Assembly: GCF_900167375.1 (NCBI RefSeq)
Contig: NZ_FUWY01000008.1
Coordinates: 1-64,000 of the forward strand
Length of the DNA stretch: 64,000 nucleotides
Reading direction: 5' to 3'
Source of the DNA: Anaerorhabdus furcosa
GTDB taxonomy: Bacteria; Bacillota_I; Bacilli_A; Erysipelotrichales; Erysipelotrichaceae
Made by a program: the position numbers and the translations under genes. A model generated the notes under the pieces. That model made no database searches, was not told the origin of the DNA, and worked only from the letters and a program-made list of their open reading frames with translations. Positions 1 to 64,000 of the stretch are shown piece by piece; position 1 is the stretch's first letter; every line of letters starts with the position of its first letter.

Positions 1-360
<360 letters not shown>

Positions 361-708
361 TTACTTATCATCTTTTTTTATTTCTTGTAGAATCGCATCA
401 ATTTTACGACTCTTAGTTAGTGTTTCATCAAGTTTAAATAGTAGTTCAGGAACTTTGCGAATTGTAAGTTTCTTTGCAAGTTCAGAGCGTATAAAACCTT
501 TACCATGATTTAATGCTTTAATTCCTGCTTCATTTCTTTCTTGTTTACCAAGGAACGAAACATAGATTGTTGCATAAGAGTAATCATTTGTAACTTGAAC
601 ATCCGTGATTGTAACAAATCCAATATTTGGATCTTTAAGAGAGAACTGAATAATTTCAGAGACTTCCTTAAAAATAATTTGGTTTAAGCGTTCTTGTTTA
701 ATACTCAT
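361..708 (-). CDS. rbfA: Ribosome-binding factor A
   Basis: RbfA binds the 30S subunit and helps mature the 5' end of 16S rRNA, acting in late assembly and cold adaptation. At 115 residues it has the normal length. It shows the single KH-like fold pattern of the family: an N-terminal helix (RLNQIIFKEVSEII), DPNIGFVTITDVQVTNDYSYATIYVSF, and the C-terminal RKVPELLFKLDETL. The start ATG overlaps the infB stop (TAATG), so translation is coupled to infB. It is the last gene of the nusA-infB operon, with an IS3 element abutting its 3' end. No clear terminator is visible between rbfA and that element. Confidence 0.95.
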   Translation of the reverse strand: MSIKQERLNQIIFKEVSEIIQFSLKDPNIGFVTITDVQVTNDYSYATIYVSFLGKQERNEAGIKALNHGKGFIRSELAKKLTIRKVPELLFKLDETLTKSRKIDAILQEIKKDDK

Positions 709-2543
709 TAGACTTGTTTAACTTCTTGGTCTTGATATGCTTCTACAATATCTCCTTCTTTAATATCATTAAAGTTTTCGATTGTAATACCACATTCGTA
801 TCCACTTGATACTTCTTTCGCATCATTTTGGAAACGTTTCAATGAACCAAGTACTCCTGTATAAACAACAATACCATCACGAATTAAACGAACACCACAG
901 TCACGAACAATCTTACCATCGTTTACCATACATCCGGCAATCGTTCCTACTTTAGAAACTTTGAATGTTTGACGTACAACAGCTTGACCAACAATAACTT
1001 CTTCAAATACTGGAGCAAGCATACCCTTCATTGCAAGTTCCATTTCTTCTACTGCTTTGTAAATAATATTATGAAGACGGATTTGAACACCTTCATCTTC
1101 CGCTTTCTTTCTTACATTAGCATCTGGTCTAACATTGAATCCATAAATTACTGCTTTTGATGCACTCGCAAGCATAACATCAGATTCAGAAATAGCACCT
1201 GCTTGAGATCGAATTACGTTTACACGTATTCCAGATACTTCGATTTTTTCTAACGATGCTTTTACAGCTTCGGCAGTACCTTGAACATCTGATTTAACAA
1301 TAACAGGAATTTCTTGAACATCTCCAGCTTCAATTTGAGCAGCCAAATCATCAAGTGACATTGCTGAAGATGATTTACGTTCTTGTTCAATTTTAACTTG
1401 AGAACGACGTTCTGCCACAGCACGTGCACCTTTTTCAGTCGCAAATGCTTTAAACATATCTCCTGCAACTGGTACATCATTCAAACCAATAATTTCAACT
1501 GGAGTTGATGGAGCAGCTTCTTTAATTTCACGTCCACGATCATCAGTCATTTTACGTACACGTCCAAAACATGCACCTACAACAATTGGATCTCCTGCTT
1601 TAAGTGTACCGTTTTGTACTAGTAGTGTTGTAACTGGACCTCTACCTTTATCAAGTTTAGCTTCAATTACTGTACCTGTAGCTAAACGCTTTGGATTTGC
1701 TTTAAAATCTCTTACTTCAGAGACAACCAAGATTGTTTCTAAAATATCCTTAATACCTTCTCCTGCTTTAGCGCTACACTTAACAAAAATTGTTTCGCCA
1801 CCCCATTCTTCAGGCATTAATCCAAGTTCTGACATTTCATTCATTACTCGATCTGGATTAGCATCTGGCTTATCCATTTTATTTACTGCAACAATGATTG
1901 GTACATCCGCAGCTTTCGCATGGTCTACTGCTTCTCTAGTTTGAGGCATTACACCATCATCTGCAGCCACAACAATAATACATAAATCAGTTACTTTTGC
2001 TCCACGAGCTCTCATCGCAGTGAAAGCTTCATGTCCTGGAGTATCCAAGAATGTTAATTTCTTATTGTGTACAACAACTTGATAAGCACCAATATGTTGT
2101 GTTATTCCACCAAACTCACCTTCAACAACACGTGTTTTACGGATTGAATCAAGTAATGTTGTTTTACCATGGTCAACATGTCCCATAATCGTAATGATTG
2201 GTGGTCTTTCTTCAAGAAGTTTTGGATCATCAACTTCATTATCTTCAAGACTATCTTCATCAACGATTTCTTCTTTCGTACATTCTATTCCAAATTCTAT
2301 ACAGATTAATTGTACAGTTTCATCATCTAGAGAAGAATTAATTGTTACCATCTTTGAAAGCATAAATAATAATTTAATAAGTTCACTTGCTGATTTATTA
2401 ATTTTTTGTGCTAATTCTCCAACAGTAATTCCTTCTGTATATGAAATTTCTGTAATAACCACATCATTCTTCGGAATAAATGTTTTTGGTTGTTTGTTGT
2501 TATTTGTATTTCTTCTTTTATTTCTAGTTACTTGTTTAGCCAT
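708..2543 (-). CDS. infB: Translation initiation factor IF-2
   Basis: GTPase that positions fMet-tRNA on the 30S subunit and drives subunit joining. Numbered from the first ATG: IF2_N module at about 30-85, G1 GHVDHGKT at 122-129, G3 DTPG at 168-171, G4 NKMD at 222-225, SAKAGEG as G5, then domain II and the C-terminal initiator-tRNA binding domain. At about 611 residues it is short because the variable N-terminal region seen in Bacillus or E. coli is nearly absent. Two ATG codons are adjacent at the 5' end; AGGTGG lies too close to the first and suits the second (2543), which I chose. It lies between ylxQ and rbfA in the classic operon. Confidence 0.97.
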
Positions 2544-2552
2544 CATTCCACC

Positions 2553-2849
2553 TCATTTCAAACAATTCAGTATTGCTTTAGCAAATCCATCATCACAAAT
2601 GGCAACAAATGAAATCTCTGCTCTACCAATTGCGTAGGCTAGATCTATGCTACGCATACTTCTAACTACCTCAACTTGATAAAAATTACATTTATCAAGG
2701 ACTTTCTTTTGTGTATTCAATGAACAATCATCAGCTAACAAGACCAATTTTGCATCTTTCTTTTGAATTGCTTTAATCGCAGAATCACCTATGACTACTT
2801 TTCTTGCTCGATTAGCAAGACCCAAGTAACCTGCAATTTTACTATCCAC
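2553..2849 (-). CDS. ylxQ: L7Ae-family RNA-binding protein YlxQ
   Basis: A 98-residue member of the L7Ae/L30e/Gadd45 fold that binds kink-turn RNA. Visible family signs are the N-terminal GLANRARKVVIGDSAIKAIQ, the central KLVLLADDCSLNTQKKV and the hydrophobic C-terminal strand. Its start is a GTG preceded by GGAGGT at five bases, and it overlaps the end of ylxR by eight bases, so the two are translationally coupled. It is a standard member of the nusA operon in Firmicutes; its cellular role is not firmly known, but ribosome or K-turn RNA association is expected. Confidence 0.9.
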   Translation of the reverse strand: MDSKIAGYLGLANRARKVVIGDSAIKAIQKKDAKLVLLADDCSLNTQKKVLDKCNFYQVEVVRSMRSIDLAYAIGRAEISFVAICDDGFAKAILNCLK

Positions 2850-3099
2850 GTACTACCTCCATGATTTTTTCATAGACTTCATCTGGAATCGTGCATTCAA
2901 GTGCTTTAGCAAGTGAACCCTTTTTCTTGGCTAACTCAACAGCAGCTTCATCTTTTTTAAGATATGCGCCTCTTCCATTTAATTTACCAGTAGTATCGAC
3001 CTCAATCGTTCCCTCTGGCGTACGTACGATTCTCAACAATTCTTTTTTAGGACATTGTTCTTGCGTTGCTACACATTTTCTCATTGGAATCTTTTTCAT
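2842..3099 (-). CDS. ylxR: YlxR/RnpM family RNA-binding protein
   Basis: Small basic protein (85 residues) with the family core MRKCVATQEQCPKKELLRIVR followed by GRGAYL. Homologues in Firmicutes have been reported to bind and modulate the RNase P RNA (name RnpM) and to influence transcription. The sequence MKKIPMRKC is the usual N-terminus and a GGTGAG site precedes the ATG. It lies 16 bases after nusA and overlaps ylxQ, as in Bacillus. Confidence 0.93.
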   Translation of the reverse strand: MKKIPMRKCVATQEQCPKKELLRIVRTPEGTIEVDTTGKLNGRGAYLKKDEAAVELAKKKGSLAKALECTIPDEVYEKIMEVVRG

Positions 3100-3115
3100 A
3101 ACTCACCAAATGATA

Positions 3116-4744
3116 TTAATCTTCATCGTAGTATTCTTCAAATTCATCGTAATCAATTTCGTTATTGTAAGCTTCAAGTGCTTCTTTTTCCTCACGCATA
3201 CGAATTTCTTCCAATTCCTCTTCTGAATATACTGGTTTAATATCATAATCTTTATCTTTCTTAATATCAATTGAACGTAATTTACGTTCTTCTTCATCTT
3301 TTTTCTTACGTTTCTTAAAGTCAGGTTTTTCAACTTTAGGTTTTGAAGTATCAGCAAGTTTTTCAAATACGCTGACATAATCTGTTCTAACCTTAGGTTC
3401 TTTCTTAACTTTTTTCACTACTTTTTCAACTGGTGCTTCTGGTTTTGGTTCAACCTTCTTCACTTCTTGTACAGGCTCAACGGTTTCTGTAACAACTACT
3501 GTTTCCACAACTGCCTCTTCAATTTCTTCAGTTGTTTCAACAATAACTTCAGTTTCTTCTTCATGTAATTCTTCTTTTTCTTCAATTGCTTCAATTTCGA
3601 ATTCTTCTTCCATTTCAGCAATCGCTTTAGAAGCTAGTTCACGTTTAATCTTTTCTTGTTCAACTTCATAATCAAACATTAACTTATCAAAATCAACACC
3701 TTGTTCAATTAATTCTTCTTTTGTCTTGATATCAATTTTCATATTTGTCAGTTTAACAGCAAGTCTTGCATTCTTACCTTTTTTACCAATAGCCAATGAT
3801 AATTGACTATTATCTACGATTACCATTAATGAACGTTTTTCATCAGTAGGTACCACTGCAATAACTTCTGCTGGAGCAAGTGCATTCTTTACAAGTTCCG
3901 TTGTATTTTCACTCCATTCAAAGATATCAATTTTTTCTCCATTTAGTTCATCACTAATTTCTTGAACACGTTGTCCACGAGGTCCAATACATGCTCCACG
4001 AGGATCAACATCTGGATTCTTAGAATAAACAGCCATCTTCGTTCTTTCACCAGCTTCTCTGGCAATACCACGAATTTCAACAATTCCTTGATAAATTTCA
4101 GGTACTTCTTTCTCAAACAAACGTTTTACAAGTTTTGCATCAGCACGTGATACTAAGACTTGTGAACCTTTTGTATCTTTATTGCATTCTGTAATAACTA
4201 CACGAATCTTTTGTCCCTCTTGGTAACGTTCACCAGGGATTTGAGCACCTTTAGGCATTAACGCAATTGTTTTACCTAAATTTACAAGAATAAACTTTTC
4301 TTCAACTGATTCAATGATACCCAATACCATTTCATCTAATAGATCAATATATTCATCATACACTGCTTGTTTTTCAGCTTCTCTAATTTTTTGTTTCATT
4401 ACGTTCTTTGCAAGTAATGCAGCAGCACGTCCTAACTCATTAATTGATACTTCTTTTTCAATAAACCCACCTAATTCAATTTCAGGATTAAGTTCTTTTG
4501 CATCAACTAATGAAATTTCTAATTCTTCATCTTCTACATCTGTTACAACTAGGTATTGTTGATAAACTGTGATTTTTCCTGTTGCATCACTAATATCAAC
4601 ACGTACTAAGATATCTGGGATATCCACATGTTTACGATACGCTTTAGCTAAAGCTTCTTTTAAAGCATCTTTAACTACTTCTTTTGAGATTTTACGATCA
4701 TCTTCAATTAATTGCATCGCTTTTAATAAATCCTTAAAATTCAT
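3116..4744 (-). CDS. nusA: Transcription termination/antitermination factor NusA with long acidic C-terminal extension
   Basis: NusA binds RNA polymerase and nascent RNA and tunes pausing and termination. The core is complete: N-terminal polymerase-binding domain (1-130), S1 domain (about 137-200), KH1 with GACIGPRGQRV near 250-260 and KH2 with LAIGKKGKNARLA near 318-329. After about residue 345 there is a tail of nearly 200 residues that is very rich in Glu, Lys and Val and probably disordered; the Bacillus protein stops soon after KH2. It follows rimP by 24 bases and leads the rest of the operon. The start ATG has a good AAGGAG site. Confidence 0.97.
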   Translation of the reverse strand: MNFKDLLKAMQLIEDDRKISKEVVKDALKEALAKAYRKHVDIPDILVRVDISDATGKITVYQQYLVVTDVEDEELEISLVDAKELNPEIELGGFIEKEVSINELGRAAALLAKNVMKQKIREAEKQAVYDEYIDLLDEMVLGIIESVEEKFILVNLGKTIALMPKGAQIPGERYQEGQKIRVVITECNKDTKGSQVLVSRADAKLVKRLFEKEVPEIYQGIVEIRGIAREAGERTKMAVYSKNPDVDPRGACIGPRGQRVQEISDELNGEKIDIFEWSENTTELVKNALAPAEVIAVVPTDEKRSLMVIVDNSQLSLAIGKKGKNARLAVKLTNMKIDIKTKEELIEQGVDFDKLMFDYEVEQEKIKRELASKAIAEMEEEFEIEAIEEKEELHEEETEVIVETTEEIEEAVVETVVVTETVEPVQEVKKVEPKPEAPVEKVVKKVKKEPKVRTDYVSVFEKLADTSKPKVEKPDFKKRKKKDEEERKLRSIDIKKDKDYDIKPVYSEEELEEIRMREEKEALEAYNNEIDYDEFEEYYDED

Positions 4745-4768
4745 TTTTTCTTTCTCCTTACTTGAATT

Positions 4769-5236
4769 TTATAATTTAACCGCTAAGCGGCAGAATTCTA
4801 TTTCATCTTGTTCAAAAGTTACTTCGCGAGTTAGTGCTTTATCACGATAATTCATCGTAATAATGCCCTCATCGACCTTCAATAAATCACCTGTAATTTC
4901 CAACATTTTCTTTACTGGATGTTTTACACGCACATAAATGTGCTGTCCAATTAAGCTACTTAATTCACTTAAATCTTTAACTTCTCTTTCTGCTCCTGGT
5001 GAGCATACTTCCAAGAAGTATTCATCCATGTTAGGAAATGCTTCATCCATCACGCTTGATAGTTTTTCAGAAACATTGGCACAAGTATCAATGTCCATTG
5101 TTCCATCACTCTTCATAATCGCAATTTGTAAAATACGCATTTTCTTTTCATTAAGCCATTTCACATCATACAATTTGACATCAAATAAACTTAATTCTGG
5201 TAAAATTAGTTCTTTAATTTTGTCGATTTGATCCAT
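4769..5236 (-). CDS. rimP: Ribosome maturation factor RimP
   Basis: RimP acts early in 30S assembly. The 155-residue product shows the N-terminal alpha/beta domain (ending with MDIDTCANVSEKLS) and the family signature YFLEVCSPGAEREVKDL, then a C-terminal SH3-like barrel. I chose the ATG at 5236 because AAAGGAG stands seven bases before it; an upstream in-frame TTG at 5257 would place that site inside the coding region. First gene of the nusA operon, just downstream of the terminator-like hairpin that ends polC. Confidence 0.95.
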   Translation of the reverse strand: MDQIDKIKELILPELSLFDVKLYDVKWLNEKKMRILQIAIMKSDGTMDIDTCANVSEKLSSVMDEAFPNMDEYFLEVCSPGAEREVKDLSELSSLIGQHIYVRVKHPVKKMLEITGDLLKVDEGIITMNYRDKALTREVTFEQDEIEFCRLAVKL

Positions 5237-5260
5237 AAATTCTCCTTTAAACAACAATGA

Positions 5261-5283
5261 AGGAGTGGTTCTTCACCACTCCT
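5261..5283 (-). terminator. Hairpin between polC and rimP
   Basis: An eight-base perfect stem (AGGAGTGG with CCACTCCT) with a seven-base loop lies after the polC stop and 25 bases before the rimP start. On the minus strand it is followed by a T-rich stretch (tcattgttgttt), weak for an intrinsic terminator, so partial read-through into rimP-nusA is likely. Confidence 0.6.
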
Positions 5284-5352
5284 CTAGTTCTTTTACGTAT
5301 TTATCATACCATTTTTCAATCAAATTGCAAGGAATTTCCTTCCATTATACCG

Positions 5353-8300
5353 TTAAAACAAAGACATTTGATTCTTATCTTGCAATCCATCTATCGCACC
5401 AAGTACTTCAAGTTTACGAAGAAGTGTTGTCGATAACTGTGTTCTAGAGATTAAATCTTCTTTCGAAATAAATTCTCCTTTTTGTCTTGCTAAAACAATA
5501 GATTTCGCCACGTTTTCACCAAGTCCATCAATCGTGGTAAATGGTGGAAGTATCGTTTTAACATCACCAGGCTCAACCGTAAATTCAGTCGCAAGCGATT
5601 TGTATAAATCAATCTTACCAATCTTATACCCTCTTGCATAAAGTTCTAAACAAACTTCTAATGTATTGTAGATGTCGTTTTCTTTTTTCGTTACTAATTT
5701 TGCAGTTTCATAGTCATTACGACGATTTCTGATTTCTTCAAGTCGAGACTTAATTGCCGCAATACCCTTTGTCATTGTTTCAATTTCATACGCATCGCAA
5801 CGCAATGAGAAATAAGAAATATAGTACCAATGTGGATAATGAACCTTAAACCATGCAATACGAACAGCCATAATAACATAGGCTACAGCATGCGCTTTAG
5901 GGAACATATATTTAATTTTTTTACAACTATCAATGTACCAAGCTGGTACATCGTGCTCTTCCATAGCTTTAACCCATTCATCGGTTAATCCTTTACCTTT
6001 ACGAACACTTTCCATAATTGTAAATGCTGTCTTAGGTTCGAGTTTCTTATGCAACAAATATGTCATAATATCATCACGACATCCAATAACTTCTTGCAAA
6101 GTAATTCCTGAATCAACTAAATCAGCAGCATTGTTTAACCAAACATCAGTACCATGAGATAGTCCTGAAATAATAATCAAGTCACTGAAGTTCTTTGGTT
6201 TCGTTGCTTCCAACATACCACGAACAAAACTAGTGCCAAACTCAGGTAACCCCATTGCTCCTGTTTTTTCACTGAATTCTCTTATATCCGCTTTAAGTGC
6301 ATCTGCACTTGAGAATAAACTCATTGTTTCTGGATCATTCATTGGGATTGTTCTTGGATCGATTCCCGAAATATTTTGAAGTAGTCGCATCGCTGTTGGA
6401 TCAACATGTCCCAATATATCAAATTTTAATACATTATCATGAATATCATGGAAATCGAAGTGTGTTGTCTTCCATGTTGAGTTTGGATCATTTGCAGGAA
6501 ATTGTACTGGTGTAAAATCAGTGACATCCATATCGTGAGGAATAACAATAATTCCTCCCGGGTGCTGTCCGGTAGTACGCTTAACACCTGTACACCCTAT
6601 CGCAAGTCTTTCCTTTTGAACCTTGCGCATATTTTCAATACCCATTTCTTCACTATATCCTGTAACATAACCAAACGCTGTTTTATCAGCTACTGTACCA
6701 ATCGTCCCTGCACGGAATACATGATCTTCTCCAAATACTTCTTTAGTAAATAAGTGCGCCTTTTCTTGATATTCTCCTGAGAAGTTTAAATCAATATCGG
6801 GAACTTTATCTCCTTCAAAGCCAAGGAAAGTTTCAAAAGGTATGTTTTGTCCATTGCCTCGCATCATCTCACCACAATGTGGACATGGTTTATCTGGTAA
6901 GTCAAATCCACTTGCAACACTATCATCTTCTACAAATTCAGAATACTGACATTTTGTACATATATAATGGGGAGCTAATGGATTAACCTCTGTTATTCCA
7001 CTCATCGTTGCAACAAATGATGAACCTACTGATCCTCGAGATCCAACTAAATAACCATCATCATTACTTCTTTTTACGAGTAAATGTGAAATGTAATAAA
7101 TCACACCGAAACCATTACCTATGATACTGTCTAACTCTCGTTCTAATCGCTTCTCAACAATCTCTGGTAACACTTCTCCATACATTTTGTGCGCAGTATC
7201 AAAACAAATTTCTCTTAATTTAGTATCACTACCTTCAATTGTAGGTGTAAATAAACCATCTGGAACAGGTTGTGTTTTTTCAATCATATCCGCAATTCTA
7301 TTTGTATTCTCAACAACAATTTCACTTACCAAACTTGGATTCTCTAACCATTCAAAAGATTCCAGCATTTCCGAAGTCGTTCTAAAATGTTGTTCTGGAT
7401 TAATGGTATTACGACGAATTTTTTCATTGTAAATAAACAATGGATGTCGAACACCACCAATACCTTGCGTTTGAATATAAATATCACGATAAATCTTTTC
7501 TTCAGGATCACAATAATGCACATCTCCTGTAACAACAACGAGTTTATTTAATTTCTTCGCTGTTTCAATAATTCTTTTTACAATCTCTTTCAAGCGATTC
7601 ATATTTGGAACTGAGTGCATCGCAAGTAAATGAGAATAGTTAGCTAAAGGTTGTATTTCAATGTAATCATAAAAAGAAATTGCTTTCTCTAAATCTTCTT
7701 GACTCTTATTGCTAGCACATTCAAAAACCTCTCCATTAAGACAAGCTGAACCAATTAAAATATTCTCTCTTAATTCATTGATTCTATTTCTAAAAATACG
7801 TGGTTCTGCTAAGAATTCACTACCATTAGATTTACTATTTGCATTACCAAACACTGCAATTGTTTCCGTATTCGATATCGTAACCAATTGATAAATTGTT
7901 TTAATTCCTTTTTGATTCTTCGCAAGCACACAAATATGACTATTTCTTACTTTTGCAAATGATTGTGGACTTTGTAACGCTTGTAATCCAGCAACTGTTG
8001 TAGCGCCTAATTCTTTAGCTTGATGCATCATTGCTAAAAATACATCTGCTAAAACATTAGCATCATAATCTGCACGGTGTGCTACTTCTTCATCATAAGA
8101 TATACGATAAGCTCTAGCAATATTACCTAAACGATAAGTTCTTCTTTCACTTAATATTGCACGAGCAAAATCCAACGTATCAATGATTGGATTGGTAAGC
8201 GGTTCCCTACCTATACGTTTTAATTCTTCATTCATAAATCCAATATCAAAGGTTGCATTATGGGCAACTAAAACACGATCTTTAATCCAATCCAATATCT

Positions 8301-9705
8301 CATCAACCGCTTCTTCAAATGTCTTTGCATCTTTAACCATTTCATCCGTAATATTTGTTTTCTCTTGAATAAATGGTGGTATGGATACAGGCGGCTTGAT
8401 AAACAACTGTTTATGTTCCACCACAGTTTGGTTTTTAATTAATACACCCCCAAACTCAATGACATGATCAAAAAACGAAGATAGTCCCGTTGTTTCTAAG
8501 TCAAAACATATGTATTCACTTTGCAATAAATCTATGTCTTGTGGATTCTTTACAATCTTTAGTTCAGGTTCTACAAGATTCATTTCAACACCATAGATCA
8601 TCTTGAACTTTGCATCTGGATTCTTTTTTAATATTTTCGAAACAGCTGCTTGCGCTTTCGGGAACGCTTGTACAGCCATGTGATCTGTGATTGCAATTGC
8701 ATTATGTCCCCATTTGTATGCTTGATTTACATACTCTGCAATCTCACATACACCATCCATTTCAGACATGATGGTATGCGTATGCAATTCAACACGTTTC
8801 TCTGTTGCATTATCACTACGTGAAGGTTTCTCAATCTTTTCAATTTCATTGGGTTTACATACTAATTCTTTTTCATATGAATCATAAATAATTGACCCAT
8901 ATACTCTTACTGTATCCCATTCATTAATTTCTTTCATTTTTTCAAGCGGTAATCGATTGTTCTCGAATCGTTTGATTACAATTGCATCAGTTTCATCACT
9001 TAGATAAATGGTTTGAATTGTATTGCCAGTTCGTGTTGTTTGATACACAACTTTAAACACAGTTGCATCAAATTGAATGTTGTCACATTCGTTAACAGCA
9101 TCTTTCAATTTGATCACAATATAATTCTCTTTTTTAACACGCTTTGTTGCATATTTTTGTGGTTCACTTTTCTTTTGAATTTCATTTGTAGGTGATGCAT
9201 TGCTTAAAGGAACAACAACATCTTCAATCTTAACAACCAATTCTCTTGATGATAATGTAATCAACTCTTCTTTAAAACCTACCGTATTTAAGAAATTAAC
9301 TAAGTTCACTTCTTGTAAGGTTGCTTTTTCTACATCATCTTCTGTTGCAAAAAGTATTTGTATACCATCATCAGTATAAGATGGCATCCCTTCTTTAAAG
9401 ATTGCATTGGCTTGTGAAAATGTAGCAAAATACCAAACATATTTTTGAAGTTCCTGAATATTTTGTTCATATGTTGTGACTTCTACATGAATCGTGCATT
9501 TTTTGCACATCGTAGCACAAAAATATTGATTCAATGCTTTATATAAATCAAAAGGTAAAATATGATTCAATTGAATTGTAATGAATAAATGCTCAGTTTT
9601 ACGATAAAATTTAACATTCAAAACCACAGCTTCTTCAAAATAAGATTTTAGCTTTGGATTTATATCAATATTATGGATTAGTTCGCATAATTGTATTTGT
9701 TTCAT
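5353..9705 (-). CDS. polC: DNA polymerase III alpha subunit, PolC type
   Basis: Replicative polymerase of low-GC Gram-positives with built-in proofreading. The 1450-residue length is normal. Order of modules: N-terminal domain, OB-fold segment, PHP domain beginning VELHTHTIMSEMDG, DEDDh exonuclease inserted in PHP with DLETTGLSSFFDH and the later HNATFDIGFM and HRADYDA, a zinc-binding site (CTKC and CPHC), the catalytic PDIDLNFS motif, the fingers, and helix-hairpin-helix repeats ending in a short NQMSLF tail, which resembles a clamp-binding peptide. The ATG at 9705 is preceded by TAGGAG. In Bacillus polC also stands directly upstream of rimP-nusA, and the same order is kept here. Confidence 0.98.
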   Translation of the reverse strand: MKQIQLCELIHNIDINPKLKSYFEEAVVLNVKFYRKTEHLFITIQLNHILPFDLYKALNQYFCATMCKKCTIHVEVTTYEQNIQELQKYVWYFATFSQANAIFKEGMPSYTDDGIQILFATEDDVEKATLQEVNLVNFLNTVGFKEELITLSSRELVVKIEDVVVPLSNASPTNEIQKKSEPQKYATKRVKKENYIVIKLKDAVNECDNIQFDATVFKVVYQTTRTGNTIQTIYLSDETDAIVIKRFENNRLPLEKMKEINEWDTVRVYGSIIYDSYEKELVCKPNEIEKIEKPSRSDNATEKRVELHTHTIMSEMDGVCEIAEYVNQAYKWGHNAIAITDHMAVQAFPKAQAAVSKILKKNPDAKFKMIYGVEMNLVEPELKIVKNPQDIDLLQSEYICFDLETTGLSSFFDHVIEFGGVLIKNQTVVEHKQLFIKPPVSIPPFIQEKTNITDEMVKDAKTFEEAVDEILDWIKDRVLVAHNATFDIGFMNEELKRIGREPLTNPIIDTLDFARAILSERRTYRLGNIARAYRISYDEEVAHRADYDANVLADVFLAMMHQAKELGATTVAGLQALQSPQSFAKVRNSHICVLAKNQKGIKTIYQLVTISNTETIAVFGNANSKSNGSEFLAEPRIFRNRINELRENILIGSACLNGEVFECASNKSQEDLEKAISFYDYIEIQPLANYSHLLAMHSVPNMNRLKEIVKRIIETAKKLNKLVVVTGDVHYCDPEEKIYRDIYIQTQGIGGVRHPLFIYNEKIRRNTINPEQHFRTTSEMLESFEWLENPSLVSEIVVENTNRIADMIEKTQPVPDGLFTPTIEGSDTKLREICFDTAHKMYGEVLPEIVEKRLERELDSIIGNGFGVIYYISHLLVKRSNDDGYLVGSRGSVGSSFVATMSGITEVNPLAPHYICTKCQYSEFVEDDSVASGFDLPDKPCPHCGEMMRGNGQNIPFETFLGFEGDKVPDIDLNFSGEYQEKAHLFTKEVFGEDHVFRAGTIGTVADKTAFGYVTGYSEEMGIENMRKVQKERLAIGCTGVKRTTGQHPGGIIVIPHDMDVTDFTPVQFPANDPNSTWKTTHFDFHDIHDNVLKFDILGHVDPTAMRLLQNISGIDPRTIPMNDPETMSLFSSADALKADIREFSEKTGAMGLPEFGTSFVRGMLEATKPKNFSDLIIISGLSHGTDVWLNNAADLVDSGITLQEVIGCRDDIMTYLLHKKLEPKTAFTIMESVRKGKGLTDEWVKAMEEHDVPAWYIDSCKKIKYMFPKAHAVAYVIMAVRIAWFKVHYPHWYYISYFSLRCDAYEIETMTKGIAAIKSRLEEIRNRRNDYETAKLVTKKENDIYNTLEVCLELYARGYKIGKIDLYKSLATEFTVEPGDVKTILPPFTTIDGLGENVAKSIVLARQKGEFISKEDLISRTQLSTTLLRKLEVLGAIDGLQDKNQMSLF

Positions 9706-9796
9706 GACTCCACTCCTAACTGGTATATCATACCATTTTTTTAACTATTTTATAAGCCAAAGAAGAACAATATTTCAGAGCATTTTAAGCACAATA

Positions 9797-9818
9797 AAAC
9801 CTAGTTGTAACTAGGTTT
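9797..9818 (-). terminator. Terminator-like hairpin after the diguanylate cyclase gene
   Basis: Ten-base perfect stem (AAACCTAGTT with AACTAGGTTT) immediately after the stop at 9820; minus-strand reading gives ttttattg after the stem. The short T run makes strength uncertain. Confidence 0.6.
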
Positions 9819-9819
9819 A

Positions 9820-11178
9820 TTATAAATCTCTTCCAAACAAGTAACTTCCACCACCTGCTTTTTTTACTTTATACATTGCTTGATCTGCTTTTAATAATAA
9901 TTCTTCTGCCGTTTTTCCATCAGTAGGATAGCAAGCAATTCCTACACTTACATTGCATTTTGCTTCAACAGTTTTTAGTTTCCACGGTTTATCAAATTTC
10001 TCATGAATTTTACCAATCATTACGCATAACTCATCTTCAGAGATATTTCCATCAATAATTGCAACAAACTCATCACCGCCATTACGATAGATTGCATTTT
10101 TAAGTACGTCTATACTTTTGAAAAAATCCCCTAAGCTGATTAAGAATTCATCTCCAATATCATGACCATAGGTATCATTAATCATTTTGAACCCATCAAT
10201 ATCAAAGAAAAGTAGATAGCCTGTTATAGCAGTATTTACTTGATTAATTCTTCGGTCACACTCGGTAACAAGCATCCTACGGTTAGGAAGTCCTGTAAGA
10301 GAGTCATAGTTTGCAAGATATTCAATGAGTGCTTCATTTTTCTTATTATCCGTAATATCTGCACTACTTACAACATGGGCAAGTCGTCCATCAATCCAAC
10401 GAAACGCTGCACTAAAGACTCTAAACCATGATCCATCTAATTCTCTTTGATAATCCCAAGTATATACTTTTGTCGGATCACCATTTTCATCAATTAGATT
10501 CTTTTGTGGGCAAAATTCACATTGGCCACTTTTACTTGGAAATAGTACTTCCCAACATTTTCTATTCTCAAATTTATCTTGACCACCATAAGGTTTAGCC
10601 ATTGATTGATTCACGTACAAAATTTCATGTGTATAGAAATCATTCACATAGATATCAATACCTGTGTTATCAATTATACTTTCCAGTGCTTTTCTAGAAT
10701 TTATTAATTGATTGTCATACATTCTTGGCATGATATATTTTAATAACATCGATCCACAAAGACCAAGAATTTGTCTATCCTCTACAGGTTCATCCCCTTC
10801 AACAAATAGCACTAGTTCTCCAATTCGTTTATCGATGATATGAGGCACAAAAAACAATTTTGATGTTTTAAATATTCCAAGTAATTCATCTTGATTTTCA
10901 TCATCTAATTTACTAACGGTATAGATTATTGATGATTCATGATGAATTTTTTCTTCAAACAAGTGAAGTGATAGTTTCTTTTCTACATTATCCCATGGCG
11001 AAATAAATTCTTTTAATTCCAAGAACCCATACCGGTTTGTTTCATAGACATACGCTTGCTTAAACGCAAAGGTTTTAGCAATTAAATCCAAAGCATTCTG
11101 GACTGTTGTTGTCGCTGCGTTAGTATCAACTAATAAGTTTGATAATAACATGACTAAATTATAGTTATCAACATTCAT
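9820..11178 (-). CDS. GGDEF diguanylate cyclase with GAF- and PAS-like sensor domains
   Basis: Predicted to make cyclic di-GMP from two GTP. The C-terminal domain carries the intact active-site motif in RNGGDEFVAI, LLFFDIDGFKMINDTYGHDIGD and a C-terminal SVGIACYPTDG. The inhibitory I-site RxxD expected just before GGDEF is absent. The N-terminal about 165 residues look like a GAF domain; the middle holds a PAS-like module with three or four Cys (CWEVLF, GQCEFCPQKNL), which could bind a metal or respond to redox. No transmembrane segment is seen, so it should be cytosolic. I chose the ATG at 11178, preceded by GGGGAG; an upstream ATG at 11223 lacks a site. No EAL domain protein is in the window. 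Confidence 0.93.
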   Translation of the reverse strand: MNVDNYNLVMLLSNLLVDTNAATTTVQNALDLIAKTFAFKQAYVYETNRYGFLELKEFISPWDNVEKKLSLHLFEEKIHHESSIIYTVSKLDDENQDELLGIFKTSKLFFVPHIIDKRIGELVLFVEGDEPVEDRQILGLCGSMLLKYIMPRMYDNQLINSRKALESIIDNTGIDIYVNDFYTHEILYVNQSMAKPYGGQDKFENRKCWEVLFPSKSGQCEFCPQKNLIDENGDPTKVYTWDYQRELDGSWFRVFSAAFRWIDGRLAHVVSSADITDNKKNEALIEYLANYDSLTGLPNRRMLVTECDRRINQVNTAITGYLLFFDIDGFKMINDTYGHDIGDEFLISLGDFFKSIDVLKNAIYRNGGDEFVAIIDGNISEDELCVMIGKIHEKFDKPWKLKTVEAKCNVSVGIACYPTDGKTAEELLLKADQAMYKVKKAGGGSYLFGRDL

Positions 11179-11235
11179 CACAATCTTCTCCCCAACAATT
11201 AAATTTAATGAATTTAAAATCAAAGCTCAATTCTA

Positions 11236-12819
11236 TTATTTAACAAAGTTACCAAATATTCCTCTTACAAATGTTCTAACCACTTCTCCACCTACAACAT
11301 TTATTGTAGTATCTTTTACACGATCTGCAGTACTTTTCTTTCTTGAATAAGATGATCGAGGTAATGCTGCTTTCGCTATTCGAACCAATCCACTTTCTAG
11401 TTCGCGTTCAAGTTTTGTATTCGTTTTCTTTGACGATTTACTTTCTTTTGTTGATTCTTTTGATTCCAACTGTTTTTTCAATTTCTCATTTTCTTCTTTT
11501 AAAGCTTCTGCTTCATTTTCTTTTGCTAACGCCTCTGCTTTACCAACAAGAACTTCATATGCTGACTCACGATCTATCATCGTTTCATACTTTGCATTCA
11601 TTTCACACTTTGCAAGTACAGCTTGCCACTCCTCATCACTTGCAGCTCCCATAAAACTTTGAGGAGGTAAGATAAATGTTCTCTCTACAGGTGTTGGTCT
11701 ACCTGCCTCATCCAAGAATGAGACAAGTGCTTCTCCTGTTCCAAGTTCAAGTAGTGCACTTTTTGTATCCACCTCTGGATTAGCACAAAAACTATCTGCA
11801 ACAGCTTTAATAGCTTTTTGTTCTTTCGGTGTATACGCATGCAAGCCATGTTGAATTCGATTTCCCAATTGTGCTAATACATCTTCACTAATGTCTGTTG
11901 GTTTTTGTGTAACAAAAAATACACCAACACCCTTAGATCGAATCAAGCGCACAATTTGCTCTACTTTTTGTAATAATTCTTTTGAGGCATTATCAAACAA
12001 AAGATGTGCTTCATCAAAATAGAAAATCATCTTTGGCTTATCAACATCTCCAATTTCCGGCAATATTTCATATAATTCAGACAATAGCCAAAGTAAAAAT
12101 GTTGTATATAAAGCAGGGTTTTGAAATAGTTTAACACTATTTAAGATATTAATATACCCTTTTCCTGTTTTATCTATTCGCATCCAGTCTTTTAAATCAA
12201 GGGCAGGTTCTCCAAAAAATAAATCTCCTCCTTGTTGTTCAAGTTGGATAACACCACGAGTAATAGCCCCAACAGTCGATGATGCAATATTACCATATTC
12301 AGTTCTTAATTCAGATGCATGTTCAGCCACATAATTAAGTATTGCTTTTAAGTCTTTCAAATCAAGTAATAATAACTTTTCATCATCTGCTACTTTAAAG
12401 ATGACTTCCAATACTCCAGTTTGCGTATCATTCAAATTCATGGCATGTGCCAACAAAAGAGGTCCCATCTCTGAAACCGTAGTACGTACAGGTGTGCCTT
12501 TTTCTCCATAGATATCCCAAAAAGTTGTTGGATAACCAGCATAAGAATAATTCGTATTATTTAACCCAAATTTTTTGATTCTCTTTTGCATTGATTCGCT
12601 ATCAACACCTGGAATACACATTCCCGTCAAATCACCTTTTACATCAGCCATGAAGACAGGAACACCCATATCACTAAATGATTCCGCCATAACTTTTAAA
12701 GTAATTGTTTTTCCTGTACCTGTTGCTCCCGCAATCAGACCATGACGATTTGCCATTATAGGTAGCAAATACTGTCTATTCTGATTCATCGACATCCAAA
12801 TTTTTTCCTCAAAATACAT
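11236..12819 (-). CDS. HerA-like ATPase (DUF853 family)
   Basis: A 527-residue cytosolic ATPase of the HerA/FtsK superfamily, related to E. coli YjgR. Walker A is GATGTGKT near residue 32, Walker B appears as KMIFYFDEAHLLF, and the VFFVTQKPTDI segment is typical of the family. The function of DUF853 proteins is unresolved; a DNA-translocating role is inferred from the fold. After about residue 430 there is a charged coiled-coil-like segment (EALAKENEAEALKEENEKLK) and a basic tail. The ATG follows AGGGAG at a good distance. It is separated from the diguanylate cyclase by 57 bases (12 from an upstream unlikely start). Confidence 0.88.
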   Translation of the reverse strand: MYFEEKIWMSMNQNRQYLLPIMANRHGLIAGATGTGKTITLKVMAESFSDMGVPVFMADVKGDLTGMCIPGVDSESMQKRIKKFGLNNTNYSYAGYPTTFWDIYGEKGTPVRTTVSEMGPLLLAHAMNLNDTQTGVLEVIFKVADDEKLLLLDLKDLKAILNYVAEHASELRTEYGNIASSTVGAITRGVIQLEQQGGDLFFGEPALDLKDWMRIDKTGKGYINILNSVKLFQNPALYTTFLLWLLSELYEILPEIGDVDKPKMIFYFDEAHLLFDNASKELLQKVEQIVRLIRSKGVGVFFVTQKPTDISEDVLAQLGNRIQHGLHAYTPKEQKAIKAVADSFCANPEVDTKSALLELGTGEALVSFLDEAGRPTPVERTFILPPQSFMGAASDEEWQAVLAKCEMNAKYETMIDRESAYEVLVGKAEALAKENEAEALKEENEKLKKQLESKESTKESKSSKKTNTKLERELESGLVRIAKAALPRSSYSRKKSTADRVKDTTINVVGGEVVRTFVRGIFGNFVK

Positions 12820-12877
12820 ATTATCTCTCCCTTTATGCTACTAATTACCCCTATTATACCCTCAAAACAAGATAAAA

Positions 12878-12899
12878 AGAACATGATTTCTCATGTTCT
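12878..12899 (-). terminator. Intrinsic terminator of nfnAB
   Basis: Nine-base perfect stem (AGAACATGA with TCATGTTCT, loop tttc) whose base overlaps the nfnB stop codon, followed on the minus strand by TTTTTATC. Good intrinsic terminator. Confidence 0.8.
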
Positions 12900-14265
12900 A
12901 GCCTAATAATTCTTTACAAATGCTCTCTGCCGCTTTTTTACCTGCACCCATAGCTAAAATAACGGTTGCTGCACCACTTACAGCATCTCCACCTGCATAA
13001 ACCGATTGTACGGATGTCATTTGATCTTCATTAACAACAAAGCAACCTCTACGATTTACTTCTAACGACTTCTCAGCGTCCTTTAAAAGTGGATTACTTG
13101 ATGTTCCTATTGCCATAATCACATAATCACAATCAAGATTAAATTCACTTCCCTCAATTACACTGACTCCACGTCTTCCCTTATCATCAGGTTCACCCAG
13201 TTCCATCTGAACACATGTCATTCCACTAACTTGACCTAAGTCATCCTTTATCATAGCGATTGGATTTGTTAAGAGTTTAAATTCAATTCCCTCTTCCATG
13301 GCATGTTCAATTTCTTCATGTCTTGCTGGCATTTCTTCTAAACTACGACGATAAACAAGTGTTACTCGATCACCCAAGCGACGTGCACAGCGTGCAGCGT
13401 CCATTGCTACATTTCCACCACCAACAACAACTGTATGTTTTGGTTTTGCAATTGGTGTATCATATTTTTCATCATACGCTTTCATTAAGTTACAACGAGT
13501 TAAATATTCATTAGCACTTACTACACCTACTGCATTTTCATTTGGAATATTCATAAAATTCGGCAAACCTGCACCAGTTCCAATAAACAGTGCTTTGAAG
13601 CCTTCATTCCACAAATCATCAAATGTAATCGTTCTACCCACTATCATATTTGTTTCAATTTTCACACGATAATCTTTGAGAGATTCAATTTCTTTTTGAA
13701 CTATTGACTTAGGTAATCTAAATTCTGGAATACCATATGACAACACACCACCTGTTTGATGAAGTGCTTCAAATATTGTGACATCAAATCCAGCTTTAGC
13801 ACAATCATTAGCACAAGATAATCCAGCTGGACCACTTCCAATAACGCCTACTTTGATTCCATTGGACTTAACCTCTTCTTTTGCTACTTTACCTTGTTCT
13901 GCAACATAGCGTTCTAGACGACCAATCGCAACTGCTTCTCCTTTTATACCACGTACACATTTTGCTTCACATTGACTCTCTTGTGGGCAAACACGTCCGC
14001 AAATACTTGGAAAATTATTTGTAATTTTAATTTCTCTTAATGCTTCATCTACTTGATCATTAACTAAGTATTGAATAAACTCTGGAATATGTACTCCCAC
14101 AGGGCAACCTTCCATACATGGTTTATGTTTACAATTCAAACATCTTTGTGCTTCGTTAATTGCCATTTCATGGGTATAACCTAAAGCTACTTCTTCAAAG
14201 TTTTTGCTACGAAGGGTTGGATCTTGAAAAGGCATAGGTGTCTTTTCATTTTGCATATTTGCCAT
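12898..14265 (-). CDS. nfnB: NADPH-dependent ferredoxin:NAD+ oxidoreductase large subunit (NfnB/GltD-like flavoprotein)
   Basis: A 455-residue flavoprotein with an N-terminal iron-sulfur region (RCLNCKHKPCMEGCPVGVHIPEF and CGRVCPQESQCEAKCVRG) and two Rossmann folds: FAD site VGVIGSGPAGLSCANDCA, and NADPH site VVVGGGNVAMDAARCARRLGD. This pattern is shared by glutamate synthase small subunit, sulfide dehydrogenase alpha and NfnB. The neighbour at 14267 is the matching NfnA subunit, which makes the electron-bifurcating transhydrogenase (NADPH linked to NADH and ferredoxin) the best call; no glutamate synthase large subunit is present. The genes abut, so they are co-translated. Cytosolic. Confidence 0.88.
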   Translation of the reverse strand: MANMQNEKTPMPFQDPTLRSKNFEEVALGYTHEMAINEAQRCLNCKHKPCMEGCPVGVHIPEFIQYLVNDQVDEALREIKITNNFPSICGRVCPQESQCEAKCVRGIKGEAVAIGRLERYVAEQGKVAKEEVKSNGIKVGVIGSGPAGLSCANDCAKAGFDVTIFEALHQTGGVLSYGIPEFRLPKSIVQKEIESLKDYRVKIETNMIVGRTITFDDLWNEGFKALFIGTGAGLPNFMNIPNENAVGVVSANEYLTRCNLMKAYDEKYDTPIAKPKHTVVVGGGNVAMDAARCARRLGDRVTLVYRRSLEEMPARHEEIEHAMEEGIEFKLLTNPIAMIKDDLGQVSGMTCVQMELGEPDDKGRRGVSVIEGSEFNLDCDYVIMAIGTSSNPLLKDAEKSLEVNRRGCFVVNEDQMTSVQSVYAGGDAVSGAATVILAMGAGKKAAESICKELLG

Positions 14266-14266
14266 A

Positions 14267-15091
14267 CTATTTCCCCTCCTTGCTTAAGCGACATTGATGT
14301 CCCTCTTCTTCTTTATACATACGATTTCTTTCTACTAAATTATTAAAATCGACAAGATGTCCATCAAAGTCTGGACCATCTACACAAGCAAATTTTGTTT
14401 TTCCATCAACCGTTACTCGACATCCACCACACATACCAGTACCATCTATCATGATTGGATTCAAGCTTACAATTGTTTTGATTTGCTTAGGACGAGTACA
14501 CTCACAAATAGCTCTCATCATTGGAATTGGACCAATTGCGATAACAAGATCATATTTATTTTCTTCCATCATTTTATTTAAAGCGTCCGTTACAAATCCC
14601 TTGTTACCATTTGAACCATCATCTGTCATAATCATGCAATGATTTGCGATGACTTTCATCTCATTTTCTAAAATAATCATGTCTGTATTTCTAAAACCCG
14701 CAATCATATCTACTTTTACATGATTTTGTGATAAAAACTTTGCACTTGGATAAGCAATTGCTGTTCCAACACCACCACCTACAACACAAACATGTTTTGC
14801 ATCTTCAAATTCAGTCGCTTTTCCCAAAGGTCCTACAATATCTTGAATGAAGTCACCTTCATTTAAATGACTAAGTTTAATTGTGCTAGCACCGATGGCT
14901 TGAACAATAATGGTTACACTTCCTTTATCTGCATTATAGTCAGCAATTGTCAAAGGAAGACGTTCACCAAATTCATCTACTCTTAAAATAATAAATTGTC
15001 CTGGTTGAACTTTTTTACTAATAGCCTTTGCTTCAATTTCATATAAATATACATCTGGATTCAATTGTTTTTTTGTTAATATTTTATACAT
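14267..15091 (-). CDS. nfnA: NfnA-type FAD/NAD-binding subunit with [2Fe-2S] cluster
   Basis: A 274-residue ferredoxin-NADP reductase-like protein related to dihydroorotate dehydrogenase electron-transfer subunit PyrK. Visible are the FAD-binding RLPLTIADYN, the NAD-binding VCVVGGGVGTAIAYPSAKFL, and the C-terminal cluster ligands in MCGGCRVTVDGKTKFACVDGPDFDGH, a hallmark of NfnA/SudB. It would form the bifurcating complex with the adjacent NfnB. The start at 15091 was chosen because GAGGG stands nine bases before it; a longer reading from 15142 has no site. No pyrD gene is nearby, which argues against PyrK. Confidence 0.88.
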   Translation of the reverse strand: MYKILTKKQLNPDVYLYEIEAKAISKKVQPGQFIILRVDEFGERLPLTIADYNADKGSVTIIVQAIGASTIKLSHLNEGDFIQDIVGPLGKATEFEDAKHVCVVGGGVGTAIAYPSAKFLSQNHVKVDMIAGFRNTDMIILENEMKVIANHCMIMTDDGSNGNKGFVTDALNKMMEENKYDLVIAIGPIPMMRAICECTRPKQIKTIVSLNPIMIDGTGMCGGCRVTVDGKTKFACVDGPDFDGHLVDFNNLVERNRMYKEEEGHQCRLSKEGK

Positions 15092-15249
15092 AATTATACC
15101 CTCGCATTTCATAATTATACATGAAAGCGTTCTACTATCCAAGTAGCAATCTTGTTTTCTATATTACATTGTATAATATTAAGAAATAGTTCAATACCTC
15201 TCATTTTAAGTAGGAATGAACTCTTTTTCATGATAAAATAAGTTAGGTG

Positions 15250-15816
15250 ATGAAATTGAAAGTACTTTGTGAAAAATGTAATAAAGATATGAATAAAGCG
15301 GTTGCTGAAGCTTTTGAAACTTACCAAGTAGGAAAAGTGAAATGCAAGACTTGTTCAAAAAGAAACACACGCTATATTAGTGAAAGTGATTTACTCATTT
15401 ATTTTGCCTGCAGTTGCATACTCTATACTTTAGCTGTAATTGCGATTTACTTCTTATTTAACTTAATGACAACAATCTCTCCATTTATAGTTTATGGCAT
15501 CATCATTCTTCTTTTTATTGGTATGTATTTTCTAACAAAAATGATATGTTACTACATCTATGAGAAAGCTCCTTTTAAATCTCAATGGAAAACCTTTGAA
15601 TTCAAAGAAGATGTTGAAGGAATTAAGAAACGTCTTAAATGGCAATTTATTCTATTTCTTCTAGTTGCTCTAATGTTTGGTTCACAACCTGATTTAATTA
15701 ATTACGCATTTTTATTGCTTATTACATTTACAATTTTAATTATAATAAAAGTTTATCTAAGTCTTAGAAATGAACGAAACACAGTTGAATCCAAGAAAAA
15801 AATATCTGCAGAGTAG
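15250..15816 (+). CDS. Predicted membrane protein with N-terminal zinc-ribbon
   Basis: Unrecognised protein of 188 residues. The N-terminus carries two CxxC pairs (CEKCNK and CKTCSKRN) about 27 residues apart, which would form a small zinc ribbon in the cytosol. It is followed by four hydrophobic segments (about 50-75, 78-100, 135-152, 155-175) and a charged C-terminus. The gene is the only plus-strand gene in the first 28 kb and is divergent from nfnA and convergent with the ABC permease. A TATAAT-like box at 15172-15177 may belong to its promoter. The ribosome site is weak (TTAGGTG), so the start (ATG 15250 or GTG 15247) is uncertain. Confidence 0.72.
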   Translation: MKLKVLCEKCNKDMNKAVAEAFETYQVGKVKCKTCSKRNTRYISESDLLIYFACSCILYTLAVIAIYFLFNLMTTISPFIVYGIIILLFIGMYFLTKMICYYIYEKAPFKSQWKTFEFKEDVEGIKKRLKWQFILFLLVALMFGSQPDLINYAFLLLITFTILIIIKVYLSLRNERNTVESKKKISAE

Positions 15817-15826
15817 ATATTTTTTT
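15796..15826. terminator. Bidirectional terminator hairpin
   Basis: Twelve-base perfect stem (AAAAAAATATCT with AGATATTTTTTT) that spans the stop of the zinc-ribbon membrane gene and reaches the end of the ABC permease gene. A and T runs on both sides let it serve both convergent genes. Confidence 0.85.
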
Positions 15827-16580
15827 ATACTTCCATTTCTTTTTTTAAACTGTTTCTTGCCCAAAGAAAACTCAAGCAACACAAAATAATGAGCATACCC
15901 ATTGTAAAGAAGATATCTTGTAAAACAATTTCTTGATGAAGCATGACAGAGCGAACTAAGTCAATGCTGTGTGTAAATGGATTCCATTGAACAATTACTC
16001 CAAGGATCCCTTTGATTTTATCAACTGGAAATAACGCTGAGCTTAAAAAGAAAATAGGCAAAACAATTGCATTCATCATTGTTTGATAAACCATGTCGTT
16101 GGGTAATTTTAAACTTAAGCTATAACCTAAACTAGCGATTAAAAAACTAGATAGAAACAAAACCAAAACGATCATCATAAAACTAGCAATCGTAAATGAA
16201 ATCTTAACCCCTAAAAACAAACTTATAAAAGTGATTAGTACAACTTCAAAAAACGAACATAAAATTGCTTCAGTGACCTGTGCTAAAATCATTGTATCTC
16301 TAGAAACAGGAGCAATGAGCAAACGATTAAAACTCCCCTCTTGTTTCATTATATAATTCATAATGCCACAACTACAGGATGATGCAAAGCATACAAGGAA
16401 CATTAATCCTGGTAAAATAAAAGATGTGTAATTAATACTCAAAGTTGATTTCATGGTACTTGATGCAACTGTGCTATATAAAATCAGCCAAAGAATGGGT
16501 TGTACGATTGTAAACAGAATCGTTAACCAATTGTGTACTCGCCATTTGATATTACGATAGAGCATTGAGAAAAATATCAT
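15825..16580 (-). CDS. ABC-2 type transporter permease
   Basis: A 251-residue integral membrane protein with six predicted segments and the ABC2_membrane pattern (TSFILPGLMFLVCFASSC; LKLPNDMVYQTMMNAIVLPIFFLSSALFP; PFTHSIDLVR). It would export a drug, lipid or peptide together with the ATPase encoded immediately upstream; the two genes overlap by four bases (ATGA). Similar to daunorubicin/multidrug-type exporters, but the substrate cannot be read from sequence. Confidence 0.9.
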   Translation of the reverse strand: MIFFSMLYRNIKWRVHNWLTILFTIVQPILWLILYSTVASSTMKSTLSINYTSFILPGLMFLVCFASSCSCGIMNYIMKQEGSFNRLLIAPVSRDTMILAQVTEAILCSFFEVVLITFISLFLGVKISFTIASFMMIVLVLFLSSFLIASLGYSLSLKLPNDMVYQTMMNAIVLPIFFLSSALFPVDKIKGILGVIVQWNPFTHSIDLVRSVMLHQEIVLQDIFFTMGMLIILCCLSFLWARNSLKKEMEV

Positions 16581-17509
16581 ATGTTAGCCTCCTCTAAAAC
16601 TTGAATGAAGATGTCTTCTAATGAAGGTTTTACATATCCGATTGATTCAAATTGAATCTTCTCTTGTAATAAAACTTTTAAAAGTAAATCCATTATATCT
16701 TTATCATTTTGTATATAAATTGAAGAATCCTTTAAAATCAGTTTCCATTTTGGAAATTTATTGCACAGGTATTTTTCGATTTTTTTTATATTTATGTTTA
16801 ATAAACACAACTCTATATAATTGATATCCAGTAATTTTGTCAATTTTTGCCTACTACCCCAAACAATATTTTTACCCTTCTTCATAATACATATGGAATC
16901 ACTTAAAACTTCTGCTTCTTCTAAGTAATGTGTTGTAAGAAAAATAGTTGTTCCCAATTCACTTCTTATTTTCCTTACCATATCCCACATTGCATTGCGT
17001 GACTGAACATCCATGCCTACAGTAGGTTCATCTAAAAATAAAATCTTTGGATTCGACATTAAATTAAGTGCAATATCCAGTCTTCTTTTTACACCTCCCG
17101 AATAGGATGAAACAGGCAAGTTACGATACGATGATAAACCAAAAACAGTTATTAAACTTTCCATTCGTTTTATTGCTTCATCATTGGGAATAGAATAAAG
17201 TTTCCCTTGAAACAACATATTTTCTTCTAAAGACAAAAAGGTATCAATTGATGTTTGTTGAAAGACACACGCTATTTGCTTTCTTATTTTGTCCGCTTCT
17301 TTATTTAAATCTAATCCAAGCATCTTCACCGTACCACTTGTACTTTTTAAGTATGTCGTTAATATCTTTATTAGTGTAGATTTACCTGCACCATTTTCTC
17401 CTAAAAGTGTAAAAATATCTCCCTCTTTTACACATAAATCAAAACCATCCAATGCTTGAACACCATTTTTATATACCTTAGATAATTGATTAATTTCTAT
17501 TGCGTACAT
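16577..17509 (-). CDS. ABC transporter ATP-binding protein (drug-export type)
   Basis: A 310-residue ATPase of the CcmA/DrrA group. Walker A GENGAGKST, Q-loop, signature SSYSGGVKRRLDIAL, Walker B KILFLDEPTVGMD and H-loop LTTHYLEEAE are all present, followed by a C-terminal domain of about 90 residues typical of DrrA-like proteins. The ATG at 17509 was chosen: it has GAGG seven bases before it and lies just after the stop of the GyrI-like gene; the earlier TTG overlaps that stop. Part of a three-gene operon: ligand-binding protein, ATPase, permease. Confidence 0.93.
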   Translation of the reverse strand: MYAIEINQLSKVYKNGVQALDGFDLCVKEGDIFTLLGENGAGKSTLIKILTTYLKSTSGTVKMLGLDLNKEADKIRKQIACVFQQTSIDTFLSLEENMLFQGKLYSIPNDEAIKRMESLITVFGLSSYRNLPVSSYSGGVKRRLDIALNLMSNPKILFLDEPTVGMDVQSRNAMWDMVRKIRSELGTTIFLTTHYLEEAEVLSDSICIMKKGKNIVWGSRQKLTKLLDINYIELCLLNINIKKIEKYLCNKFPKWKLILKDSSIYIQNDKDIMDLLLKVLLQEKIQFESIGYVKPSLEDIFIQVLEEANI

Positions 17510-17517
17510 AGATATCC

Positions 17518-17961
17518 TCAACCAAGAAGAAATTGAATTTCTGTTATGTATTTGGAAGGATTGCCTGGCAAGATCATTCCTGGTCCTTTTAGATAAATCT
17601 CTTTTGCTACACCCGTAACATTAACTTGGTTTTCTTTTACATATGCCATCAATTCCTCATATCCCTTTGATAAATTTGTATAAGGACCTACATATGTTGT
17701 CGCAATAACTTTTTCTCTTGGTAAGATTTTTACTTCTACTCCAGGTATACTTGGGTTCTCATCACTGGGTACACATATTTCCATTTCTACTTCTTCACTG
17801 TTAGCTATTTCTTTTAAATAATAGAAAATAGGTGCTCCACAGGATTTCCCTTTTATTGATTTAAATACTGTTGCTAAATGTTTGCTCGCCTTTTGTGGTA
17901 ATCCTTTGTACTTCATGTAAACAACTCTTGTTCCTTCTACTTCTTTGATTTCAAACTTCAT
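17518..17961 (-). CDS. GyrI-like small-molecule-binding domain protein
   Basis: A 147-residue stand-alone effector-binding domain of the GyrI/AraC-E/SOUL-like group: EIKEVEGTRVVYMKYKG at the start, then PREKVIATTYVGPYTNLSKGYEEL and a conserved C-terminal TEIQFLL. Such domains bind hydrophobic ligands or drugs and often accompany exporters or MerR/AraC regulators. It is the first gene of an operon with the ABC ATPase and permease, so binding of the exported compound is a reasonable inference. No DNA-binding domain is fused. Confidence 0.85.
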   Translation of the reverse strand: MKFEIKEVEGTRVVYMKYKGLPQKASKHLATVFKSIKGKSCGAPIFYYLKEIANSEEVEMEICVPSDENPSIPGVEVKILPREKVIATTYVGPYTNLSKGYEELMAYVKENQVNVTGVAKEIYLKGPGMILPGNPSKYITEIQFLLG

Positions 17962-18051
17962 TTGTTATTCCTCCTGAACAAAAGAATACGACAATTATTT
18001 TTATTATTCCTCTTCTTTTTGGAATTATATAAAGAACTTATACCAAAATAA

Positions 18052-18078
18052 AAATAGACTCTTTAATAAAGTCTATTT
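18052..18078 (-). terminator. Terminator of the acetyltransferase gene at 18092
   Basis: Nine-base stem (AAATAGACT with AGTCTATTT) followed on the minus strand by TTTTTATTTTGG. Confidence 0.75.
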
Positions 18079-18091
18079 CATGACAAAGTTA

Positions 18092-18553
18092 TTAACAATA
18101 ATGAACATACATTCTTGAAACTTCAAGTTCTCCATCACCTTGTACTCTACATAGAAATTTCCATTCATATCTTTCATAAAAAGAGGAATGATCTGTTACT
18201 AAATATAATGCTTCTATTTTTCTCTCCTTCATATCATTACAAACAAAATTCAATAATTTACCTGCGATACCCAGCCCACGATATTCAGTTTCAACATATA
18301 AAGCACATAAATTAGGTGTTAAGTCTTTCCTATTATGAAAGTCATTTTCAATTACTCCACAACCTGCAATAATTCGATTATTATGTTGCACAAAATACCA
18401 TTGAGGAATCATGCTTTGTTTCGACAAACATAGCTCCATACTTTCTAAATAAGTCAAACAAGGTATATTCCATTTTTCATGAAACCAAGCAGCTAATTCT
18501 TCCTTGGTATTTGGATGATCAAGAAGTCTAAATATTTCTATTTTTTCAATCAT
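18092..18553 (-). CDS. GNAT family N-acetyltransferase
   Basis: A 153-residue GNAT enzyme that would move an acetyl group from acetyl-CoA to an unknown amine. The acetyl-CoA loop is YRGLGIAGKLLNFVCNDM and the following strand IEALYLVTDHSSFYERYEWKFL is characteristic. The N-terminus (LLDHPNTKEELAAWFHEKW) resembles GNATs found in small-molecule resistance settings. Downstream of the effector-binding gene at 18557 with only three bases between, so co-translated. Confidence 0.88.
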   Translation of the reverse strand: MIEKIEIFRLLDHPNTKEELAAWFHEKWNIPCLTYLESMELCLSKQSMIPQWYFVQHNNRIIAGCGVIENDFHNRKDLTPNLCALYVETEYRGLGIAGKLLNFVCNDMKERKIEALYLVTDHSSFYERYEWKFLCRVQGDGELEVSRMYVHYC

Positions 18554-18556
18554 TAC

Positions 18557-19021
18557 TTAATTACTTTTTATTGGAAAAAGCATATAGTTTTTCCCACTCT
18601 TTGGATCAGTAAAGTCTTGTACAGCACCAACTAAGGTCAAACTATGTTGACTTAAGTATTCTATCATTTTAACAAATGTATCTTTTTCTTCACATTCAAC
18701 CATTAAATATTCAAAGCTAGGAATAATCCATTTTGTCCATCCCTCTGGTGCGATTGCATCATCGACACATTCTACACCCGCAAGATAATATCCTTTTGAA
18801 AAATTCTCTTGCCAAGGCTGAAAGGACAAAGAAAAATCAGACATATTACCCCATACACCTACAAGATTCCCAAATTCATCTTTTTTCGCTAGATGTTGAA
18901 CTTCATTAAAATGCGAATTTGCATCTTTCCATAAGTTTTGCACAAAACTTAGACCATCCAAAGTTGAACCTTGTTTTCCAATCGTTACGAAAGAATCTTT
19001 TTTATATTCATAAATTTTCAT
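18557..19021 (-). CDS. Effector-binding (GyrI-like) domain protein
   Basis: A 154-residue protein resembling the stand-alone GyrI-like ligand-binding family: WKDANSHFNEVQHLA, GVWGNMSDFSLSFQPW, YYLAGVECVDDAIAPEGWTKWIIPSFEYLMVE, and C-terminal GKNYMLFPIK. It lies in a tight run (overlap of four bases with the gene before it, three-base gap to the GNAT after it). This is the second such protein within 1.5 kb; the two are not close copies. Role in sensing or sequestering small molecules is inferred. Confidence 0.8.
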   Translation of the reverse strand: MKIYEYKKDSFVTIGKQGSTLDGLSFVQNLWKDANSHFNEVQHLAKKDEFGNLVGVWGNMSDFSLSFQPWQENFSKGYYLAGVECVDDAIAPEGWTKWIIPSFEYLMVECEEKDTFVKMIEYLSQHSLTLVGAVQDFTDPKSGKNYMLFPIKSN

Positions 19022-19656
19022 TCTTCATCTCCCTTATTTAATTTTAACCATAGTGCTGGGCGAACTCCACCACGACATCTGCCTTCATCCAGATTACCTT
19101 TAAAAATATTATTACCTTGAATTCCAATGTTACCATCAGTTCCAAATATATAAACTGCTTTAACTCCCACACGACCAGGTGTTCGAAGCCAATACCACCA
19201 ACCCCAGTCTGTATGAATTAACTTTGCAAGACGCTTACTATTGTTCATGTCTTTTCTTTCAAACCAATATCTTTGATTCTTCCCTGGATTGAACAATTTA
19301 GAACTACTGTCCCCAAAGTATTTACAAGTTGCTTCTTCAAGACTCAATAAAAAAATATAGTCTTCAGTATCAACTCCACCTTTTGTTTTATACCAGTGAT
19401 TGTCATCATTTTTATTAATAACAGGAATAATTCTCATTTTTTCTTCATTACTAAAACGATGGTAGAATTCAGTATTAAGATAATTTCTAAGTGAACAATC
19501 TGCCCATGTAATATCGATGTATTGATTATGATACGGTCTTTCTTCAATAACATCTTCTGTTATGATCAATGCTTTATCTTCTTGAAGTTCAAGTATTCGC
19601 CAGACATATTGACCAAATGAAACTTTCTCTCCTACATTCATTACAGATACTCTCAT
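19018..19656 (-). CDS. DUF6273-type protein of unknown function
   Basis: A 212-residue protein with the pattern of DUF6273: an opening VSFGQYVWRILE, SLRNYLNTEFYHRFSNEEK, LLSLEEATCKYF, WWYWLRTPG and a closing RGGVRPALWLKL. Members are common in gut Firmicutes, often at the C-terminus of surface proteins, but here there is no signal peptide. Function unknown. The start overlaps the end of the PNPOx-like gene by one base. An internal ATG at codon 6 could also be used. Confidence 0.75.
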   Translation of the reverse strand: MRVSVMNVGEKVSFGQYVWRILELQEDKALIITEDVIEERPYHNQYIDITWADCSLRNYLNTEFYHRFSNEEKMRIIPVINKNDDNHWYKTKGGVDTEDYIFLLSLEEATCKYFGDSSSKLFNPGKNQRYWFERKDMNNSKRLAKLIHTDWGWWYWLRTPGRVGVKAVYIFGTDGNIGIQGNNIFKGNLDEGRCRGGVRPALWLKLNKGDEE

Positions 19657-20131
19657 TATTTTATCTCACATTGATTTACCAAATCTAATTTATATTGTGT
19701 TGCACCATGATCTCTAAAAATATATGCTTGCGTAATATGCAAAGCTAAAATTACACAGTCCTGACTAGGTTCATAATTTGCTTGGTCATACCAATCTTTG
19801 AATGCTTCTCGTACCCTCAGTCTTATCTCAGCATTTTTAGGATCGAGTACCCACCCCAAATTTTCGCCATATCCAATTCCAGTAATTCCTTCAAATGCAA
19901 CCGAAAAAGATATATTTTTATTTTGCTGAATTTGGATTATCTTATTTGATAAACCATATGTGGTAATATAAAAACACCTTTTTCATAATATGCATCTACC
20001 TCGCGCACACATGGACATGGTAATCCTTCGCCACTAAGAGTAGTCGAGATAGTCGCTACAGAAATTACATTATCTTTCCCATTACCACAACTTTTATTTA
20101 TTAACTCTAATCCTTCATCATATCGATTCAT
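19656..20131 (-). pseudogene. Pyridoxamine 5'-phosphate oxidase-family gene with a single-base frameshift
   Basis: Two open frames (20131 to 19937 and the one ending at 19656) are halves of one PNPOx-fold flavin-binding protein: the first ends in VDAYYEKGVF, and the second frame continues TTYGLSNKIIQIQQNKN, then GIGYGENLGWVLDPKNAE. Restoring one T in the T5 run (A5 on the plus strand at 19970-19974) gives a smooth GVFYITTYGLSNK junction, which is what the family has. So the gene is either freshly broken, switched off by slippage in this run, or hit by a sequencing error. Full product would be about 158 residues. Confidence 0.85.
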
Positions 20132-20161
20132 CTTCTTATCCTCTTTCTAAATAAAATATAA

Positions 20162-20584
20162 TCATCGTATCCACTGCATAACATATTCTTTTTCATTTGT
20201 ATCATAATCAGTCAATTCATTTATCATAGTAAAATTCTGGTATTTGTAAAATTGGATTGCCTTTTCATTCTTTTGATATACATTCAGTACCAATTCATTT
20301 CTTATCATTTTTGAGTAATCTAACAATTGCTTGCCAAAACCTTTTGACTGCATTGTTGTTTCTACAAATATTCCTAATACATAGTTTTTATCTAAACCAA
20401 TAAATCCACAAATCTTATTTTCTTCTTGTATCACAAAAACTTCAGCATTATAGAGAGCTTGTTGCACCTCGTCAAGTTTACTATACCAATAATTAGAAGA
20501 TATAAAATTATGTGCAGTTATGTTTGTATCTAACCAGATTCGTGCAACTTCATCGATATCACTTATTTCTATTCTTCTAATCAT
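20162..20584 (-). CDS. GNAT family N-acetyltransferase
   Basis: A 140-residue GNAT protein, start MIRRIEISDIDEVARIWLDTN, acetyl-CoA motif near ETTMQSKGFGKQLLDYSKM and the closing VYQKNEKAIQFYKYQNF. It resembles the YjdJ/YiaC-like group of small peptide or amine acetyltransferases. Substrate unknown. Cytosolic. Lies 30 bases after the frameshifted PNPOx gene on the same strand. Confidence 0.88.
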   Translation of the reverse strand: MIRRIEISDIDEVARIWLDTNITAHNFISSNYWYSKLDEVQQALYNAEVFVIQEENKICGFIGLDKNYVLGIFVETTMQSKGFGKQLLDYSKMIRNELVLNVYQKNEKAIQFYKYQNFTMINELTDYDTNEKEYVMQWIR

Positions 20585-20639
20585 TTGCTTGATCCTACAC
20601 TATCCCTTTGTAAATCAAGTTGAACGAATTCAACCTTTT

Positions 20640-21386
20640 TCATGATGTTATCATTCTTTCTACCTGAGTAATTTCTAATAAATTAACTGTTTGAAATTTA
20701 CCCTCATAAAACACAGCATAATTATTAAAGACACAAGGTACATTTTTTGCTTTCTTCAATGAATTTATATAGTTCAAAGAAAGTGGAATACGATTTTTTT
20801 GACAATAATCTTGAAGATTTTCAATTTTTTGTTTTATGAAAGGACATTGATCATCATAATAAATAGTTAATGCTTTATCCTTTATAATTTCTTTCTTTGC
20901 CTTAGCAGTAAATTTTGGTTTTGATTCATCAAACGATAGTGCCAATAACTCATAACCTGAATTAGTTGAATCAACAACCTCAAAGCCATATCGTTTTGCA
21001 AATTCTTGATTGGTAAGCCAGTGTTTTTGTTTTTTAGCACCTAGCAAACAAATACCAGATTTCTTTTTCTTCCTAGCATCCTTTATACAGTAATCCATTA
21101 AAGCTTTTCCATACCCATGTCCTTTGAATTCACCATCAACCCACAAACAATAAATATATAAATAATTATCTCCCTCAATTGGCACCCAAGCAGTTTCTAA
21201 TGGTGCATATTCAATGAATGCTGTTGCTTTGGTATCTAGTTTTCTAAACACATGACCTTCTTGAATTCTTTGCTTTAACCATTTTCTTTTTGTTTCAACT
21301 CCTGGATGAGCTATCTTACTTCGAATAATGCAACAAAGATGTTGTTCATCAATATTCTCAGCTGTTAGATTAATGAAATTATCCAT
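20640..21386 (-). CDS. GNAT acetyltransferase with C-terminal YoaP domain
   Basis: A 248-residue two-domain protein. Residues about 5-150 form a GNAT domain (GHVFRKLDTKATAFIEYAPL; GEFKGHGYGKALMDYCIKDA). Residues about 175-245 match the YoaP module, a thioredoxin-like add-on (LTIYYDDQCPFIKQKIENL) that retains only one Cys, plus VPCVFNNYAVFYEGKF. Bacillus YoaP is the namesake; its substrate is unknown. AAGGAG stands three bases before a first ATG and nine before a second (21386); I took the second. Confidence 0.88.
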   Translation of the reverse strand: MDNFINLTAENIDEQHLCCIIRSKIAHPGVETKRKWLKQRIQEGHVFRKLDTKATAFIEYAPLETAWVPIEGDNYLYIYCLWVDGEFKGHGYGKALMDYCIKDARKKKKSGICLLGAKKQKHWLTNQEFAKRYGFEVVDSTNSGYELLALSFDESKPKFTAKAKKEIIKDKALTIYYDDQCPFIKQKIENLQDYCQKNRIPLSLNYINSLKKAKNVPCVFNNYAVFYEGKFQTVNLLEITQVERMITS

Positions 21387-21411
21387 TATCATTTTCTCCT
21401 TCCCCTACACT

Positions 21412-21666
21412 TCATTTTAATTCTTTGCTAAATTTCTTCAAATCACTTTTCATATTCTCTGGTAAATTATGATATTCAATATCATCAATAGCTCCTTGTA
21501 GTGTATATAAATGAACTAAACAGATATTGCTATATTTCATTCTTAAATGAATAAAGGCATCTTTACTACCTATACATTTTAGTTTTTCTACTGAATCAAT
21601 CCCAACTGACTCTAGTTTTTTTTTCATTTCCTTGCCTATATTTTTCATTGAAGTCAATGCTGTCAT
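21412..21666 (-). CDS. TfoX/Sxy C-terminal domain protein
   Basis: An 84-residue stand-alone TfoX_C domain with a helix-hairpin-helix-like start (MKNIGKEMKKKLESVGIDSVEKLKCIGSKDAF) and the tail IDDIEYHNLPENMKSDLKKF. In competence regulators this domain follows TfoX_N; stand-alone copies are frequent in Firmicutes and their role is unknown. It lies upstream of the YoaP-type GNAT gene with 25 bases between, so co-transcription is likely. Confidence 0.85.
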   Translation of the reverse strand: MTALTSMKNIGKEMKKKLESVGIDSVEKLKCIGSKDAFIHLRMKYSNICLVHLYTLQGAIDDIEYHNLPENMKSDLKKFSKELK

Positions 21667-21722
21667 AGTCTCTTCTTTCTCAATACAATAGTAATTTATT
21701 TGATTATATCATTTATTATACA

Positions 21723-21755
21723 AAAGAAACATGACATCTCCTGTCATGTTTCTTT
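21723..21755 (-). terminator. Intrinsic terminator
   Basis: Fourteen-base perfect stem (AAAGAAACATGACA with TGTCATGTTTCTTT), loop tctcc, just after the gene ending at 21770, with TTTCTTTTG on the minus strand. Confidence 0.85.
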
Positions 21756-21769
21756 CAAATATTTTATTT

Positions 21770-22132
21770 CTAGAAGTCAAATAAATCAATAATGTGCGAA
21801 TAACCATATTTTTCTAAGATTGCGATTAAATCATCCTTTAGTTTATTTCTTGTTAGGCCAATAGATATCAATTCTTTATCCGAGTAATTATTTAATTCAT
21901 TAAAGAAGATCAAGCAAAGCTTAAGTTTACACTCATCTAACATGAATTCATTAATAAGTTGATTATATTGATTGCATTGAACTCGTTTTACAATCAAGTT
22001 TAATTCATCATTATGTACTTCATCTTCTTTTATTTCAGTTTCAATTTCTTTAATATCCTTATTGAACATAATACTCGCTAACATAGAACTTATTTGTTCA
22101 ATCATTTTTAATAGATAATCATCTTTTAACAT
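21770..22132 (-). CDS. DUF6483-like protein of unknown function
   Basis: A 120-residue acidic, helical, cytosolic protein. The start MLKDDYLLKMIEQISSMLASIMF and the end ILEKYGYSHIIDLFDF recall a small family of unknown function found across Firmicutes (DUF6483), recalled from memory and not verified. No motif suggests an enzyme. It has its own terminator, and it lies downstream of, and on the same strand as, an XRE regulator. Confidence 0.65.
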   Translation of the reverse strand: MLKDDYLLKMIEQISSMLASIMFNKDIKEIETEIKEDEVHNDELNLIVKRVQCNQYNQLINEFMLDECKLKLCLIFFNELNNYSDKELISIGLTRNKLKDDLIAILEKYGYSHIIDLFDF

Positions 22133-22199
22133 AGCATACTCTTTTCTATATCATTTAGTATACCAAGAATATAGTCTTCAACAAATAATTATGAAATCA

Positions 22200-22559
22200 T
22201 TATTTGAAAAATATACCATAAATAACAATAAATGAGAAAAATGTGAGTACCCCTAGCCCAAGAATGATACAAGTCTTGATTACATTTTTACCTTTATTCA
22301 CATCATCATAGATGGAATTGATTATATCATTGCTTATATTTTTCTCTCTTACATCCTGTACATCTACATCTTTTACAAGTTCATCCAAGGTAAGTCCAAA
22401 ATAATCGCTTAATAAAACTAATCGTTGAAAGTCTGGATAGGATTGACTTAGCTCCCATTTCGATATTGTTTGTCTTGATACATTTAGTTTTGCACCCAAT
22501 TCATCTTGAGATAAGCCTTTGGTTTTTCTTAAAGTAATTAATTTCTCGTTAAAATTCAT
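22200..22559 (-). CDS. XRE-family transcriptional regulator with C-terminal membrane segment
   Basis: A 119-residue protein: HTH_3 domain at 1-60 (ITLRKTKGLSQDELGAKLNVSRQTISKWE) and one transmembrane segment near the C-terminus (CIILGLGVLTFFSFIVIYGIFF). This layout, a DNA-binding domain tethered to the membrane, is common in Firmicutes regulators of neighbouring stress or transport genes. The ATG at 22559 was chosen because GAGAGG lies nine bases before it; an earlier in-frame start at 22601 lacks a site. Confidence 0.88.
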   Translation of the reverse strand: MNFNEKLITLRKTKGLSQDELGAKLNVSRQTISKWELSQSYPDFQRLVLLSDYFGLTLDELVKDVDVQDVREKNISNDIINSIYDDVNKGKNVIKTCIILGLGVLTFFSFIVIYGIFFK

Positions 22560-22670
22560 TTTTAACATCCTCTCTTTTCTATGCTTTGCAATTGCATCCA
22601 AAGTATAGCAATTACTTTAAAATAGTCTCAACCAACACTAGTTGGCAATTTGTCCACAAAGCTTAACAAT

Positions 22671-23216
22671 TCAAGATTTTGGCTTCCTTCTTAGCTTAAA
22701 TTTGATGTTTTTCTCTATTTCTTTGTTCTTAAACATATGATAAACATATTCGCATTGCTCATCTACACATAGATCATCAAATTCTTTATTTAATGAAATA
22801 AGTTGAAATATTTCATTTAGATCATTCAAATCTAATAAATTGACTGCGATACAATAGAAATTTTTCTTTTTTCCATTGTTAAATCGATTTAATAAAAGTT
22901 GAAGCATCTTCACTTTTTCTACTTGTTCCTTATTGTATCGTTCTACACCTATTGATTTTGCCCTACACAGATTATTAAGTTGATTTTCATGTGTAATAAA
23001 TGAATCATAGTGATTAATTTCATTGTATTTATCACAAGGATATTTATCGCATTGAAAACAATATTCAACATGTTGTTCCATACTGCATTTGGCAATTCTG
23101 CAGGATTGATTTCCTTTTCCACATCCACCGCAATGATTACCCAACTTCATTGGACATAAACCACAATTTAAACCACACAATGATAAGAGCTGGTTACTTC
23201 TAACAAAATTTTTCAT
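22671..23216 (-). CDS. DUF3795 cysteine-rich protein
   Basis: A 181-residue protein whose first 65 residues are cysteine-rich: LCGLNCGLCPMKLGNHCGGCGKG, CRIAKCSMEQH, CFQCDKYPCDKY. This is the DUF3795 pattern, probably a metal (zinc or iron-sulfur) site. The rest is helical and charged. Function unknown. Cytosolic. Confidence 0.85.
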   Translation of the reverse strand: MKNFVRSNQLLSLCGLNCGLCPMKLGNHCGGCGKGNQSCRIAKCSMEQHVEYCFQCDKYPCDKYNEINHYDSFITHENQLNNLCRAKSIGVERYNKEQVEKVKMLQLLLNRFNNGKKKNFYCIAVNLLDLNDLNEIFQLISLNKEFDDLCVDEQCEYVYHMFKNKEIEKNIKFKLRRKPKS

Positions 23217-23265
23217 AATTTATTTTTCCTATTTAAGAAATTATAGCATCAATAAAGCACAGAAA

Positions 23266-23289
23266 AAACATGACATTCCTGTCATGTTT
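23266..23289 (-). terminator. Terminator of the Dyp-type peroxidase gene
   Basis: Ten-base stem (AAACATGACA with TGTCATGTTT), loop ttcc, then TTTTTTC on the minus strand. The stem is nearly the same as that at 21723-21755. Confidence 0.85.
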
Positions 23290-23314
23290 ACTTAGATAAC
23301 TCATAAATTTAAAA

Positions 23315-24265
23315 TTACTTTATCTCACCTGTTGCTATTTTATCCAATTGTTCATAGCTAGGTACAAAGAATAAATTACCACTCACCGTACTAAAATAAT
23401 CAAGAATACTATCATGAGAATCTGAATCTTTTCCTTCAAACATATGTTGTAACATTTGAAGTGTAATTGAAAAATCTTTTGAATATCCTAGAAAATAACT
23501 TCCAAAGATATTTTTTGATGGCTCTGCAAATGCAATATTAGCACGCATAATCTTAACTTCTTCGCCCATACGATCATGAGCTTTCGATATTTCTGTATGA
23601 GCGTTGCTTGGTTTTTTATCATCTGATAGTTCTAAATCATATTCTTTTGTACGCCCTACTACCAATTCTTGTTGCTCTATTGTTAATGTTTCCCATAAAT
23701 CTAAATCAAATGTATATTTTTGAGCTAATACATAAGTACCATCTTGATAGGGATCGTTTTCATCATCGATGTAAACAACGTCTTGTGCCTCTTCAATATC
23801 AGGATTTTCAGTACCATCAACAAATCCAAAGATAGCTCTTCCATCACGAAAACGGAAGCCATGTGTTTCATCAACAGGATCAATGACATCTTTTAAAAGT
23901 TTATGAATGATTAACATCATTTCGTAACATACATCCATTTTATCTGCACGTATGTGAAAAAATAAATCCCCTTCTGTACTCACTGCAGTTTTTTCTTTAC
24001 CTTTAATTTCACTAAAGCGTGCTAGTTCTTTTGGTTTTTCAGATAATGGAAATAATCTCTCCCATGCATCAGCTCCAATTCCCATTGCGAATTTAAAATT
24101 ATCATAAGGAAACCTTATTTTCATACTATTCATTGTTGGATGAAGTCTCTCACAAAAATCTCGAAATGTATCTACAATAACACTTGTGTCTACATCTTTT
24201 TTAAAATTTACAGTGCACAAAATTGTACTTTGTGCTTGCTCAGGTATTACATCTTGATATCTCAT
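23315..24265 (-). CDS. Dyp-type heme peroxidase
   Basis: A 316-residue Dyp-type peroxidase that reduces peroxides with heme. The distal signature GFVDGTENP with the catalytic Asp is present, and the proximal heme-ligand His is probably in SNAHTEISKAHDRM. FGSYFLGYSKDFSITLQMLQHMF near the end is typical of the family. No signal peptide, so cytosolic. No encapsulin gene is adjacent. I chose the ATG at 24265, seven bases after GGAGG; two earlier ATGs sit too close to or before the site. Confidence 0.92.
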   Translation of the reverse strand: MRYQDVIPEQAQSTILCTVNFKKDVDTSVIVDTFRDFCERLHPTMNSMKIRFPYDNFKFAMGIGADAWERLFPLSEKPKELARFSEIKGKEKTAVSTEGDLFFHIRADKMDVCYEMMLIIHKLLKDVIDPVDETHGFRFRDGRAIFGFVDGTENPDIEEAQDVVYIDDENDPYQDGTYVLAQKYTFDLDLWETLTIEQQELVVGRTKEYDLELSDDKKPSNAHTEISKAHDRMGEEVKIMRANIAFAEPSKNIFGSYFLGYSKDFSITLQMLQHMFEGKDSDSHDSILDYFSTVSGNLFFVPSYEQLDKIATGEIK

Positions 24266-24418
24266 ATTCATTCCTCCATTTAATCTTATTATTGTCCTAT
24301 TTTCCATTACTTTCAATCAATGTGCTTAGTAAAATGAGTTAAGTATACTAAATAAATCATATTAAATGATGCTGATTCCATTATAATTCTGGCATTCATA
24401 CAGTTCAAAAAATAAAAA

Positions 24419-24443
24419 AAGATACCACTCAAAGTGATATCTT
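24419..24443 (-). terminator. Terminator of the mgl operon
   Basis: Eleven-base stem with one mismatch (AAGATACCACT with AGTGATATCTT, loop caa), followed on the minus strand by TTTTTTTATTTTTTG. Strong intrinsic terminator. Confidence 0.88.
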
Positions 24444-24459
24444 CTATGATAGTTTTAAA

Positions 24460-25455
24460 TTATTTCTTAGCAGTGTACTTGCGAATATCAAGTGCAACTG
24501 CAACGATAATTACTAAACCTTGGGCAATGAATTGATATGAAGTATCTACACCTAAGTATTGTAGTGATGTTTTCATTAACTCGAATACCAATACCCCAAG
24601 CAAGATTCCTTGAACTTTACCAATACCTCCGGTAGTTGATACACCACCAATTGTACAAGCAGCAATTGCTTCAAGTTCATAACCAAGTCCTAAGTTAACT
24701 GAAGCTCCTCCTGATTTAGCAGCTAATAAGAAACCTGCAAAACCATACATAACACCAGCTAGTGTATAAATGCGAACTTTTGTAGCAGTTGTATTAACAC
24801 CTGATACTTCAGCAGCATTTTCATTACCACCAATTGCATACATATATTTACCATGACGAGTTTTATTGTATAGGAACCAGAATACAAGTCCCATAACAAT
24901 TGCAATAATCAATAACCATTTCAGTTTAAAGTCACCTATATCAAACCAACTACCCGATGCAATTGCAGTATAATCTTTTCTAAGTCCTCCAACTGGATCA
25001 GCTCCTGAATAAACTAAGTTGATACCATAAACGATTGTTTGCAGACCTAAAGTTGCTAGGAATGGTGGTACTTTTAAATAAGAAACAACTAATCCATTTA
25101 CTAAACCAAACAAACCTGTTACCAAAATAACAATTACAAATACAAGTAATATATTCAATTGAGGTAAATTTTCAAAGAATTTATCTGTATAGTCTGCACG
25201 TTGTAACAATGTACAAGCCAATACACCACCTAGCCCTACTAAACGTCCTGCAGATAAGTCAGTTCCTTTAGTAATTAAACATCCACTAACTCCAAGTGCA
25301 ATAATGAAACGAGGAGCTGTGTTTGATGCGATGTTGTTAAAGTTATTCCATGAGAAGAACCCTTTTTGAGTAAATCCAACAAAGAGTACTAAAAGAAATA
25401 ATAATATTACAATCGCATTATTACTTAAATAATTTTTTATTTTTTTTGCGTCCAT
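24460..25455 (-). CDS. mglC: Galactose/methyl-galactoside ABC transporter permease MglC
   Basis: A 331-residue integral membrane protein of the RbsC/MglC family, with about nine to ten hydrophobic segments and the conserved ALGVSGCLITKGTDLSAGRLVGLGG and AACTIGGVSTTGGIGKVQG stretches; the latter is the family contact loop. It forms the pore of a sugar importer with MglA and MglB encoded just before it. The ATG at 25455 was preferred, with GAGGG ahead of it, over a longer frame from 25494 that overlaps mglA. Confidence 0.93.
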   Translation of the reverse strand: MDAKKIKNYLSNNAIVILLFLLVLFVGFTQKGFFSWNNFNNIASNTAPRFIIALGVSGCLITKGTDLSAGRLVGLGGVLACTLLQRADYTDKFFENLPQLNILLVFVIVILVTGLFGLVNGLVVSYLKVPPFLATLGLQTIVYGINLVYSGADPVGGLRKDYTAIASGSWFDIGDFKLKWLLIIAIVMGLVFWFLYNKTRHGKYMYAIGGNENAAEVSGVNTTATKVRIYTLAGVMYGFAGFLLAAKSGGASVNLGLGYELEAIAACTIGGVSTTGGIGKVQGILLGVLVFELMKTSLQYLGVDTSYQFIAQGLVIIVAVALDIRKYTAKK

Positions 25456-25474
25456 AGTTTTCCCTCTACTTCCC

Positions 25475-26983
25475 TTACATGTATTTCGTAGCAAGAGCCA
25501 TAACTTTTTCTTGCGTTGCTTCAGTACTATCTAAGATACCTGTTACTTTACCTTCACACATTACCATAACACGATCACTCATGCCTAATAACTCTGGCAT
25601 TTCAGATGAAATCATAATAATTGATTTACCTTGTTTTGCTAAATCTGTGATGATTGTATAGATTTCATATTTAGCACCAACATCAATACCACGAGTTGGT
25701 TCATCAAGAATCAAGATATCAGGATCATTAGCAAGCCAACGTCCAATAATAACTTTTTGTTGATTACCACCAGATAATGATTGAATTTGTGTTTTAGTCG
25801 ATGGTGTTTTAATACTCATCTTACGAATGTTTTCATTAACCAAAGCATCTAATTTACGATTATTTAATACAAATCCAAAATCAAGATATTTACTTAATGA
25901 AGCAACCCCTACATTATCTGAAATAGATAATACGCCAAAGATTCCTGTCGCACGTCTATCTTCTGTTAATAAGGCAATACCTCTTTTAATCGCATCGCGA
26001 GGTCTTTTGATTTTTAATATTTCATTTTTATAAGTAACTGTTCCACTTATTGTATGACGTACCCCAAAGATTGCTTCCATTAGTTCTGTACGTTGAGCAC
26101 CAACTAATCCTCCAATACCTAAAATTTCACCTTTTTTAAGTTCGAAAGAAACATCTTTAAATGATTTGGGACTAATTGATGTAAAGTTTTCTACCTTCAA
26201 TACTACTTCTCCAGGAATGTTTTCTCTAGGAGGGAAACGGTTAGTAAGTTCACGACCAACCATTCGTTTAATAATAAGATCAGTAGTTAATTCACTTGAT
26301 GGCCATGTTCCAACATAAGTACCATCACGCATAATTGTAACTTCATCTGAAATCTTTAAAATTTCTTCCATTTTATGAGAAATATAAATAATCGATACTC
26401 CGTTTGATCTTAAACGATTGATAATATCGAATAATCCTTCAACCTCATTTTCAGTTAAAGAAGATGTAGGTTCATCCATAATAACTACTTTCGCATTGAC
26501 AGAAACAGCTTTAGCAATTTCAACAGATTGCATATTTGAAACTGATAATTCAGAAAGTTTCATTTTAGGATTAAAGTTCATATTTACTTCTTTTAATAGT
26601 GCTTCTGTTTCAGCATACATCCTAGTATGATCAATTATTTTTATTGGTCCAAAATTCTTTGTTGGAAAACGTCCACAAAAAATATTTTCAGCAATACTTC
26701 GATCAAGTATCGGTTGTTGCTCTTGTTGCACCATTGCAATACCACGTCCTAAAGCATCATGTGTATTCTTTATATCTACCTTTTCACCATTGAAATATAC
26801 TTCTCCACCATCTTTATTATAGATACCAAATAAGCATTTCATAAGTGTTGATTTACCAGCACCATTTTCACCCATTAATGCGTGAACTGTTCCTGGTCTG
26901 ATATTTAAAGATACATTGTCGAGTGCTTTAACACCTGGGAAGCTTTTACTTATATTTTTCATTTCTAAAATATAATCACTCAT
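25475..26983 (-). CDS. mglA: Galactose/methyl-galactoside ABC transporter ATP-binding protein MglA
   Basis: A 502-residue tandem ABC ATPase of the sugar importer class. The first nucleotide-binding domain has Walker A GENGAGKST, and Walker B VVIMDEPTSSL; the second has a degenerate Walker A (GGLVGAQRTEL), an intact signature LSGGNQQKV and ILILDEPTRGIDVGAK. One good site and one degenerate site is normal for this family. The start ATG follows GGGAGG. It is separated from mglB by an 88-base gap holding a strong hairpin. Confidence 0.95.
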   Translation of the reverse strand: MSDYILEMKNISKSFPGVKALDNVSLNIRPGTVHALMGENGAGKSTLMKCLFGIYNKDGGEVYFNGEKVDIKNTHDALGRGIAMVQQEQQPILDRSIAENIFCGRFPTKNFGPIKIIDHTRMYAETEALLKEVNMNFNPKMKLSELSVSNMQSVEIAKAVSVNAKVVIMDEPTSSLTENEVEGLFDIINRLRSNGVSIIYISHKMEEILKISDEVTIMRDGTYVGTWPSSELTTDLIIKRMVGRELTNRFPPRENIPGEVVLKVENFTSISPKSFKDVSFELKKGEILGIGGLVGAQRTELMEAIFGVRHTISGTVTYKNEILKIKRPRDAIKRGIALLTEDRRATGIFGVLSISDNVGVASLSKYLDFGFVLNNRKLDALVNENIRKMSIKTPSTKTQIQSLSGGNQQKVIIGRWLANDPDILILDEPTRGIDVGAKYEIYTIITDLAKQGKSIIMISSEMPELLGMSDRVMVMCEGKVTGILDSTEATQEKVMALATKYM

Positions 26984-27014
26984 ATATATTCCTCCCTAGT
27001 AGGTTTTTCTTGAA

Positions 27015-27046
27015 AAATTACGTGTGCGCTAAGGCACACGTAATTT
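27015..27046 (-). terminator. Strong intercistronic hairpin between mglB and mglA
   Basis: Thirteen-base perfect stem (AAATTACGTGTGC with GCACACGTAATTT) and a six-base loop, with TTTTTC after it on the minus strand. Its place after the binding-protein gene fits a partial terminator or an mRNA-stabilising structure that keeps MglB more abundant than the membrane parts. Confidence 0.8.
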
Positions 27047-27071
27047 AAGTTCGTAACTAATTATTATTTAA

Positions 27072-28142
27072 TTATTTGAATTCTGCAGCGTTAGCAGGAG
27101 TAACTTTAACATAGTCTACCCAGTAGTATGTATCAAGTTCTTCACCTTTTGAAGCTTTAACAGCAGCATCAACAGCTTTGTGAGATTGGTTGATATGGTC
27201 ATTTAATACTGTACCAGTCATTCCACCTGTAGATACAAGTTCAACAGCTTCAGCAAGAGCATCAACACCTACTAAGTAAATGTCTTCTCCAACTTTACGT
27301 CCAGCAGCTTCAATTGCTTGTGCAGCACCTAAAGCCATAGCATCATTGTTACAGAATACAACTTCAACTTCATCACCATATTTAGTTAAAGCGTTAGCAA
27401 CGATTTCTTGACCTTTAGCTTGGTCCCAGTCACCACGTTGAGCATCTAATTCTTTTACTTTTAATCCAGATGCAGTTTGGTATTCTTCAATTGAGAATTG
27501 AGTACGGTATTGAGCATCAACGTTTTCAGGATCTCCAATAACCATTACATAGTTAAGAGTACCATCACCATTTAAGTCACCTTTGTTTTCAAGATCAGCA
27601 ATTAATTGACCTTGGAATTTACCAGATTGACGAGCATCAGCTCCAACATATGTATACATTGTTGCATATGGATCAGCTGGTGTTCCATCTTCATTTTCAT
27701 ACATTGTCATATCTTCTGCAGATGGTTCACGGTTAATAAAGATACAAGGTTTGTTAGCTTCTTTACATTTTTCGATAACTGTTGCAGCAGATGTAGATTG
27801 TACTAAGTTAATGATAAGTACATCATAATCTTGAGTAATAAAGTTGTCGATTTGGTTAGTTTGTTCAGCTTGGTCACCTTTTCCATCTTGGATAGTAACT
27901 TCGTACTTAACGTCACTAGTTTTGTTTAATTCATCAACATAGTTTTGAATTTCGTTACGGTAAAGAGTCATGAAGTTGTCATCAAATTTGTAAATTGATA
28001 CACCAATCTTTACAGTTTCACCTGTTCCAGTTGCTCCGCCTTCAGCTGGTGTTGCTGATGGAGTAGCTGGTGTGCTAGAACATCCTACTAAACCTAGTAG
28101 CATAGCTCCAGCAGCTAATAAAGCTAATAATTTCTTTTTCAT
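27072..28142 (-). CDS. mglB: Galactose/glucose-binding lipoprotein MglB
   Basis: A 356-residue substrate-binding lipoprotein. The signal peptide ends in the lipobox LVGC (Cys 21), followed by a Ser/Thr/Pro/Gly-rich linker and a periplasmic-binding-protein type 1 fold: VKIGVSIYKFDDNFMTLYRNEI, QDYDVLIINLVQSTSA, and EVVFCNNDAMALGAAQAIEAAG. The DLNGDGTLN segment matches the calcium-binding loop of the E. coli galactose-binding protein. It would be anchored outside the membrane and feed MglAC. The first gene of the operon, with its own promoter and a divergent LacI-type regulator. Confidence 0.94.
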   Translation of the reverse strand: MKKKLLALLAAGAMLLGLVGCSSTPATPSATPAEGGATGTGETVKIGVSIYKFDDNFMTLYRNEIQNYVDELNKTSDVKYEVTIQDGKGDQAEQTNQIDNFITQDYDVLIINLVQSTSAATVIEKCKEANKPCIFINREPSAEDMTMYENEDGTPADPYATMYTYVGADARQSGKFQGQLIADLENKGDLNGDGTLNYVMVIGDPENVDAQYRTQFSIEEYQTASGLKVKELDAQRGDWDQAKGQEIVANALTKYGDEVEVVFCNNDAMALGAAQAIEAAGRKVGEDIYLVGVDALAEAVELVSTGGMTGTVLNDHINQSHKAVDAAVKASKGEELDTYYWVDYVKVTPANAAEFK

Positions 28143-28152
28143 TTTTTCCTCC

Positions 28153-28176
28153 CGTATACTTTAGTTATTGTATACG
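28153..28176. promoter_or_regulatory. Inverted repeat in the mglB leader
   Basis: CGTATAC and GTATACG flank ten bases, between the predicted -10 box and the mglB start. It may be an operator or an RNA stem in the 5' leader. Confidence 0.5.
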
Positions 28177-28181
28177 CTTAC

Positions 28182-28211
28182 ATGATAAAACATTTCTTTG
28201 AACATAGTCAA
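28182..28211 (-). promoter_or_regulatory. Predicted mglB promoter
   Basis: On the minus strand TTGACT (28206-28211) and TATCAT (28182-28187) are 18 bases apart, 40 bases before the mglB ATG. Good sigma-A match. Confidence 0.65.
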
Positions 28212-28243
28212 CTGACATTCGATTTTTTTGTGTGAACAATGTG

Positions 28244-28259
28244 TTGTTTAGTAAAACAA
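28244..28259. promoter_or_regulatory. Operator-like palindrome upstream of mglB
   Basis: TTGTTTAGTAAAACAA has six-base inverted arms. Thirteen of its bases recur in inverse orientation at 28342-28354. It sits about 33 bases upstream of the mglB -35 box. A binding site for the divergent LacI-family regulator is inferred. Confidence 0.5.
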
Positions 28260-28341
28260 TGTCATTTTATTTTGTTTTTTCTAGAAAAGATACCAATTTG
28301 TGCATACTTGTGAATAGTTTACTAATCTGTACATAACGTCT

Positions 28342-28354
28342 TTTTACTAAACAA
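28342..28354. promoter_or_regulatory. Second operator-like site at the regulator promoter
   Basis: TTTTACTAAACAA is the reverse complement of the first 13 bases of the site at 28244. It abuts the predicted -35 box of the LacI-family gene, a good place for autoregulation. A weaker TTTACTAA lies at about 28318. Confidence 0.5.
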
Positions 28355-28355
28355 T

Positions 28356-29429
<1,074 letters not shown>

Positions 29430-29431
<2 letters not shown>

Positions 29432-29461
29432 AAATGACATTTCAAACGAAATGTCATTTTT
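29430..29461. terminator. Bidirectional terminator
   Basis: Fourteen-base perfect stem (AAAAATGACATTTC with GAAATGTCATTTTT), loop aaac, between the convergent LacI-family gene and the BMP-type transporter operon. It can stop both transcripts. Confidence 0.88.
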
Positions 29462-29463
29462 CA

Positions 29464-30384
29464 TTAACCTTGTTTTTTCAAATATGGTTTTCCATTTGCA
29501 GCTGGTGCCTTTGATTTACCAAATGAGAATGCAAGAACAAGCAAGCAAACAACATAAGGTATTGCTGAAAGGATTGTTGGTGATAATCCTGTCATGTTTG
29601 TAGCTTGAAGTTGTAGTTGTATTGCATCAAATACACTAAAGAATAAACAAGCCGCAATTACACCTAGTGGTTTCCATCTTCCTAAGATTACTGCAGCAAG
29701 TGCTAAGTAACCACGACCTGCTGACATGTTTTCTTGGAAAAGATTCATTTGACCAAGTGATAAGTAAGCTCCACCTAGTCCTGCTAACATACCACTTACA
29801 ATTACACACCAATAACGAATACGCCAAACATTGATACCTAAGGTTTCTGCTACTTTGGGATTTTCTCCAACTGTATGAATGCGCAAACCAAGTGGTGTGT
29901 GTCTAAATAAATACCATATCCCTACACCGACAATAATTGCCAAATAAAGTAATGGTGAAAAATTAGCCATGTATTTACCAATGACTGGTATATCTCTAAA
30001 TATTTCTGTTGTTGGCAAATAAGCTACTGGATCAGAATTACCTGCACGGTTAAAAATTAAACGTAATCCAAATGAAGTAATACCCACAGAGAACAACGTA
30101 ATTCCTGTTGCACTAACAGCTTGTGGTCCACCACATGAGATTGAAATAAATGCATGGATTAATGCAAGTAGTCCACCACCAACTGCAGCAGCAATAACTC
30201 CAAGTACTGGATTTTTGGTAAAATATGAAACAGCCATACCACAGAATGCACCAAATAAAATCATTCCTTCAATACCAATATTAGTAACTCCTGAACGCTC
30301 AGATAAAACACCACCAAGACTTGCGAATACAAGCGGTACTGCAGTAGAAATTGTCATTAGAATAATCGCTTCTATCGAAATCAT
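29464..30384 (-). CDS. BMP-type (nucleoside-family) ABC transporter permease, second subunit
   Basis: A 306-residue membrane protein of the BPD_transp_2 family, like Bacillus NupQ/YufQ. About eight hydrophobic segments; LGGVLSERSGVTNIGIEGMILFGAFCG is the typical opening of this subfamily and VGENPKVAETLGINVWRIR the cytosolic coupling segment. Its start overlaps the stop of the other permease gene by four bases. It is the last gene of the sulfatase-led operon. Confidence 0.9.
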   Translation of the reverse strand: MISIEAIILMTISTAVPLVFASLGGVLSERSGVTNIGIEGMILFGAFCGMAVSYFTKNPVLGVIAAAVGGGLLALIHAFISISCGGPQAVSATGITLFSVGITSFGLRLIFNRAGNSDPVAYLPTTEIFRDIPVIGKYMANFSPLLYLAIIVGVGIWYLFRHTPLGLRIHTVGENPKVAETLGINVWRIRYWCVIVSGMLAGLGGAYLSLGQMNLFQENMSAGRGYLALAAVILGRWKPLGVIAACLFFSVFDAIQLQLQATNMTGLSPTILSAIPYVVCLLVLAFSFGKSKAPAANGKPYLKKQG

Positions 30385-31463
30385 TGTGCGCCCTCCAACT
30401 TCTTTTCTTCAATCATCTTTGTGCGATTCAAGCGTGCTTTCTTATATATCGTAAAAATATATTCAGCAGCAATGAATAAAATAATTACACCTTGCATAGC
30501 ATCAACAATTGTTCTTGATACACCTACTGATGTTTGCATTGTTACAGCACCTGTTCGAAGCACACTGAATAATAATGCAGTAAGAATAACACCTACTGGA
30601 TTTCCTTTTGCAAGTAATGCAATTGGTATACCATCAAAACCATAACCTGGATTATAGCCATCATATAACTTTCCAGAATTTCCTAAAATATCCATTGCTC
30701 CTGCAAGACCTGCAAGACCACCCGATATAATTAATGAAATTAAAATATTTTTCTTTGAACTAATTCCATTTGAATTGGATGCATTTTGATTTCCACCTAC
30801 TGCTTTAATTTCATAACCCAATACTGTTTTTTGAAGCAGTATTCTAAGTATGATTGCTGCAATAATTGCGAATATGATACCAATACAAATTCTTAATCCA
30901 CCATTTTGAATAAATGGAATCCTTGCTGTTGTCTCCACCCAATTCATCGCAACGAAATCGCTTTTGTCTGCTTTGAAATAAGTATTAATTAAAAATGAAA
31001 CAACAGAGAATGCAACATAGTTCATCATGATTGTACTTATAACTGTATTAACATCTTTTTTAATTTTTAATAATCCTGGAATTACTGCCCACAGTCCACC
31101 AAAAATAAACCCTGCAAGAATCGCTAATGGCAAATGAACTAACATAGGTAATCCCTTAAGATATACACCCACAAGTGATGCACCAAATGCACCAAAAACT
31201 AATTGTCCTTCACCACCAATGTTAAGTGATTTACATTGATAAGCAATGGATACAGATAGCCCTGTAAAAATAAGTGGAATAGCTTTGTTAAGTGTTTGTG
31301 ATATGGCTGCAGGTGATCCAAATGCTCCTCTAAACAACGCTGAGTAAGCTTCAATTGGATTCTTTCCTGTTGATAAAATTAGCAAACTTCCAAACACAAA
31401 TGCGAATGCAATTGCGATTAAAGGCATTTTTAATTCGCTACATGTCTTTTTAATTTTATCCAT
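30381..31463 (-). CDS. BMP-type (nucleoside-family) ABC transporter permease, first subunit
   Basis: A 360-residue permease like NupP/YufP. It has an extra N-terminal hydrophobic segment, about nine in all, ILSTGKNPIEAYSALFRGAFGS, SLNIGGEGQLVFGAFGA and the coupling loop AVGGNQNASNSNGISSKKN. It pairs with the permease that follows. The start overlaps the ATPase gene by eight bases. Confidence 0.9.
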   Translation of the reverse strand: MDKIKKTCSELKMPLIAIAFAFVFGSLLILSTGKNPIEAYSALFRGAFGSPAAISQTLNKAIPLIFTGLSVSIAYQCKSLNIGGEGQLVFGAFGASLVGVYLKGLPMLVHLPLAILAGFIFGGLWAVIPGLLKIKKDVNTVISTIMMNYVAFSVVSFLINTYFKADKSDFVAMNWVETTARIPFIQNGGLRICIGIIFAIIAAIILRILLQKTVLGYEIKAVGGNQNASNSNGISSKKNILISLIISGGLAGLAGAMDILGNSGKLYDGYNPGYGFDGIPIALLAKGNPVGVILTALLFSVLRTGAVTMQTSVGVSRTIVDAMQGVIILFIAAEYIFTIYKKARLNRTKMIEEKKLEGAQ

Positions 31464-32979
31464 TCGCTTTCGCCTCCCTTAATCCCAACATCATTTTTCC
31501 TATTTCTTCAACATCAAATTCTTCTTTCTTTAATTCCCCTACAACTTTGCCCATATGGAATACATACAAGCGATCGCATAATGCTAAAATTTCATCTAAC
31601 TCAAAAGACACAAGTAAAATCCCTTGTTCGTTATTTCTAGCTTCTACAAGTGTATTATGAACAAACTCAATTGCACCTACATCCAAACCACGAGTAGGTT
31701 GTGAAGCTAAAATAAACTTAGGTTTATTGCATGTTTCTCTTGCTAGTATTATTTTTTGTTGATTACCACCTGATAAAGTAGATGCTAAACTATCTTTTGA
31801 CATCGTACGGATATCAAAGTCCTTAATATTTTGTTCTGCAAAATCATTAATTGCATTGAATTTTAAGAAATAGTTTTTTGCAAATGGTTCATGGTAATGC
31901 TGTCCCAAAATCATATTCTCAGCAACAGAATAATCCAAGACTAAACCATCACGATGGCGATCCTCTGGAATATAACCTAATCCATCTGCTCTTACTTTTC
32001 TTACATTTTTTCGCTTGATGTTTTCACCATTTACTTCTACTTCACCCGTGTAATGTTTTAATAAGCCACTGACAATTTCAATTAATTCAGATTGCCCATT
32101 ACCATCAATTCCAGCAATACCCACAATCTCACCTGATTTAACATCAATATTAATTTCATCAAGTGCTTTGTGATGTCCTTTAGTTAACGAAAGATTTTCA
32201 ATTTTCAAAACTTCATCTTTTTTGATTGTTTCTTTTCTTTCTCTTCCACCAAGAACAACATCTCTACCCACCATCATTTGTGTTAGCTTTGACTCATCTA
32301 CTTCATTGGTATTTACTGTTCCAATCAACTTACCTAATCTTAAAACAGAAATACGATTACTAATCTCTAGTACTTCATTAAGCTTATGGGTAATGATAAT
32401 TACTGTTTTCCCTTTTGATACAAGCAAACGAATATTTTCAAATAACTCTTCAATTTCTTGTGGTGCTAAAACAGCAGTTGGCTCATCGAGAATCAATAAA
32501 TCAACTCCTCGATAAAGAGCTTTTAATATTTCTACCCTTTGTTGCATCCCTACAGTTATTTCATCAACTCTTGCTTTTGGATCTACATGTAAGTTGTATT
32601 TTTCACATAACTCTTCAACTTCTTTAATTGCTTTTTTACGATCTAAGAATAATTTTGTACCTGTTTCTTGCCCCAGTACAATATTTTCTGCAATCGTTAA
32701 ATTTTGAATGAGCATGAAATGTTGATGCACCATTCCAATTCCTCTTTCAATTGCATCCTTTGGATTTTTTAAAGATACATCTTCTTCATTAATTCGAATA
32801 TGTCCTGCGGTTGGTAAATATAAACCATAAAGGACATTCATTAAAGTCGATTTACCTGCTCCATTCTCACCACAAATCGCATGTACTGTTCCTTTTTCAA
32901 CATGAATTGTAATATCATCATTCGCTTTTAAGTTTCCAAAGTATTTGCATACATTAATCGCTTCTATTGCGTATGTCAT
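31456..32979 (-). CDS. BMP-type (nucleoside-family) ABC transporter ATP-binding protein
   Basis: A 507-residue tandem ABC ATPase like NupO/YufO. First domain: Walker A GENGAGKST, signature VGMQQRVEILKAL (variant), Walker B LLILDEPTAVLAP. Second domain: degenerate GIDGNGQSEL, then LSGGNQQKIILARE. This pair of variants is usual for importers of nucleosides and related BMP-binding-protein systems. Separated from the binding-protein gene by 45 bases with a hairpin. Confidence 0.92.
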   Translation of the reverse strand: MTYAIEAINVCKYFGNLKANDDITIHVEKGTVHAICGENGAGKSTLMNVLYGLYLPTAGHIRINEEDVSLKNPKDAIERGIGMVHQHFMLIQNLTIAENIVLGQETGTKLFLDRKKAIKEVEELCEKYNLHVDPKARVDEITVGMQQRVEILKALYRGVDLLILDEPTAVLAPQEIEELFENIRLLVSKGKTVIIITHKLNEVLEISNRISVLRLGKLIGTVNTNEVDESKLTQMMVGRDVVLGGRERKETIKKDEVLKIENLSLTKGHHKALDEINIDVKSGEIVGIAGIDGNGQSELIEIVSGLLKHYTGEVEVNGENIKRKNVRKVRADGLGYIPEDRHRDGLVLDYSVAENMILGQHYHEPFAKNYFLKFNAINDFAEQNIKDFDIRTMSKDSLASTLSGGNQQKIILARETCNKPKFILASQPTRGLDVGAIEFVHNTLVEARNNEQGILLVSFELDEILALCDRLYVFHMGKVVGELKKEEFDVEEIGKMMLGLREAKANG

Positions 32980-32997
32980 TGATTCTCCTTTCTAAAA

Positions 32998-33019
32998 AGT
33001 TGTGAGTTTCCCCACAACT
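32998..33019 (-). terminator. Hairpin between the BMP lipoprotein and ATPase genes
   Basis: Stem AGTTGTG with CACAACT, followed on the minus strand by TTTTTAG, directly before the ATPase ribosome site. Likely partial terminator giving more binding protein than ATPase, the same layout as in mglB-mglA. Confidence 0.7.
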
Positions 33020-33024
33020 ACTTT

Positions 33025-34071
33025 TTATTTATTAAATGCTGCTAAATCTTCTTTTGTTAATGGAACCTTAATTTCTCCATTGATAACTTGTGTTCTAATT
33101 GCATCAACTTGAGCTAAGATTTCATCACTTGCTACAGTGTTTACTAATTCAGTATTTGGGTTGTACATAATATCAACGCCACCTTCATTAATACCACGAG
33201 TTGTAATACCTGCTGATGATTTTCCACTAATAAATTCGCTTAATGCGTTGTATACTGATAAATCTACAGTTTTAACTTGAGAAGCAATAATTTTTTCTGG
33301 ATTCTTATCAAATTGACCTAAAGCTGCTCCTAGTGCATATTTTCCTTCACCTGCATCTGTTGCAGCTTGGAAAACACCTAAGTTACATGCACCAGCAAAT
33401 GATGCTACATAATCTGCTCCTTGAGTATATAAAGTGTTTGCGATTTCTTTACCCTTACCTACATCATTGTAAGTACCAGCATATATACCAATTACTTTCC
33501 CTGTAGGATTTGTTGTCATAAATCCAGCTTCAAATCCATTTTTTGCACGTTCTTGTAATGGTGATTCAACACCTGCGATATAACCAACTGTTCCCGTTTT
33601 TGTTACTAGACCTGCAAATGCACCAAGTACAAATGCTGCCTCTTCTTCTTTAAACATTGATGATACAACATTTGCAACTCCATCAACTTCAGCATCAAAT
33701 GCTAAGATTGTTTTGTCTGGATATTCATTTGCAACTTGAACAACTGCATCTGCGAATGATGCTCCTGCACAAATTGCTACGTCTGCACCGTCATTAAATA
33801 CAGCACGTAAGTTGTTTGCGTAGTCACCAATTTCTTTTGACTCTACCATTTTTACTTCAAATCCTAATTCTTCTGATGCTTTTGTAATTCCTGAGTAAAC
33901 TGCATCGTTATACCCTTGATCACCAAGACCTCCTGTGTCAGTAACAAACCCAACAACAATTTTCTTGTCGCCACCTGTTTGCCCTCCGTCAGTTTTTGGT
34001 GCCTCACTAGAACATGCTACAAGCGATGTTACTAATAATGCTGATAATAAGATTGTTAAAATTTTCTTCAT
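33025..34071 (-). CDS. BMP-family substrate-binding lipoprotein
   Basis: A 348-residue lipoprotein: signal peptide with lipobox LVAC (Cys 20), Gly-rich linker, then a Bmp/PnrA domain (VGFVTDTGGLGDQGYNDAVYSGI, DVAICAGASFADAVVQVANEYPDKT, VGYIAGVESPLQERAKNGFEAGF). PnrA-like proteins bind purine nucleosides; here the usual role would be to present a ligand to the permeases encoded after it. It follows a sulfatase gene by 15 bases, so the true ligand may differ from a plain nucleoside. Confidence 0.92.
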   Translation of the reverse strand: MKKILTILLSALLVTSLVACSSEAPKTDGGQTGGDKKIVVGFVTDTGGLGDQGYNDAVYSGITKASEELGFEVKMVESKEIGDYANNLRAVFNDGADVAICAGASFADAVVQVANEYPDKTILAFDAEVDGVANVVSSMFKEEEAAFVLGAFAGLVTKTGTVGYIAGVESPLQERAKNGFEAGFMTTNPTGKVIGIYAGTYNDVGKGKEIANTLYTQGADYVASFAGACNLGVFQAATDAGEGKYALGAALGQFDKNPEKIIASQVKTVDLSVYNALSEFISGKSSAGITTRGINEGGVDIMYNPNTELVNTVASDEILAQVDAIRTQVINGEIKVPLTKEDLAAFNK

Positions 34072-34086
34072 TCCTTTTCCCCTTTC

Positions 34087-35580
34087 TTAACAAACCATAT
34101 CTGAATCATTTGTTTTTACTTGCCATTTTCTTAGGCGTTCTAACAAATCATGCTTGATATCTGAATAATTAATATCCTCTGCTAAATTGTTTAATTCAAA
34201 TGGATCATTTTCTAAGTTGTATAATTCATCGATTTGATTTTCAAACTTAACTAGTTTGTATTTACCATGAACAATCATACGCCCATTGATTCGTTCAACA
34301 TAACCATGGCCTGCTGTTTCACACATCAAATCATCACGCCACTCATCCGTATTGTGTGTTACTAGTGGTAATACACTCTCACCATGAGTTTCTTGTTTAA
34401 ATTTAAGTCCTACCGCATCCATAATAGTTACAGGTATATCCATGTTACTTACAAGCTGATCAAATTTTTGATTTGGTTCTATTACACCTGGCCATTTCAT
34501 CGCCATTGGAATTCGCATAACTTCCTGTGACATATATGAGCACTTATCAAAATGTCCACCATGACTTGCTAATGCATCACCATGATCAGTTGCCCAAACA
34601 ATAACAGTATTCTTATCTAATCCTAATTCTTTAACTTTATCTAGAATCTTACCCGCTGCTGCATCCAACATAGTGTTGTGTGCATAAGCATGAGCAAGTA
34701 TTTCTTGCCAAGTTTCCCAAGGAACAGGATTTGGATAAATAATCTTTTGATTGTCATCACCAATAAAACGATTGTCTTCTGTACGATGAACATCTGCACG
34801 ATTTGCAAGATCATCTCTAAAGTTTCCATATTCTTTAATATCTTTTGGATTATACATGTCATAGAATTCTTTGGTTGGGAAGAATGGTTGATGAGGTCCC
34901 CAAAAGTCAACACGCATGTTGAATGGTTCCTCGTTTCCAGACTTAGCTAATTCTTCTAATTTTTCACATGCTAGATTTGCCAAAAAGAATGATTCATGAG
35001 TTTCTTTTGGTGTAACCGTTATACCCATCGCATGTTCCCCAGCCCAGCTTGATTCACATTTATAATTTTCTCCTACTTTAATTTTAGGAAAATGCCCTTC
35101 ATCAAACAAACGGTCTGAACAACAGTGCCATTCAATGAAATGTTCTGCTTCTGGTAAGTTGTATCTTTTTAAGTATTCTTTGTATGTATCCGAAGTATAA
35201 GGATTACCATATCCATCACAGCTAAATCCTTCACAATGCTGATTTTCAACAGTTGTTGCATTACCAGCACCTGCATGCCATTTACCAAAGTAGTAATTCT
35301 TATAGCCTTCTTTATATAAAGCTTCTAAGTATGTTTCCTCATCATATGGTGCAGCTGAAGTATTGTAGTAATTCTTATGCTTATGTGCAAATTGACCATT
35401 CAACATTGTGCGTCGTACTGGTGCACATAACGGAGTTGCACAATAGGCATTTGTAAATTCTGCCCCTTCGCTCGCAAATTTTTCAAAATTTGGACGAATT
35501 GGCTTTACTCCTCCATCCCAGCCATGACGATAAAATGCTTGATGATCATTTAAAATAAAAATGACATTTGGTTTATTCAC
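34087..35580 (-). CDS. Type I sulfatase (formylglycine-dependent arylsulfatase family)
   Basis: A 497-residue member of the alkaline phosphatase/sulfatase superfamily. N-terminal NKPNVIFILNDHQAF supplies metal ligands, and LCAPVRRTMLNG contains the CxPxR motif whose Cys (residue 52 from the chosen start) is converted to formylglycine; VIVWATDHGDALASHGGH carries the C-terminal metal ligands. No signal peptide, so it should act in the cytosol on an imported sulfate ester (or related phosphonate ester). I chose the GTG at 35580 because GAGGG stands eight bases before it and a TATAAT box (35605-35610) would start the transcript after the ATG at 35604. It leads the BMP transporter operon. Confidence 0.9.
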   Translation of the reverse strand: MNKPNVIFILNDHQAFYRHGWDGGVKPIRPNFEKFASEGAEFTNAYCATPLCAPVRRTMLNGQFAHKHKNYYNTSAAPYDEETYLEALYKEGYKNYYFGKWHAGAGNATTVENQHCEGFSCDGYGNPYTSDTYKEYLKRYNLPEAEHFIEWHCCSDRLFDEGHFPKIKVGENYKCESSWAGEHAMGITVTPKETHESFFLANLACEKLEELAKSGNEEPFNMRVDFWGPHQPFFPTKEFYDMYNPKDIKEYGNFRDDLANRADVHRTEDNRFIGDDNQKIIYPNPVPWETWQEILAHAYAHNTMLDAAAGKILDKVKELGLDKNTVIVWATDHGDALASHGGHFDKCSYMSQEVMRIPMAMKWPGVIEPNQKFDQLVSNMDIPVTIMDAVGLKFKQETHGESVLPLVTHNTDEWRDDLMCETAGHGYVERINGRMIVHGKYKLVKFENQIDELYNLENDPFELNNLAEDINYSDIKHDLLERLRKWQVKTNDSDMVC

Positions 35581-35685
35581 AATCTTATCCCTCTTTTCAT
35601 GCAAATTATAACAAACGACGACTTTCGTGTATAATATGAATATAGATAATTTATCATAAGATTTTTGTTATGTATAGGAGGTATT

Positions 35686-36561
35686 ATGAATCATAGAAAT
35701 TTAAAGATATTTTTAGAAGTATGTAAAACAAAAAATATTACAAAAGCTTCTAGTAATCTCTACCTTGCCCAACCTGCTGTTTCATTGGCAATTAAAGAAT
35801 TAGAAGACGAATACGCAACTACACTTTTCTTACGCAATACAAAATCCTTAACAATTACTGATAGTGGTATGAAATTAATGCACTATGCAACAGAAATCAT
35901 GAAAATATACAACGAGATAGAAACTACATTTACATCAGGTAATAATGAAATATTGAACTTAGGTTCTTCCATTACAATTGCTGAACATTTTCTACCTCAG
36001 TATATTAAAGCATACAAACAGACACAAAATCCATCAACAATTCGCGTTACGATAGAAACTCCTGATATTATAATAAGAAAAATATTATCTAGAGAGATTG
36101 ATTTTGCTTTTATTGATGCGGATCATCCAGATGATAAACTTGAGTGTACACCTTATTTTACTGATCATTTTGTCGCAATTTCTTCAAAGAAGCATCACCT
36201 TACTCGAAAAGCAGAGGTTACGTTTGATGAATTTCTAAAATATGATTTATTGCTTCGTGAACAAGGTAGCGGTGAGCGTGAATTAATCGAAACTATTTTC
36301 AAGAAAAGAGGTATTCATAAATTACCTCTTTGGGAAAGTAGTAGTACAAAAGTATTAATTAATGGTGTTACTGAAAATTTAGGGGTTACTATTCTCCCTC
36401 TAGAACTGATTCGAGATCGTTTGTATATTGATGATATCCAATGTATCAATATCACTGATGTCAATCTTAAACGCTATTTCTATTTGATTAAACATAAGGA
36501 TGCCATATTAAGCTCAACAATGAAAGAATTCATTGATATAGCAACAAATCTTTACAAATAA
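35686..36561 (+). CDS. LysR-family transcriptional regulator (first of a tandem pair)
   Basis: A 291-residue LysR protein: winged HTH at 1-60 (FLEVCKTKNITKASSNLYLAQPAVSLAIKELE) and a LysR_substrate domain with NLGSSITIAEHFLPQYIKAY and LLLREQGSGERELIETIF. It is divergent from the sulfatase operon and is the probable regulator of it. GGAGG stands before the ATG at 35686, which I chose over an ATG 21 bases earlier. Face-to-face TATAAT-like boxes lie at 35605-35610 and 35630-35635. Confidence 0.92.
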   Translation: MNHRNLKIFLEVCKTKNITKASSNLYLAQPAVSLAIKELEDEYATTLFLRNTKSLTITDSGMKLMHYATEIMKIYNEIETTFTSGNNEILNLGSSITIAEHFLPQYIKAYKQTQNPSTIRVTIETPDIIIRKILSREIDFAFIDADHPDDKLECTPYFTDHFVAISSKKHHLTRKAEVTFDEFLKYDLLLREQGSGERELIETIFKKRGIHKLPLWESSSTKVLINGVTENLGVTILPLELIRDRLYIDDIQCINITDVNLKRYFYLIKHKDAILSSTMKEFIDIATNLYK

Positions 36562-36571
36562 GGAGGATACG

Positions 36572-37474
36572 ATGAATTTAAATCACTTGAAAGTATTTAT
36601 GTATGTTTGTAAACATAACAGTATCACCCAAGCTGCAAAAGAATTAAATATGAAACAACCACAAGTATCCTATGCGATTAAAGAATTAGAACATGAATTA
36701 AATACTTGTTTATTTTTTCGCGTCTCTCGTCATTTAGAAATCACTGACAATGGAAATCGATTACTTAGTTTAGCCATGCGATTATTTGAATTGTGTTCTG
36801 AGATGGATCTTGCAATGAAATCTAAGAATGAAGAAACTTCCATTACAGTAGGTGCATCCATTACCTTAGGAAAGCATTTTTTGCCTATTTATATTAGTAA
36901 GTTCAATAAAATTTATCCAAATGTTCATGTTAATCTTATTACTGATACAAACGAAAATATTGTAAGCTTCATCCTTACGGGAAAAATAACACTCGCTTTT
37001 ATTGACGCAAACATTGATGAGCCAAAACTCAATGTACAACAATATCACAAAGATAAAATTGTAGCTGTTTGTCACAAGGATCATCCTCTTGCAAAGAAAA
37101 CATCTGTATCACTAAAAGACCTCTACAAAGAAGAATTACTCTTAAGAACTAATGGTAATGGTGATCGAGAAGCTATTAATCATGCTTTTCAAACTCTTGG
37201 CATAACCTACAACCCTGTTCTTGAAAACGATATTGGTGTTCTTCTATTAAATGCTACAGCCAACAATTTAGGTATTTCATTGTTACCTAAAAACATCGCA
37301 TTTGACTATGCAAATACTGATGAGACAAAAATACTTGAGGTTGAGGAATTATTACTTGATCGCTACTTTAGTTCTATTCATCTAAAAGATGTAAAATTAA
37401 GTGATATTCTTGAAAACTTCAACAAAGTCAGTATTGATCAAGACAACTGGATGTATATTAAGAAACATGATTAA
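36572..37474 (+). CDS. LysR-family transcriptional regulator (second of a tandem pair)
   Basis: A 300-residue LysR protein, clearly a relative of the gene before it: same opening (NLNHLKVFMYVCKHNSITQAAKELNMKQPQVSYAIKELE), SITLGKHFLPIYISKF against SITIAEHFLPQYIKAY, and LLLRTNGNGDREAINHAF against LLLREQGSGERELIETIF. They are separated by ten bases and should be co-transcribed. Tandem duplication followed by divergence is inferred; whether they act on one promoter as hetero-oligomers is unknown. Confidence 0.92.
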   Translation: MNLNHLKVFMYVCKHNSITQAAKELNMKQPQVSYAIKELEHELNTCLFFRVSRHLEITDNGNRLLSLAMRLFELCSEMDLAMKSKNEETSITVGASITLGKHFLPIYISKFNKIYPNVHVNLITDTNENIVSFILTGKITLAFIDANIDEPKLNVQQYHKDKIVAVCHKDHPLAKKTSVSLKDLYKEELLLRTNGNGDREAINHAFQTLGITYNPVLENDIGVLLLNATANNLGISLLPKNIAFDYANTDETKILEVEELLLDRYFSSIHLKDVKLSDILENFNKVSIDQDNWMYIKKHD

Positions 37475-37482
37475 TTGATACT

Positions 37483-37515
37483 AAAAAGCCCTTCACAAAT
37501 TTGAAGGACTTTTTT
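37483..37515. terminator. Bidirectional terminator between LysR gene and galK
   Basis: Imperfect stem (aaaaagcccttca with ttgaaggactttttt) between convergent genes, with A and T runs on both sides. Confidence 0.8.
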
Positions 37516-37516
37516 C

Positions 37517-38788
37517 TTAGATAATTTTATATCCACCTACAGGACGAATCGATAAGACAAAACATGATCCATCACCATAAATTTCATTCATTTGATTCTT
37601 ATATTCTTCTAACATCGTTTTTGGTACAAATGCTTGAATTGTACCTGCTAAACCACCACCATGAACACGGTATGCACCTGAATTTTGAAGAAGTTGTTCA
37701 GATATCGCAAGAGCCAAGGATAAGTTTTGATTTTCAATATCTTTTGTTGTATACACATTTTGTAGATACATATATGAAGAATATCCAGATTCAATAATTA
37801 ATTTTTTGAATGTTTCTAAGTCATTGTTTTTAAGTGCGTTAACTTGATCAATTACACGATCAGTTTCATTAAAGAAGTGAATTGCACGAAGAAGTGCACG
37901 ATCGCTACATTGTTCACGAATTTTCTTGATATTTTTTAAGAACTCTTCTTTTGTACATTGAGAAAGAACTTCTTTACCTAAGACTTTTGCAACATCTTTC
38001 ATCTCTTTTGGCATCAATCCATATTCATCAGATAAATCAGCATGCGAACCCTTTGTATCCACAAGGCACAATGCATAATCAGAATGTGCAAAATCAAATT
38101 TAACTTGTTCTACAATTGGATTTTGTTTATCTTTGAAATCAATAGTAACAAAACCACCTACAGAACATGCCATTTGATCAAGTAATCCACATGGTTTCAT
38201 AAAATAATTGTTTTCTGCATATTGACCAATTTTTGCAATTTCTACATGATCAATTTTACCATCATTATAAATTTCAGAAAGAATAGTTCCAAGCAATACC
38301 TCGAAAGCAGCACTTGATGATATACCAGAACCTTGTAAAACATTACTATGACTAATAGCTTTAAAACCACCAATGTGATAACCAAGTTCTTTAAAACGTG
38401 CTAAGGTGCCACGAATTAATGATTCAGAAGTAAATTTTTCTTCTTCTTTAATTGCTAAATCGTCAACACTTACAGGTTTTACTTCAAATCCTTCAGCGTA
38501 GTATTCACATGCATTTGCGCATGGCACAACGACTGTTGCAATATCCATGTTTACACTTGCTGCAAGTACTCGACCTTGCTGATGATCGGTATGGTTTCCC
38601 CCTACTTCAGTTCTTCCTGGAGCACAAATCAAATGAGCTTCATCATCACCAAATTTAGCCAATGCTTGATCTAATAATTTTGCGTAACGATCTTTTTCAT
38701 TTTCAATGTCATCACGACAATTAATCATTTTTAATTGTTCATCAAATTTTCCTGCAAGTAGGTTTTGTTTAATTTCTGTAATTTTCAT
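37517..38788 (-). CDS. galK: Galactokinase
   Basis: GHMP kinase that phosphorylates galactose at C1 (Leloir pathway). A 423-residue product: APGRTEVGGNHTDHQQG near the start is the galactokinase signature (a GGNHTDH variant of GEHTDY), LQGSGISSSAAFEVLLGTIL is the ATP-binding GHMP motif, and YRVHGGGLAGTIQAFVP is the C-terminal motif. The ATG at 38788 has AGGAGAG before it; a longer frame from 38839 overlaps galM. It follows galM by ten bases. galT and galE are not in the window. Confidence 0.93.
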   Translation of the reverse strand: MKITEIKQNLLAGKFDEQLKMINCRDDIENEKDRYAKLLDQALAKFGDDEAHLICAPGRTEVGGNHTDHQQGRVLAASVNMDIATVVVPCANACEYYAEGFEVKPVSVDDLAIKEEEKFTSESLIRGTLARFKELGYHIGGFKAISHSNVLQGSGISSSAAFEVLLGTILSEIYNDGKIDHVEIAKIGQYAENNYFMKPCGLLDQMACSVGGFVTIDFKDKQNPIVEQVKFDFAHSDYALCLVDTKGSHADLSDEYGLMPKEMKDVAKVLGKEVLSQCTKEEFLKNIKKIREQCSDRALLRAIHFFNETDRVIDQVNALKNNDLETFKKLIIESGYSSYMYLQNVYTTKDIENQNLSLALAISEQLLQNSGAYRVHGGGLAGTIQAFVPKTMLEEYKNQMNEIYGDGSCFVLSIRPVGGYKII

Positions 38789-38798
38789 AGCTTCTCTC

Positions 38799-39809
38799 CT
38801 AATTAAATATGAATTGTGTTTTATGATGCCAAACTTCACCTTTTCTTATAATCGGTTGAATTTGGTTTTTAGTTTGAATTGCGTTGGGATAAAATTGTGT
38901 TTCAAAACAAATTGAACTTCGCCTTGGAAATTCACCATTTTCTTTTGTATCGGTATAATTGCCTTCTAAGAAATTACTGGTATACATATGAAATCCAGGT
39001 AAATCAGAGAGGACCGTCATTTCAATCTCTTTTCCTTTGCATCTTGCGAATTCTCTAAAGCCTTCACCATCAACAAGGAAATGATGGTCATAACCATTAC
39101 CATTTAGAAGTTGCTCTTCTTGATTGTTTATATCTTTTCCAATTGGTTTAAACGAAGTAAAATCAAATGCTGTTTTCTTCACATCATAAACATCTTCATG
39201 TGTGCAACCATCAGCATCAACTCCTGCAAATTGAGTAGCATTGATTTTTACCTCATGTTCCATTGCAGTCTTACTGGTTGGACCATCCAAATTAAAGAAT
39301 GAATGATTTGTAACATTCAATAATGTATCTTCATCACTTTGCGCATCAACAATATAATTAAATCCATTCTCGATTAATTCATAGGTTACCTTTACACGAA
39401 CATTTCCTGGATAGCCTTCTTCCATGTGAGGGCTTACATATTCAAATGCAATTGAGTCTTCTCCTCCATGTGCTTTCCACATCTTCGTATCAAACCCAAA
39501 TTCACCCCCATGCAAAGAATTTCCATTATTGTTAATTGGTACATGATAGGTTTTTCCATTTAATTCAAATTCACCTTTACCAATACGATTGCATACACGA
39601 CCAATTGTTTGTCCCATGTATTTTACTTGCGACTGGTACCCTTGAACATTTGTAAATCCTTGAACAACATCAATTCCTTTATCCTTAATCACTAAAGATA
39701 CTAAAGTTGCTCCATAATCTGTAACTGACATTTGAATCGTGTCATTTTCAATTGTATAAAGTGTTGCTTCCTGATTGAAGCTAGTAAGTCCAAATGATTT
39801 CATTTCCAT
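38799..39809 (-). CDS. galM: Aldose 1-epimerase (mutarotase)
   Basis: Interconverts alpha and beta forms of galactose ahead of galactokinase. The 336-residue product shows RVCNRIGKGEFELNGKTYHVPINN with NSLHGG (catalytic His region), VTNHSFFNLDG (second His) and CFETQFYPNAIQ (catalytic Glu). The ATG overlaps the rnc stop (TAATG), so galM and galK are translated from an rnc-led message; a second in-frame ATG is two codons later. Confidence 0.93.
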   Translation of the reverse strand: MEMKSFGLTSFNQEATLYTIENDTIQMSVTDYGATLVSLVIKDKGIDVVQGFTNVQGYQSQVKYMGQTIGRVCNRIGKGEFELNGKTYHVPINNNGNSLHGGEFGFDTKMWKAHGGEDSIAFEYVSPHMEEGYPGNVRVKVTYELIENGFNYIVDAQSDEDTLLNVTNHSFFNLDGPTSKTAMEHEVKINATQFAGVDADGCTHEDVYDVKKTAFDFTSFKPIGKDINNQEEQLLNGNGYDHHFLVDGEGFREFARCKGKEIEMTVLSDLPGFHMYTSNFLEGNYTDTKENGEFPRRSSICFETQFYPNAIQTKNQIQPIIRKGEVWHHKTQFIFN

Positions 39810-40486
39810 TATTTCACCATCTTTTCAAAAGCATCTTTTGCTGCCATTTGTTCTGCTTTCTTTTTACTATTTCCAATTCCTTTTCCCAGTACAATATCAT
39901 CCAATTTAACTTGGATTTCAAATCGCGGATTATTACTTGGTCCAGTCATTTTAATTACTTCATAGGTAACTGTTTTTCTCGTATCAGACTGAACAAATTC
40001 TTGTAGTTTTGTTTTATAATCCATAACGATAACTTGATTTGGATCTTGTAAGCGCGAAGTAATTACTTCATTTAGAATATTATCAATAGGGTCCATTCCA
40101 CCATCCATGAATAAAGCACCCAAAAAAGCTTCAAACATGTCGGATACAATTGAATCTCTTTGTCTACCACCAGACTTTTCTTCTCCCGAACCTAGTAGTA
40201 AAAAATCATTTAATTTTAATTCTTTTGCATAAATAGATAATGCTTTCTCACAGACTAACTGAGCACGTAGTGTCGTCATATGCCCCTCGTCTAACGGTGG
40301 TTCAATTCTAAATATCTTATCAGAAATCCACAATTGAAGAACCGCATCTCCCATAAACTCAAGTCGTTCATTATCATTTTTGCTACGGTGTTCATTTACA
40401 TAAGAAGAATGCATAAATGCTTGCATAATCAGAGGTTCATTATGTATTTCAATCCCTCTATTTTTTAACCATGATGTGATATTCAT
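39809..40486 (-). CDS. rnc: Ribonuclease III
   Basis: Double-strand-specific RNase for rRNA and mRNA processing. The 225-residue product carries the signature ERLEFMGDAVLQLWISDKIF with catalytic acidic residues, DMFEAFLGALFMDGG, and a C-terminal dsRNA-binding domain (about 155-225; LGKGIGNSKKKAEQMAAKDAFEK). It follows recG by 15 bases and overlaps galM. In Bacillus rnc groups with smc and ftsY, so the position here is different. Confidence 0.96.
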   Translation of the reverse strand: MNITSWLKNRGIEIHNEPLIMQAFMHSSYVNEHRSKNDNERLEFMGDAVLQLWISDKIFRIEPPLDEGHMTTLRAQLVCEKALSIYAKELKLNDFLLLGSGEEKSGGRQRDSIVSDMFEAFLGALFMDGGMDPIDNILNEVITSRLQDPNQVIVMDYKTKLQEFVQSDTRKTVTYEVIKMTGPSNNPRFEIQVKLDDIVLGKGIGNSKKKAEQMAAKDAFEKMVK

Positions 40487-40501
40487 ATGTCATCTCCTTT
40501 A

Positions 40502-42526
40502 TTAATCCATGGTAGAAAGAGCGTTTTCATTGATTAAAAGCACTTTCTTAATTAATCGTTCATTTTCAATATTCGTACTTTCATCCAAAATCTCTTGGAC
40601 ATCTTTTCTTGTTGTTTCAATGATTTTCGTGTCTTCTACTAAATTGCCCAATAAAAAGGCAGGTAAACCACTTTGTCTTGTCCCTAGTATATCACCAGGA
40701 CCCCTTAAACGTAAGTCTTCAAAGGAAATTTCAAAACCATTGTTTGATTTTACTAAAACATTTAATCGTTCCAAACTCTCTTGTTCTTTACTATCTGTAA
40801 GTAAATAACATATCCCTTGGTGTGATCCTCTTTGTACTCTACCACGCAATTGATGCAATTGACTTAGTCCAAAGCGATGGGCATCATAGATGATCATACA
40901 TGTTGCATTGACTACATTAATTCCTACTTCAATTACAGTTGTAGAAACAAGAATTTGAATTTTATTTTTCTTAAAATCTTGCATCACTTGTTCCTTTTCA
41001 TCACTACTCATTTTGCCATGAAGAATACCCACTGTGGCAATCCCTTTAAATTGCTTTTGTAAGTTTTCATAAATATCCACAACATTTCGTGCTGAAAAGT
41101 TTTCACTTTCTTCAATTGCACTACAAACTACATAAATTTGTCGTCCTTCTTGAAGTATTTCTTTTACATCACTTAAGACACTTCGAAAGCTATTCTCTTC
41201 AATAAGAACTGTCTTTACTTCTTTTCTCCCGCTTGGCATCGTTTCAATCGTAGTGACATCCATATCACCATATAATGTATTAGCTAATGTTCTTGGAATG
41301 GGTGTTGCACTCATCAAAAGAAAATCTACTTTATCCCCTTTATCCAATAATTTCCTTCTTTGTTCAACACCAAATCGATGTTGCTCATCTGCGACAACAA
41401 ATCCCAAATCTTTAAATACTACATCTGCTTGAATTAATGAATGCGTCCCTACTAAAATATCAATTTTACCTTCTTTTAAATTTTCTAGAATTTCTTTTTT
41501 CTTGATGGTTGGTAGCGCTGAGTATAGAACTTCAATTTTTAAATCCGTTGAACGTAACAAATCTTTCAAAGATAGATAATGTTGTTTTGCAAGGATTTCA
41601 GTTGGAGCAAGTAATGCAGCTTGTTTTTTGGAATATGAACAAGCTACCATACCTAGTGCTGCAACAACTGTTTTACCACAACCTACATCACCTTGTATTA
41701 AGCGATACATAACATGATCACTTTGTAAGTCTTCTAAAACATCATTTACTGCTTTCACTTGGTCTTTTGTAAGAGGAAATGGCAAATGATTCGCAAGTAC
41801 AAAAACATCATCAAAATTAAAGTTTTTTCCTTGTTTGTGTTCAACCTTTTCATTTTGTTTCCTTATGAGTTGAATAGCTAAATGAAACTTTAAAAACTCT
41901 TCATATTTCAAGGTACGAATCGCTAAGCTAACATCAGTTGCATTCTCAGGAAAATGTATTTTTTCATAGGCATCTTTTTTATCTAATAAACGATATCGCT
42001 CTCTATACTTTGAAGGAACATCATTTTCAATTGTGGCTTTGCTATTATCAAAACAACGTCGCAGTACATCTTGCATGTTTTTTTGTGTTAAACCATATTT
42101 CAAAGGATAAACTGGTTGAATACCCAATTGTTCATTGAGTGGCCTAAAATTATATTGAATTGCTGTTACTTTACGATTACCTTCATATTTACCAATAATT
42201 GTAATAACTTGCCCCAATTCCATTTTATTAATCCATGGACGATTAAATAAAGTAATATCAAAAACATCATCTTCATTCTCTACTTGGAATTTTGTCATTG
42301 TACGAGATCCTTTAAATCGAATACTTTTTGGATACGTAATAACGCGTGCCTCAAAGACAACTTTATCTTTTATTTGCCAATGATCATATTCTTTTAATTC
42401 AAGTTGTTCATAACGAAAAGGATAGTACGATAGTAAATCTTCTGCATCATATAGACTCATTTGATTTAATATTTCAATTTTTTTAGGTGGTATCTTACAC
42501 GCTTTCAATGAGAGTACCATAGCCAT
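40502..42526 (-). CDS. recG: ATP-dependent DNA helicase RecG
   Basis: Branch-migration helicase that restarts stalled forks. A 674-residue protein: N-terminal wedge (OB) domain, Walker A GDVGCGKTVVAALG, the Walker B variant VADEQHRFG, SATPIPRTLA, and GRVQRGSHQGICYLL motif VI. Length and order are normal. In Bacillus recG follows yloU-yloV; here a 3.4-kb block of other genes separates them. Confidence 0.96.
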   Translation of the reverse strand: MAMVLSLKACKIPPKKIEILNQMSLYDAEDLLSYYPFRYEQLELKEYDHWQIKDKVVFEARVITYPKSIRFKGSRTMTKFQVENEDDVFDITLFNRPWINKMELGQVITIIGKYEGNRKVTAIQYNFRPLNEQLGIQPVYPLKYGLTQKNMQDVLRRCFDNSKATIENDVPSKYRERYRLLDKKDAYEKIHFPENATDVSLAIRTLKYEEFLKFHLAIQLIRKQNEKVEHKQGKNFNFDDVFVLANHLPFPLTKDQVKAVNDVLEDLQSDHVMYRLIQGDVGCGKTVVAALGMVACSYSKKQAALLAPTEILAKQHYLSLKDLLRSTDLKIEVLYSALPTIKKKEILENLKEGKIDILVGTHSLIQADVVFKDLGFVVADEQHRFGVEQRRKLLDKGDKVDFLLMSATPIPRTLANTLYGDMDVTTIETMPSGRKEVKTVLIEENSFRSVLSDVKEILQEGRQIYVVCSAIEESENFSARNVVDIYENLQKQFKGIATVGILHGKMSSDEKEQVMQDFKKNKIQILVSTTVIEVGINVVNATCMIIYDAHRFGLSQLHQLRGRVQRGSHQGICYLLTDSKEQESLERLNVLVKSNNGFEISFEDLRLRGPGDILGTRQSGLPAFLLGNLVEDTKIIETTRKDVQEILDESTNIENERLIKKVLLINENALSTMD

Positions 42527-42533
42527 TACCTCC

Positions 42534-43478
42534 TTACTTTGTTAAATCATATCTTATTTTCAATTTTTTATCTTTAACTTCAACTTTTGCAAACCCACCA
42601 TTTACAAATGGCATCGTTGGTGCAACATGTCCTACTTGCACTTGATAAATCACAGGTATCTTTACATTTAAGTCATTGATTACATCTTCTAAAGATAAAC
42701 CCAATACTTCTTCATCATATCTCATTTTACCAATAAGAATCGCTTGTACGTTATCAAAATACCCTAATTGGTTTAGTTGCCATAGACAGCGCTTTAATCC
42801 AGCAACCGTATAATCAAATGCTTCCAAGTACCAAATAATCTTTGATTCCTTTTTCATGAACTGTTTGATGTTATCATATTCTGTACCCAGTAAATTCATG
42901 ATGATATCCAAATTACCACCCATCATTCTACCTTCAACATTGATTTTATGTTTCTTATTTGTACAAACAAACTCATCAGCATACTGCGCAAATTCAGTTT
43001 TCTCATTCAACAATAAATTCAGTAAGTCATAAGATGCTTCCTCTGTTTGCTGACTAAAGCATTCCAACATATTCATCGCATGGATTGATGCAAGATTACT
43101 TTTAGTCGCAAGAGGTTGAATCATACTCGTATTGTCAGAGAACCCTACAAACCATTTTGCCTTACTTTTTTTTAGTAAATCAAAATCTATATAAGGAAGA
43201 ATTTCAATCATTCTCTCTCCACCACTCACAACCCAAAGAAAATCAATCGAATCATCCAAGTAGAATTTCATAAATTCTTTCGCTCTATTTTTTGGTGTAT
43301 CACTTTGCGCCTTTATAAGCTCATCTATTTTTTTGCTTTCTACTATTTTAAAACCTAAATGTTCCAATTGTGCTTTACTTATCAAGTAATCATTTAAGTA
43401 CTTCTCACTACCCACTCCACATGATGGTGCGATAACTCCAATTGTTGCATTTTCATTAATTGGTTTTGGTATCCTCAT
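42534..43478 (-). CDS. LD-carboxypeptidase, S66 family (MccF/LdcA-like)
   Basis: A 314-residue serine peptidase. ENATIGVIAPSCG opens the family fold; the nucleophile Ser is in WFVGFSDNTS, the Glu in IIWYLEAFDY and the His in QVGHVAPTMPFVNGG, completing the Ser-Glu-His triad. LdcA members trim the terminal D-Ala of recycled murein tetrapeptides; MccF members cleave the microcin C antibiotic. No signal peptide, so cytosolic. Which of the two roles applies cannot be settled; the nearby resistance-like genes make self-protection possible. Eight bases upstream of recG. Confidence 0.9.
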   Translation of the reverse strand: MRIPKPINENATIGVIAPSCGVGSEKYLNDYLISKAQLEHLGFKIVESKKIDELIKAQSDTPKNRAKEFMKFYLDDSIDFLWVVSGGERMIEILPYIDFDLLKKSKAKWFVGFSDNTSMIQPLATKSNLASIHAMNMLECFSQQTEEASYDLLNLLLNEKTEFAQYADEFVCTNKKHKINVEGRMMGGNLDIIMNLLGTEYDNIKQFMKKESKIIWYLEAFDYTVAGLKRCLWQLNQLGYFDNVQAILIGKMRYDEEVLGLSLEDVINDLNVKIPVIYQVQVGHVAPTMPFVNGGFAKVEVKDKKLKIRYDLTK

Positions 43479-43522
43479 TTTCTACACCTCTACTGTATTA
43501 TTGTAACTTACACTTATAAGAA

Positions 43523-43542
43523 AAACCATCACTAGATGGTTT
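43523..43542 (-). terminator. Terminator after the lincosamide nucleotidyltransferase gene
   Basis: Eight-base stem (AAACCATC with GATGGTTT, loop acta), followed on the minus strand by TTTTTCTTATAAG. Confidence 0.78.
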
Positions 43543-43556
43543 CCTGCTTAACATTA

Positions 43557-44048
43557 TTAATTACTCGATAATTCCTCTAAGCACTTCAAATCATGGATAT
43601 CTGATTCTCTTAATTCATAACCACTGTGAAATACTTTTTGTCCCTCAATACTAATACATGGTATTTTTCTTCCTTCAAAGATAGTTTGTCCAAAATACTT
43701 TGCATCAATGTTATAAAAACCACCCTCTAAATCTGATTGTTTACATGATCCATCTTCCTCAATAATAAATGGATGAATGTCCAAGTAACCTAATTCTGGA
43801 TGATATAATTCCGCTCTAACTGGCATCCAATCTGTTTCGACTTGATACCCTACTTTTATTAGCGTATCGAGTAATCGTTCTGTTTCATTCGCATCATAAT
43901 TGATGTCTATATCCCGATGATGACGAGTTTGTTTACCTACTAAAGCATCCACACCCCAGCCACCATCTAACCAATATGTAATTTGTATTTCTTCAAAAAG
44001 ATCGATTACTTTCAATAAATCTTCTTTTGTTACGATTTCTTTTTTCAT
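43557..44048 (-). CDS. lnu: Lincosamide nucleotidyltransferase, Lnu(A)/(C)/(D)-like
   Basis: A 163-residue nucleotidyltransferase. Typical Lnu features are TYWLDGGWGVDALVGKQTR with HHRDIDINYDA (the metal-binding Asp pair), DWMPVRAELYHPELGYLDIHP, KIPCISIEGQKVFHSGYEL and the length. As recalled, Lnu(A)-type proteins carry the same WLDGGWGVD, HRDIDI, GYLDIHP and FHSGY blocks. Such enzymes adenylylate lincomycin and clindamycin. It is the last gene in a run with GNAT acetyltransferases. Whether it gives resistance is not shown by sequence; some chromosomal relatives are weak. Confidence 0.85.
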   Translation of the reverse strand: MKKEIVTKEDLLKVIDLFEEIQITYWLDGGWGVDALVGKQTRHHRDIDINYDANETERLLDTLIKVGYQVETDWMPVRAELYHPELGYLDIHPFIIEEDGSCKQSDLEGGFYNIDAKYFGQTIFEGRKIPCISIEGQKVFHSGYELRESDIHDLKCLEELSSN

Positions 44049-44061
44049 CTTTGATTACCTC

Positions 44062-44559
44062 TTATAATTTTATACGGGTATAGTATTCTTTATCATCTTC
44101 ATGATGAATGGTTGCTCCATTATTAAGTTGCGCTTTAATACTCCCTTGATTATCTTTGTTCACTGATAAATAAGCTTCATCAATTCCCATTTTCTTAGCT
44201 TCATTTAAAACTAGTCGCAATCCTTTTGTTGCATAACCTTTTTGTCGATAATTTGGTGATATACCATAACCAATATGCCCCGCACCATTGATTAAAAACT
44301 CATTTAAATAATGTCTCAAATTAAATATTCCTACATAATTTTCTTCATCATCTACCAAGACAAATACGGTATCTGGAACATAGCCTTCTGCTAAATCAAT
44401 ACCGAGAGATGATTTTTCTCTTTTCTTAACATATTCTTTAAATTCATCCAATGTAAATCCATAAGCAATATTCATAAATCCATTTTCATCCTTTTCAAAT
44501 GAACTTTGAAGTGCATATGCTTTTTCAAGGTTAGCTTCCCATAATTTTATTAATTTCAT
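44062..44559 (-). CDS. GNAT family N-acetyltransferase
   Basis: A 165-residue GNAT: acetyl-CoA motif HIGYGISPNYRQKGYATKGLRLVLNEA, then LSVNKDNQGSIKAQLNNGATIHHEDDKEYY. This subgroup (YesJ/RimJ-like) is common in Firmicutes. Substrate unknown. Lies 13 bases before lnu and nine bases after another GNAT gene, so it is part of a small operon. Confidence 0.88.
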   Translation of the reverse strand: MKLIKLWEANLEKAYALQSSFEKDENGFMNIAYGFTLDEFKEYVKKREKSSLGIDLAEGYVPDTVFVLVDDEENYVGIFNLRHYLNEFLINGAGHIGYGISPNYRQKGYATKGLRLVLNEAKKMGIDEAYLSVNKDNQGSIKAQLNNGATIHHEDDKEYYTRIKL

Positions 44560-44568
44560 TTTCTTCCC

Positions 44569-45030
44569 TCATTTTCTAATCATTCGAACAAATGTACCAA
44601 TACCTACATACGTTTCTTGTATTATTTCATCACCATCAATTTCAAACCCTACTTTTTTATAACAATGAATGGCTCGTTTATTCCAATTTCTGACTTCTAA
44701 ATACAGTGGTTTATTGGGATATAATTCATTGGCTTGCAGTATTGCCATTTTCATAAGTTCTTGTCCATACCCCTTATTACAAAGAGTTGGATTGACTCCA
44801 ATTCCCATAAAAACCTCAGTGTCTTCTTCACAAATATTAGTAAAGCCAACTAAGCCCTCCTCATTACGATAAGTCCTATACTTACTTCGTAAATTTGGGT
44901 TAAAGAATATTTTCTGTTCTTTTTTCATTTCTTCATAAGAGGGAAAATTATACATTGCATATTCACCCTCATATTTCCAATTACATATTTCTATTTTATC
45001 TTGATCGCTCAAGTTTGTTACTTTCAACAT
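44569..45030 (-). CDS. GNAT family N-acetyltransferase
   Basis: A 153-residue GNAT with an opening of the RimI/YjdJ-like group (LSDQDKIEICNWKYEGEYAMYNFPSY), acetyl-CoA motif GVNPTLCNKGYGQELMKMAILQA and LEVRNWNKRAIHCYKKVGFEIDG. AAAGGAG lies before the ATG. Substrate unknown. First gene of the run GNAT-GNAT-lnu. Confidence 0.88.
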   Translation of the reverse strand: MLKVTNLSDQDKIEICNWKYEGEYAMYNFPSYEEMKKEQKIFFNPNLRSKYRTYRNEEGLVGFTNICEEDTEVFMGIGVNPTLCNKGYGQELMKMAILQANELYPNKPLYLEVRNWNKRAIHCYKKVGFEIDGDEIIQETYVGIGTFVRMIRK

Positions 45031-45147
45031 GTGTTATCTCCTTTTCATCTATACAAAAATGATTTTTAATTTATAAAAAACAAGTTAACCTTTATATCTT
45101 TTTCATTATGTCACATACTCAATATCTCTATTTAGATGCTATAAAAA

Positions 45148-45603
45148 CTATTTTCTTAATTTCATCTCATTATTCAAAAGTTCAAAACCTAAACGCTGAT
45201 ATAAAGAGATTGCTTTTTCCTCTGCAGTTAAATATAAATTTGTAACACCCTTACTTTCTGATAACCTTATTAACCCTTCAATTAGCTCTTTCATGATTCC
45301 TTGCCCACGAAATTCAGGAATCGTATAAATGCTATAAAGTTTACCTAATCGCCCTGTTGGACAAAATTCATCAGGTAATACTTCAAAAACACAAATTAAG
45401 CCCTTGGCAATAATCTTACCTTCTATTTCTGCAACTAAACCAAAACAGCTACCATCATAAAAGTGTTTTTTAAAATAAGCATCAATATTTATCCTTATAT
45501 CACTTGGTAGTGGCGTAACCGCAATTTCTGTCAAAAAATCAATTCTTAAATCTATTATTTGATTTAAATCTTTAGCCGTTATTTCCCTTAATGTATACTT
45601 CAT
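45148..45603 (-). CDS. GNAT family N-acetyltransferase
   Basis: A 151-residue GNAT: YTLREITAKDLNQIIDLR start, IYTIPEFRGQGIMKELIEGLIRL acetyl-CoA motif, LYLTAEEKAISLYQRLGFELLN end. GGAGGTGA seven bases before the ATG at 45603 fixes the start there. It follows a 68-residue protein by 24 bases. Confidence 0.88.
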   Translation of the reverse strand: MKYTLREITAKDLNQIIDLRIDFLTEIAVTPLPSDIRINIDAYFKKHFYDGSCFGLVAEIEGKIIAKGLICVFEVLPDEFCPTGRLGKLYSIYTIPEFRGQGIMKELIEGLIRLSESKGVTNLYLTAEEKAISLYQRLGFELLNNEMKLRK

Positions 45604-45627
45604 GAAAATCACCTCCACCATTTATTT

Positions 45628-45834
45628 TTAAATTTTTTTATTGAATTCTACTGTTTTATTTTTCATTGAAATTTTCCCAACTTCATATCCATAATCTACT
45701 AATTCTTTCTTCGCATTGAGAAAGGCATGATCAATTGGAAATGATAAAATGTTTTGAATATCATCAAAGCTCAAAACTAATTTTTCATTGCAATTTTCTT
45801 TTATATAGTTCCACAACTCATTATATTTTCCCAT
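45628..45834 (-). CDS. Small conserved protein of unknown function
   Basis: A 68-residue protein: KYNELWNYIKENC, then LSFDDIQNILSFPIDHAFLNAKKELVDYGYEVGKISMKNKTVEF. Similar short sequences are recalled in other Firmicutes, but I cannot name a family. No membrane segment or catalytic motif. A good AGAGGTGA site precedes the ATG. It is upstream of, and probably co-transcribed with, the GNAT at 45148. Confidence 0.72.
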   Translation of the reverse strand: MGKYNELWNYIKENCNEKLVLSFDDIQNILSFPIDHAFLNAKKELVDYGYEVGKISMKNKTVEFNKKI

Positions 45835-45924
45835 GTTATCACCTCTAATTATCTTTCTTTAATCTATTAGAAAAATTGTATCATGTTTTAAAGTGATAGA
45901 ATATTAAATTTTAGAAAAGAAAAA

Positions 45925-45945
45925 CCTTAGCAAATTTTGCTAAGG
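45925..45945 (-). terminator. Terminator of the asp23-fakA operon
   Basis: Stem CCTTAGCA with TGCTAAGG around a short AATT-type loop, directly after the fakA stop, then TTTTTCTTTTC on the minus strand. Confidence 0.88.
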
Positions 45946-45947
45946 CT

Positions 45948-47582
45948 CTATTCAACACCAATAATGAAACTATAAACTGGTTGATTTCCTTTTTGAGTAT
46001 CTACTTCAACATCAAATGTTGATGCAATATAATCTTCTACTTGACTTACTTCATCATCGCTCACATCTTCACCAACTAGTAATGTGATAATCTCACTATC
46101 ACCATCAATCATTTTATCAAGTAATCTAAATGTAGATTCAAGTTTATCTTTTGTTGCGATAACAATATCCTTTTCAAAGATTCCCATGTAATCTCCTTCA
46201 GAAATTGCTAATCCTTCAAATGTTGTATCCTTAATTGCATAGGTAACTTGACCTGTTTTCACATGAGCAATTGCAGCTTCCATTTCAGCAAGATTGTCTT
46301 CAATTTCTGTTTCAGGATTGAACATAATACATGCAGATAATCCTTGAGGAATTGATTTTGTAGCAAGTACATGAATATTTTCATTTTCTAACACATCTTT
46401 TGCTTGTTGTGCTGCTAAGATAATATTTGAGTTATTTGGTAAGATGAAAATATGTTCTGCATTCAATTCTCTAATTGCGGCAACAAAATCTTCTGTTGAA
46501 GGATTCATTGTTTGTCCACCAGAAATTACTTTATCAACACGATATTCTTCAAATAGTGCTTTTAATCCATCACCTGCAGCAACTGCAATAATTGCATATT
46601 TCTTCTTTTCATTAGAAACTGGAGCTTTTGCTGGTGACTCAGCACCTTGTGTAATTGTGTTGTGTTGTTCTTGCATATTTTCAATTTTCAACTTAACAAA
46701 TTCACCATAACGTTGTGCTAAATTCAATGCATCTCCTGGTGTTAATGTATGCACATGAACTTTAACAATTTCTTCATCTTGAACAACCACAATTGACTCA
46801 CCAAGTTGTGCTAATGATTTTCTTAATTTTTCTTCTTTAAATGTTTTTAAACTTTCATTATTTAAACGAACAATAAATTCCGTGCAATAGCCAAAACCTT
46901 CGTTTTCCATTTCCATTGCAGCTGTATTTTGAACAGTACCTGTTTCTTCACTTGCAGCAATTGGATTACCTTCTAGTGCTGCTTTAAAACCTTCAAGTAC
47001 AAGCAATAATCCTGCTCCACCACTATCAACAACACCCACCTCTTTTAATACAGGTAATAATTCTGGTGTTGAATCCAATGATTTTTTAGCTTCATTGCAT
47101 AAAACAGTTAAGTATTCTAGAGGAGTACTTTCTGGATTCTCGTTTGCATATATTTGAGCCATTTCACTACTTTCGCGAATAACAGTTAAAATTGTACCTT
47201 CAACTGGACGCATAACCGCTTTATATGCAACACGACTTCCATTCATAAATGCTTCTGCAAGATCAATTGCAGTTACTTCTTGTTTAGAATCAATTCCTTG
47301 ATAGAAACCTCTAAAGATTTGAGATAAGATTACCCCCGAGTTACCACGAGCACCCATTAATAATCCCTTTGATAGTGTTTTAGCGACAACTGATAAATCA
47401 TCATTACCAGCTTGCATTACCTCTTTTACCCCATTAGTAAAGGTCATCGACATGTTTGTTCCAGTATCTCCATCAGGTACAGGAAATACATTCAGCGCAT
47501 CAATTTCAGCGTGCTTATTGTTTAAATTGTTGGCTCCACTTTGAAGCATGTCTTTCAACATTATTCCGTTAATTGTATTCAT
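45948..47582 (-). CDS. fakA: Fatty acid kinase catalytic subunit FakA (DAK2 domain, YloV)
   Basis: Phosphorylates FakB-bound fatty acids for phospholipid synthesis. A 544-residue protein: N-terminal DhaL/DAK2 domain with NVFPVPDGDTGTNMSMTF (the Asp residues coordinate magnesium and ATP) and GARGNSGVILSQIFRGFYQG; then a middle domain and a C-terminal DegV-like/EDD-type domain (ISGGQTMNPSTEDFVAAI). It follows asp23 by 11 bases, as in Bacillus yloU-yloV. FakB is not in the window. Confidence 0.94.
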   Translation of the reverse strand: MNTINGIMLKDMLQSGANNLNNKHAEIDALNVFPVPDGDTGTNMSMTFTNGVKEVMQAGNDDLSVVAKTLSKGLLMGARGNSGVILSQIFRGFYQGIDSKQEVTAIDLAEAFMNGSRVAYKAVMRPVEGTILTVIRESSEMAQIYANENPESTPLEYLTVLCNEAKKSLDSTPELLPVLKEVGVVDSGGAGLLLVLEGFKAALEGNPIAASEETGTVQNTAAMEMENEGFGYCTEFIVRLNNESLKTFKEEKLRKSLAQLGESIVVVQDEEIVKVHVHTLTPGDALNLAQRYGEFVKLKIENMQEQHNTITQGAESPAKAPVSNEKKKYAIIAVAAGDGLKALFEEYRVDKVISGGQTMNPSTEDFVAAIRELNAEHIFILPNNSNIILAAQQAKDVLENENIHVLATKSIPQGLSACIMFNPETEIEDNLAEMEAAIAHVKTGQVTYAIKDTTFEGLAISEGDYMGIFEKDIVIATKDKLESTFRLLDKMIDGDSEIITLLVGEDVSDDEVSQVEDYIASTFDVEVDTQKGNQPVYSFIIGVE

Positions 47583-47593
47583 GCTGTCCTCCG

Positions 47594-47953
47594 TTAGCCT
47601 ATTACACGTACACCTTGAACATAGACATTTACAGCACTTAGCTCTAATTGAAGTGTCTTTTCAAGAACATATTTCACTTTCTTTTGTACTTCAGACACGA
47701 CTTCCGATATTTTAACACCGTATCCTAATATTACATATACATCTAATTCCAATCCATTGTCCGTCTTACGCACAACGATTCCCTTAGAGAAATTTTCAAT
47801 CTTTAATAATTCAGCCCAACCATCACGTAGGAACTTTCTCGAAGCCATTCCAACGACTCCATAACATTCCGTAACAACTCCACCTGTTAGTGAAGCAATT
47901 GCTTCTTCAGAAATATTAATATTCCCAAGATTTGTTACCTTTTCAATAGACAT
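47594..47953 (-). CDS. Asp23/Gls24 family protein (YloU)
   Basis: A 119-residue Asp23-family protein, with the usual NLGNINISEEAIASLTGGVVTECYGVVGMASR start and the GYGVKISEVVSEVQKKVKYVLEK and VNVYVQGVRVI end. The role is unclear; some members are membrane-associated stress proteins. It is cytosolic and co-transcribed with fakA. Confidence 0.92.
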   Translation of the reverse strand: MSIEKVTNLGNINISEEAIASLTGGVVTECYGVVGMASRKFLRDGWAELLKIENFSKGIVVRKTDNGLELDVYVILGYGVKISEVVSEVQKKVKYVLEKTLQLELSAVNVYVQGVRVIG

Positions 47954-48106
47954 AGTATCTCCTCCTAGCCTTACAATATTATACCAAAAACCTACTAATT
48001 ATCAAATTTTACGCTAGTTTTTTGTATATTTTTCGCTACTTTTTGACTATTTAACATATTTTATACAAATTTAATTCTTTTCTAACATCTAGTTATAAGT
48101 AATATT

Positions 48107-48568
48107 TCACTTTTTATTTGCTTCTTTGATTTCTTTCATAATCTGTTTTGTTACTTCAATTACATATTTTGTGTCTTTATTTACAAAGACATAAATATAG
48201 GCAAACAGGATTGCGATAACCAATACAATTTCAAGAATACACATAAAAATACCCAGTGAATTCAACCTATTTAAATATGTTGTAAAAATTACAATTACCC
48301 CAACTGCACCAATTGAATTCATAATCAAAAAGAAAATCATGAATGTTTTATAACCTGTACTTAGAGCTAAAATTGCAAGTGTTCGCATTAATATCGAATA
48401 CATTAATTGCAAGCTCATTGGAATTTTACCTAATATTATTGATAAACCATAAAATAGTACTAAAATGATTAATAACCCTATTTGTATGTGTTTAATCACC
48501 TTTAATCCTTTTTGAAATAAAACATCATCTTTAATCTCTGGTTTTACCTTTGCAAGTGAATTAAACAT
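48107..48568 (-). CDS. Predicted membrane protein, paralogue of the gene at 48561
   Basis: A 153-residue protein with four hydrophobic segments. Its first third (PEIKDDVLFQKGLKVIKHIQIGLLIIL) resembles the start of the upstream neighbour (PVLLTDQQYQRGKKTIYLVQIILLLL), so the two look like paralogues, with this one lacking the second half. Family not recognised. The start at 48568 follows GGAGGA; it overlaps the neighbour's stop by eight bases, so translation is coupled. Confidence 0.75.
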   Translation of the reverse strand: MFNSLAKVKPEIKDDVLFQKGLKVIKHIQIGLLIILVLFYGLSIILGKIPMSLQLMYSILMRTLAILALSTGYKTFMIFFLIMNSIGAVGVIVIFTTYLNRLNSLGIFMCILEIVLVIAILFAYIYVFVNKDTKYVIEVTKQIMKEIKEANKK

Positions 48569-49418
48569 TGATAATTTCCTCCTCTTTTCTAATTTCATAG
48601 ATAGATAATTTTGAAATATCAAAGTGTTTTAATGGATCCATAAATCGAAAGAATTTCTTTATTAAAATTTCTATTCCTAAACAAATGAAGTATAGAATAT
48701 ACAAGGCTATTACACCCGTAAATCCATATGTCATTGCTTCAGATAATGGTGTTAACACAACAATTATTGCAACGATAATTAAGCAAAACAAAATCATAAT
48801 CACTCTTTTAAATAATTTGGTTTGCGGTGACTTTAAAAAATAAATTATGTTTGCAACAGCTACTCCAACTAGAATAATTGCTGAAAATGGATTCATCGAT
48901 AATGCATAAAAGAAACACGGAATATAGAGTAACGATATAATAATCAAAGAAATTGGATATTTTGGCATACTTATTCTATTTGCATCTCTTTTTGTATACT
49001 CAATCGTTTTATCTATATAAGACACATCACGATGAATTAGTAAAAAGAAACATAGCAAACAATAAAATGCCATCAAAATTATTTCATAAATATATATTTG
49101 ATAAAATGGTGTTCCTTTTACTGCATTATAAATATCATAATACTGAAAATTTAATACAAAAATAATAACATTAAAAACAAGAACACCCACCATTACACTT
49201 CTTTTTCCTGTAAATAAAAGCGCAATGTATATCAAGCGTAAAGCTAAAGAAGTATAGGTTGTATACAAAACAAATATATTTAAGTACTTGGAAAGATAAA
49301 CACAATATCCGATTGTTAATAACAGTAAAATAATTTGTACTAAATAGATTGTTTTCTTACCTCTTTGATATTGCTGATCTGTCAGCAAAACTGGATAGTT
49401 CTTGATTAGTTTATTCAT
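48561..49418 (-). CDS. Predicted multi-pass membrane protein
   Basis: A 285-residue protein with about eight hydrophobic segments arranged as two similar halves of four, ending in a charged tail (FFRMDPLKHFDISKLSIYEIRKEEE; recalled here as RFMDPLKHFD). No family recognised. It lies one base after the divIB stop, inside a division and cell-wall cluster, and may be co-expressed with it. No motif for transport or catalysis was seen. Confidence 0.75.
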   Translation of the reverse strand: MNKLIKNYPVLLTDQQYQRGKKTIYLVQIILLLLTIGYCVYLSKYLNIFVLYTTYTSLALRLIYIALLFTGKRSVMVGVLVFNVIIFVLNFQYYDIYNAVKGTPFYQIYIYEIILMAFYCLLCFFLLIHRDVSYIDKTIEYTKRDANRISMPKYPISLIIISLLYIPCFFYALSMNPFSAIILVGVAVANIIYFLKSPQTKLFKRVIMILFCLIIVAIIVVLTPLSEAMTYGFTGVIALYILYFICLGIEILIKKFFRFMDPLKHFDISKLSIYEIRKEEEIINV

Positions 49419-49420
49419 AC

Positions 49421-50413
49421 TTATTCCCCACTATTATTAAGATAAGCTTCATAATCATCTTCTTGTCCCATTGGAATTAAAATCTTGTTTCCATTACCAT
49501 CGAGAATGAACTCTCCTTGGTCATTTGTAAAATATTTCTTTTCTACTGGATCTCCATATTGATTTACAACGATATTTCCTAATTCATCAATCCAGTATTC
49601 TTTTTCTTCTGCAACTAGATTCCATGGACAAGTCGATGTAAATGCAACCTTTAAACTATCATCAGAATAAATGCATAATCCACTCTCTGTAAAATCTGAT
49701 GCGATTTCATTATAAGAATTCACTGTTGATAAAGAGTAATAACTTGCGAAGAAATTATTACCATCCCTCATAAATAATCTTAATGTATTTTCATCATATG
49801 ACATCGGATATTGTGATACTTCTGATATTGATTCAATGATACTTCGATCAACTTTTTGGAATGCCTTAGCAATTCGTTCTAACTGTTCTTCTGTTTCAAA
49901 GCCATCAATATAAGGAACCTTTGCAATGATATCCAAGTATTCACTTTTTAATTCAACTGCTTTTCCTGATGTTAATAAGATTTCACCTACATCCAAATAG
50001 CGATATCCAAAAGGTGTTTCCTCTTCAATTGTGATTTCAATTACTCCTTGATCTTTATGTTTAACAGTCGCATTTTTAATTAGTTCCGATTCTTCGAGTT
50101 TCTTTTCTACAAAGTAATCAATAACCAAGTAATAGCGATTTTCTAACGTTAATCCTGATAATTCTTTAATATAATCTTTATCTAAATAATAATTATTCTT
50201 AATTGAAATTGATTTTACTTTTGATACTGGAGAAAAATAATAACCTACTGCAATAACGATAAGACCTAAACATACAGCCAGTATAAAAAGAAGAGGTTGA
50301 GCTTTTCTAAAACTAAAATCAGCTTTTATTCTCTTCCGACGATCAAAGACTTCATCAACAGCACTTTTTTCTTCTTTGATAGGTTCAATTTTTTGTTTCC
50401 TTTTTAATCCCAA
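49421..50413 (-). CDS. divIB: Cell division protein DivIB/FtsQ
   Basis: Part of the divisome FtsQ-DivIC-FtsL subcomplex. A 330-residue bitopic protein: charged cytosolic N-terminus (1-38), one transmembrane segment (about 40-60; LLFILAVCLGLIVIAVGYYF), then a POTRA domain (VKSISIKNNYYLDKDYIKEL, ITIEEETPFGYRYLD) and an extracellular beta domain. The C-terminal 60 residues are acidic. Gene order murG-murB-divIB is the usual one. It overlaps murB by ten bases. Confidence 0.92.
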   Translation of the reverse strand: MGLKRKQKIEPIKEEKSAVDEVFDRRKRIKADFSFRKAQPLLFILAVCLGLIVIAVGYYFSPVSKVKSISIKNNYYLDKDYIKELSGLTLENRYYLVIDYFVEKKLEESELIKNATVKHKDQGVIEITIEEETPFGYRYLDVGEILLTSGKAVELKSEYLDIIAKVPYIDGFETEEQLERIAKAFQKVDRSIIESISEVSQYPMSYDENTLRLFMRDGNNFFASYYSLSTVNSYNEIASDFTESGLCIYSDDSLKVAFTSTCPWNLVAEEKEYWIDELGNIVVNQYGDPVEKKYFTNDQGEFILDGNGNKILIPMGQEDDYEAYLNNSGE

Positions 50414-51306
50414 TTAAATTTCTCCACTTCCATGATTAATTCGCGACCAAGTTTTTCTTTTGCTTCTTTTTTGATTTCACAAACTAATTCGTAAAATTCA
50501 GTTGCTGTTGCATGATCAGCATTCACAATAAAATTAGCATGTTTATCTGATACAAACGCACCACCCTTTTTCTTACCACGATATCCTAATTCTTCTATAA
50601 TTTGCCACGCAAACTTATCTTCTGGATTTTTAAAAATACTTCCTGCAGATGGGTATTCTAATGGTTGTGTTTGTAGACGTCTTTCTCTACGATTATCCAT
50701 TAACTCCCGAATCTCATCTTCATTACCTTTTTTAAGACGCATTTTAACCGCAACAATAATCCAATCTGGATGACTATGGAAAATAGAATGACGATATTCA
50801 AATTTGCATTCTTCTTTACTTAACCATTCAAACTTATCATCACGAAATACAAAAACTTCTTCAATGATATTTGACATATTGCTTTTGTAGGCACCCGCAT
50901 TCATAAAGGTAACACCACCTACTGATCCTGGTATTCCACTTGCGAATTCTAGACCCGATAAACCATGTTTCATCGCATCATAAGCAATTGAAATAATTGA
51001 AGCTCCTGCTTGTGCAGTACATACTTCATCATCAAAATAGAAATCATCAAAAGTACGATCTAAACGAATGATAATTCCTTCAAATGTTTTATCTGAACAA
51101 AGAATATTGCTTCCCTTCCCTAATACTTTATAAGGAATATTAAATTCTTTAATTGTTCTCATTAATTCATTTAATTCTAAGCTTGTTCTTGGATAAACCA
51201 CATATTTTGCAATTCCTCCAAGACGCAGTGTTGTCATTGTAGATAGTGGTATATCACATTCTACATCACAATATTTAACTAATTCATCAATTAATTCATT
51301 ACTCAT
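50404..51306 (-). CDS. murB: UDP-N-acetylenolpyruvoylglucosamine reductase MurB
   Basis: FAD enzyme that completes UDP-MurNAc. A 300-residue type II MurB: FAD-binding STMTTLRLGGIAKYVVYP, LGKGSNILCSD, GLEFASGIPGSVGGVTFMNAGAYKS, the catalytic Ser in EYPSAGSIFKNPE and a closing Glu near the end (ELIMEVEKF). The ATG at 51306 is preferred, with AGGTG seven bases before it, over a GTG nine bases earlier. Its start overlaps murG. Confidence 0.95.
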   Translation of the reverse strand: MSNELIDELVKYCDVECDIPLSTMTTLRLGGIAKYVVYPRTSLELNELMRTIKEFNIPYKVLGKGSNILCSDKTFEGIIIRLDRTFDDFYFDDEVCTAQAGASIISIAYDAMKHGLSGLEFASGIPGSVGGVTFMNAGAYKSNMSNIIEEVFVFRDDKFEWLSKEECKFEYRHSIFHSHPDWIIVAVKMRLKKGNEDEIRELMDNRRERRLQTQPLEYPSAGSIFKNPEDKFAWQIIEELGYRGKKKGGAFVSDKHANFIVNADHATATEFYELVCEIKKEAKEKLGRELIMEVEKFNWD

Positions 51307-52390
51307 TACGATCACCTACTAAATCTTTTATCCATTCCATCATATCATGACTTGCATTAGGTTTCCCTAGCTCTTTTGCATGAAGTGACATTTCCTTTTG
51401 TAAAGCTTCATTTGATAAAATTTCATCAATTTTTTCCACTAAATTTTCTGCCGTTAAATCTTTTTCCTCAATCATGATTGCTGCATTTTTATTTTGTAAT
51501 GCCAACGCATTCATAACTTGATGATTATTTGGAACATATGGACTAGGAATAATAATTGATGGTAATCCTAGTGCAGTAATTTCTGCAGAGGTTGTTGCTC
51601 CACCACGAACTACAACAAGACTGGCAAGACACATCACCTCAATACCTTCAATGTAAGGTACAATATGAACATGCCCAGTACTCTTGCATGATTCAATAAA
51701 CTCATCATATCCTTTTTTGCCTGTAACAACTAAGGCTTGATAATTTTTACCATCCATTCGTTTGCTAGCTTGTTTTAATACTTTGTTGACGCTCTCAGAG
51801 CCTAAAGACCCCATAACAATCACGACCAAAGGAAGATTATCTACCAATCCATATTTTTTAAGAATGGTTTTATCTTGAATCATCTTTGCTGCTTCACTTG
51901 CTCTAGGGTTTCCTAAAATTCTTGTCTTTTGACTTGGAAATTGACTTAAGTTTTCTTCATAGCATCCTACAACTGCATCGGCAGATTTCGCAAGCATTTT
52001 ATTTGCTTTACCCGCATATGAATTTTGCTCATGCAACATAACAGGTATACCCAATGATTTTGCAGCCCAACATACAGGAACACTAATATAATTACCAAAA
52101 CCAATTACAATATCTGGTTTAGCTGTTTCTAGAATTGTTTTACATTTTTTCTCAGCTTTTTTTAATAAATAAAAAGCCTTTATTTTAGAAAGTATTGAGC
52201 CATTCATGCCAATGACATCAATTCCTTGATACTTATATCCAGCATTAGGAATTTCTGTAGCTTCCATTCGATTTGTAGAACCAATGAACAGAAACTCAGC
52301 AGAAGGATCTTCTTCTTTTATTGCCTTCGCTAAAGATAAAGCAGGATAAATATGACCTCCTGTACCTCCAGTTGCAATTACGATACGCAC
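51299..52390 (-). CDS. murG: UDP-GlcNAc lipid I transferase MurG
   Basis: Makes lipid II at the inner face of the membrane. A 363-residue GT28 enzyme: ATGGTGGHIYPALSLA (first Gly-rich loop), VIGFGNYISVPVCWAAK with HEQNSYAGKANK (second Gly-rich region), and VVRGGATTSAEITALGLPSIIIPSPY as the UDP-GlcNAc site. The start codon is GTG, with AAGGAG ten bases upstream. It leads murG-murB-divIB. Confidence 0.96.
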   Translation of the reverse strand: MRIVIATGGTGGHIYPALSLAKAIKEEDPSAEFLFIGSTNRMEATEIPNAGYKYQGIDVIGMNGSILSKIKAFYLLKKAEKKCKTILETAKPDIVIGFGNYISVPVCWAAKSLGIPVMLHEQNSYAGKANKMLAKSADAVVGCYEENLSQFPSQKTRILGNPRASEAAKMIQDKTILKKYGLVDNLPLVVIVMGSLGSESVNKVLKQASKRMDGKNYQALVVTGKKGYDEFIESCKSTGHVHIVPYIEGIEVMCLASLVVVRGGATTSAEITALGLPSIIIPSPYVPNNHQVMNALALQNKNAAIMIEEKDLTAENLVEKIDEILSNEALQKEMSLHAKELGKPNASHDMMEWIKDLVGDRNE

Positions 52391-52471
52391 AAATAACCAA
52401 CTCCTTCAACCTATTATAGCATGCTCACTCTGTCTATTGAAGAAAAAAAGTCCGTTTTCACTAACCATAGA

Positions 52472-52699
52472 TTAGTTCAAACTAGACTTATCTTTTACGA
52501 TTTTAGGATAATATTTATTGGATAAAATCCATGTAATGGGCGGATTTACAATAATTAATAGGAAAATTGTAAGTATTGGCAAAACTGCTCCTTTTATTTG
52601 TAATAGCGTGAATGCAAAACTAAATAGTGCATTTTCTAAAACAAATAGAAGTAAATAGATAAAAAAGCAAGTAAAAAAGAAGATAATTTTTTGTTTCAT
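52472..52699 (-). CDS. Small hydrophobic membrane protein
   Basis: A 75-residue protein with two hydrophobic segments (about 4-32 and 36-58) and a basic tail. No family recognised. Its ATG overlaps the stop of the XRE-S24 gene (TAATG), so it is translated with that regulator; it might be an accessory of the stress module. Confidence 0.65.
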   Translation of the reverse strand: MKQKIIFFFTCFFIYLLLFVLENALFSFAFTLLQIKGAVLPILTIFLLIIVNPPITWILSNKYYPKIVKDKSSLN

Positions 52700-53310
52700 T
52701 AATATTTAATCTTATTGTGAATCAATTTACCTATAATCTTGATTCCCTTTTCTTCAATTTCTTCCTTTGAAAATACCATTGGCTTATAATCATCATTCTC
52801 CGGTTGAAGAATCATTTCATCTTTTTTAAAGAAAACACGTTTCAATGTAACTTCGTTATTCTCCAATAAAACTACTGCAATTTCACCATTTTCTACACTG
52901 TCTTGTCGACGAATGTATACGCAATCTCCCTCCATGATACGAACATTCTTCATGGAATCCCCTACTACATTCAAATAAAAATATTCACGTAGTTCATCAT
53001 TTCCTGCAACATACTCATACCCAGAAATATTTTCTTCTGCAAATAAACCCAATCCTGTCTTAACAGTACCCAACACAGGTACAGGTTGCAATTCAACAAT
53101 ATCTCGCGATAAGTTTTTATTAATCATGTCTTCAATTGGCAATTCAAAAAAATTAGCTAATTTTTGAATCACTGGCATTGGTGGAATTGATGTTCCATCC
53201 TCCCATTTTTGAATGGTTGTAAATGACTTATAACCTAAAAATTTCGCAAGCTCATCTTGAGATGTTTTATAAATTCGACGTAATGCTCTTAAGTTCTCTC
53301 TAAAATACAT
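52699..53310 (-). CDS. XRE-family repressor with S24/LexA-like peptidase domain
   Basis: A 203-residue CI/LexA-type regulator. Residues 1-65 form an XRE helix-turn-helix (LRALRRIYKTSQDELAKFLGYKSFTTIQKWE); residues 85-203 form an S24 domain with the nucleophile in VVGDSMKNVRI and the general-base Lys in NNEVTLKRVFF. The usual Ala-Gly cleavage pair is not obvious in PVPVLGTVKTGLGLF. It is divergent from a Y-family polymerase with a 17-bp palindrome between, so it is the probable repressor of the damage module. The ATG at 53310 was chosen for the GGTGAT site before it. Confidence 0.9.
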   Translation of the reverse strand: MYFRENLRALRRIYKTSQDELAKFLGYKSFTTIQKWEDGTSIPPMPVIQKLANFFELPIEDMINKNLSRDIVELQPVPVLGTVKTGLGLFAEENISGYEYVAGNDELREYFYLNVVGDSMKNVRIMEGDCVYIRRQDSVENGEIAVVLLENNEVTLKRVFFKKDEMILQPENDDYKPMVFSKEEIEEKGIKIIGKLIHNKIKY

Positions 53311-53372
53311 ATTTATCACCATCTTCATTTTATAAGACAATTTCAACTTTTTCAATGTTTATTTGAAAAATA

Positions 53373-53389
53373 TTCAAGTTTCACTTGAA
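53373..53389. promoter_or_regulatory. Palindromic operator between repressor and Y-family polymerase
   Basis: TTCAAGT-TTC-ACTTGAA is a perfect 7+3+7 palindrome overlapping the -35 box of the polymerase promoter. Another TTCAAGT half site lies at 53401-53407. It is unlike the Bacillus LexA box. Likely site of the XRE-S24 protein. Confidence 0.65.
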
Positions 53390-53412
53390 CTTGATTAATT
53401 TTCAAGTAAAAT
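53385..53412 (+). promoter_or_regulatory. Predicted promoter of the Y-family polymerase operon
   Basis: TTGAAC at 53385-53390 and TAAAAT at 53407-53412 with 16 bases between, 18 bases before the GTG start. The palindrome covers the -35 box. Confidence 0.55.
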
Positions 53413-53430
53413 GTAGGTGGAGGTGATGAT

Positions 53431-54672
53431 GTGGAACGAATTATCCTACATTCTGACTTAAATTGTTTCTATGCCGCTGTTGAAATGTTATACAATCCTG
53501 AATACAGAACTGTACCTATTGCTGTATGTGGTGACATTGAAGAAAGACATGGTATTATCCTTACTAAAAATGCTTTAGCCAAAGAATGCAACATCAAAAC
53601 TGGTGAAGCTATCTGGCAAGCCAAACAAAAATGTCCTAATTTAATCTGTGTAAAAGCAAACTTTTCTCTTTATTTACGTTACGCAATGAAAGTAAAGAAA
53701 ATATACCTCGATTATACCGATTATGTAGAATCTTTTGGTATTGATGAATCCTGGCTAGATATCAGTGATTGTCATCATCTATACCCCTCTGCAATAGAAT
53801 TAGCTAACACCATCAAAAATCGAATCAAATTCGAACTTGGTTTAACTGTATCCATTGGCATTAGTTACAACAAAGTCTATTCAAAATTAGCATCTGACGC
53901 AGCTGAAGTAGATAGCATTTATACTATCTACAAAGAAGAACGTGAACAAAAAGTATTTCCCCTATCAATTAGAGATTTGCTTTTTATTGGACATTCAAAC
54001 GCTAAGAAATTAAAGATGTATGGTATTTACACTATTGGTGATCTTGCAATGACATCTGTATCTACTTTAGAACACATCTTTGGTAAAGTTGGTCTTACCT
54101 TACATGCTTTCGCAAATGGTTATGAGACCTCTCTAGTAGCTCATCATACCACTAGTGGTTCCTTGAAGTCTATTGGAAATAGTACTACCTGCCCTAAAGA
54201 TCTAACTACCCTTGAAGAAGTGAAAATTATTTTTACGATTCTATCAGAAAGTGTTTGTGCTAGAGCCCGTGAGCAAGGTTTTTATGGCAAAACAGTTACA
54301 ATATCAATTCGTGATCATCAACTTGTAACAGTAACTCGCCAAATGCAATGTGAAATACCTACTGATTGTACTGATATTGTCGTAAAACATGCACTTTGTC
54401 TTTTTGAAAAACACTATTCATTTTCTAATCCAATAAGAAGTCTTGGTGTCCGTTTGTCCAACTTTACAAAAACTGCCCCTACCAAACAAATTTCTTTCTT
54501 TGATAAGAAAAAAGATTTAACTGTTAAACAATTAGAACTCGCTTTTGATGAAATACGAAATCGCTTTGGTCATTTCAAAATCCAACGAGGTTGTGTTCTA
54601 CAAGATGCTGATCTCAACCGACTAGATCCAAAATCAGATCATGTTATCTTTCCAGAAAGTTATTTTAAATAA
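53431..54672 (+). CDS. Y-family DNA polymerase (DinB/UmuC-like)
   Basis: Translesion polymerase of 413 residues. Catalytic metal ligands are in HSDLNCFYAAVE and SFGIDESWLDIS; SIGISYNKVYSKLASD is the family motif, followed by thumb HhH and a little-finger domain. A C-terminal QISFF-type segment (KQISFFDKKKD) looks like a clamp-binding motif. The start is GTG, with GGAGG nine bases before it. It leads an operon with a small conserved protein and SRAP protein, a combination known near SOS-type polymerases in Firmicutes. Confidence 0.93.
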   Translation: MERIILHSDLNCFYAAVEMLYNPEYRTVPIAVCGDIEERHGIILTKNALAKECNIKTGEAIWQAKQKCPNLICVKANFSLYLRYAMKVKKIYLDYTDYVESFGIDESWLDISDCHHLYPSAIELANTIKNRIKFELGLTVSIGISYNKVYSKLASDAAEVDSIYTIYKEEREQKVFPLSIRDLLFIGHSNAKKLKMYGIYTIGDLAMTSVSTLEHIFGKVGLTLHAFANGYETSLVAHHTTSGSLKSIGNSTTCPKDLTTLEEVKIIFTILSESVCARAREQGFYGKTVTISIRDHQLVTVTRQMQCEIPTDCTDIVVKHALCLFEKHYSFSNPIRSLGVRLSNFTKTAPTKQISFFDKKKDLTVKQLELAFDEIRNRFGHFKIQRGCVLQDADLNRLDPKSDHVIFPESYFK

Positions 54673-54686
54673 AAGGAGACCCGCTT

Positions 54687-54920
54687 ATGAACCGCTGTTA
54701 TGTTGAAGTTCTTTGTAGGCATACCCTACAAGGAGAAATTCGACCTGTATCCATTATTTGGAATAATGGAGTCGAATATAAAATTGATCGCATATTGCAA
54801 TGTTGCCCCGCTGCATCCTTAAAATCCGGAGGTGCTGGAATGCGTTATACTTGTTTATTTAACCAAGAATGTAGATACTTATTTCATGATCATGATAAAT
54901 GGTTTATAGAAAAGAGGTAG
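54687..54920 (+). CDS. Small conserved protein of Y-family polymerase operons
   Basis: A 77-residue protein: NRCYVEVLCRHTLQGEIRPVSIIWNNG, YKIDRILQCCPAASLKSGGAGMRYTC, WFIEKR. Similar proteins next to dinB-like genes are recalled in many Firmicutes; no name or activity is known to me. Beta-rich and cytosolic. AAAGGAG precedes the ATG; it lies 14 bases after the polymerase and four before the SRAP gene. Confidence 0.82.
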   Translation: MNRCYVEVLCRHTLQGEIRPVSIIWNNGVEYKIDRILQCCPAASLKSGGAGMRYTCLFNQECRYLFHDHDKWFIEKR

Positions 54921-54924
54921 CCCT

Positions 54925-55452
54925 ATGTGTGGACGTTATTTATTCTCAGATGGAAAAAATCCAACACTACTAAAAATCAAAAAATATTATCAAGAAAAAC
55001 TCTCCTTTGATTTATACAATCAAATTAGTTTTGAAGAAGTATTCCCTAGTCAAAAAACAGTAGTATTCCTCATGGATGATGAAAACAAACTTCATCCAAC
55101 AATTATGAAATGGGGAATCACATTAAATAAAAAACAAGTAATTAATCTTAGAGATGAAAATAAAATCGCTTCCCGATACAAACCTTGTATCATTTTAGCG
55201 AGTGGATATTATGAATGGCAAAAAAGCACAAAACAAAAGCATTTCTTCACTACCAGTACTGGTATGATTTGTTTAGCTGGTTGTTATAATGATGAAAATG
55301 AATTTGCGATTATTACAGAAGAAGCAAATGATGACTTATCTAAAATTCATTCCCGAGTACCCTTTACCTTATCACAAGAAGATTTCAATGATTACTTCAA
55401 ACGTGATATTGTCTATTCAAATCAATACAAGATTATTGATAAAACCAATTAG
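54925..55452 (+). CDS. SRAP/YedK family protein (SOS-response-associated, abasic-site shield)
   Basis: A 175-residue SRAP protein. Cys 2 (MCGRY), which forms a thiazolidine link with abasic sites in single-stranded DNA, is present, as are the conserved Glu in ASGYYEWQK and His in KIHSRVPFTL. It protects abasic lesions at forks and fits with the polymerase gene upstream. Shorter than many (about 220) because two loops are trimmed. Confidence 0.92.
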   Translation: MCGRYLFSDGKNPTLLKIKKYYQEKLSFDLYNQISFEEVFPSQKTVVFLMDDENKLHPTIMKWGITLNKKQVINLRDENKIASRYKPCIILASGYYEWQKSTKQKHFFTTSTGMICLAGCYNDENEFAIITEEANDDLSKIHSRVPFTLSQEDFNDYFKRDIVYSNQYKIIDKTN

Positions 55453-55480
55453 CTATTATAATCCATCACAAATAGAAAAA

Positions 55481-55510
55481 GTAAAGCGTTGACTAATCTC
55501 AACGCTTTAC
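55481..55510. terminator. Hairpin between the SRAP gene and the 55580 gene
   Basis: Twelve-base perfect stem (GTAAAGCGTTGA with TCAACGCTTTAC, loop ctaatc). The minus-strand side has TTTTTC after the stem, so it is a good terminator for the 55580 gene; in plus orientation the T tract is poor. Confidence 0.78.
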
Positions 55511-55523
55511 CTATATATTGGAC

Positions 55524-55546
55524 AAAATCTATCCTGGATAGATTTT
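55524..55546. repeat. Perfect palindrome after the SRAP operon
   Basis: AAAATCTATCC and GGATAGATTTT flank one T, followed by TTTGGG in plus orientation. It may be the SRAP-operon terminator or a leftover of an element tip. Confidence 0.5.
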
Positions 55547-55579
55547 TGGGTACAAATTGAATAATACTTTCATTTATGT

Positions 55580-56158
55580 TTATTTAATTAATTTCAAACT
55601 ATTATTTTGATAATATGAATTACTAATAAAGCCATAGAAATTTATATCAGAAATTCGATATTTAAAATATATTTCATCTTTATTTTGTTTATAATTTATT
55701 TTCAATTTTTCATCTTCCATTAAATCCACTAAACTATTAAAATCATATTCTAAGAAAATTGCTTCTTTCTTAGATATTTCTATCGCATACATAAGACTTC
55801 CATCAAAAATTGGAAATAATGCACTTTTATTCATTTCCATCATAGATGTATACATCCACGCATTTTCTATACTATCAATTTCTTCAAAATCTTCGAATCT
55901 TTGATTAAACAAATCGATTGTTTGCTGTTTTGGATTATCTAGTAAAAACACAGCGACACCACATAGGATTAACTTAAAAACTAAATACTTATCATTTTTT
56001 ATAGATAGTAAATAATTCGCGAAAACAATACACATCATGAACATCATAAACCAAAACAAGAAATTCAGAGTGAAATTATAAAACTTAATTTGCATCATAA
56101 TGTTAGTTGTATAGATAAATAGGAACCCTAATAATAAAGAATAAATGTTTTTTTTCAT
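55580..56158 (-). CDS. Predicted membrane protein, unrecognised
   Basis: A 192-residue protein with three hydrophobic segments in the first 75 residues (about 5-24, 28-50, 58-75) and a soluble acidic C-terminal part of about 110 residues. No family recognised. It starts six bases after the stop of the secreted 241-residue protein and should be co-transcribed with it; a partner or immunity-like role is possible but unsupported. Confidence 0.68.
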   Translation of the reverse strand: MKKNIYSLLLGFLFIYTTNIMMQIKFYNFTLNFLFWFMMFMMCIVFANYLLSIKNDKYLVFKLILCGVAVFLLDNPKQQTIDLFNQRFEDFEEIDSIENAWMYTSMMEMNKSALFPIFDGSLMYAIEISKKEAIFLEYDFNSLVDLMEDEKLKINYKQNKDEIYFKYRISDINFYGFISNSYYQNNSLKLIK

Positions 56159-56164
56159 TTTTGA

Positions 56165-56890
56165 TTACATTGCTCCTGATTGGTACGGATAACTAGTAGT
56201 TAATGCTCTACAAGCTGCAGGATAACCATAATTACTTGGATCGCCTACCCAAAAATATGATTTTTTTGTAATTGTGGAACCAGTTTGTGTTCCTTTGCTC
56301 CAAGAACTTCCATCATATATGGCTTTAAATAATTTAATATCAGTTTTACTTGTCAAAATTGAACATTGGGAGTACGTAGCCATGCTATAGGATATATATA
56401 CATATTGCGGCGAGTTAAGTGAATCAACTATCAACGATCCCCAAGAAGTTATTAATCCTGGCCACACCCCTATTGCAGAAGCAGCTAGTGCTACTGCTGT
56501 CGCAGGGCTATTGGTATAGTTCAAATTAACTAAAACCGGTAACAGTTGTGTATAGGAACTCCATGTAGATCTAGGTTGAATAAGTTCTCTTTCTATTTCT
56601 CGAGTATCAATTTTATTAATTATAATTAAGTCCCCATTAACTTTTTCATAAATATAGTCATTATATTTATAGAATTCATTAATCCCCTCTTTTCCTTCCA
56701 CCGTAAATAACAACCCCTCTTCAACATTAAGATAATATATAAGTATCTCTTCTCCAATTTGAATTACTTCTTTGGTTTTTTTCTCTTTTCCCACTATTTT
56801 TTCTTGTCCTTGTTCTGCAAGTAAATTTAATGGCATAATAAAACTAGCAATAAGCATTGATGATAAAACTAAGCAGATAATTTTTTTCAT
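56165..56890 (-). CDS. Predicted secreted protein, unrecognised
   Basis: A 241-residue protein with a clear Sec signal peptide (KKIICLVLSSMLIASFIMP; likely cut after LLA). The mature part has an acidic first region (to about 110) and a second region rich in Ser, Thr, Tyr and Trp with a hydrophobic helix (NSPATAVALAASAIGVWPG) and a few Cys. No enzyme motif. GAGGAGGA precedes the ATG. The first gene of a two-gene unit with the membrane protein at 55580. Confidence 0.72.
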   Translation of the reverse strand: MKKIICLVLSSMLIASFIMPLNLLAEQGQEKIVGKEKKTKEVIQIGEEILIYYLNVEEGLLFTVEGKEGINEFYKYNDYIYEKVNGDLIIINKIDTREIERELIQPRSTWSSYTQLLPVLVNLNYTNSPATAVALAASAIGVWPGLITSWGSLIVDSLNSPQYVYISYSMATYSQCSILTSKTDIKLFKAIYDGSSWSKGTQTGSTITKKSYFWVGDPSNYGYPAACRALTTSYPYQSGAM

Positions 56891-57009
56891 ATTAGCTTCC
56901 TCCTCATTTTTATTAAATTTAATCGCTAAATCTTTCTATTGATTAAATACATAAAGAATTTTTTACTTTCGAATCAAGTGGCTCTTGCAGTATTAGATTT
57001 TGTGTAACT

Positions 57010-57177
57010 TCAATCAATCATAAACCATACTTTATTGTCTCTCATATAATCAAAAACTTCTGTATAATTATTATTTAAATATTCATCTTTTGTATTTAAA
57101 CAAAATTGTTCTGTAATGATATTATTGTCACCATCATAAATTATATAGTTTTCATAATTATCGCCATAAAACTCTGA
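57010..57177 (-). pseudogene. Orphan C-terminal coding fragment
   Basis: About 55 codons open on the minus strand with no start: SEFYGDNYENYIIYDGDNN, ITEQFCLNTKDEYLNNN and so on to a TGA at 57010. A stop lies directly in front (57178-57180). It looks like the 3' end of a lost gene. Not similar to the fragment at 57236 or to any neighbour. Confidence 0.5.
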
Positions 57178-57235
57178 TCATTTACAATCGTATTATTATC
57201 TAATATTAAAATTAGTTTTTTCCTTTGCAAACGTT

Positions 57236-57385
57236 TTAAATACAGACAGTAGCCCAAAATAGAATTCTAAAATACTCACTATTGATATTTACCAATGATA
57301 ATACAAGTACTAATATTCCAACAATTGCATTAAAATTATACTCTATCGATGTCTTCTTCACAAAGAAATTTTTTGTGTTTTTCAC
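57236..57385 (-). pseudogene. Decayed 5' copy of the membrane-protein gene at 58692
   Basis: The 171 bases 57248-57418 closely match 59127-59298, which cover the 5' end of the intact gene at 58692-59264. In this copy the start is GTG instead of ATG, the GGAGGATAGT ribosome site has become a poor GAAAGATAGT, and the frame stops after about 49 codons (VGILVLVLSLVNINSEYFR, then WATVCI and TAA). It is a truncated duplicate. Confidence 0.8.
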
Positions 57386-57531
57386 ACTATCTTTCAGAGC
57401 TAGTTTAAAATATTAAAATCATATACTTTGCGAATTCTAGTTAAAAATTTTCTATTGTTACACAATTCTACTAGGTAAGGTTCTCTTTTTTTATAACTGA
57501 ATTCCTAACTGCTTGTGTTTACACATAATAT
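57386..57531. other. Non-coding remainder of the 56891-57531 gap
   Basis: The gap 56891-57531 holds the promoter side of the secreted-protein gene, the two gene fragments above and, from 57386 to 57531, AT-rich sequence in which no further gene, RNA or hairpin was seen. Confidence 0.6.
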
Positions 57532-57804
57532 TCATACTATATCTTTCTTCTCAATAAATTTAATAGAAGTCAATATAGTAATAATTCCTAAAACAATGAG
57601 AAATACCAATAATATATCATAAATGAAAAGTGATGTTTCCTTAAAAAATAAATCGAATTCACTTTTGAATGTAATTGAATTTACAGATATACCAGAAACA
57701 TAAATCGCTACACCGATTAGTGTTCTCATTGATACTTGGATTAAAATGGCGATTGTTGATATACATATTCCCATTTTAAATAATTCTATATTTTTTATTT
57801 TCAT
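57532..57804 (-). CDS. Small predicted membrane protein, unrecognised
   Basis: A 90-residue protein with two hydrophobic segments (about 10-37 and 58-80) separated by an acidic loop. No family recognised. It starts 25 bases after the stop of the secreted 147-residue protein, so the pair may form one unit. The ribosome site is weak. Confidence 0.6.
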   Translation of the reverse strand: MKIKNIELFKMGICISTIAILIQVSMRTLIGVAIYVSGISVNSITFKSEFDLFFKETSLFIYDILLVFLIVLGIITILTSIKFIEKKDIV

Positions 57805-57828
57805 TTATTAACTAAAATCTAATTACCA

Positions 57829-58272
57829 TTAGTAATTGTATTTAACATCCTGCGTAAGACCGACAAGAACCTTTGCCGTTCCGGAATCTTCATATGTTCC
57901 AAAAAGATGTCTATCATACGAATAATTTTGATATTTAGAGAAATATGTAATTGTACATGATCTAACTGTTTTATTTGCGTAAGTTTTTGAATAAGTTATA
58001 GATGAACTAGTAGATAGACCAATTGTAGTGTTAATGTTTTTCGCTACTTCATAAGACCAACCTACGGTCATTGTACTCTCATCTGTTCTACTTACATAAA
58101 ATCGCTTGGATCCACCTGCTGCAACATCATCGCTCGATACAACAATATTATAGTCCGTAAATTGTGAAGTAGCTTTTATGTTTTTATTAGAATCTTCCGC
58201 ATATGTAACTGTTGGAGTTAGAATTCTAGTAAATAAAAGTGTAGATAGTATAATTCTTGTAATCTTTTTCAT
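57829..58272 (-). CDS. Small predicted secreted protein, unrecognised
   Basis: A 147-residue protein with a Sec signal peptide (KKITRIILSTLLFTRILTP, likely cut after TYA). The mature part, about 122 residues, is rich in Ser, Thr and Tyr with alternating pattern typical of beta sheet (YNIVVSSDDVAAGGSKRFYV, STMTVGWSYEVAKN). One Cys only. No known bacteriocin or toxin motif. GGAGG before the ATG. It is accompanied downstream by a two-span membrane protein. Confidence 0.7.
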   Translation of the reverse strand: MKKITRIILSTLLFTRILTPTVTYAEDSNKNIKATSQFTDYNIVVSSDDVAAGGSKRFYVSRTDESTMTVGWSYEVAKNINTTIGLSTSSSITYSKTYANKTVRSCTITYFSKYQNYSYDRHLFGTYEDSGTAKVLVGLTQDVKYNY

Positions 58273-58691
58273 TAAAATTTCCTCCTTTTAATGAAAATTT
58301 TTTTTGATTCTATTAGAATATTATAATGGCTAAGATTAATTTTTATAATCTGAATGTTTTACATATATGTTAATAAAACTGGGTTACCAATGAAATAAAA
58401 TTACAATAGGCTATGCTCTTTTTTATTTTCATTCTTTTAAGAATTAATTGGATACTGTAAATAACTATTTAAATCAACATTTTATTCATATAACAACAAA
58501 GCATGATTCGCAATAATATAAGAAATCTATACGCTATTGAACTATTAGCTTGTAAACATCGTATTGCTAAATACATCCAAAATGCATTGCATAGTGCAAA
58601 TAACCAAGTCATCTATAGTTCCTCATCAATCAAAGTTAATTGTAAATAACTTACATACAACAAATTCAAAGTTCTACGATTATCGATAATC
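58273..58691. other. Gene-poor AT-rich gap
   Basis: About 420 bases without a convincing gene. It must hold the promoter for the 58272 gene (minus strand). A stem-like AGATTA...TAATCT occurs near 58335-58352. The only open frame is the weak plus-strand one at 58503. Confidence 0.5.
58503..58649 (+). CDS. Weak 48-codon open frame, perhaps a gene fragment
   Basis: Reads MIRNNIRNLYAIELLACKH, then IAKYIQNALHSANNQ. It has no ribosome site and a stop codon lies four codons before the ATG. The amphipathic helical look is of a real protein fragment, perhaps a transposase remnant, but I cannot identify it. Confidence 0.2.
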   Translation: MIRNNIRNLYAIELLACKHRIAKYIQNALHSANNQVIYSSSSIKVNCK

Positions 58692-59264
58692 TCAAAATCT
58701 ACTTTTTACAGAACTGCTCATAAGATCAGCTAGGTTTGTGGGAACATATTCAGAGTTCTTATCTTGGAAGACAATAGAATTATTTTTTGTCTGCAAGAAA
58801 TTCAATATTTTTTGTGCTACATCATTATCTAGTACAGGAATCAAGATTTCTTGGAGATTTGATTTAATATAAATCTTGTGGTTTCCCTTATATCCTGGAC
58901 GTGTAATTTCAAACACATTTGAGTCATGTCTTGCAATTACAATATCTTTGTATTCAATAGCAACATACTTCTTAAAGCTATATGCTAAAACTACATTTTC
59001 AAAGAACAATGCATTCTCAAATGTTTTGTAACTATCATCGACTAAATTACTTACACTCATCATAAATTTATTTAATCTATTCAATTTAATAAGGAATAAT
59101 ATAACAATAATAAGTTCAAAACAAATAGTAGCCCAAAATAGAATTTTGAAATACTCACTATTGATATTTGCCAATGATAATACAAGTACTAATATTCCAA
59201 CAATTGCACTAAAACTATATTCTATTGCTGACTTTTTTACAAAGAAATTTTTTATGTTTTTCAT
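58692..59264 (-). CDS. Membrane-anchored PH-like (YcxB-type) protein
   Basis: A 190-residue protein: short basic N-terminus, two hydrophobic segments (about 15-34 and 38-58), then a soluble beta-rich domain (FENVVLAYSFKKYVAIEYKDI, VFEITRPGYKGNHKIYIKS) that resembles the bacterial PH-like domain of YcxB proteins. That assignment is by pattern only. It lies 27 bases after the secreted 247-residue protein and has a GGAGGATAGT site before the ATG. It belongs to the operon led by the AgrD-like peptide. A broken copy lies at 57236. Confidence 0.7.
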   Translation of the reverse strand: MKNIKNFFVKKSAIEYSFSAIVGILVLVLSLANINSEYFKILFWATICFELIIVILFLIKLNRLNKFMMSVSNLVDDSYKTFENALFFENVVLAYSFKKYVAIEYKDIVIARHDSNVFEITRPGYKGNHKIYIKSNLQEILIPVLDNDVAQKILNFLQTKNNSIVFQDKNSEYVPTNLADLMSSSVKSRF

Positions 59265-59291
59265 ACTATCCTCCGCAGTTAGTTTAAAATA

Positions 59292-60035
59292 TTAAAAACC
59301 TATACCTATTGCATTAACACCACTAGATAATACAGATAGAGTGGCATTCCCACTACTTGATGGAGTAACCTTTAATTGAAGATATGCTGAATAACTATAC
59401 GCATCTTTATTAGCTGTATAACTATAAAATCCATAAGCACTAGAAGTTTTATTATTTCTAATACTAGAGGTTTTATCAATTCCTCCCCAACCTCCAGTAA
59501 ATTCTGCTTTTACAGAAGATATTACAAATTTAGAATCATCCATACTCCAAGAAATTGTATTATCACAAGTTATCACGGTTCCGTGTCCTGTTGCAGAATA
59601 TGAATATGATAACCTCTTTGTATAAGTTGTTGCTCTAGTCATACTTGAATTTTCAATTTCAATTGTACCAACTATATTTGCTTTTGGGTCATACCCTTGT
59701 GCATATAATTGAGTACGCAATTCACCTGCAAATTCTGGAAATTCATTAGGAACAAGTTCGAGAACAAATGCTGGATCCCATAATAAGTTTCCCTTTTCAA
59801 ATTCATTCATTTTTTCAACTATTTGATTTCTTACTATCGCTTTTATCTCTTTATAAGTTAAGTTTGAAATATCCGATTGAGTTTTTATATTTGTTTCATT
59901 ATCATTCAATTCAGAATACATACCATATGACAGTAATTTTTGTTTCAATACATCTTCATTATCTTCAGCAAAAACATTAGGTGTGATAAAAGTAAAAATT
60001 AACAATATGCTTAGTAACAACTTTATTTTTTTCAT
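59292..60035 (-). CDS. Predicted secreted protein, unrecognised
   Basis: A 247-residue protein with a Sec signal peptide (KKIKLLLSILLIFTFITP, likely cut after VFA). The mature part has a helical, acidic first half (NLTYKEIKAIVRNQIVEKMN) and a Ser/Thr/Tyr-rich second half from about 140 with beta pattern (YTKRLSYSYSATGHGTVITC, KVTPSSSGNATLSVLSSG). Gly-rich C-terminus (VNAIGIGF). No catalytic motif. It follows the AgrD-like peptide gene by 58 bases on the same strand with GGAGAAGA before the ATG, so both should come from one transcript. Confidence 0.75.
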   Translation of the reverse strand: MKKIKLLLSILLIFTFITPNVFAEDNEDVLKQKLLSYGMYSELNDNETNIKTQSDISNLTYKEIKAIVRNQIVEKMNEFEKGNLLWDPAFVLELVPNEFPEFAGELRTQLYAQGYDPKANIVGTIEIENSSMTRATTYTKRLSYSYSATGHGTVITCDNTISWSMDDSKFVISSVKAEFTGGWGGIDKTSSIRNNKTSSAYGFYSYTANKDAYSYSAYLQLKVTPSSSGNATLSVLSSGVNAIGIGF

Positions 60036-60093
60036 TTTTCTTCTCCTTTTTCATATTTCTTAGTAACAATTCTAGATATTTTAATATATTTAC

Positions 60094-60201
60094 TTAATAT
60101 TTTTCTGGTTGATACCAACCAAATGCTGACATAGTTCCATTTCCTACAACTGCAACAAACATCAACACAGTACCAAGAAAGTTTAAAATTTTCTTTTTCA
60201 T
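60094..60201 (-). CDS. AgrD-like cyclic lactone autoinducer precursor (Ser type), 35 residues
   Basis: Too short for routine gene finding but convincing. AAAGGAGG stands seven bases before the ATG. The peptide has a basic start (MKKKILNFLG), an amphipathic hydrophobic helix (TVLMFVAVVGNG), then TMSAFGW and the tail YQPEKY. Clostridial AgrD peptides share a hydrophobic leader, a Cys-started five-residue ring and a YQP(E/K) tail. Here the ring start would be Ser (SAFGW), giving a lactone instead of a thiolactone, as known for some staphylococcal signals. No agrB, agrC or agrA gene is in the window. Followed by a secreted protein. Confidence 0.72.
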   Translation of the reverse strand: MKKKILNFLGTVLMFVAVVGNGTMSAFGWYQPEKY

Positions 60202-60229
60202 ACTCTGCCTCCTTTCTATTTTCTTCATC

Positions 60230-60260
60230 ATTATCATATATAAATAAATCAAAGATACGC
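60230..60260 (-). promoter_or_regulatory. Candidate activator-dependent promoter of the AgrD-like gene
   Basis: On the minus strand TATGAT (60233-60238) is a fair -10 box, while the -35 position (GCGTAT, 60255-60260; 16-base spacing) is poor. A weak -35 directly next to the direct repeats fits activator control. Confidence 0.4.
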
Positions 60261-60267
60261 AATGGGT

Positions 60268-60301
60268 TTGGTTCGAATAGGCAAATTCTTGGTTTGAATA
60301 G
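60268..60301. promoter_or_regulatory. Two 13-bp direct repeats 21 bp apart (LytTR/AgrA-like site)
   Basis: TTGGTTCGAATAG at 60268-60280 and TTGGTTTGAATAG at 60289-60301, 12 of 13 bases equal, start to start exactly 21 bp. LytTR regulators such as AgrA and VirR bind pairs of about 9-bp direct repeats spaced about two helical turns apart, containing a GTT core, as here. It lies 7 bases from the predicted -35 box of the AgrD-like gene. Confidence 0.55.
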
Positions 60302-60311
60302 ATATATATAA

Positions 60312-60350
60312 GTTTAGTTAATCAAAAAAAAAAAAAAAAAAAAACTAAAC
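60312..60350. repeat. A21 homopolymer flanked by inverted GTTTAGTT/AACTAAAC
   Basis: A run of 21 A at 60324-60344 between GTTTAGTT (60312-60319) and AACTAAAC (60343-60350). The run is the longest in the window and lies 11 bases beyond the direct repeats, upstream of the AgrD-like gene. It could bend DNA, act as an UP-like element or change length by slippage. Confidence 0.7.
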
Positions 60351-60393
60351 CATACTCACCTTTTATAATCTAAATATATTGAAGCAGGATAAA

Positions 60394-60434
60394 ATACTCT
60401 TAGATAAGGCAAAGAATCTAATATCTAAGAGTAT
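60394..60434 (-). terminator. Terminator of the RiPP cluster
   Basis: Thirteen-base perfect stem (ATACTCTTAGATA with TATCTAAGAGTAT) and a 15-base loop, with TTTTATCC after it on the minus strand, about 200 bases after the ABC transporter stop. The region 60435-60630 between them shows no gene. Confidence 0.75.
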
Positions 60435-60630
60435 CGATTGTTCAATAGACTATCATTTACTATGCTTCACTTTTACTTTTATTTCATGTGCGCAAGATAT
60501 TGAGTTCTTTTAATCATTAATAATATTTTTACATGAAGAATAATTTTTTTGTTTAATAGTATTTATCTTTACCACTTAATCGAAGATAATGCTGTATAAT
60601 AGATAATTACTTCACGTGACTATTAGCAAC

Positions 60631-62286
60631 TTATAAAGTTTGGTTGAGAATGAGATTTTTGAATTGCTTGCATTCATTATAAAGTTTTTGATAATCTCCT
60701 TTCATAATGATTCTACCTTCTGAAAACAATATAATTTCATCAAATTGCATCATGACTTCCTTATCAATTCTATGAGTTACAATAACTATCGTTTTATCCA
60801 GTTTTAGAATACGTTGTTCTATCATACTAGATGAAATTCTATCTAACGCTGAAGTTGGTTCATCCATAATGATAACATTAGAATCTCTAAGTATAGCTCT
60901 CGCTAATAAAATACGTTGTTTTTCTCCACCAGACAACTTATTAGAATCAATGTGTGAAGTTAAAGACAATTTTCTTTTTTTCATAATATCAAGAAAACCC
61001 GTTATATCAAGGACTTTTTCAACATCAACCCAATTATATTCATCACTCAACAATGTAACATTATCAAAGATGCTTCCTTCAAATATAAAATCACTTTGAA
61101 GAACAAAACTTACTTGATTTCTAAATGAACTTAGATTAATATTTTTGGAATTAATCGTTGAAATAGTATAATCACCTTTGCAATCTTCACAAGGATTCAA
61201 AAGCAAATGCAAAGTTGTAGATTTTCCAGAACCACTTTCTCCAACAATGGCATATTTTTTATTTTTATATATTTCTAGATTTACATCCTTAATCGAGAAC
61301 TCAGAATTTTCTTTGTGAAATGATACATTTTTCAAACTAAATACTGATTCGTTAAGCGATGTAACTAAAACTTCATTATTTTTAAAATCTATGTTAATTA
61401 AGTAATTAAGTCTTTCTCTTATTTTCTTCGTTGATATAATTTTATTAATATCTTTAGCTATATTTGTAATAGGAAAAACAATATTATTAGACAATTGAAT
61501 TGATGCAATAAGGATTCCAATTGTCAAATATCCATTTAATGTCATATATGTACCAATGATAAATAGTGATATAAACACAGAGTTACTGAATAACGATGAT
61601 AACGCAGAATACTTGCTTAAAAAATTATTATAATCAATGTTTTGCTTTTCAGAATTATTGACTTTTTCCTCAGCTTTTTTATAAAACTGCTTATGAGCAT
61701 TATATCCTCTTATAGTAAGCAATCCAGAGATAACATTTTTTATAAAATTCAATTCATTGATTTTTGTATTTGAAACATCCATTTTCATTTTTGAATTTCT
61801 TGTAGATATTATCTTTGTTATAATCAAAGGCATACTCGAAAGTATTACTGTGATTAGGAAAATAATTATTGAATAATTCATTAAAATGACAATAGACGAT
61901 ATGCTCACAATTAATCCTCTAGCAATATTTATAATGCTTTTTAAGTAATCATTTTCATAACTGATCATGTCATTCGTTAATATTGATAAATAGCTATCAC
62001 TGCTATTATTATCTTCTCCATAAATTAAATTTTGAAGAATCTTACATTTCATGTCTTTAATACTTCTAAATATATATTCATTCTGGAGTAATTCAGCAAT
62101 GTACTGTGATATAGAAAACCATACCAATAATATTATCGAGATAATTACAATTGATTTATATAATTCTAAATTTTTATATACTACACTATCAATTATTTTT
62201 TGTTGAATCACAGCAAAAAGCACCATATTAAATGAATCAAACATTGCGAATATAATAGTAATCACAAATAGTATTTTATTTTTCAT
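60631..62286 (-). CDS. ABC exporter (fused membrane and ATPase domains) of the RiPP cluster
   Basis: A 551-residue half transporter. Six hydrophobic segments in residues 1-290, then an ATPase domain: Walker A VGESGSGKSTTLHLL, Q-loop VSFVLQSDFIFEG, signature KLSGGEKQRILLARA, Walker B VIIMDEPTSALD and H-loop IVTHR. There is no N-terminal C39 peptidase domain, so leader removal must be done elsewhere. It is 92 bases after the radical SAM gene on the same strand, and its ATG follows GGAGGT. Exporting the modified peptide, or self-protection, is inferred. Confidence 0.92.
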   Translation of the reverse strand: MKNKILFVITIIFAMFDSFNMVLFAVIQQKIIDSVVYKNLELYKSIVIISIILLVWFSISQYIAELLQNEYIFRSIKDMKCKILQNLIYGEDNNSSDSYLSILTNDMISYENDYLKSIINIARGLIVSISSIVILMNYSIIIFLITVILSSMPLIITKIISTRNSKMKMDVSNTKINELNFIKNVISGLLTIRGYNAHKQFYKKAEEKVNNSEKQNIDYNNFLSKYSALSSLFSNSVFISLFIIGTYMTLNGYLTIGILIASIQLSNNIVFPITNIAKDINKIISTKKIRERLNYLINIDFKNNEVLVTSLNESVFSLKNVSFHKENSEFSIKDVNLEIYKNKKYAIVGESGSGKSTTLHLLLNPCEDCKGDYTISTINSKNINLSSFRNQVSFVLQSDFIFEGSIFDNVTLLSDEYNWVDVEKVLDITGFLDIMKKRKLSLTSHIDSNKLSGGEKQRILLARAILRDSNVIIMDEPTSALDRISSSMIEQRILKLDKTIVIVTHRIDKEVMMQFDEIILFSEGRIIMKGDYQKLYNECKQFKNLILNQTL

Positions 62287-62378
62287 ATTTACCTCCAGAT
62301 AATAGTTTAAATATATAAATAAGAATAAACTTCTAATTTGAAAACTATATAAATTAAAGATACTTAAAGTTTTCAGCC

Positions 62379-63710
62379 TTATTTATTTTGGACTGCTATT
62401 CTTATGTTTTTCTTGAAATCTTTCAAGTCTTCTCCTTTAATTAGGCACAATTTTTCGATAATTCTATTAAATAGTATTTTTTCAGTATAACATCTACTAT
62501 CGATTGGTATATTAATGGAATCATTATTAAGGAAATTTAATCCTTTGCACCAAACACCACAAAAATTCCTTACAGTGCACTCTTTACAGGTATCAACATT
62601 GGTACGATATGCATTAAAATCACTAAATAAAGACGATTCTCCACAATTCACTTTAAAACTATCTATATGCATTCTATAGTTTGTATCGTTAACAAACATT
62701 TGGCAAGGATAAATATATCCATCATTTGAAATAGTTATAGATCTACCTGACCCACAATCTTTTTGATATATTTTATTAATAATACCGTACACCATTTTTA
62801 ATATTTTAAGATTCAAATAACTTTTCCCATGAATGATGTCATCAAAAAATATATCAACAAACTCTTCAAATAAATTCTTAATTTTTTTTAATTCCTTAGA
62901 ATTATATTTTATTGATTTATCTACTACTAAAAATGTCGCATATCCATTGATTTCAAATCTTTCAAATATTTTCAACCATTTTTCAGCGCAACCTTTACTG
63001 TAATGTTTTATATGCTCATCTGTTATCGTCATCTCAATAGTCGGCTTAATTCCAATGAAATTGAGTTCATCAATAAAGTGACTAACAATATCAAAAGTCC
63101 CATGATTATTTGAATCTATACGATTTATATCATTAATATCCTTTGGACCATCTAAACTTACAGTAATTTTAAACTTTTGTTTTTTTAACATTTCAAATAT
63201 CTCTGGATTCGTTATTGTTCCATTTGTAACGATTGAATATTCATGATACTTTTGTTGTTCATATAGATTATCTATGAATTTTTTAATTTCTATAAAATTT
63301 AATAATGGTTCTCCTCCAAAAAAGGAAATAGTTTTTATTCCACCACTATATTTTCTTGAAATTTCATTATAATATTTTAAATATTTATTGTAGTCAAAAA
63401 ATTTATTTACTAATTGACTATTATATGTACCTTCATTAGCATAACAATATTTGCATTTCATATTACAACACTCTGATGACATAAACTGCAATGATGCTAA
63501 TGTATTAGTAACCTTTAATTGATTTTTACTTATGTCGCAAGATTTGTCTATATATTCATTAATCTCATCATTAATAATTTCAATAGAGTTTTTGGTAAGT
63601 TTAAAATCTTCTCTAGATAGGTTCATGAAAATTCCTGTAGATATGTGATATAGAAAATTTTCATCTTCACCAATCAACATATACTCATCATTTTTAAATT
63701 TTTTCGCCAT
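62379..63710 (-). CDS. Radical SAM/SPASM peptide maturase
   Basis: A 443-residue radical SAM enzyme. Residues 1-65 (DENFLYHISTGIFMNLSRED) look like a PqqD/RRE-type leader-binding region. The radical SAM cluster ligands are C82, C86 and C89 in SSECCNMKCKYCYAN (CX3CX2C), followed by FFGGEPLL and VTNGTI and VSLDGP. The C-terminal SPASM domain has CGSGRSITISNDGYIYPC and CKECTVRNFCGVWC (CX2CX5CX3C), binding auxiliary clusters. Enzymes of this type install thioether or carbon-carbon links in short peptides. The adjacent 29-residue Cys-rich precursor is the evident substrate. Not an anaerobic sulfatase maturase by context. Confidence 0.92.
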   Translation of the reverse strand: MAKKFKNDEYMLIGEDENFLYHISTGIFMNLSREDFKLTKNSIEIINDEINEYIDKSCDISKNQLKVTNTLASLQFMSSECCNMKCKYCYANEGTYNSQLVNKFFDYNKYLKYYNEISRKYSGGIKTISFFGGEPLLNFIEIKKFIDNLYEQQKYHEYSIVTNGTITNPEIFEMLKKQKFKITVSLDGPKDINDINRIDSNNHGTFDIVSHFIDELNFIGIKPTIEMTITDEHIKHYSKGCAEKWLKIFERFEINGYATFLVVDKSIKYNSKELKKIKNLFEEFVDIFFDDIIHGKSYLNLKILKMVYGIINKIYQKDCGSGRSITISNDGYIYPCQMFVNDTNYRMHIDSFKVNCGESSLFSDFNAYRTNVDTCKECTVRNFCGVWCKGLNFLNNDSINIPIDSRCYTEKILFNRIIEKLCLIKGEDLKDFKKNIRIAVQNK

Positions 63711-63746
63711 ATATTTCTTGATCCTTTCACCTATAATTCATAAAAT

Positions 63747-63769
63747 GGGAGAATTTATTAGATTCTCCC
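63747..63769 (-). terminator. Hairpin between precursor peptide and maturase genes
   Basis: Eight-base perfect stem (GGGAGAAT with ATTCTCCC, seven-base loop) 12 bases after the precursor stop, followed by ATTTTATG on the minus strand. A leaky terminator that keeps the precursor more abundant than its enzyme is common in RiPP operons. Confidence 0.7.
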
Positions 63770-63781
63770 TGTTTTTTAATT

Positions 63782-63871
63782 TTATCCACAGCAACAAACT
63801 GCAATTCCAGCTGCGAAATAATCATCAAGTTCTACATCTGCTTCTATACTAAAATCAACTATTTTTTCCAT
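63782..63871 (-). CDS. RiPP precursor peptide, 29 residues ending in CCCG
   Basis: A strong GAGGAGGT site precedes the ATG. The peptide starts MEKIVDFSIEADVELDDYF and ends AAGIAVCCCG. The first 19 residues are acidic like a leader, with ELDDYF as the possible recognition motif; the last ten hold all three Cys in a row before a terminal Gly. It is directly upstream of a radical SAM/SPASM maturase and an ABC exporter, which is the classic RiPP layout. The class cannot be assigned: it is unlike the subtilosin, SCIFF or thuricin cores that I recall. A cut after AAG would leave only seven residues. Confidence 0.8.
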   Translation of the reverse strand: MEKIVDFSIEADVELDDYFAAGIAVCCCG

Positions 63872-63903
63872 TATGTCACCTCCTCTCAAATTAAGTCATT
63901 CAT

Positions 63904-64000
63904 CTATTTACTAGTACTTAAATACTGCTTTATTGAATTAATACGGGCTAAACGATGATTTATTTCTATTTCATAAGAAGGAATAAATATTATTTCTATT
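63904..64000 (-). CDS. C-terminal end of an unknown protein (cut by window edge)
   Basis: The frame is open from the right edge to a TAG at 63904: IEIIFIPSYEIEINHRLARI, then NSIKQYLSTSK. Only 31 residues are visible, too few to identify. It is on the same strand, 32 bases before the precursor peptide, so it probably belongs to the same operon; a regulator, peptidase or second enzyme would be reasonable guesses only. Confidence 0.55.
   Translation of the reverse strand, partial: IEIIFIPSYEIEINHRLARINSIKQYLSTSK

Follow-up and report, generated by a model that had tools for sequence, protein, structure and literature searches.

Does the short open reading frame that precedes a radical SAM gene near the end of a 64,000-nucleotide stretch of the Anaerorhabdus furcosa genome (hereafter, the window) encode the substrate of that enzyme, and what would be made, and when, from a peptide whose cysteines all lie at its C-terminal end?

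Precursor gene and operon

The initial annotation took a 29-residue peptide with the C-terminal sequence CCCG, situated ahead of a radical SAM/SPASM maturase and an ABC exporter, to be a RiPP precursor. Inspection of the minus strand confirmed the reading frame, the CCCG end (Cys26-28 and the terminal Gly29 of MEKIVDFSIEADVELDDYFAAGIAVCCCG), and the order of the genes. The features of the operon are as follows:

63871..63782, minus strand: precursor peptide MEKIVDFSIEADVELDDYFAAGIAVCCCG, 29 aa, assigned from the ORF, its ribosome-binding site, its rarity, its place 5' of the maturase gene, and similar Cys-ended peptides in related clusters
63879..63884, minus strand: ribosome-binding site AGGAGG, from the sequence, ending 7 nt ahead of the precursor ATG
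63747..63769, minus strand: hairpin GGGAGAAT...ATTCTCCC between precursor and maturase, terminator-like on both strands
62379..63710, minus strand: radical SAM/SPASM maturase, 443 aa, with a short N-terminal RRE-like stretch, assigned from profiles and the relatives' alignment, PapB-related but below the family cutoff
60631..62286, minus strand: ABC exporter, 551 aa, with permease and ATPase fused and without a C39 peptidase domain, assigned from NCBIfam and Pfam profiles

The identification as a RiPP precursor is well supported by the ribosome-binding site, the position, the maturase, and the exporter, and by related clusters that share both the layout and short Cys-ended peptides. As in radical SAM RiPP systems, a small ORF with a leader and a core lies beside a peptide-modifying enzyme. 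Such short ORFs tend to escape gene callers. In 82 kb (the 64-kb window and 18 kb of downstream contig, L006), only four ATG ORFs of 20–60 aa are preceded by GGAGG, and the precursor and an AgrD-like peptide (see below) are two of the four. Simulated DNA with the same trinucleotide make-up contained 1.9 such ORFs per 82 kb, and three Cys within the last six residues were found in none of 60 simulations. The 87 large ORFs (24,754 aa) contain CC five times and CCC not once. The precursor peptide occurs as a single copy in its own genome.

The view that three adjacent Cys are unusual also held: MEKIVDFSIEADVELDDYFAAGIAVCCCG matched nothing in NCBIfam or Pfam, and CCC appears in no relative. A tblastn search against plasmids gave no match, and a pattern scan (ribosome-binding site, ATG, CCCG, and stop) of viral and genome collections yielded only unrelated peptides among the in-frame matches listed. 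Separately, a small MGCFDSFFGNNNCWIIILIAVIILCCCCG-like peptide with a CCCG or CCCCG end recurs in Clostridia MAGs (L070, L073, L088, L092, L099, L124, L157, and others); it has a strong ribosome-binding site ahead of it and mostly no radical SAM motif nearby.

Terminator-like hairpins numbered two, compared with 0.1 in shuffles, and the one between precursor and maturase is a possible processing site or attenuating terminator. No leader protease was found within the operon. The best plasmid relative of the exporter has no maturase adjoining it.

The maturase and related clusters

The CxxxCxxC motif and the seven SPASM Cys of the maturase are invariant with its relatives, giving the full 7-Cys set. 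The best-scoring named family is that of PapB ranthipeptides (freyrasin; NF047865), with which the enzyme also shares the domain layout and a short precursor before the maturase. Membership was nevertheless rejected: the enzyme's 147 bits fall short of the cutoff (340), which a true member (L183) passes with 389, and it falls outside the PapB plus SCIFF clade. The next scores were 121 bits for nif11 and 97 bits for SCIFF (cutoff 425). The SCIFF system (CteA/CteB, TIGR03974) likewise has a SPASM thioether-forming enzyme, and the profile of the maturase group aligns with SCIFF maturases over the full length, including the N-terminal RRE stretch, which is short in this enzyme. SCIFF precursors have a conserved sequence with six Cys in about 45 residues, as against three Cys in MEKIVDFSIEADVELDDYFAAGIAVCCCG, and this assignment was rejected as well. 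The best solved-structure relative is 5wgg, which is the thioether-forming enzyme CteB (PMC8326336). One PapB-like example, on the Paraclostridium bifermentans plasmid CP124692 (L048 311-427, minus strand), has an unannotated 38-aa precursor, MLKLKNQINEKQAVRAKGCGGWDGNCIFCDGGKWDFNS, before an unannotated maturase that spans the start of the record, followed by an ABC gene, the exporter nearby being shared with the present operon, and a two-component system.

The maturase is an orphan. At E 1e-30, searches of the family (196 genomes) and the class (395 genomes) returned the enzyme itself and no close homolog, and 392 genomes of the phylum gave only background at E 1e-22. Among 391 genomes from the class of G682 (a Mediterraneibacter MAG, Clostridia), the best matches were L173/L181 (E 1.8e-41) and L174/L182 (2e-33). 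Deeper searches added L207, L208, L212, and L210, and one further order gave a SCIFF enzyme only. No relative emerged when genome and viral contigs were scanned with short peptides of the maturase. If PapB and SCIFF maturases are set aside, the nearest relatives, 23–31% identical, are themselves uncatalogued, and no maturase above 40% identity turned up in the collections searched. In the tree, a PapB plus SCIFF clade (98/91) excludes the window's enzyme and these relatives, and the enzyme joins L208, L209, and L212 weakly (87/72) on long branches. The second maturase match in the same genome (L007 2167-5741, minus strand) is anaerobic sulfatase maturase-like and lies beside a sulfatase-like gene.

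The initial annotation made its proposal depend on a conserved peptide in homologous clusters, and this was borne out in part. Short acidic peptides occur at the equivalent position in five of the six nearest-placed relatives, with CC, CCGCC, CGGGCGAGC, or CGC in the C-terminal region; the precursor of L209 was not read, as the contig ends there. The sequences are MMEELEKVTLEELEELEEIICPWNGTVCC in L181, MDNEKNKMEEAVSNNYDLINLDELEELEEIVCPSSNGCCGCC in L207, ...LRDLEEVICAGIGGTVCGCDEAAK in L208, ...FEDMEEIVTPGFFGVIICC in L212, and MTNFSFEEVKNPNFLIGSDVDSWGIFCGGVC in L210, and L182 carries five tandem copies ending in MDNKKIPVENLIEKVDVSEIDELESTVTPACGGGCGAGC or ...CGGGC. All six precursors are short and carry a net charge of -3 to -9 ahead of their first Cys. 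Their cores contain one to five Cys, mostly in the last 10 residues, although the first Cys of L208 lies 15 from the end.

The CCCG end, in contrast, is not conserved, and the profile of the relatives' precursors did not recognize MEKIVDFSIEADVELDDYFAAGIAVCCCG (-4.6 bits, worse than most shuffles). A shared leader that the alignment had suggested by eye was therefore dropped. What MEKIVDFSIEADVELDDYFAAGIAVCCCG has in common with the relatives' peptides is its position, its size, its acidity, and the C-terminal location of its Cys; the hallmark of the group is Cys near the C-terminus and not CCCG, which the relatives lack. The clostridial clusters L181, L182, L207, L208, and L212, which have the nearest maturases and resemble the present one in their acidic-leader short peptides, Cys near the C-terminus, and gene position, differ in having an ELEE-type leader, absent from MEKIVDFSIEADVELDDYFAAGIAVCCCG, and mostly FtsX-type ABC transporters. 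Several of them also carry an M50 protease, and the M50 proteases adjoining the maturase in several relatives are like those of daptide and epipeptide (YydH/LiaK) systems.

The surrounding agr system

The window ends 129 bases upstream of the precursor, and the next 18 kb of the contig contains three divergently oriented agr genes: a LytTR response regulator (64161-64895, PF04397), a GHKL histidine kinase (64895-66175, PF14501), and AgrB (66102-66743, PF04647, 80.8 bits). The initial annotation had included neither these genes, which lie beyond the window, nor the agrD-like gene (60201..60094) on the other side of the operon. The features within the window are:

60094..60201, minus strand: agrD-like autoinducer precursor MKKKILNFLGTVLMFVAVVGNGTMSAFGWYQPEKY (TIGR04223, 31.7 bits against a cutoff of 19), with a GGAGG site
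60270..60301, minus strand: direct repeat CTATTCAAACC N10 CTATTCGAACC with a 21-bp period, upstream of agrD, from a pattern count in 82 kb

With agrB, agrD, the GHKL kinase, and the LytTR regulator together, the agr gene set is complete, and the RiPP genes are placed between agrD and the agrACB part of the system. In the AgrD core, TMSAFGW-YQPEKY, the residue expected to close the ring, ordinarily Cys, is Ser, so the signal is probably a serine lactone. A partner repeat close to CTATTCGAACC, also with a 21-bp period, lies upstream of agrA (64098-64129, beyond the window). Pairs with this period occur twice in 82 kb, at the agrA and agrD promoters only, and in none of 20 simulated sequences. 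The spacing suits a LytTR dimer, judging from AgrA sites, and the repeats are likely LytTR (AgrA) sites. The agrA-side repeat lies closer to agrA than to the precursor ATG, from which about 227 bp separate it; this weighs against agr control of the precursor promoter, which is a proposal.

The agr-linked RiPP locus is genuine; its maturase is an orphan, and no relative shares its core. With its full agr set, the locus would also bring a natural means of inducing a radical SAM RiPP cluster that is otherwise silent. In the limited open-licence literature consulted, we found no description of an agr-linked radical SAM RiPP. Streptosactin (GggA/B/C) is similar in that it is a radical SAM RiPP linked to quorum sensing and its ABC exporter is related. 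Membership was rejected by score, as both the exporter (182 of 750 bits, GggC) and the maturase (63 of 650, GggB) stay below the cutoffs. Some streptococcal radical SAM RiPPs, such as streptosactin, are under quorum sensing via Rgg/SHP, not agr, and the donor Cys of streptosactin precede their acceptors (PMC8172795).

Genes of the agr type are also found beside the relatives L182 and L211. In L211 (1295-7903), a related maturase is apparently divided between frames (3533-4213 and around 4215-4815) next to agrB and a split kinase, and this cluster is apparently a decayed agr-linked one. Behind agrD, at 55580-60035 on the minus strand, are several genes whose products (247, 147, 241, 190, and 192 aa) match no family and carry a signal peptide or membrane helices; these genes may be further agr targets. 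The predicted structure of one secreted neighbor (59292-60035) is of low confidence, and the 190-aa protein (58692-59264) has a partial copy (57141-57385) that looks broken. A run of about 22 A lies on the plus strand at 60324-60346, between the exporter gene and agrD.

Proposed product and alternatives

With Cys at positions 26-28 of a 29-residue peptide, a thioether could form only with an acceptor on their N-terminal side or with Gly29. A hairpin-type sactipeptide, with its donor-N-terminal polarity, was rejected on this ground, and the CX3D/E motif of PapB is impossible in the core of MEKIVDFSIEADVELDDYFAAGIAVCCCG, in which the Cys are followed only by Gly29 and by neither Asp nor Glu. NxxcA comes from another host, has an NxxC motif that is absent from MEKIVDFSIEADVELDDYFAAGIAVCCCG, and is regulated by an Rgg-type system in place of agr. 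It provides a precedent for the reverse polarity, as its Cys23 is joined to Asn20 by a beta-thioether, with the acceptor N-terminal to the donor as the CCCG placement would require (PMC8326336). In most characterized sactipeptides and PapB-type ranthipeptides, the donor Cys lies ahead of the acceptor; sactipeptides have N-terminal donors and C-terminal acceptors with few exceptions (PMC8326336), and PapB joins Cys to the Asp three residues later, CX3D (PMC9413430). A substrate whose only Cys are C-terminal requires reverse polarity, as in NxxcA, or a different chemistry. Given the usual polarity and the NxxcA precedent, we expect one or more reverse-polarity thioethers here.

We consider it probable that the operon encodes an agr-controlled RiPP in which one or more thioethers connect the C-terminal Cys to N-terminal residues. 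The product would most likely be a small secreted peptide with chemical cross-links, formed when cell density is high, and in structure most likely a thioether macrocycle. We infer that MEKIVDFSIEADVELDDYFAAGIAVCCCG is the substrate of the maturase, and propose on the same footing the type of bond, the export of the product, the removal of its leader, and agr control of the precursor promoter. The maturase would bind the acidic leader (about residues 1-18) and, with its radical SAM cluster and two SPASM clusters, would oxidatively link at least one of Cys26-28 to carbons of more N-terminal residues at a cost of 2 Da per link. The acceptors may lie within FAAGIAV or be Asp16/17 or Tyr18; Gly29 would be the alternative. 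The adjacent ABC protein would export the peptide, and a protease from outside the operon would cut off the leader. AgrB would turn AgrD into the signal sensed by AgrC, and AgrA would bind the 21-bp-period repeats, so that the surrounding agr system sets expression. An antimicrobial or signaling role is a guess. We put forward only tentatively the further-reaching idea that the adjacent C-terminal Cys are linked backwards into fused or lariat-like polythioethers, and that a broader uncatalogued maturase group acts on C-terminal-Cys substrates.

Among the alternatives, the main one is that the enzyme performs another radical chemistry (epimerization as in epipeptides, or a C-C or ether link) and leaves the three Cys free or in disulfides. 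Epimerization stands foremost because the relatives carry the epipeptide- and daptide-like M50 proteases next to the maturase; the Cys placement, which leaves Gly29 as the sole C-terminal acceptor, points the same way. We regard this alternative as unlikely, since PapB, nif11, and SCIFF maturases are the best-scoring families for the enzyme and its group, which also have the full SPASM set, no epimerase model is among the best profile matches, and Cys is the feature common to the relatives' cores. A metal- or iron-sulfur-cluster-binding CCCG, modified or not, in a metallophore or metal carrier would be in keeping with three adjacent Cys as a plausible soft-metal ligand. Thiol ligation, however, needs no radical SAM maturase, no metal-handling gene was seen in the neighborhood, and the relatives' cores vary from a single Cys to five, which makes such a role very improbable.

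The ORF could be a decayed or non-functional remnant, with the true substrate elsewhere in the genome, as the lack of conservation of MEKIVDFSIEADVELDDYFAAGIAVCCCG in relatives might suggest; we think this improbable, because the ribosome-binding site is perfect, the enzyme and exporter are intact, and agrD is the only other GGAGG-preceded candidate near the maturase. Least probable of all is a regulatory leader peptide, whose three Cys codons, about 20 bases ahead of the terminator-like hairpin, would attenuate transcription of the maturase genes according to cysteine supply. The downstream genes are not those of cysteine metabolism, no competing stable structure was detected (z -0.74), and related maturases are preceded by longer, often tandem peptides that are precursor-like; moreover, the maturase would have no nearby substrate without the MEKIVDFSIEADVELDDYFAAGIAVCCCG ORF.

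In the L207 cluster (10677-13889), the CCGCC-ended precursor and the maturase adjoin carrier-protein-like and nonribosomal-peptide-synthetase-like genes.
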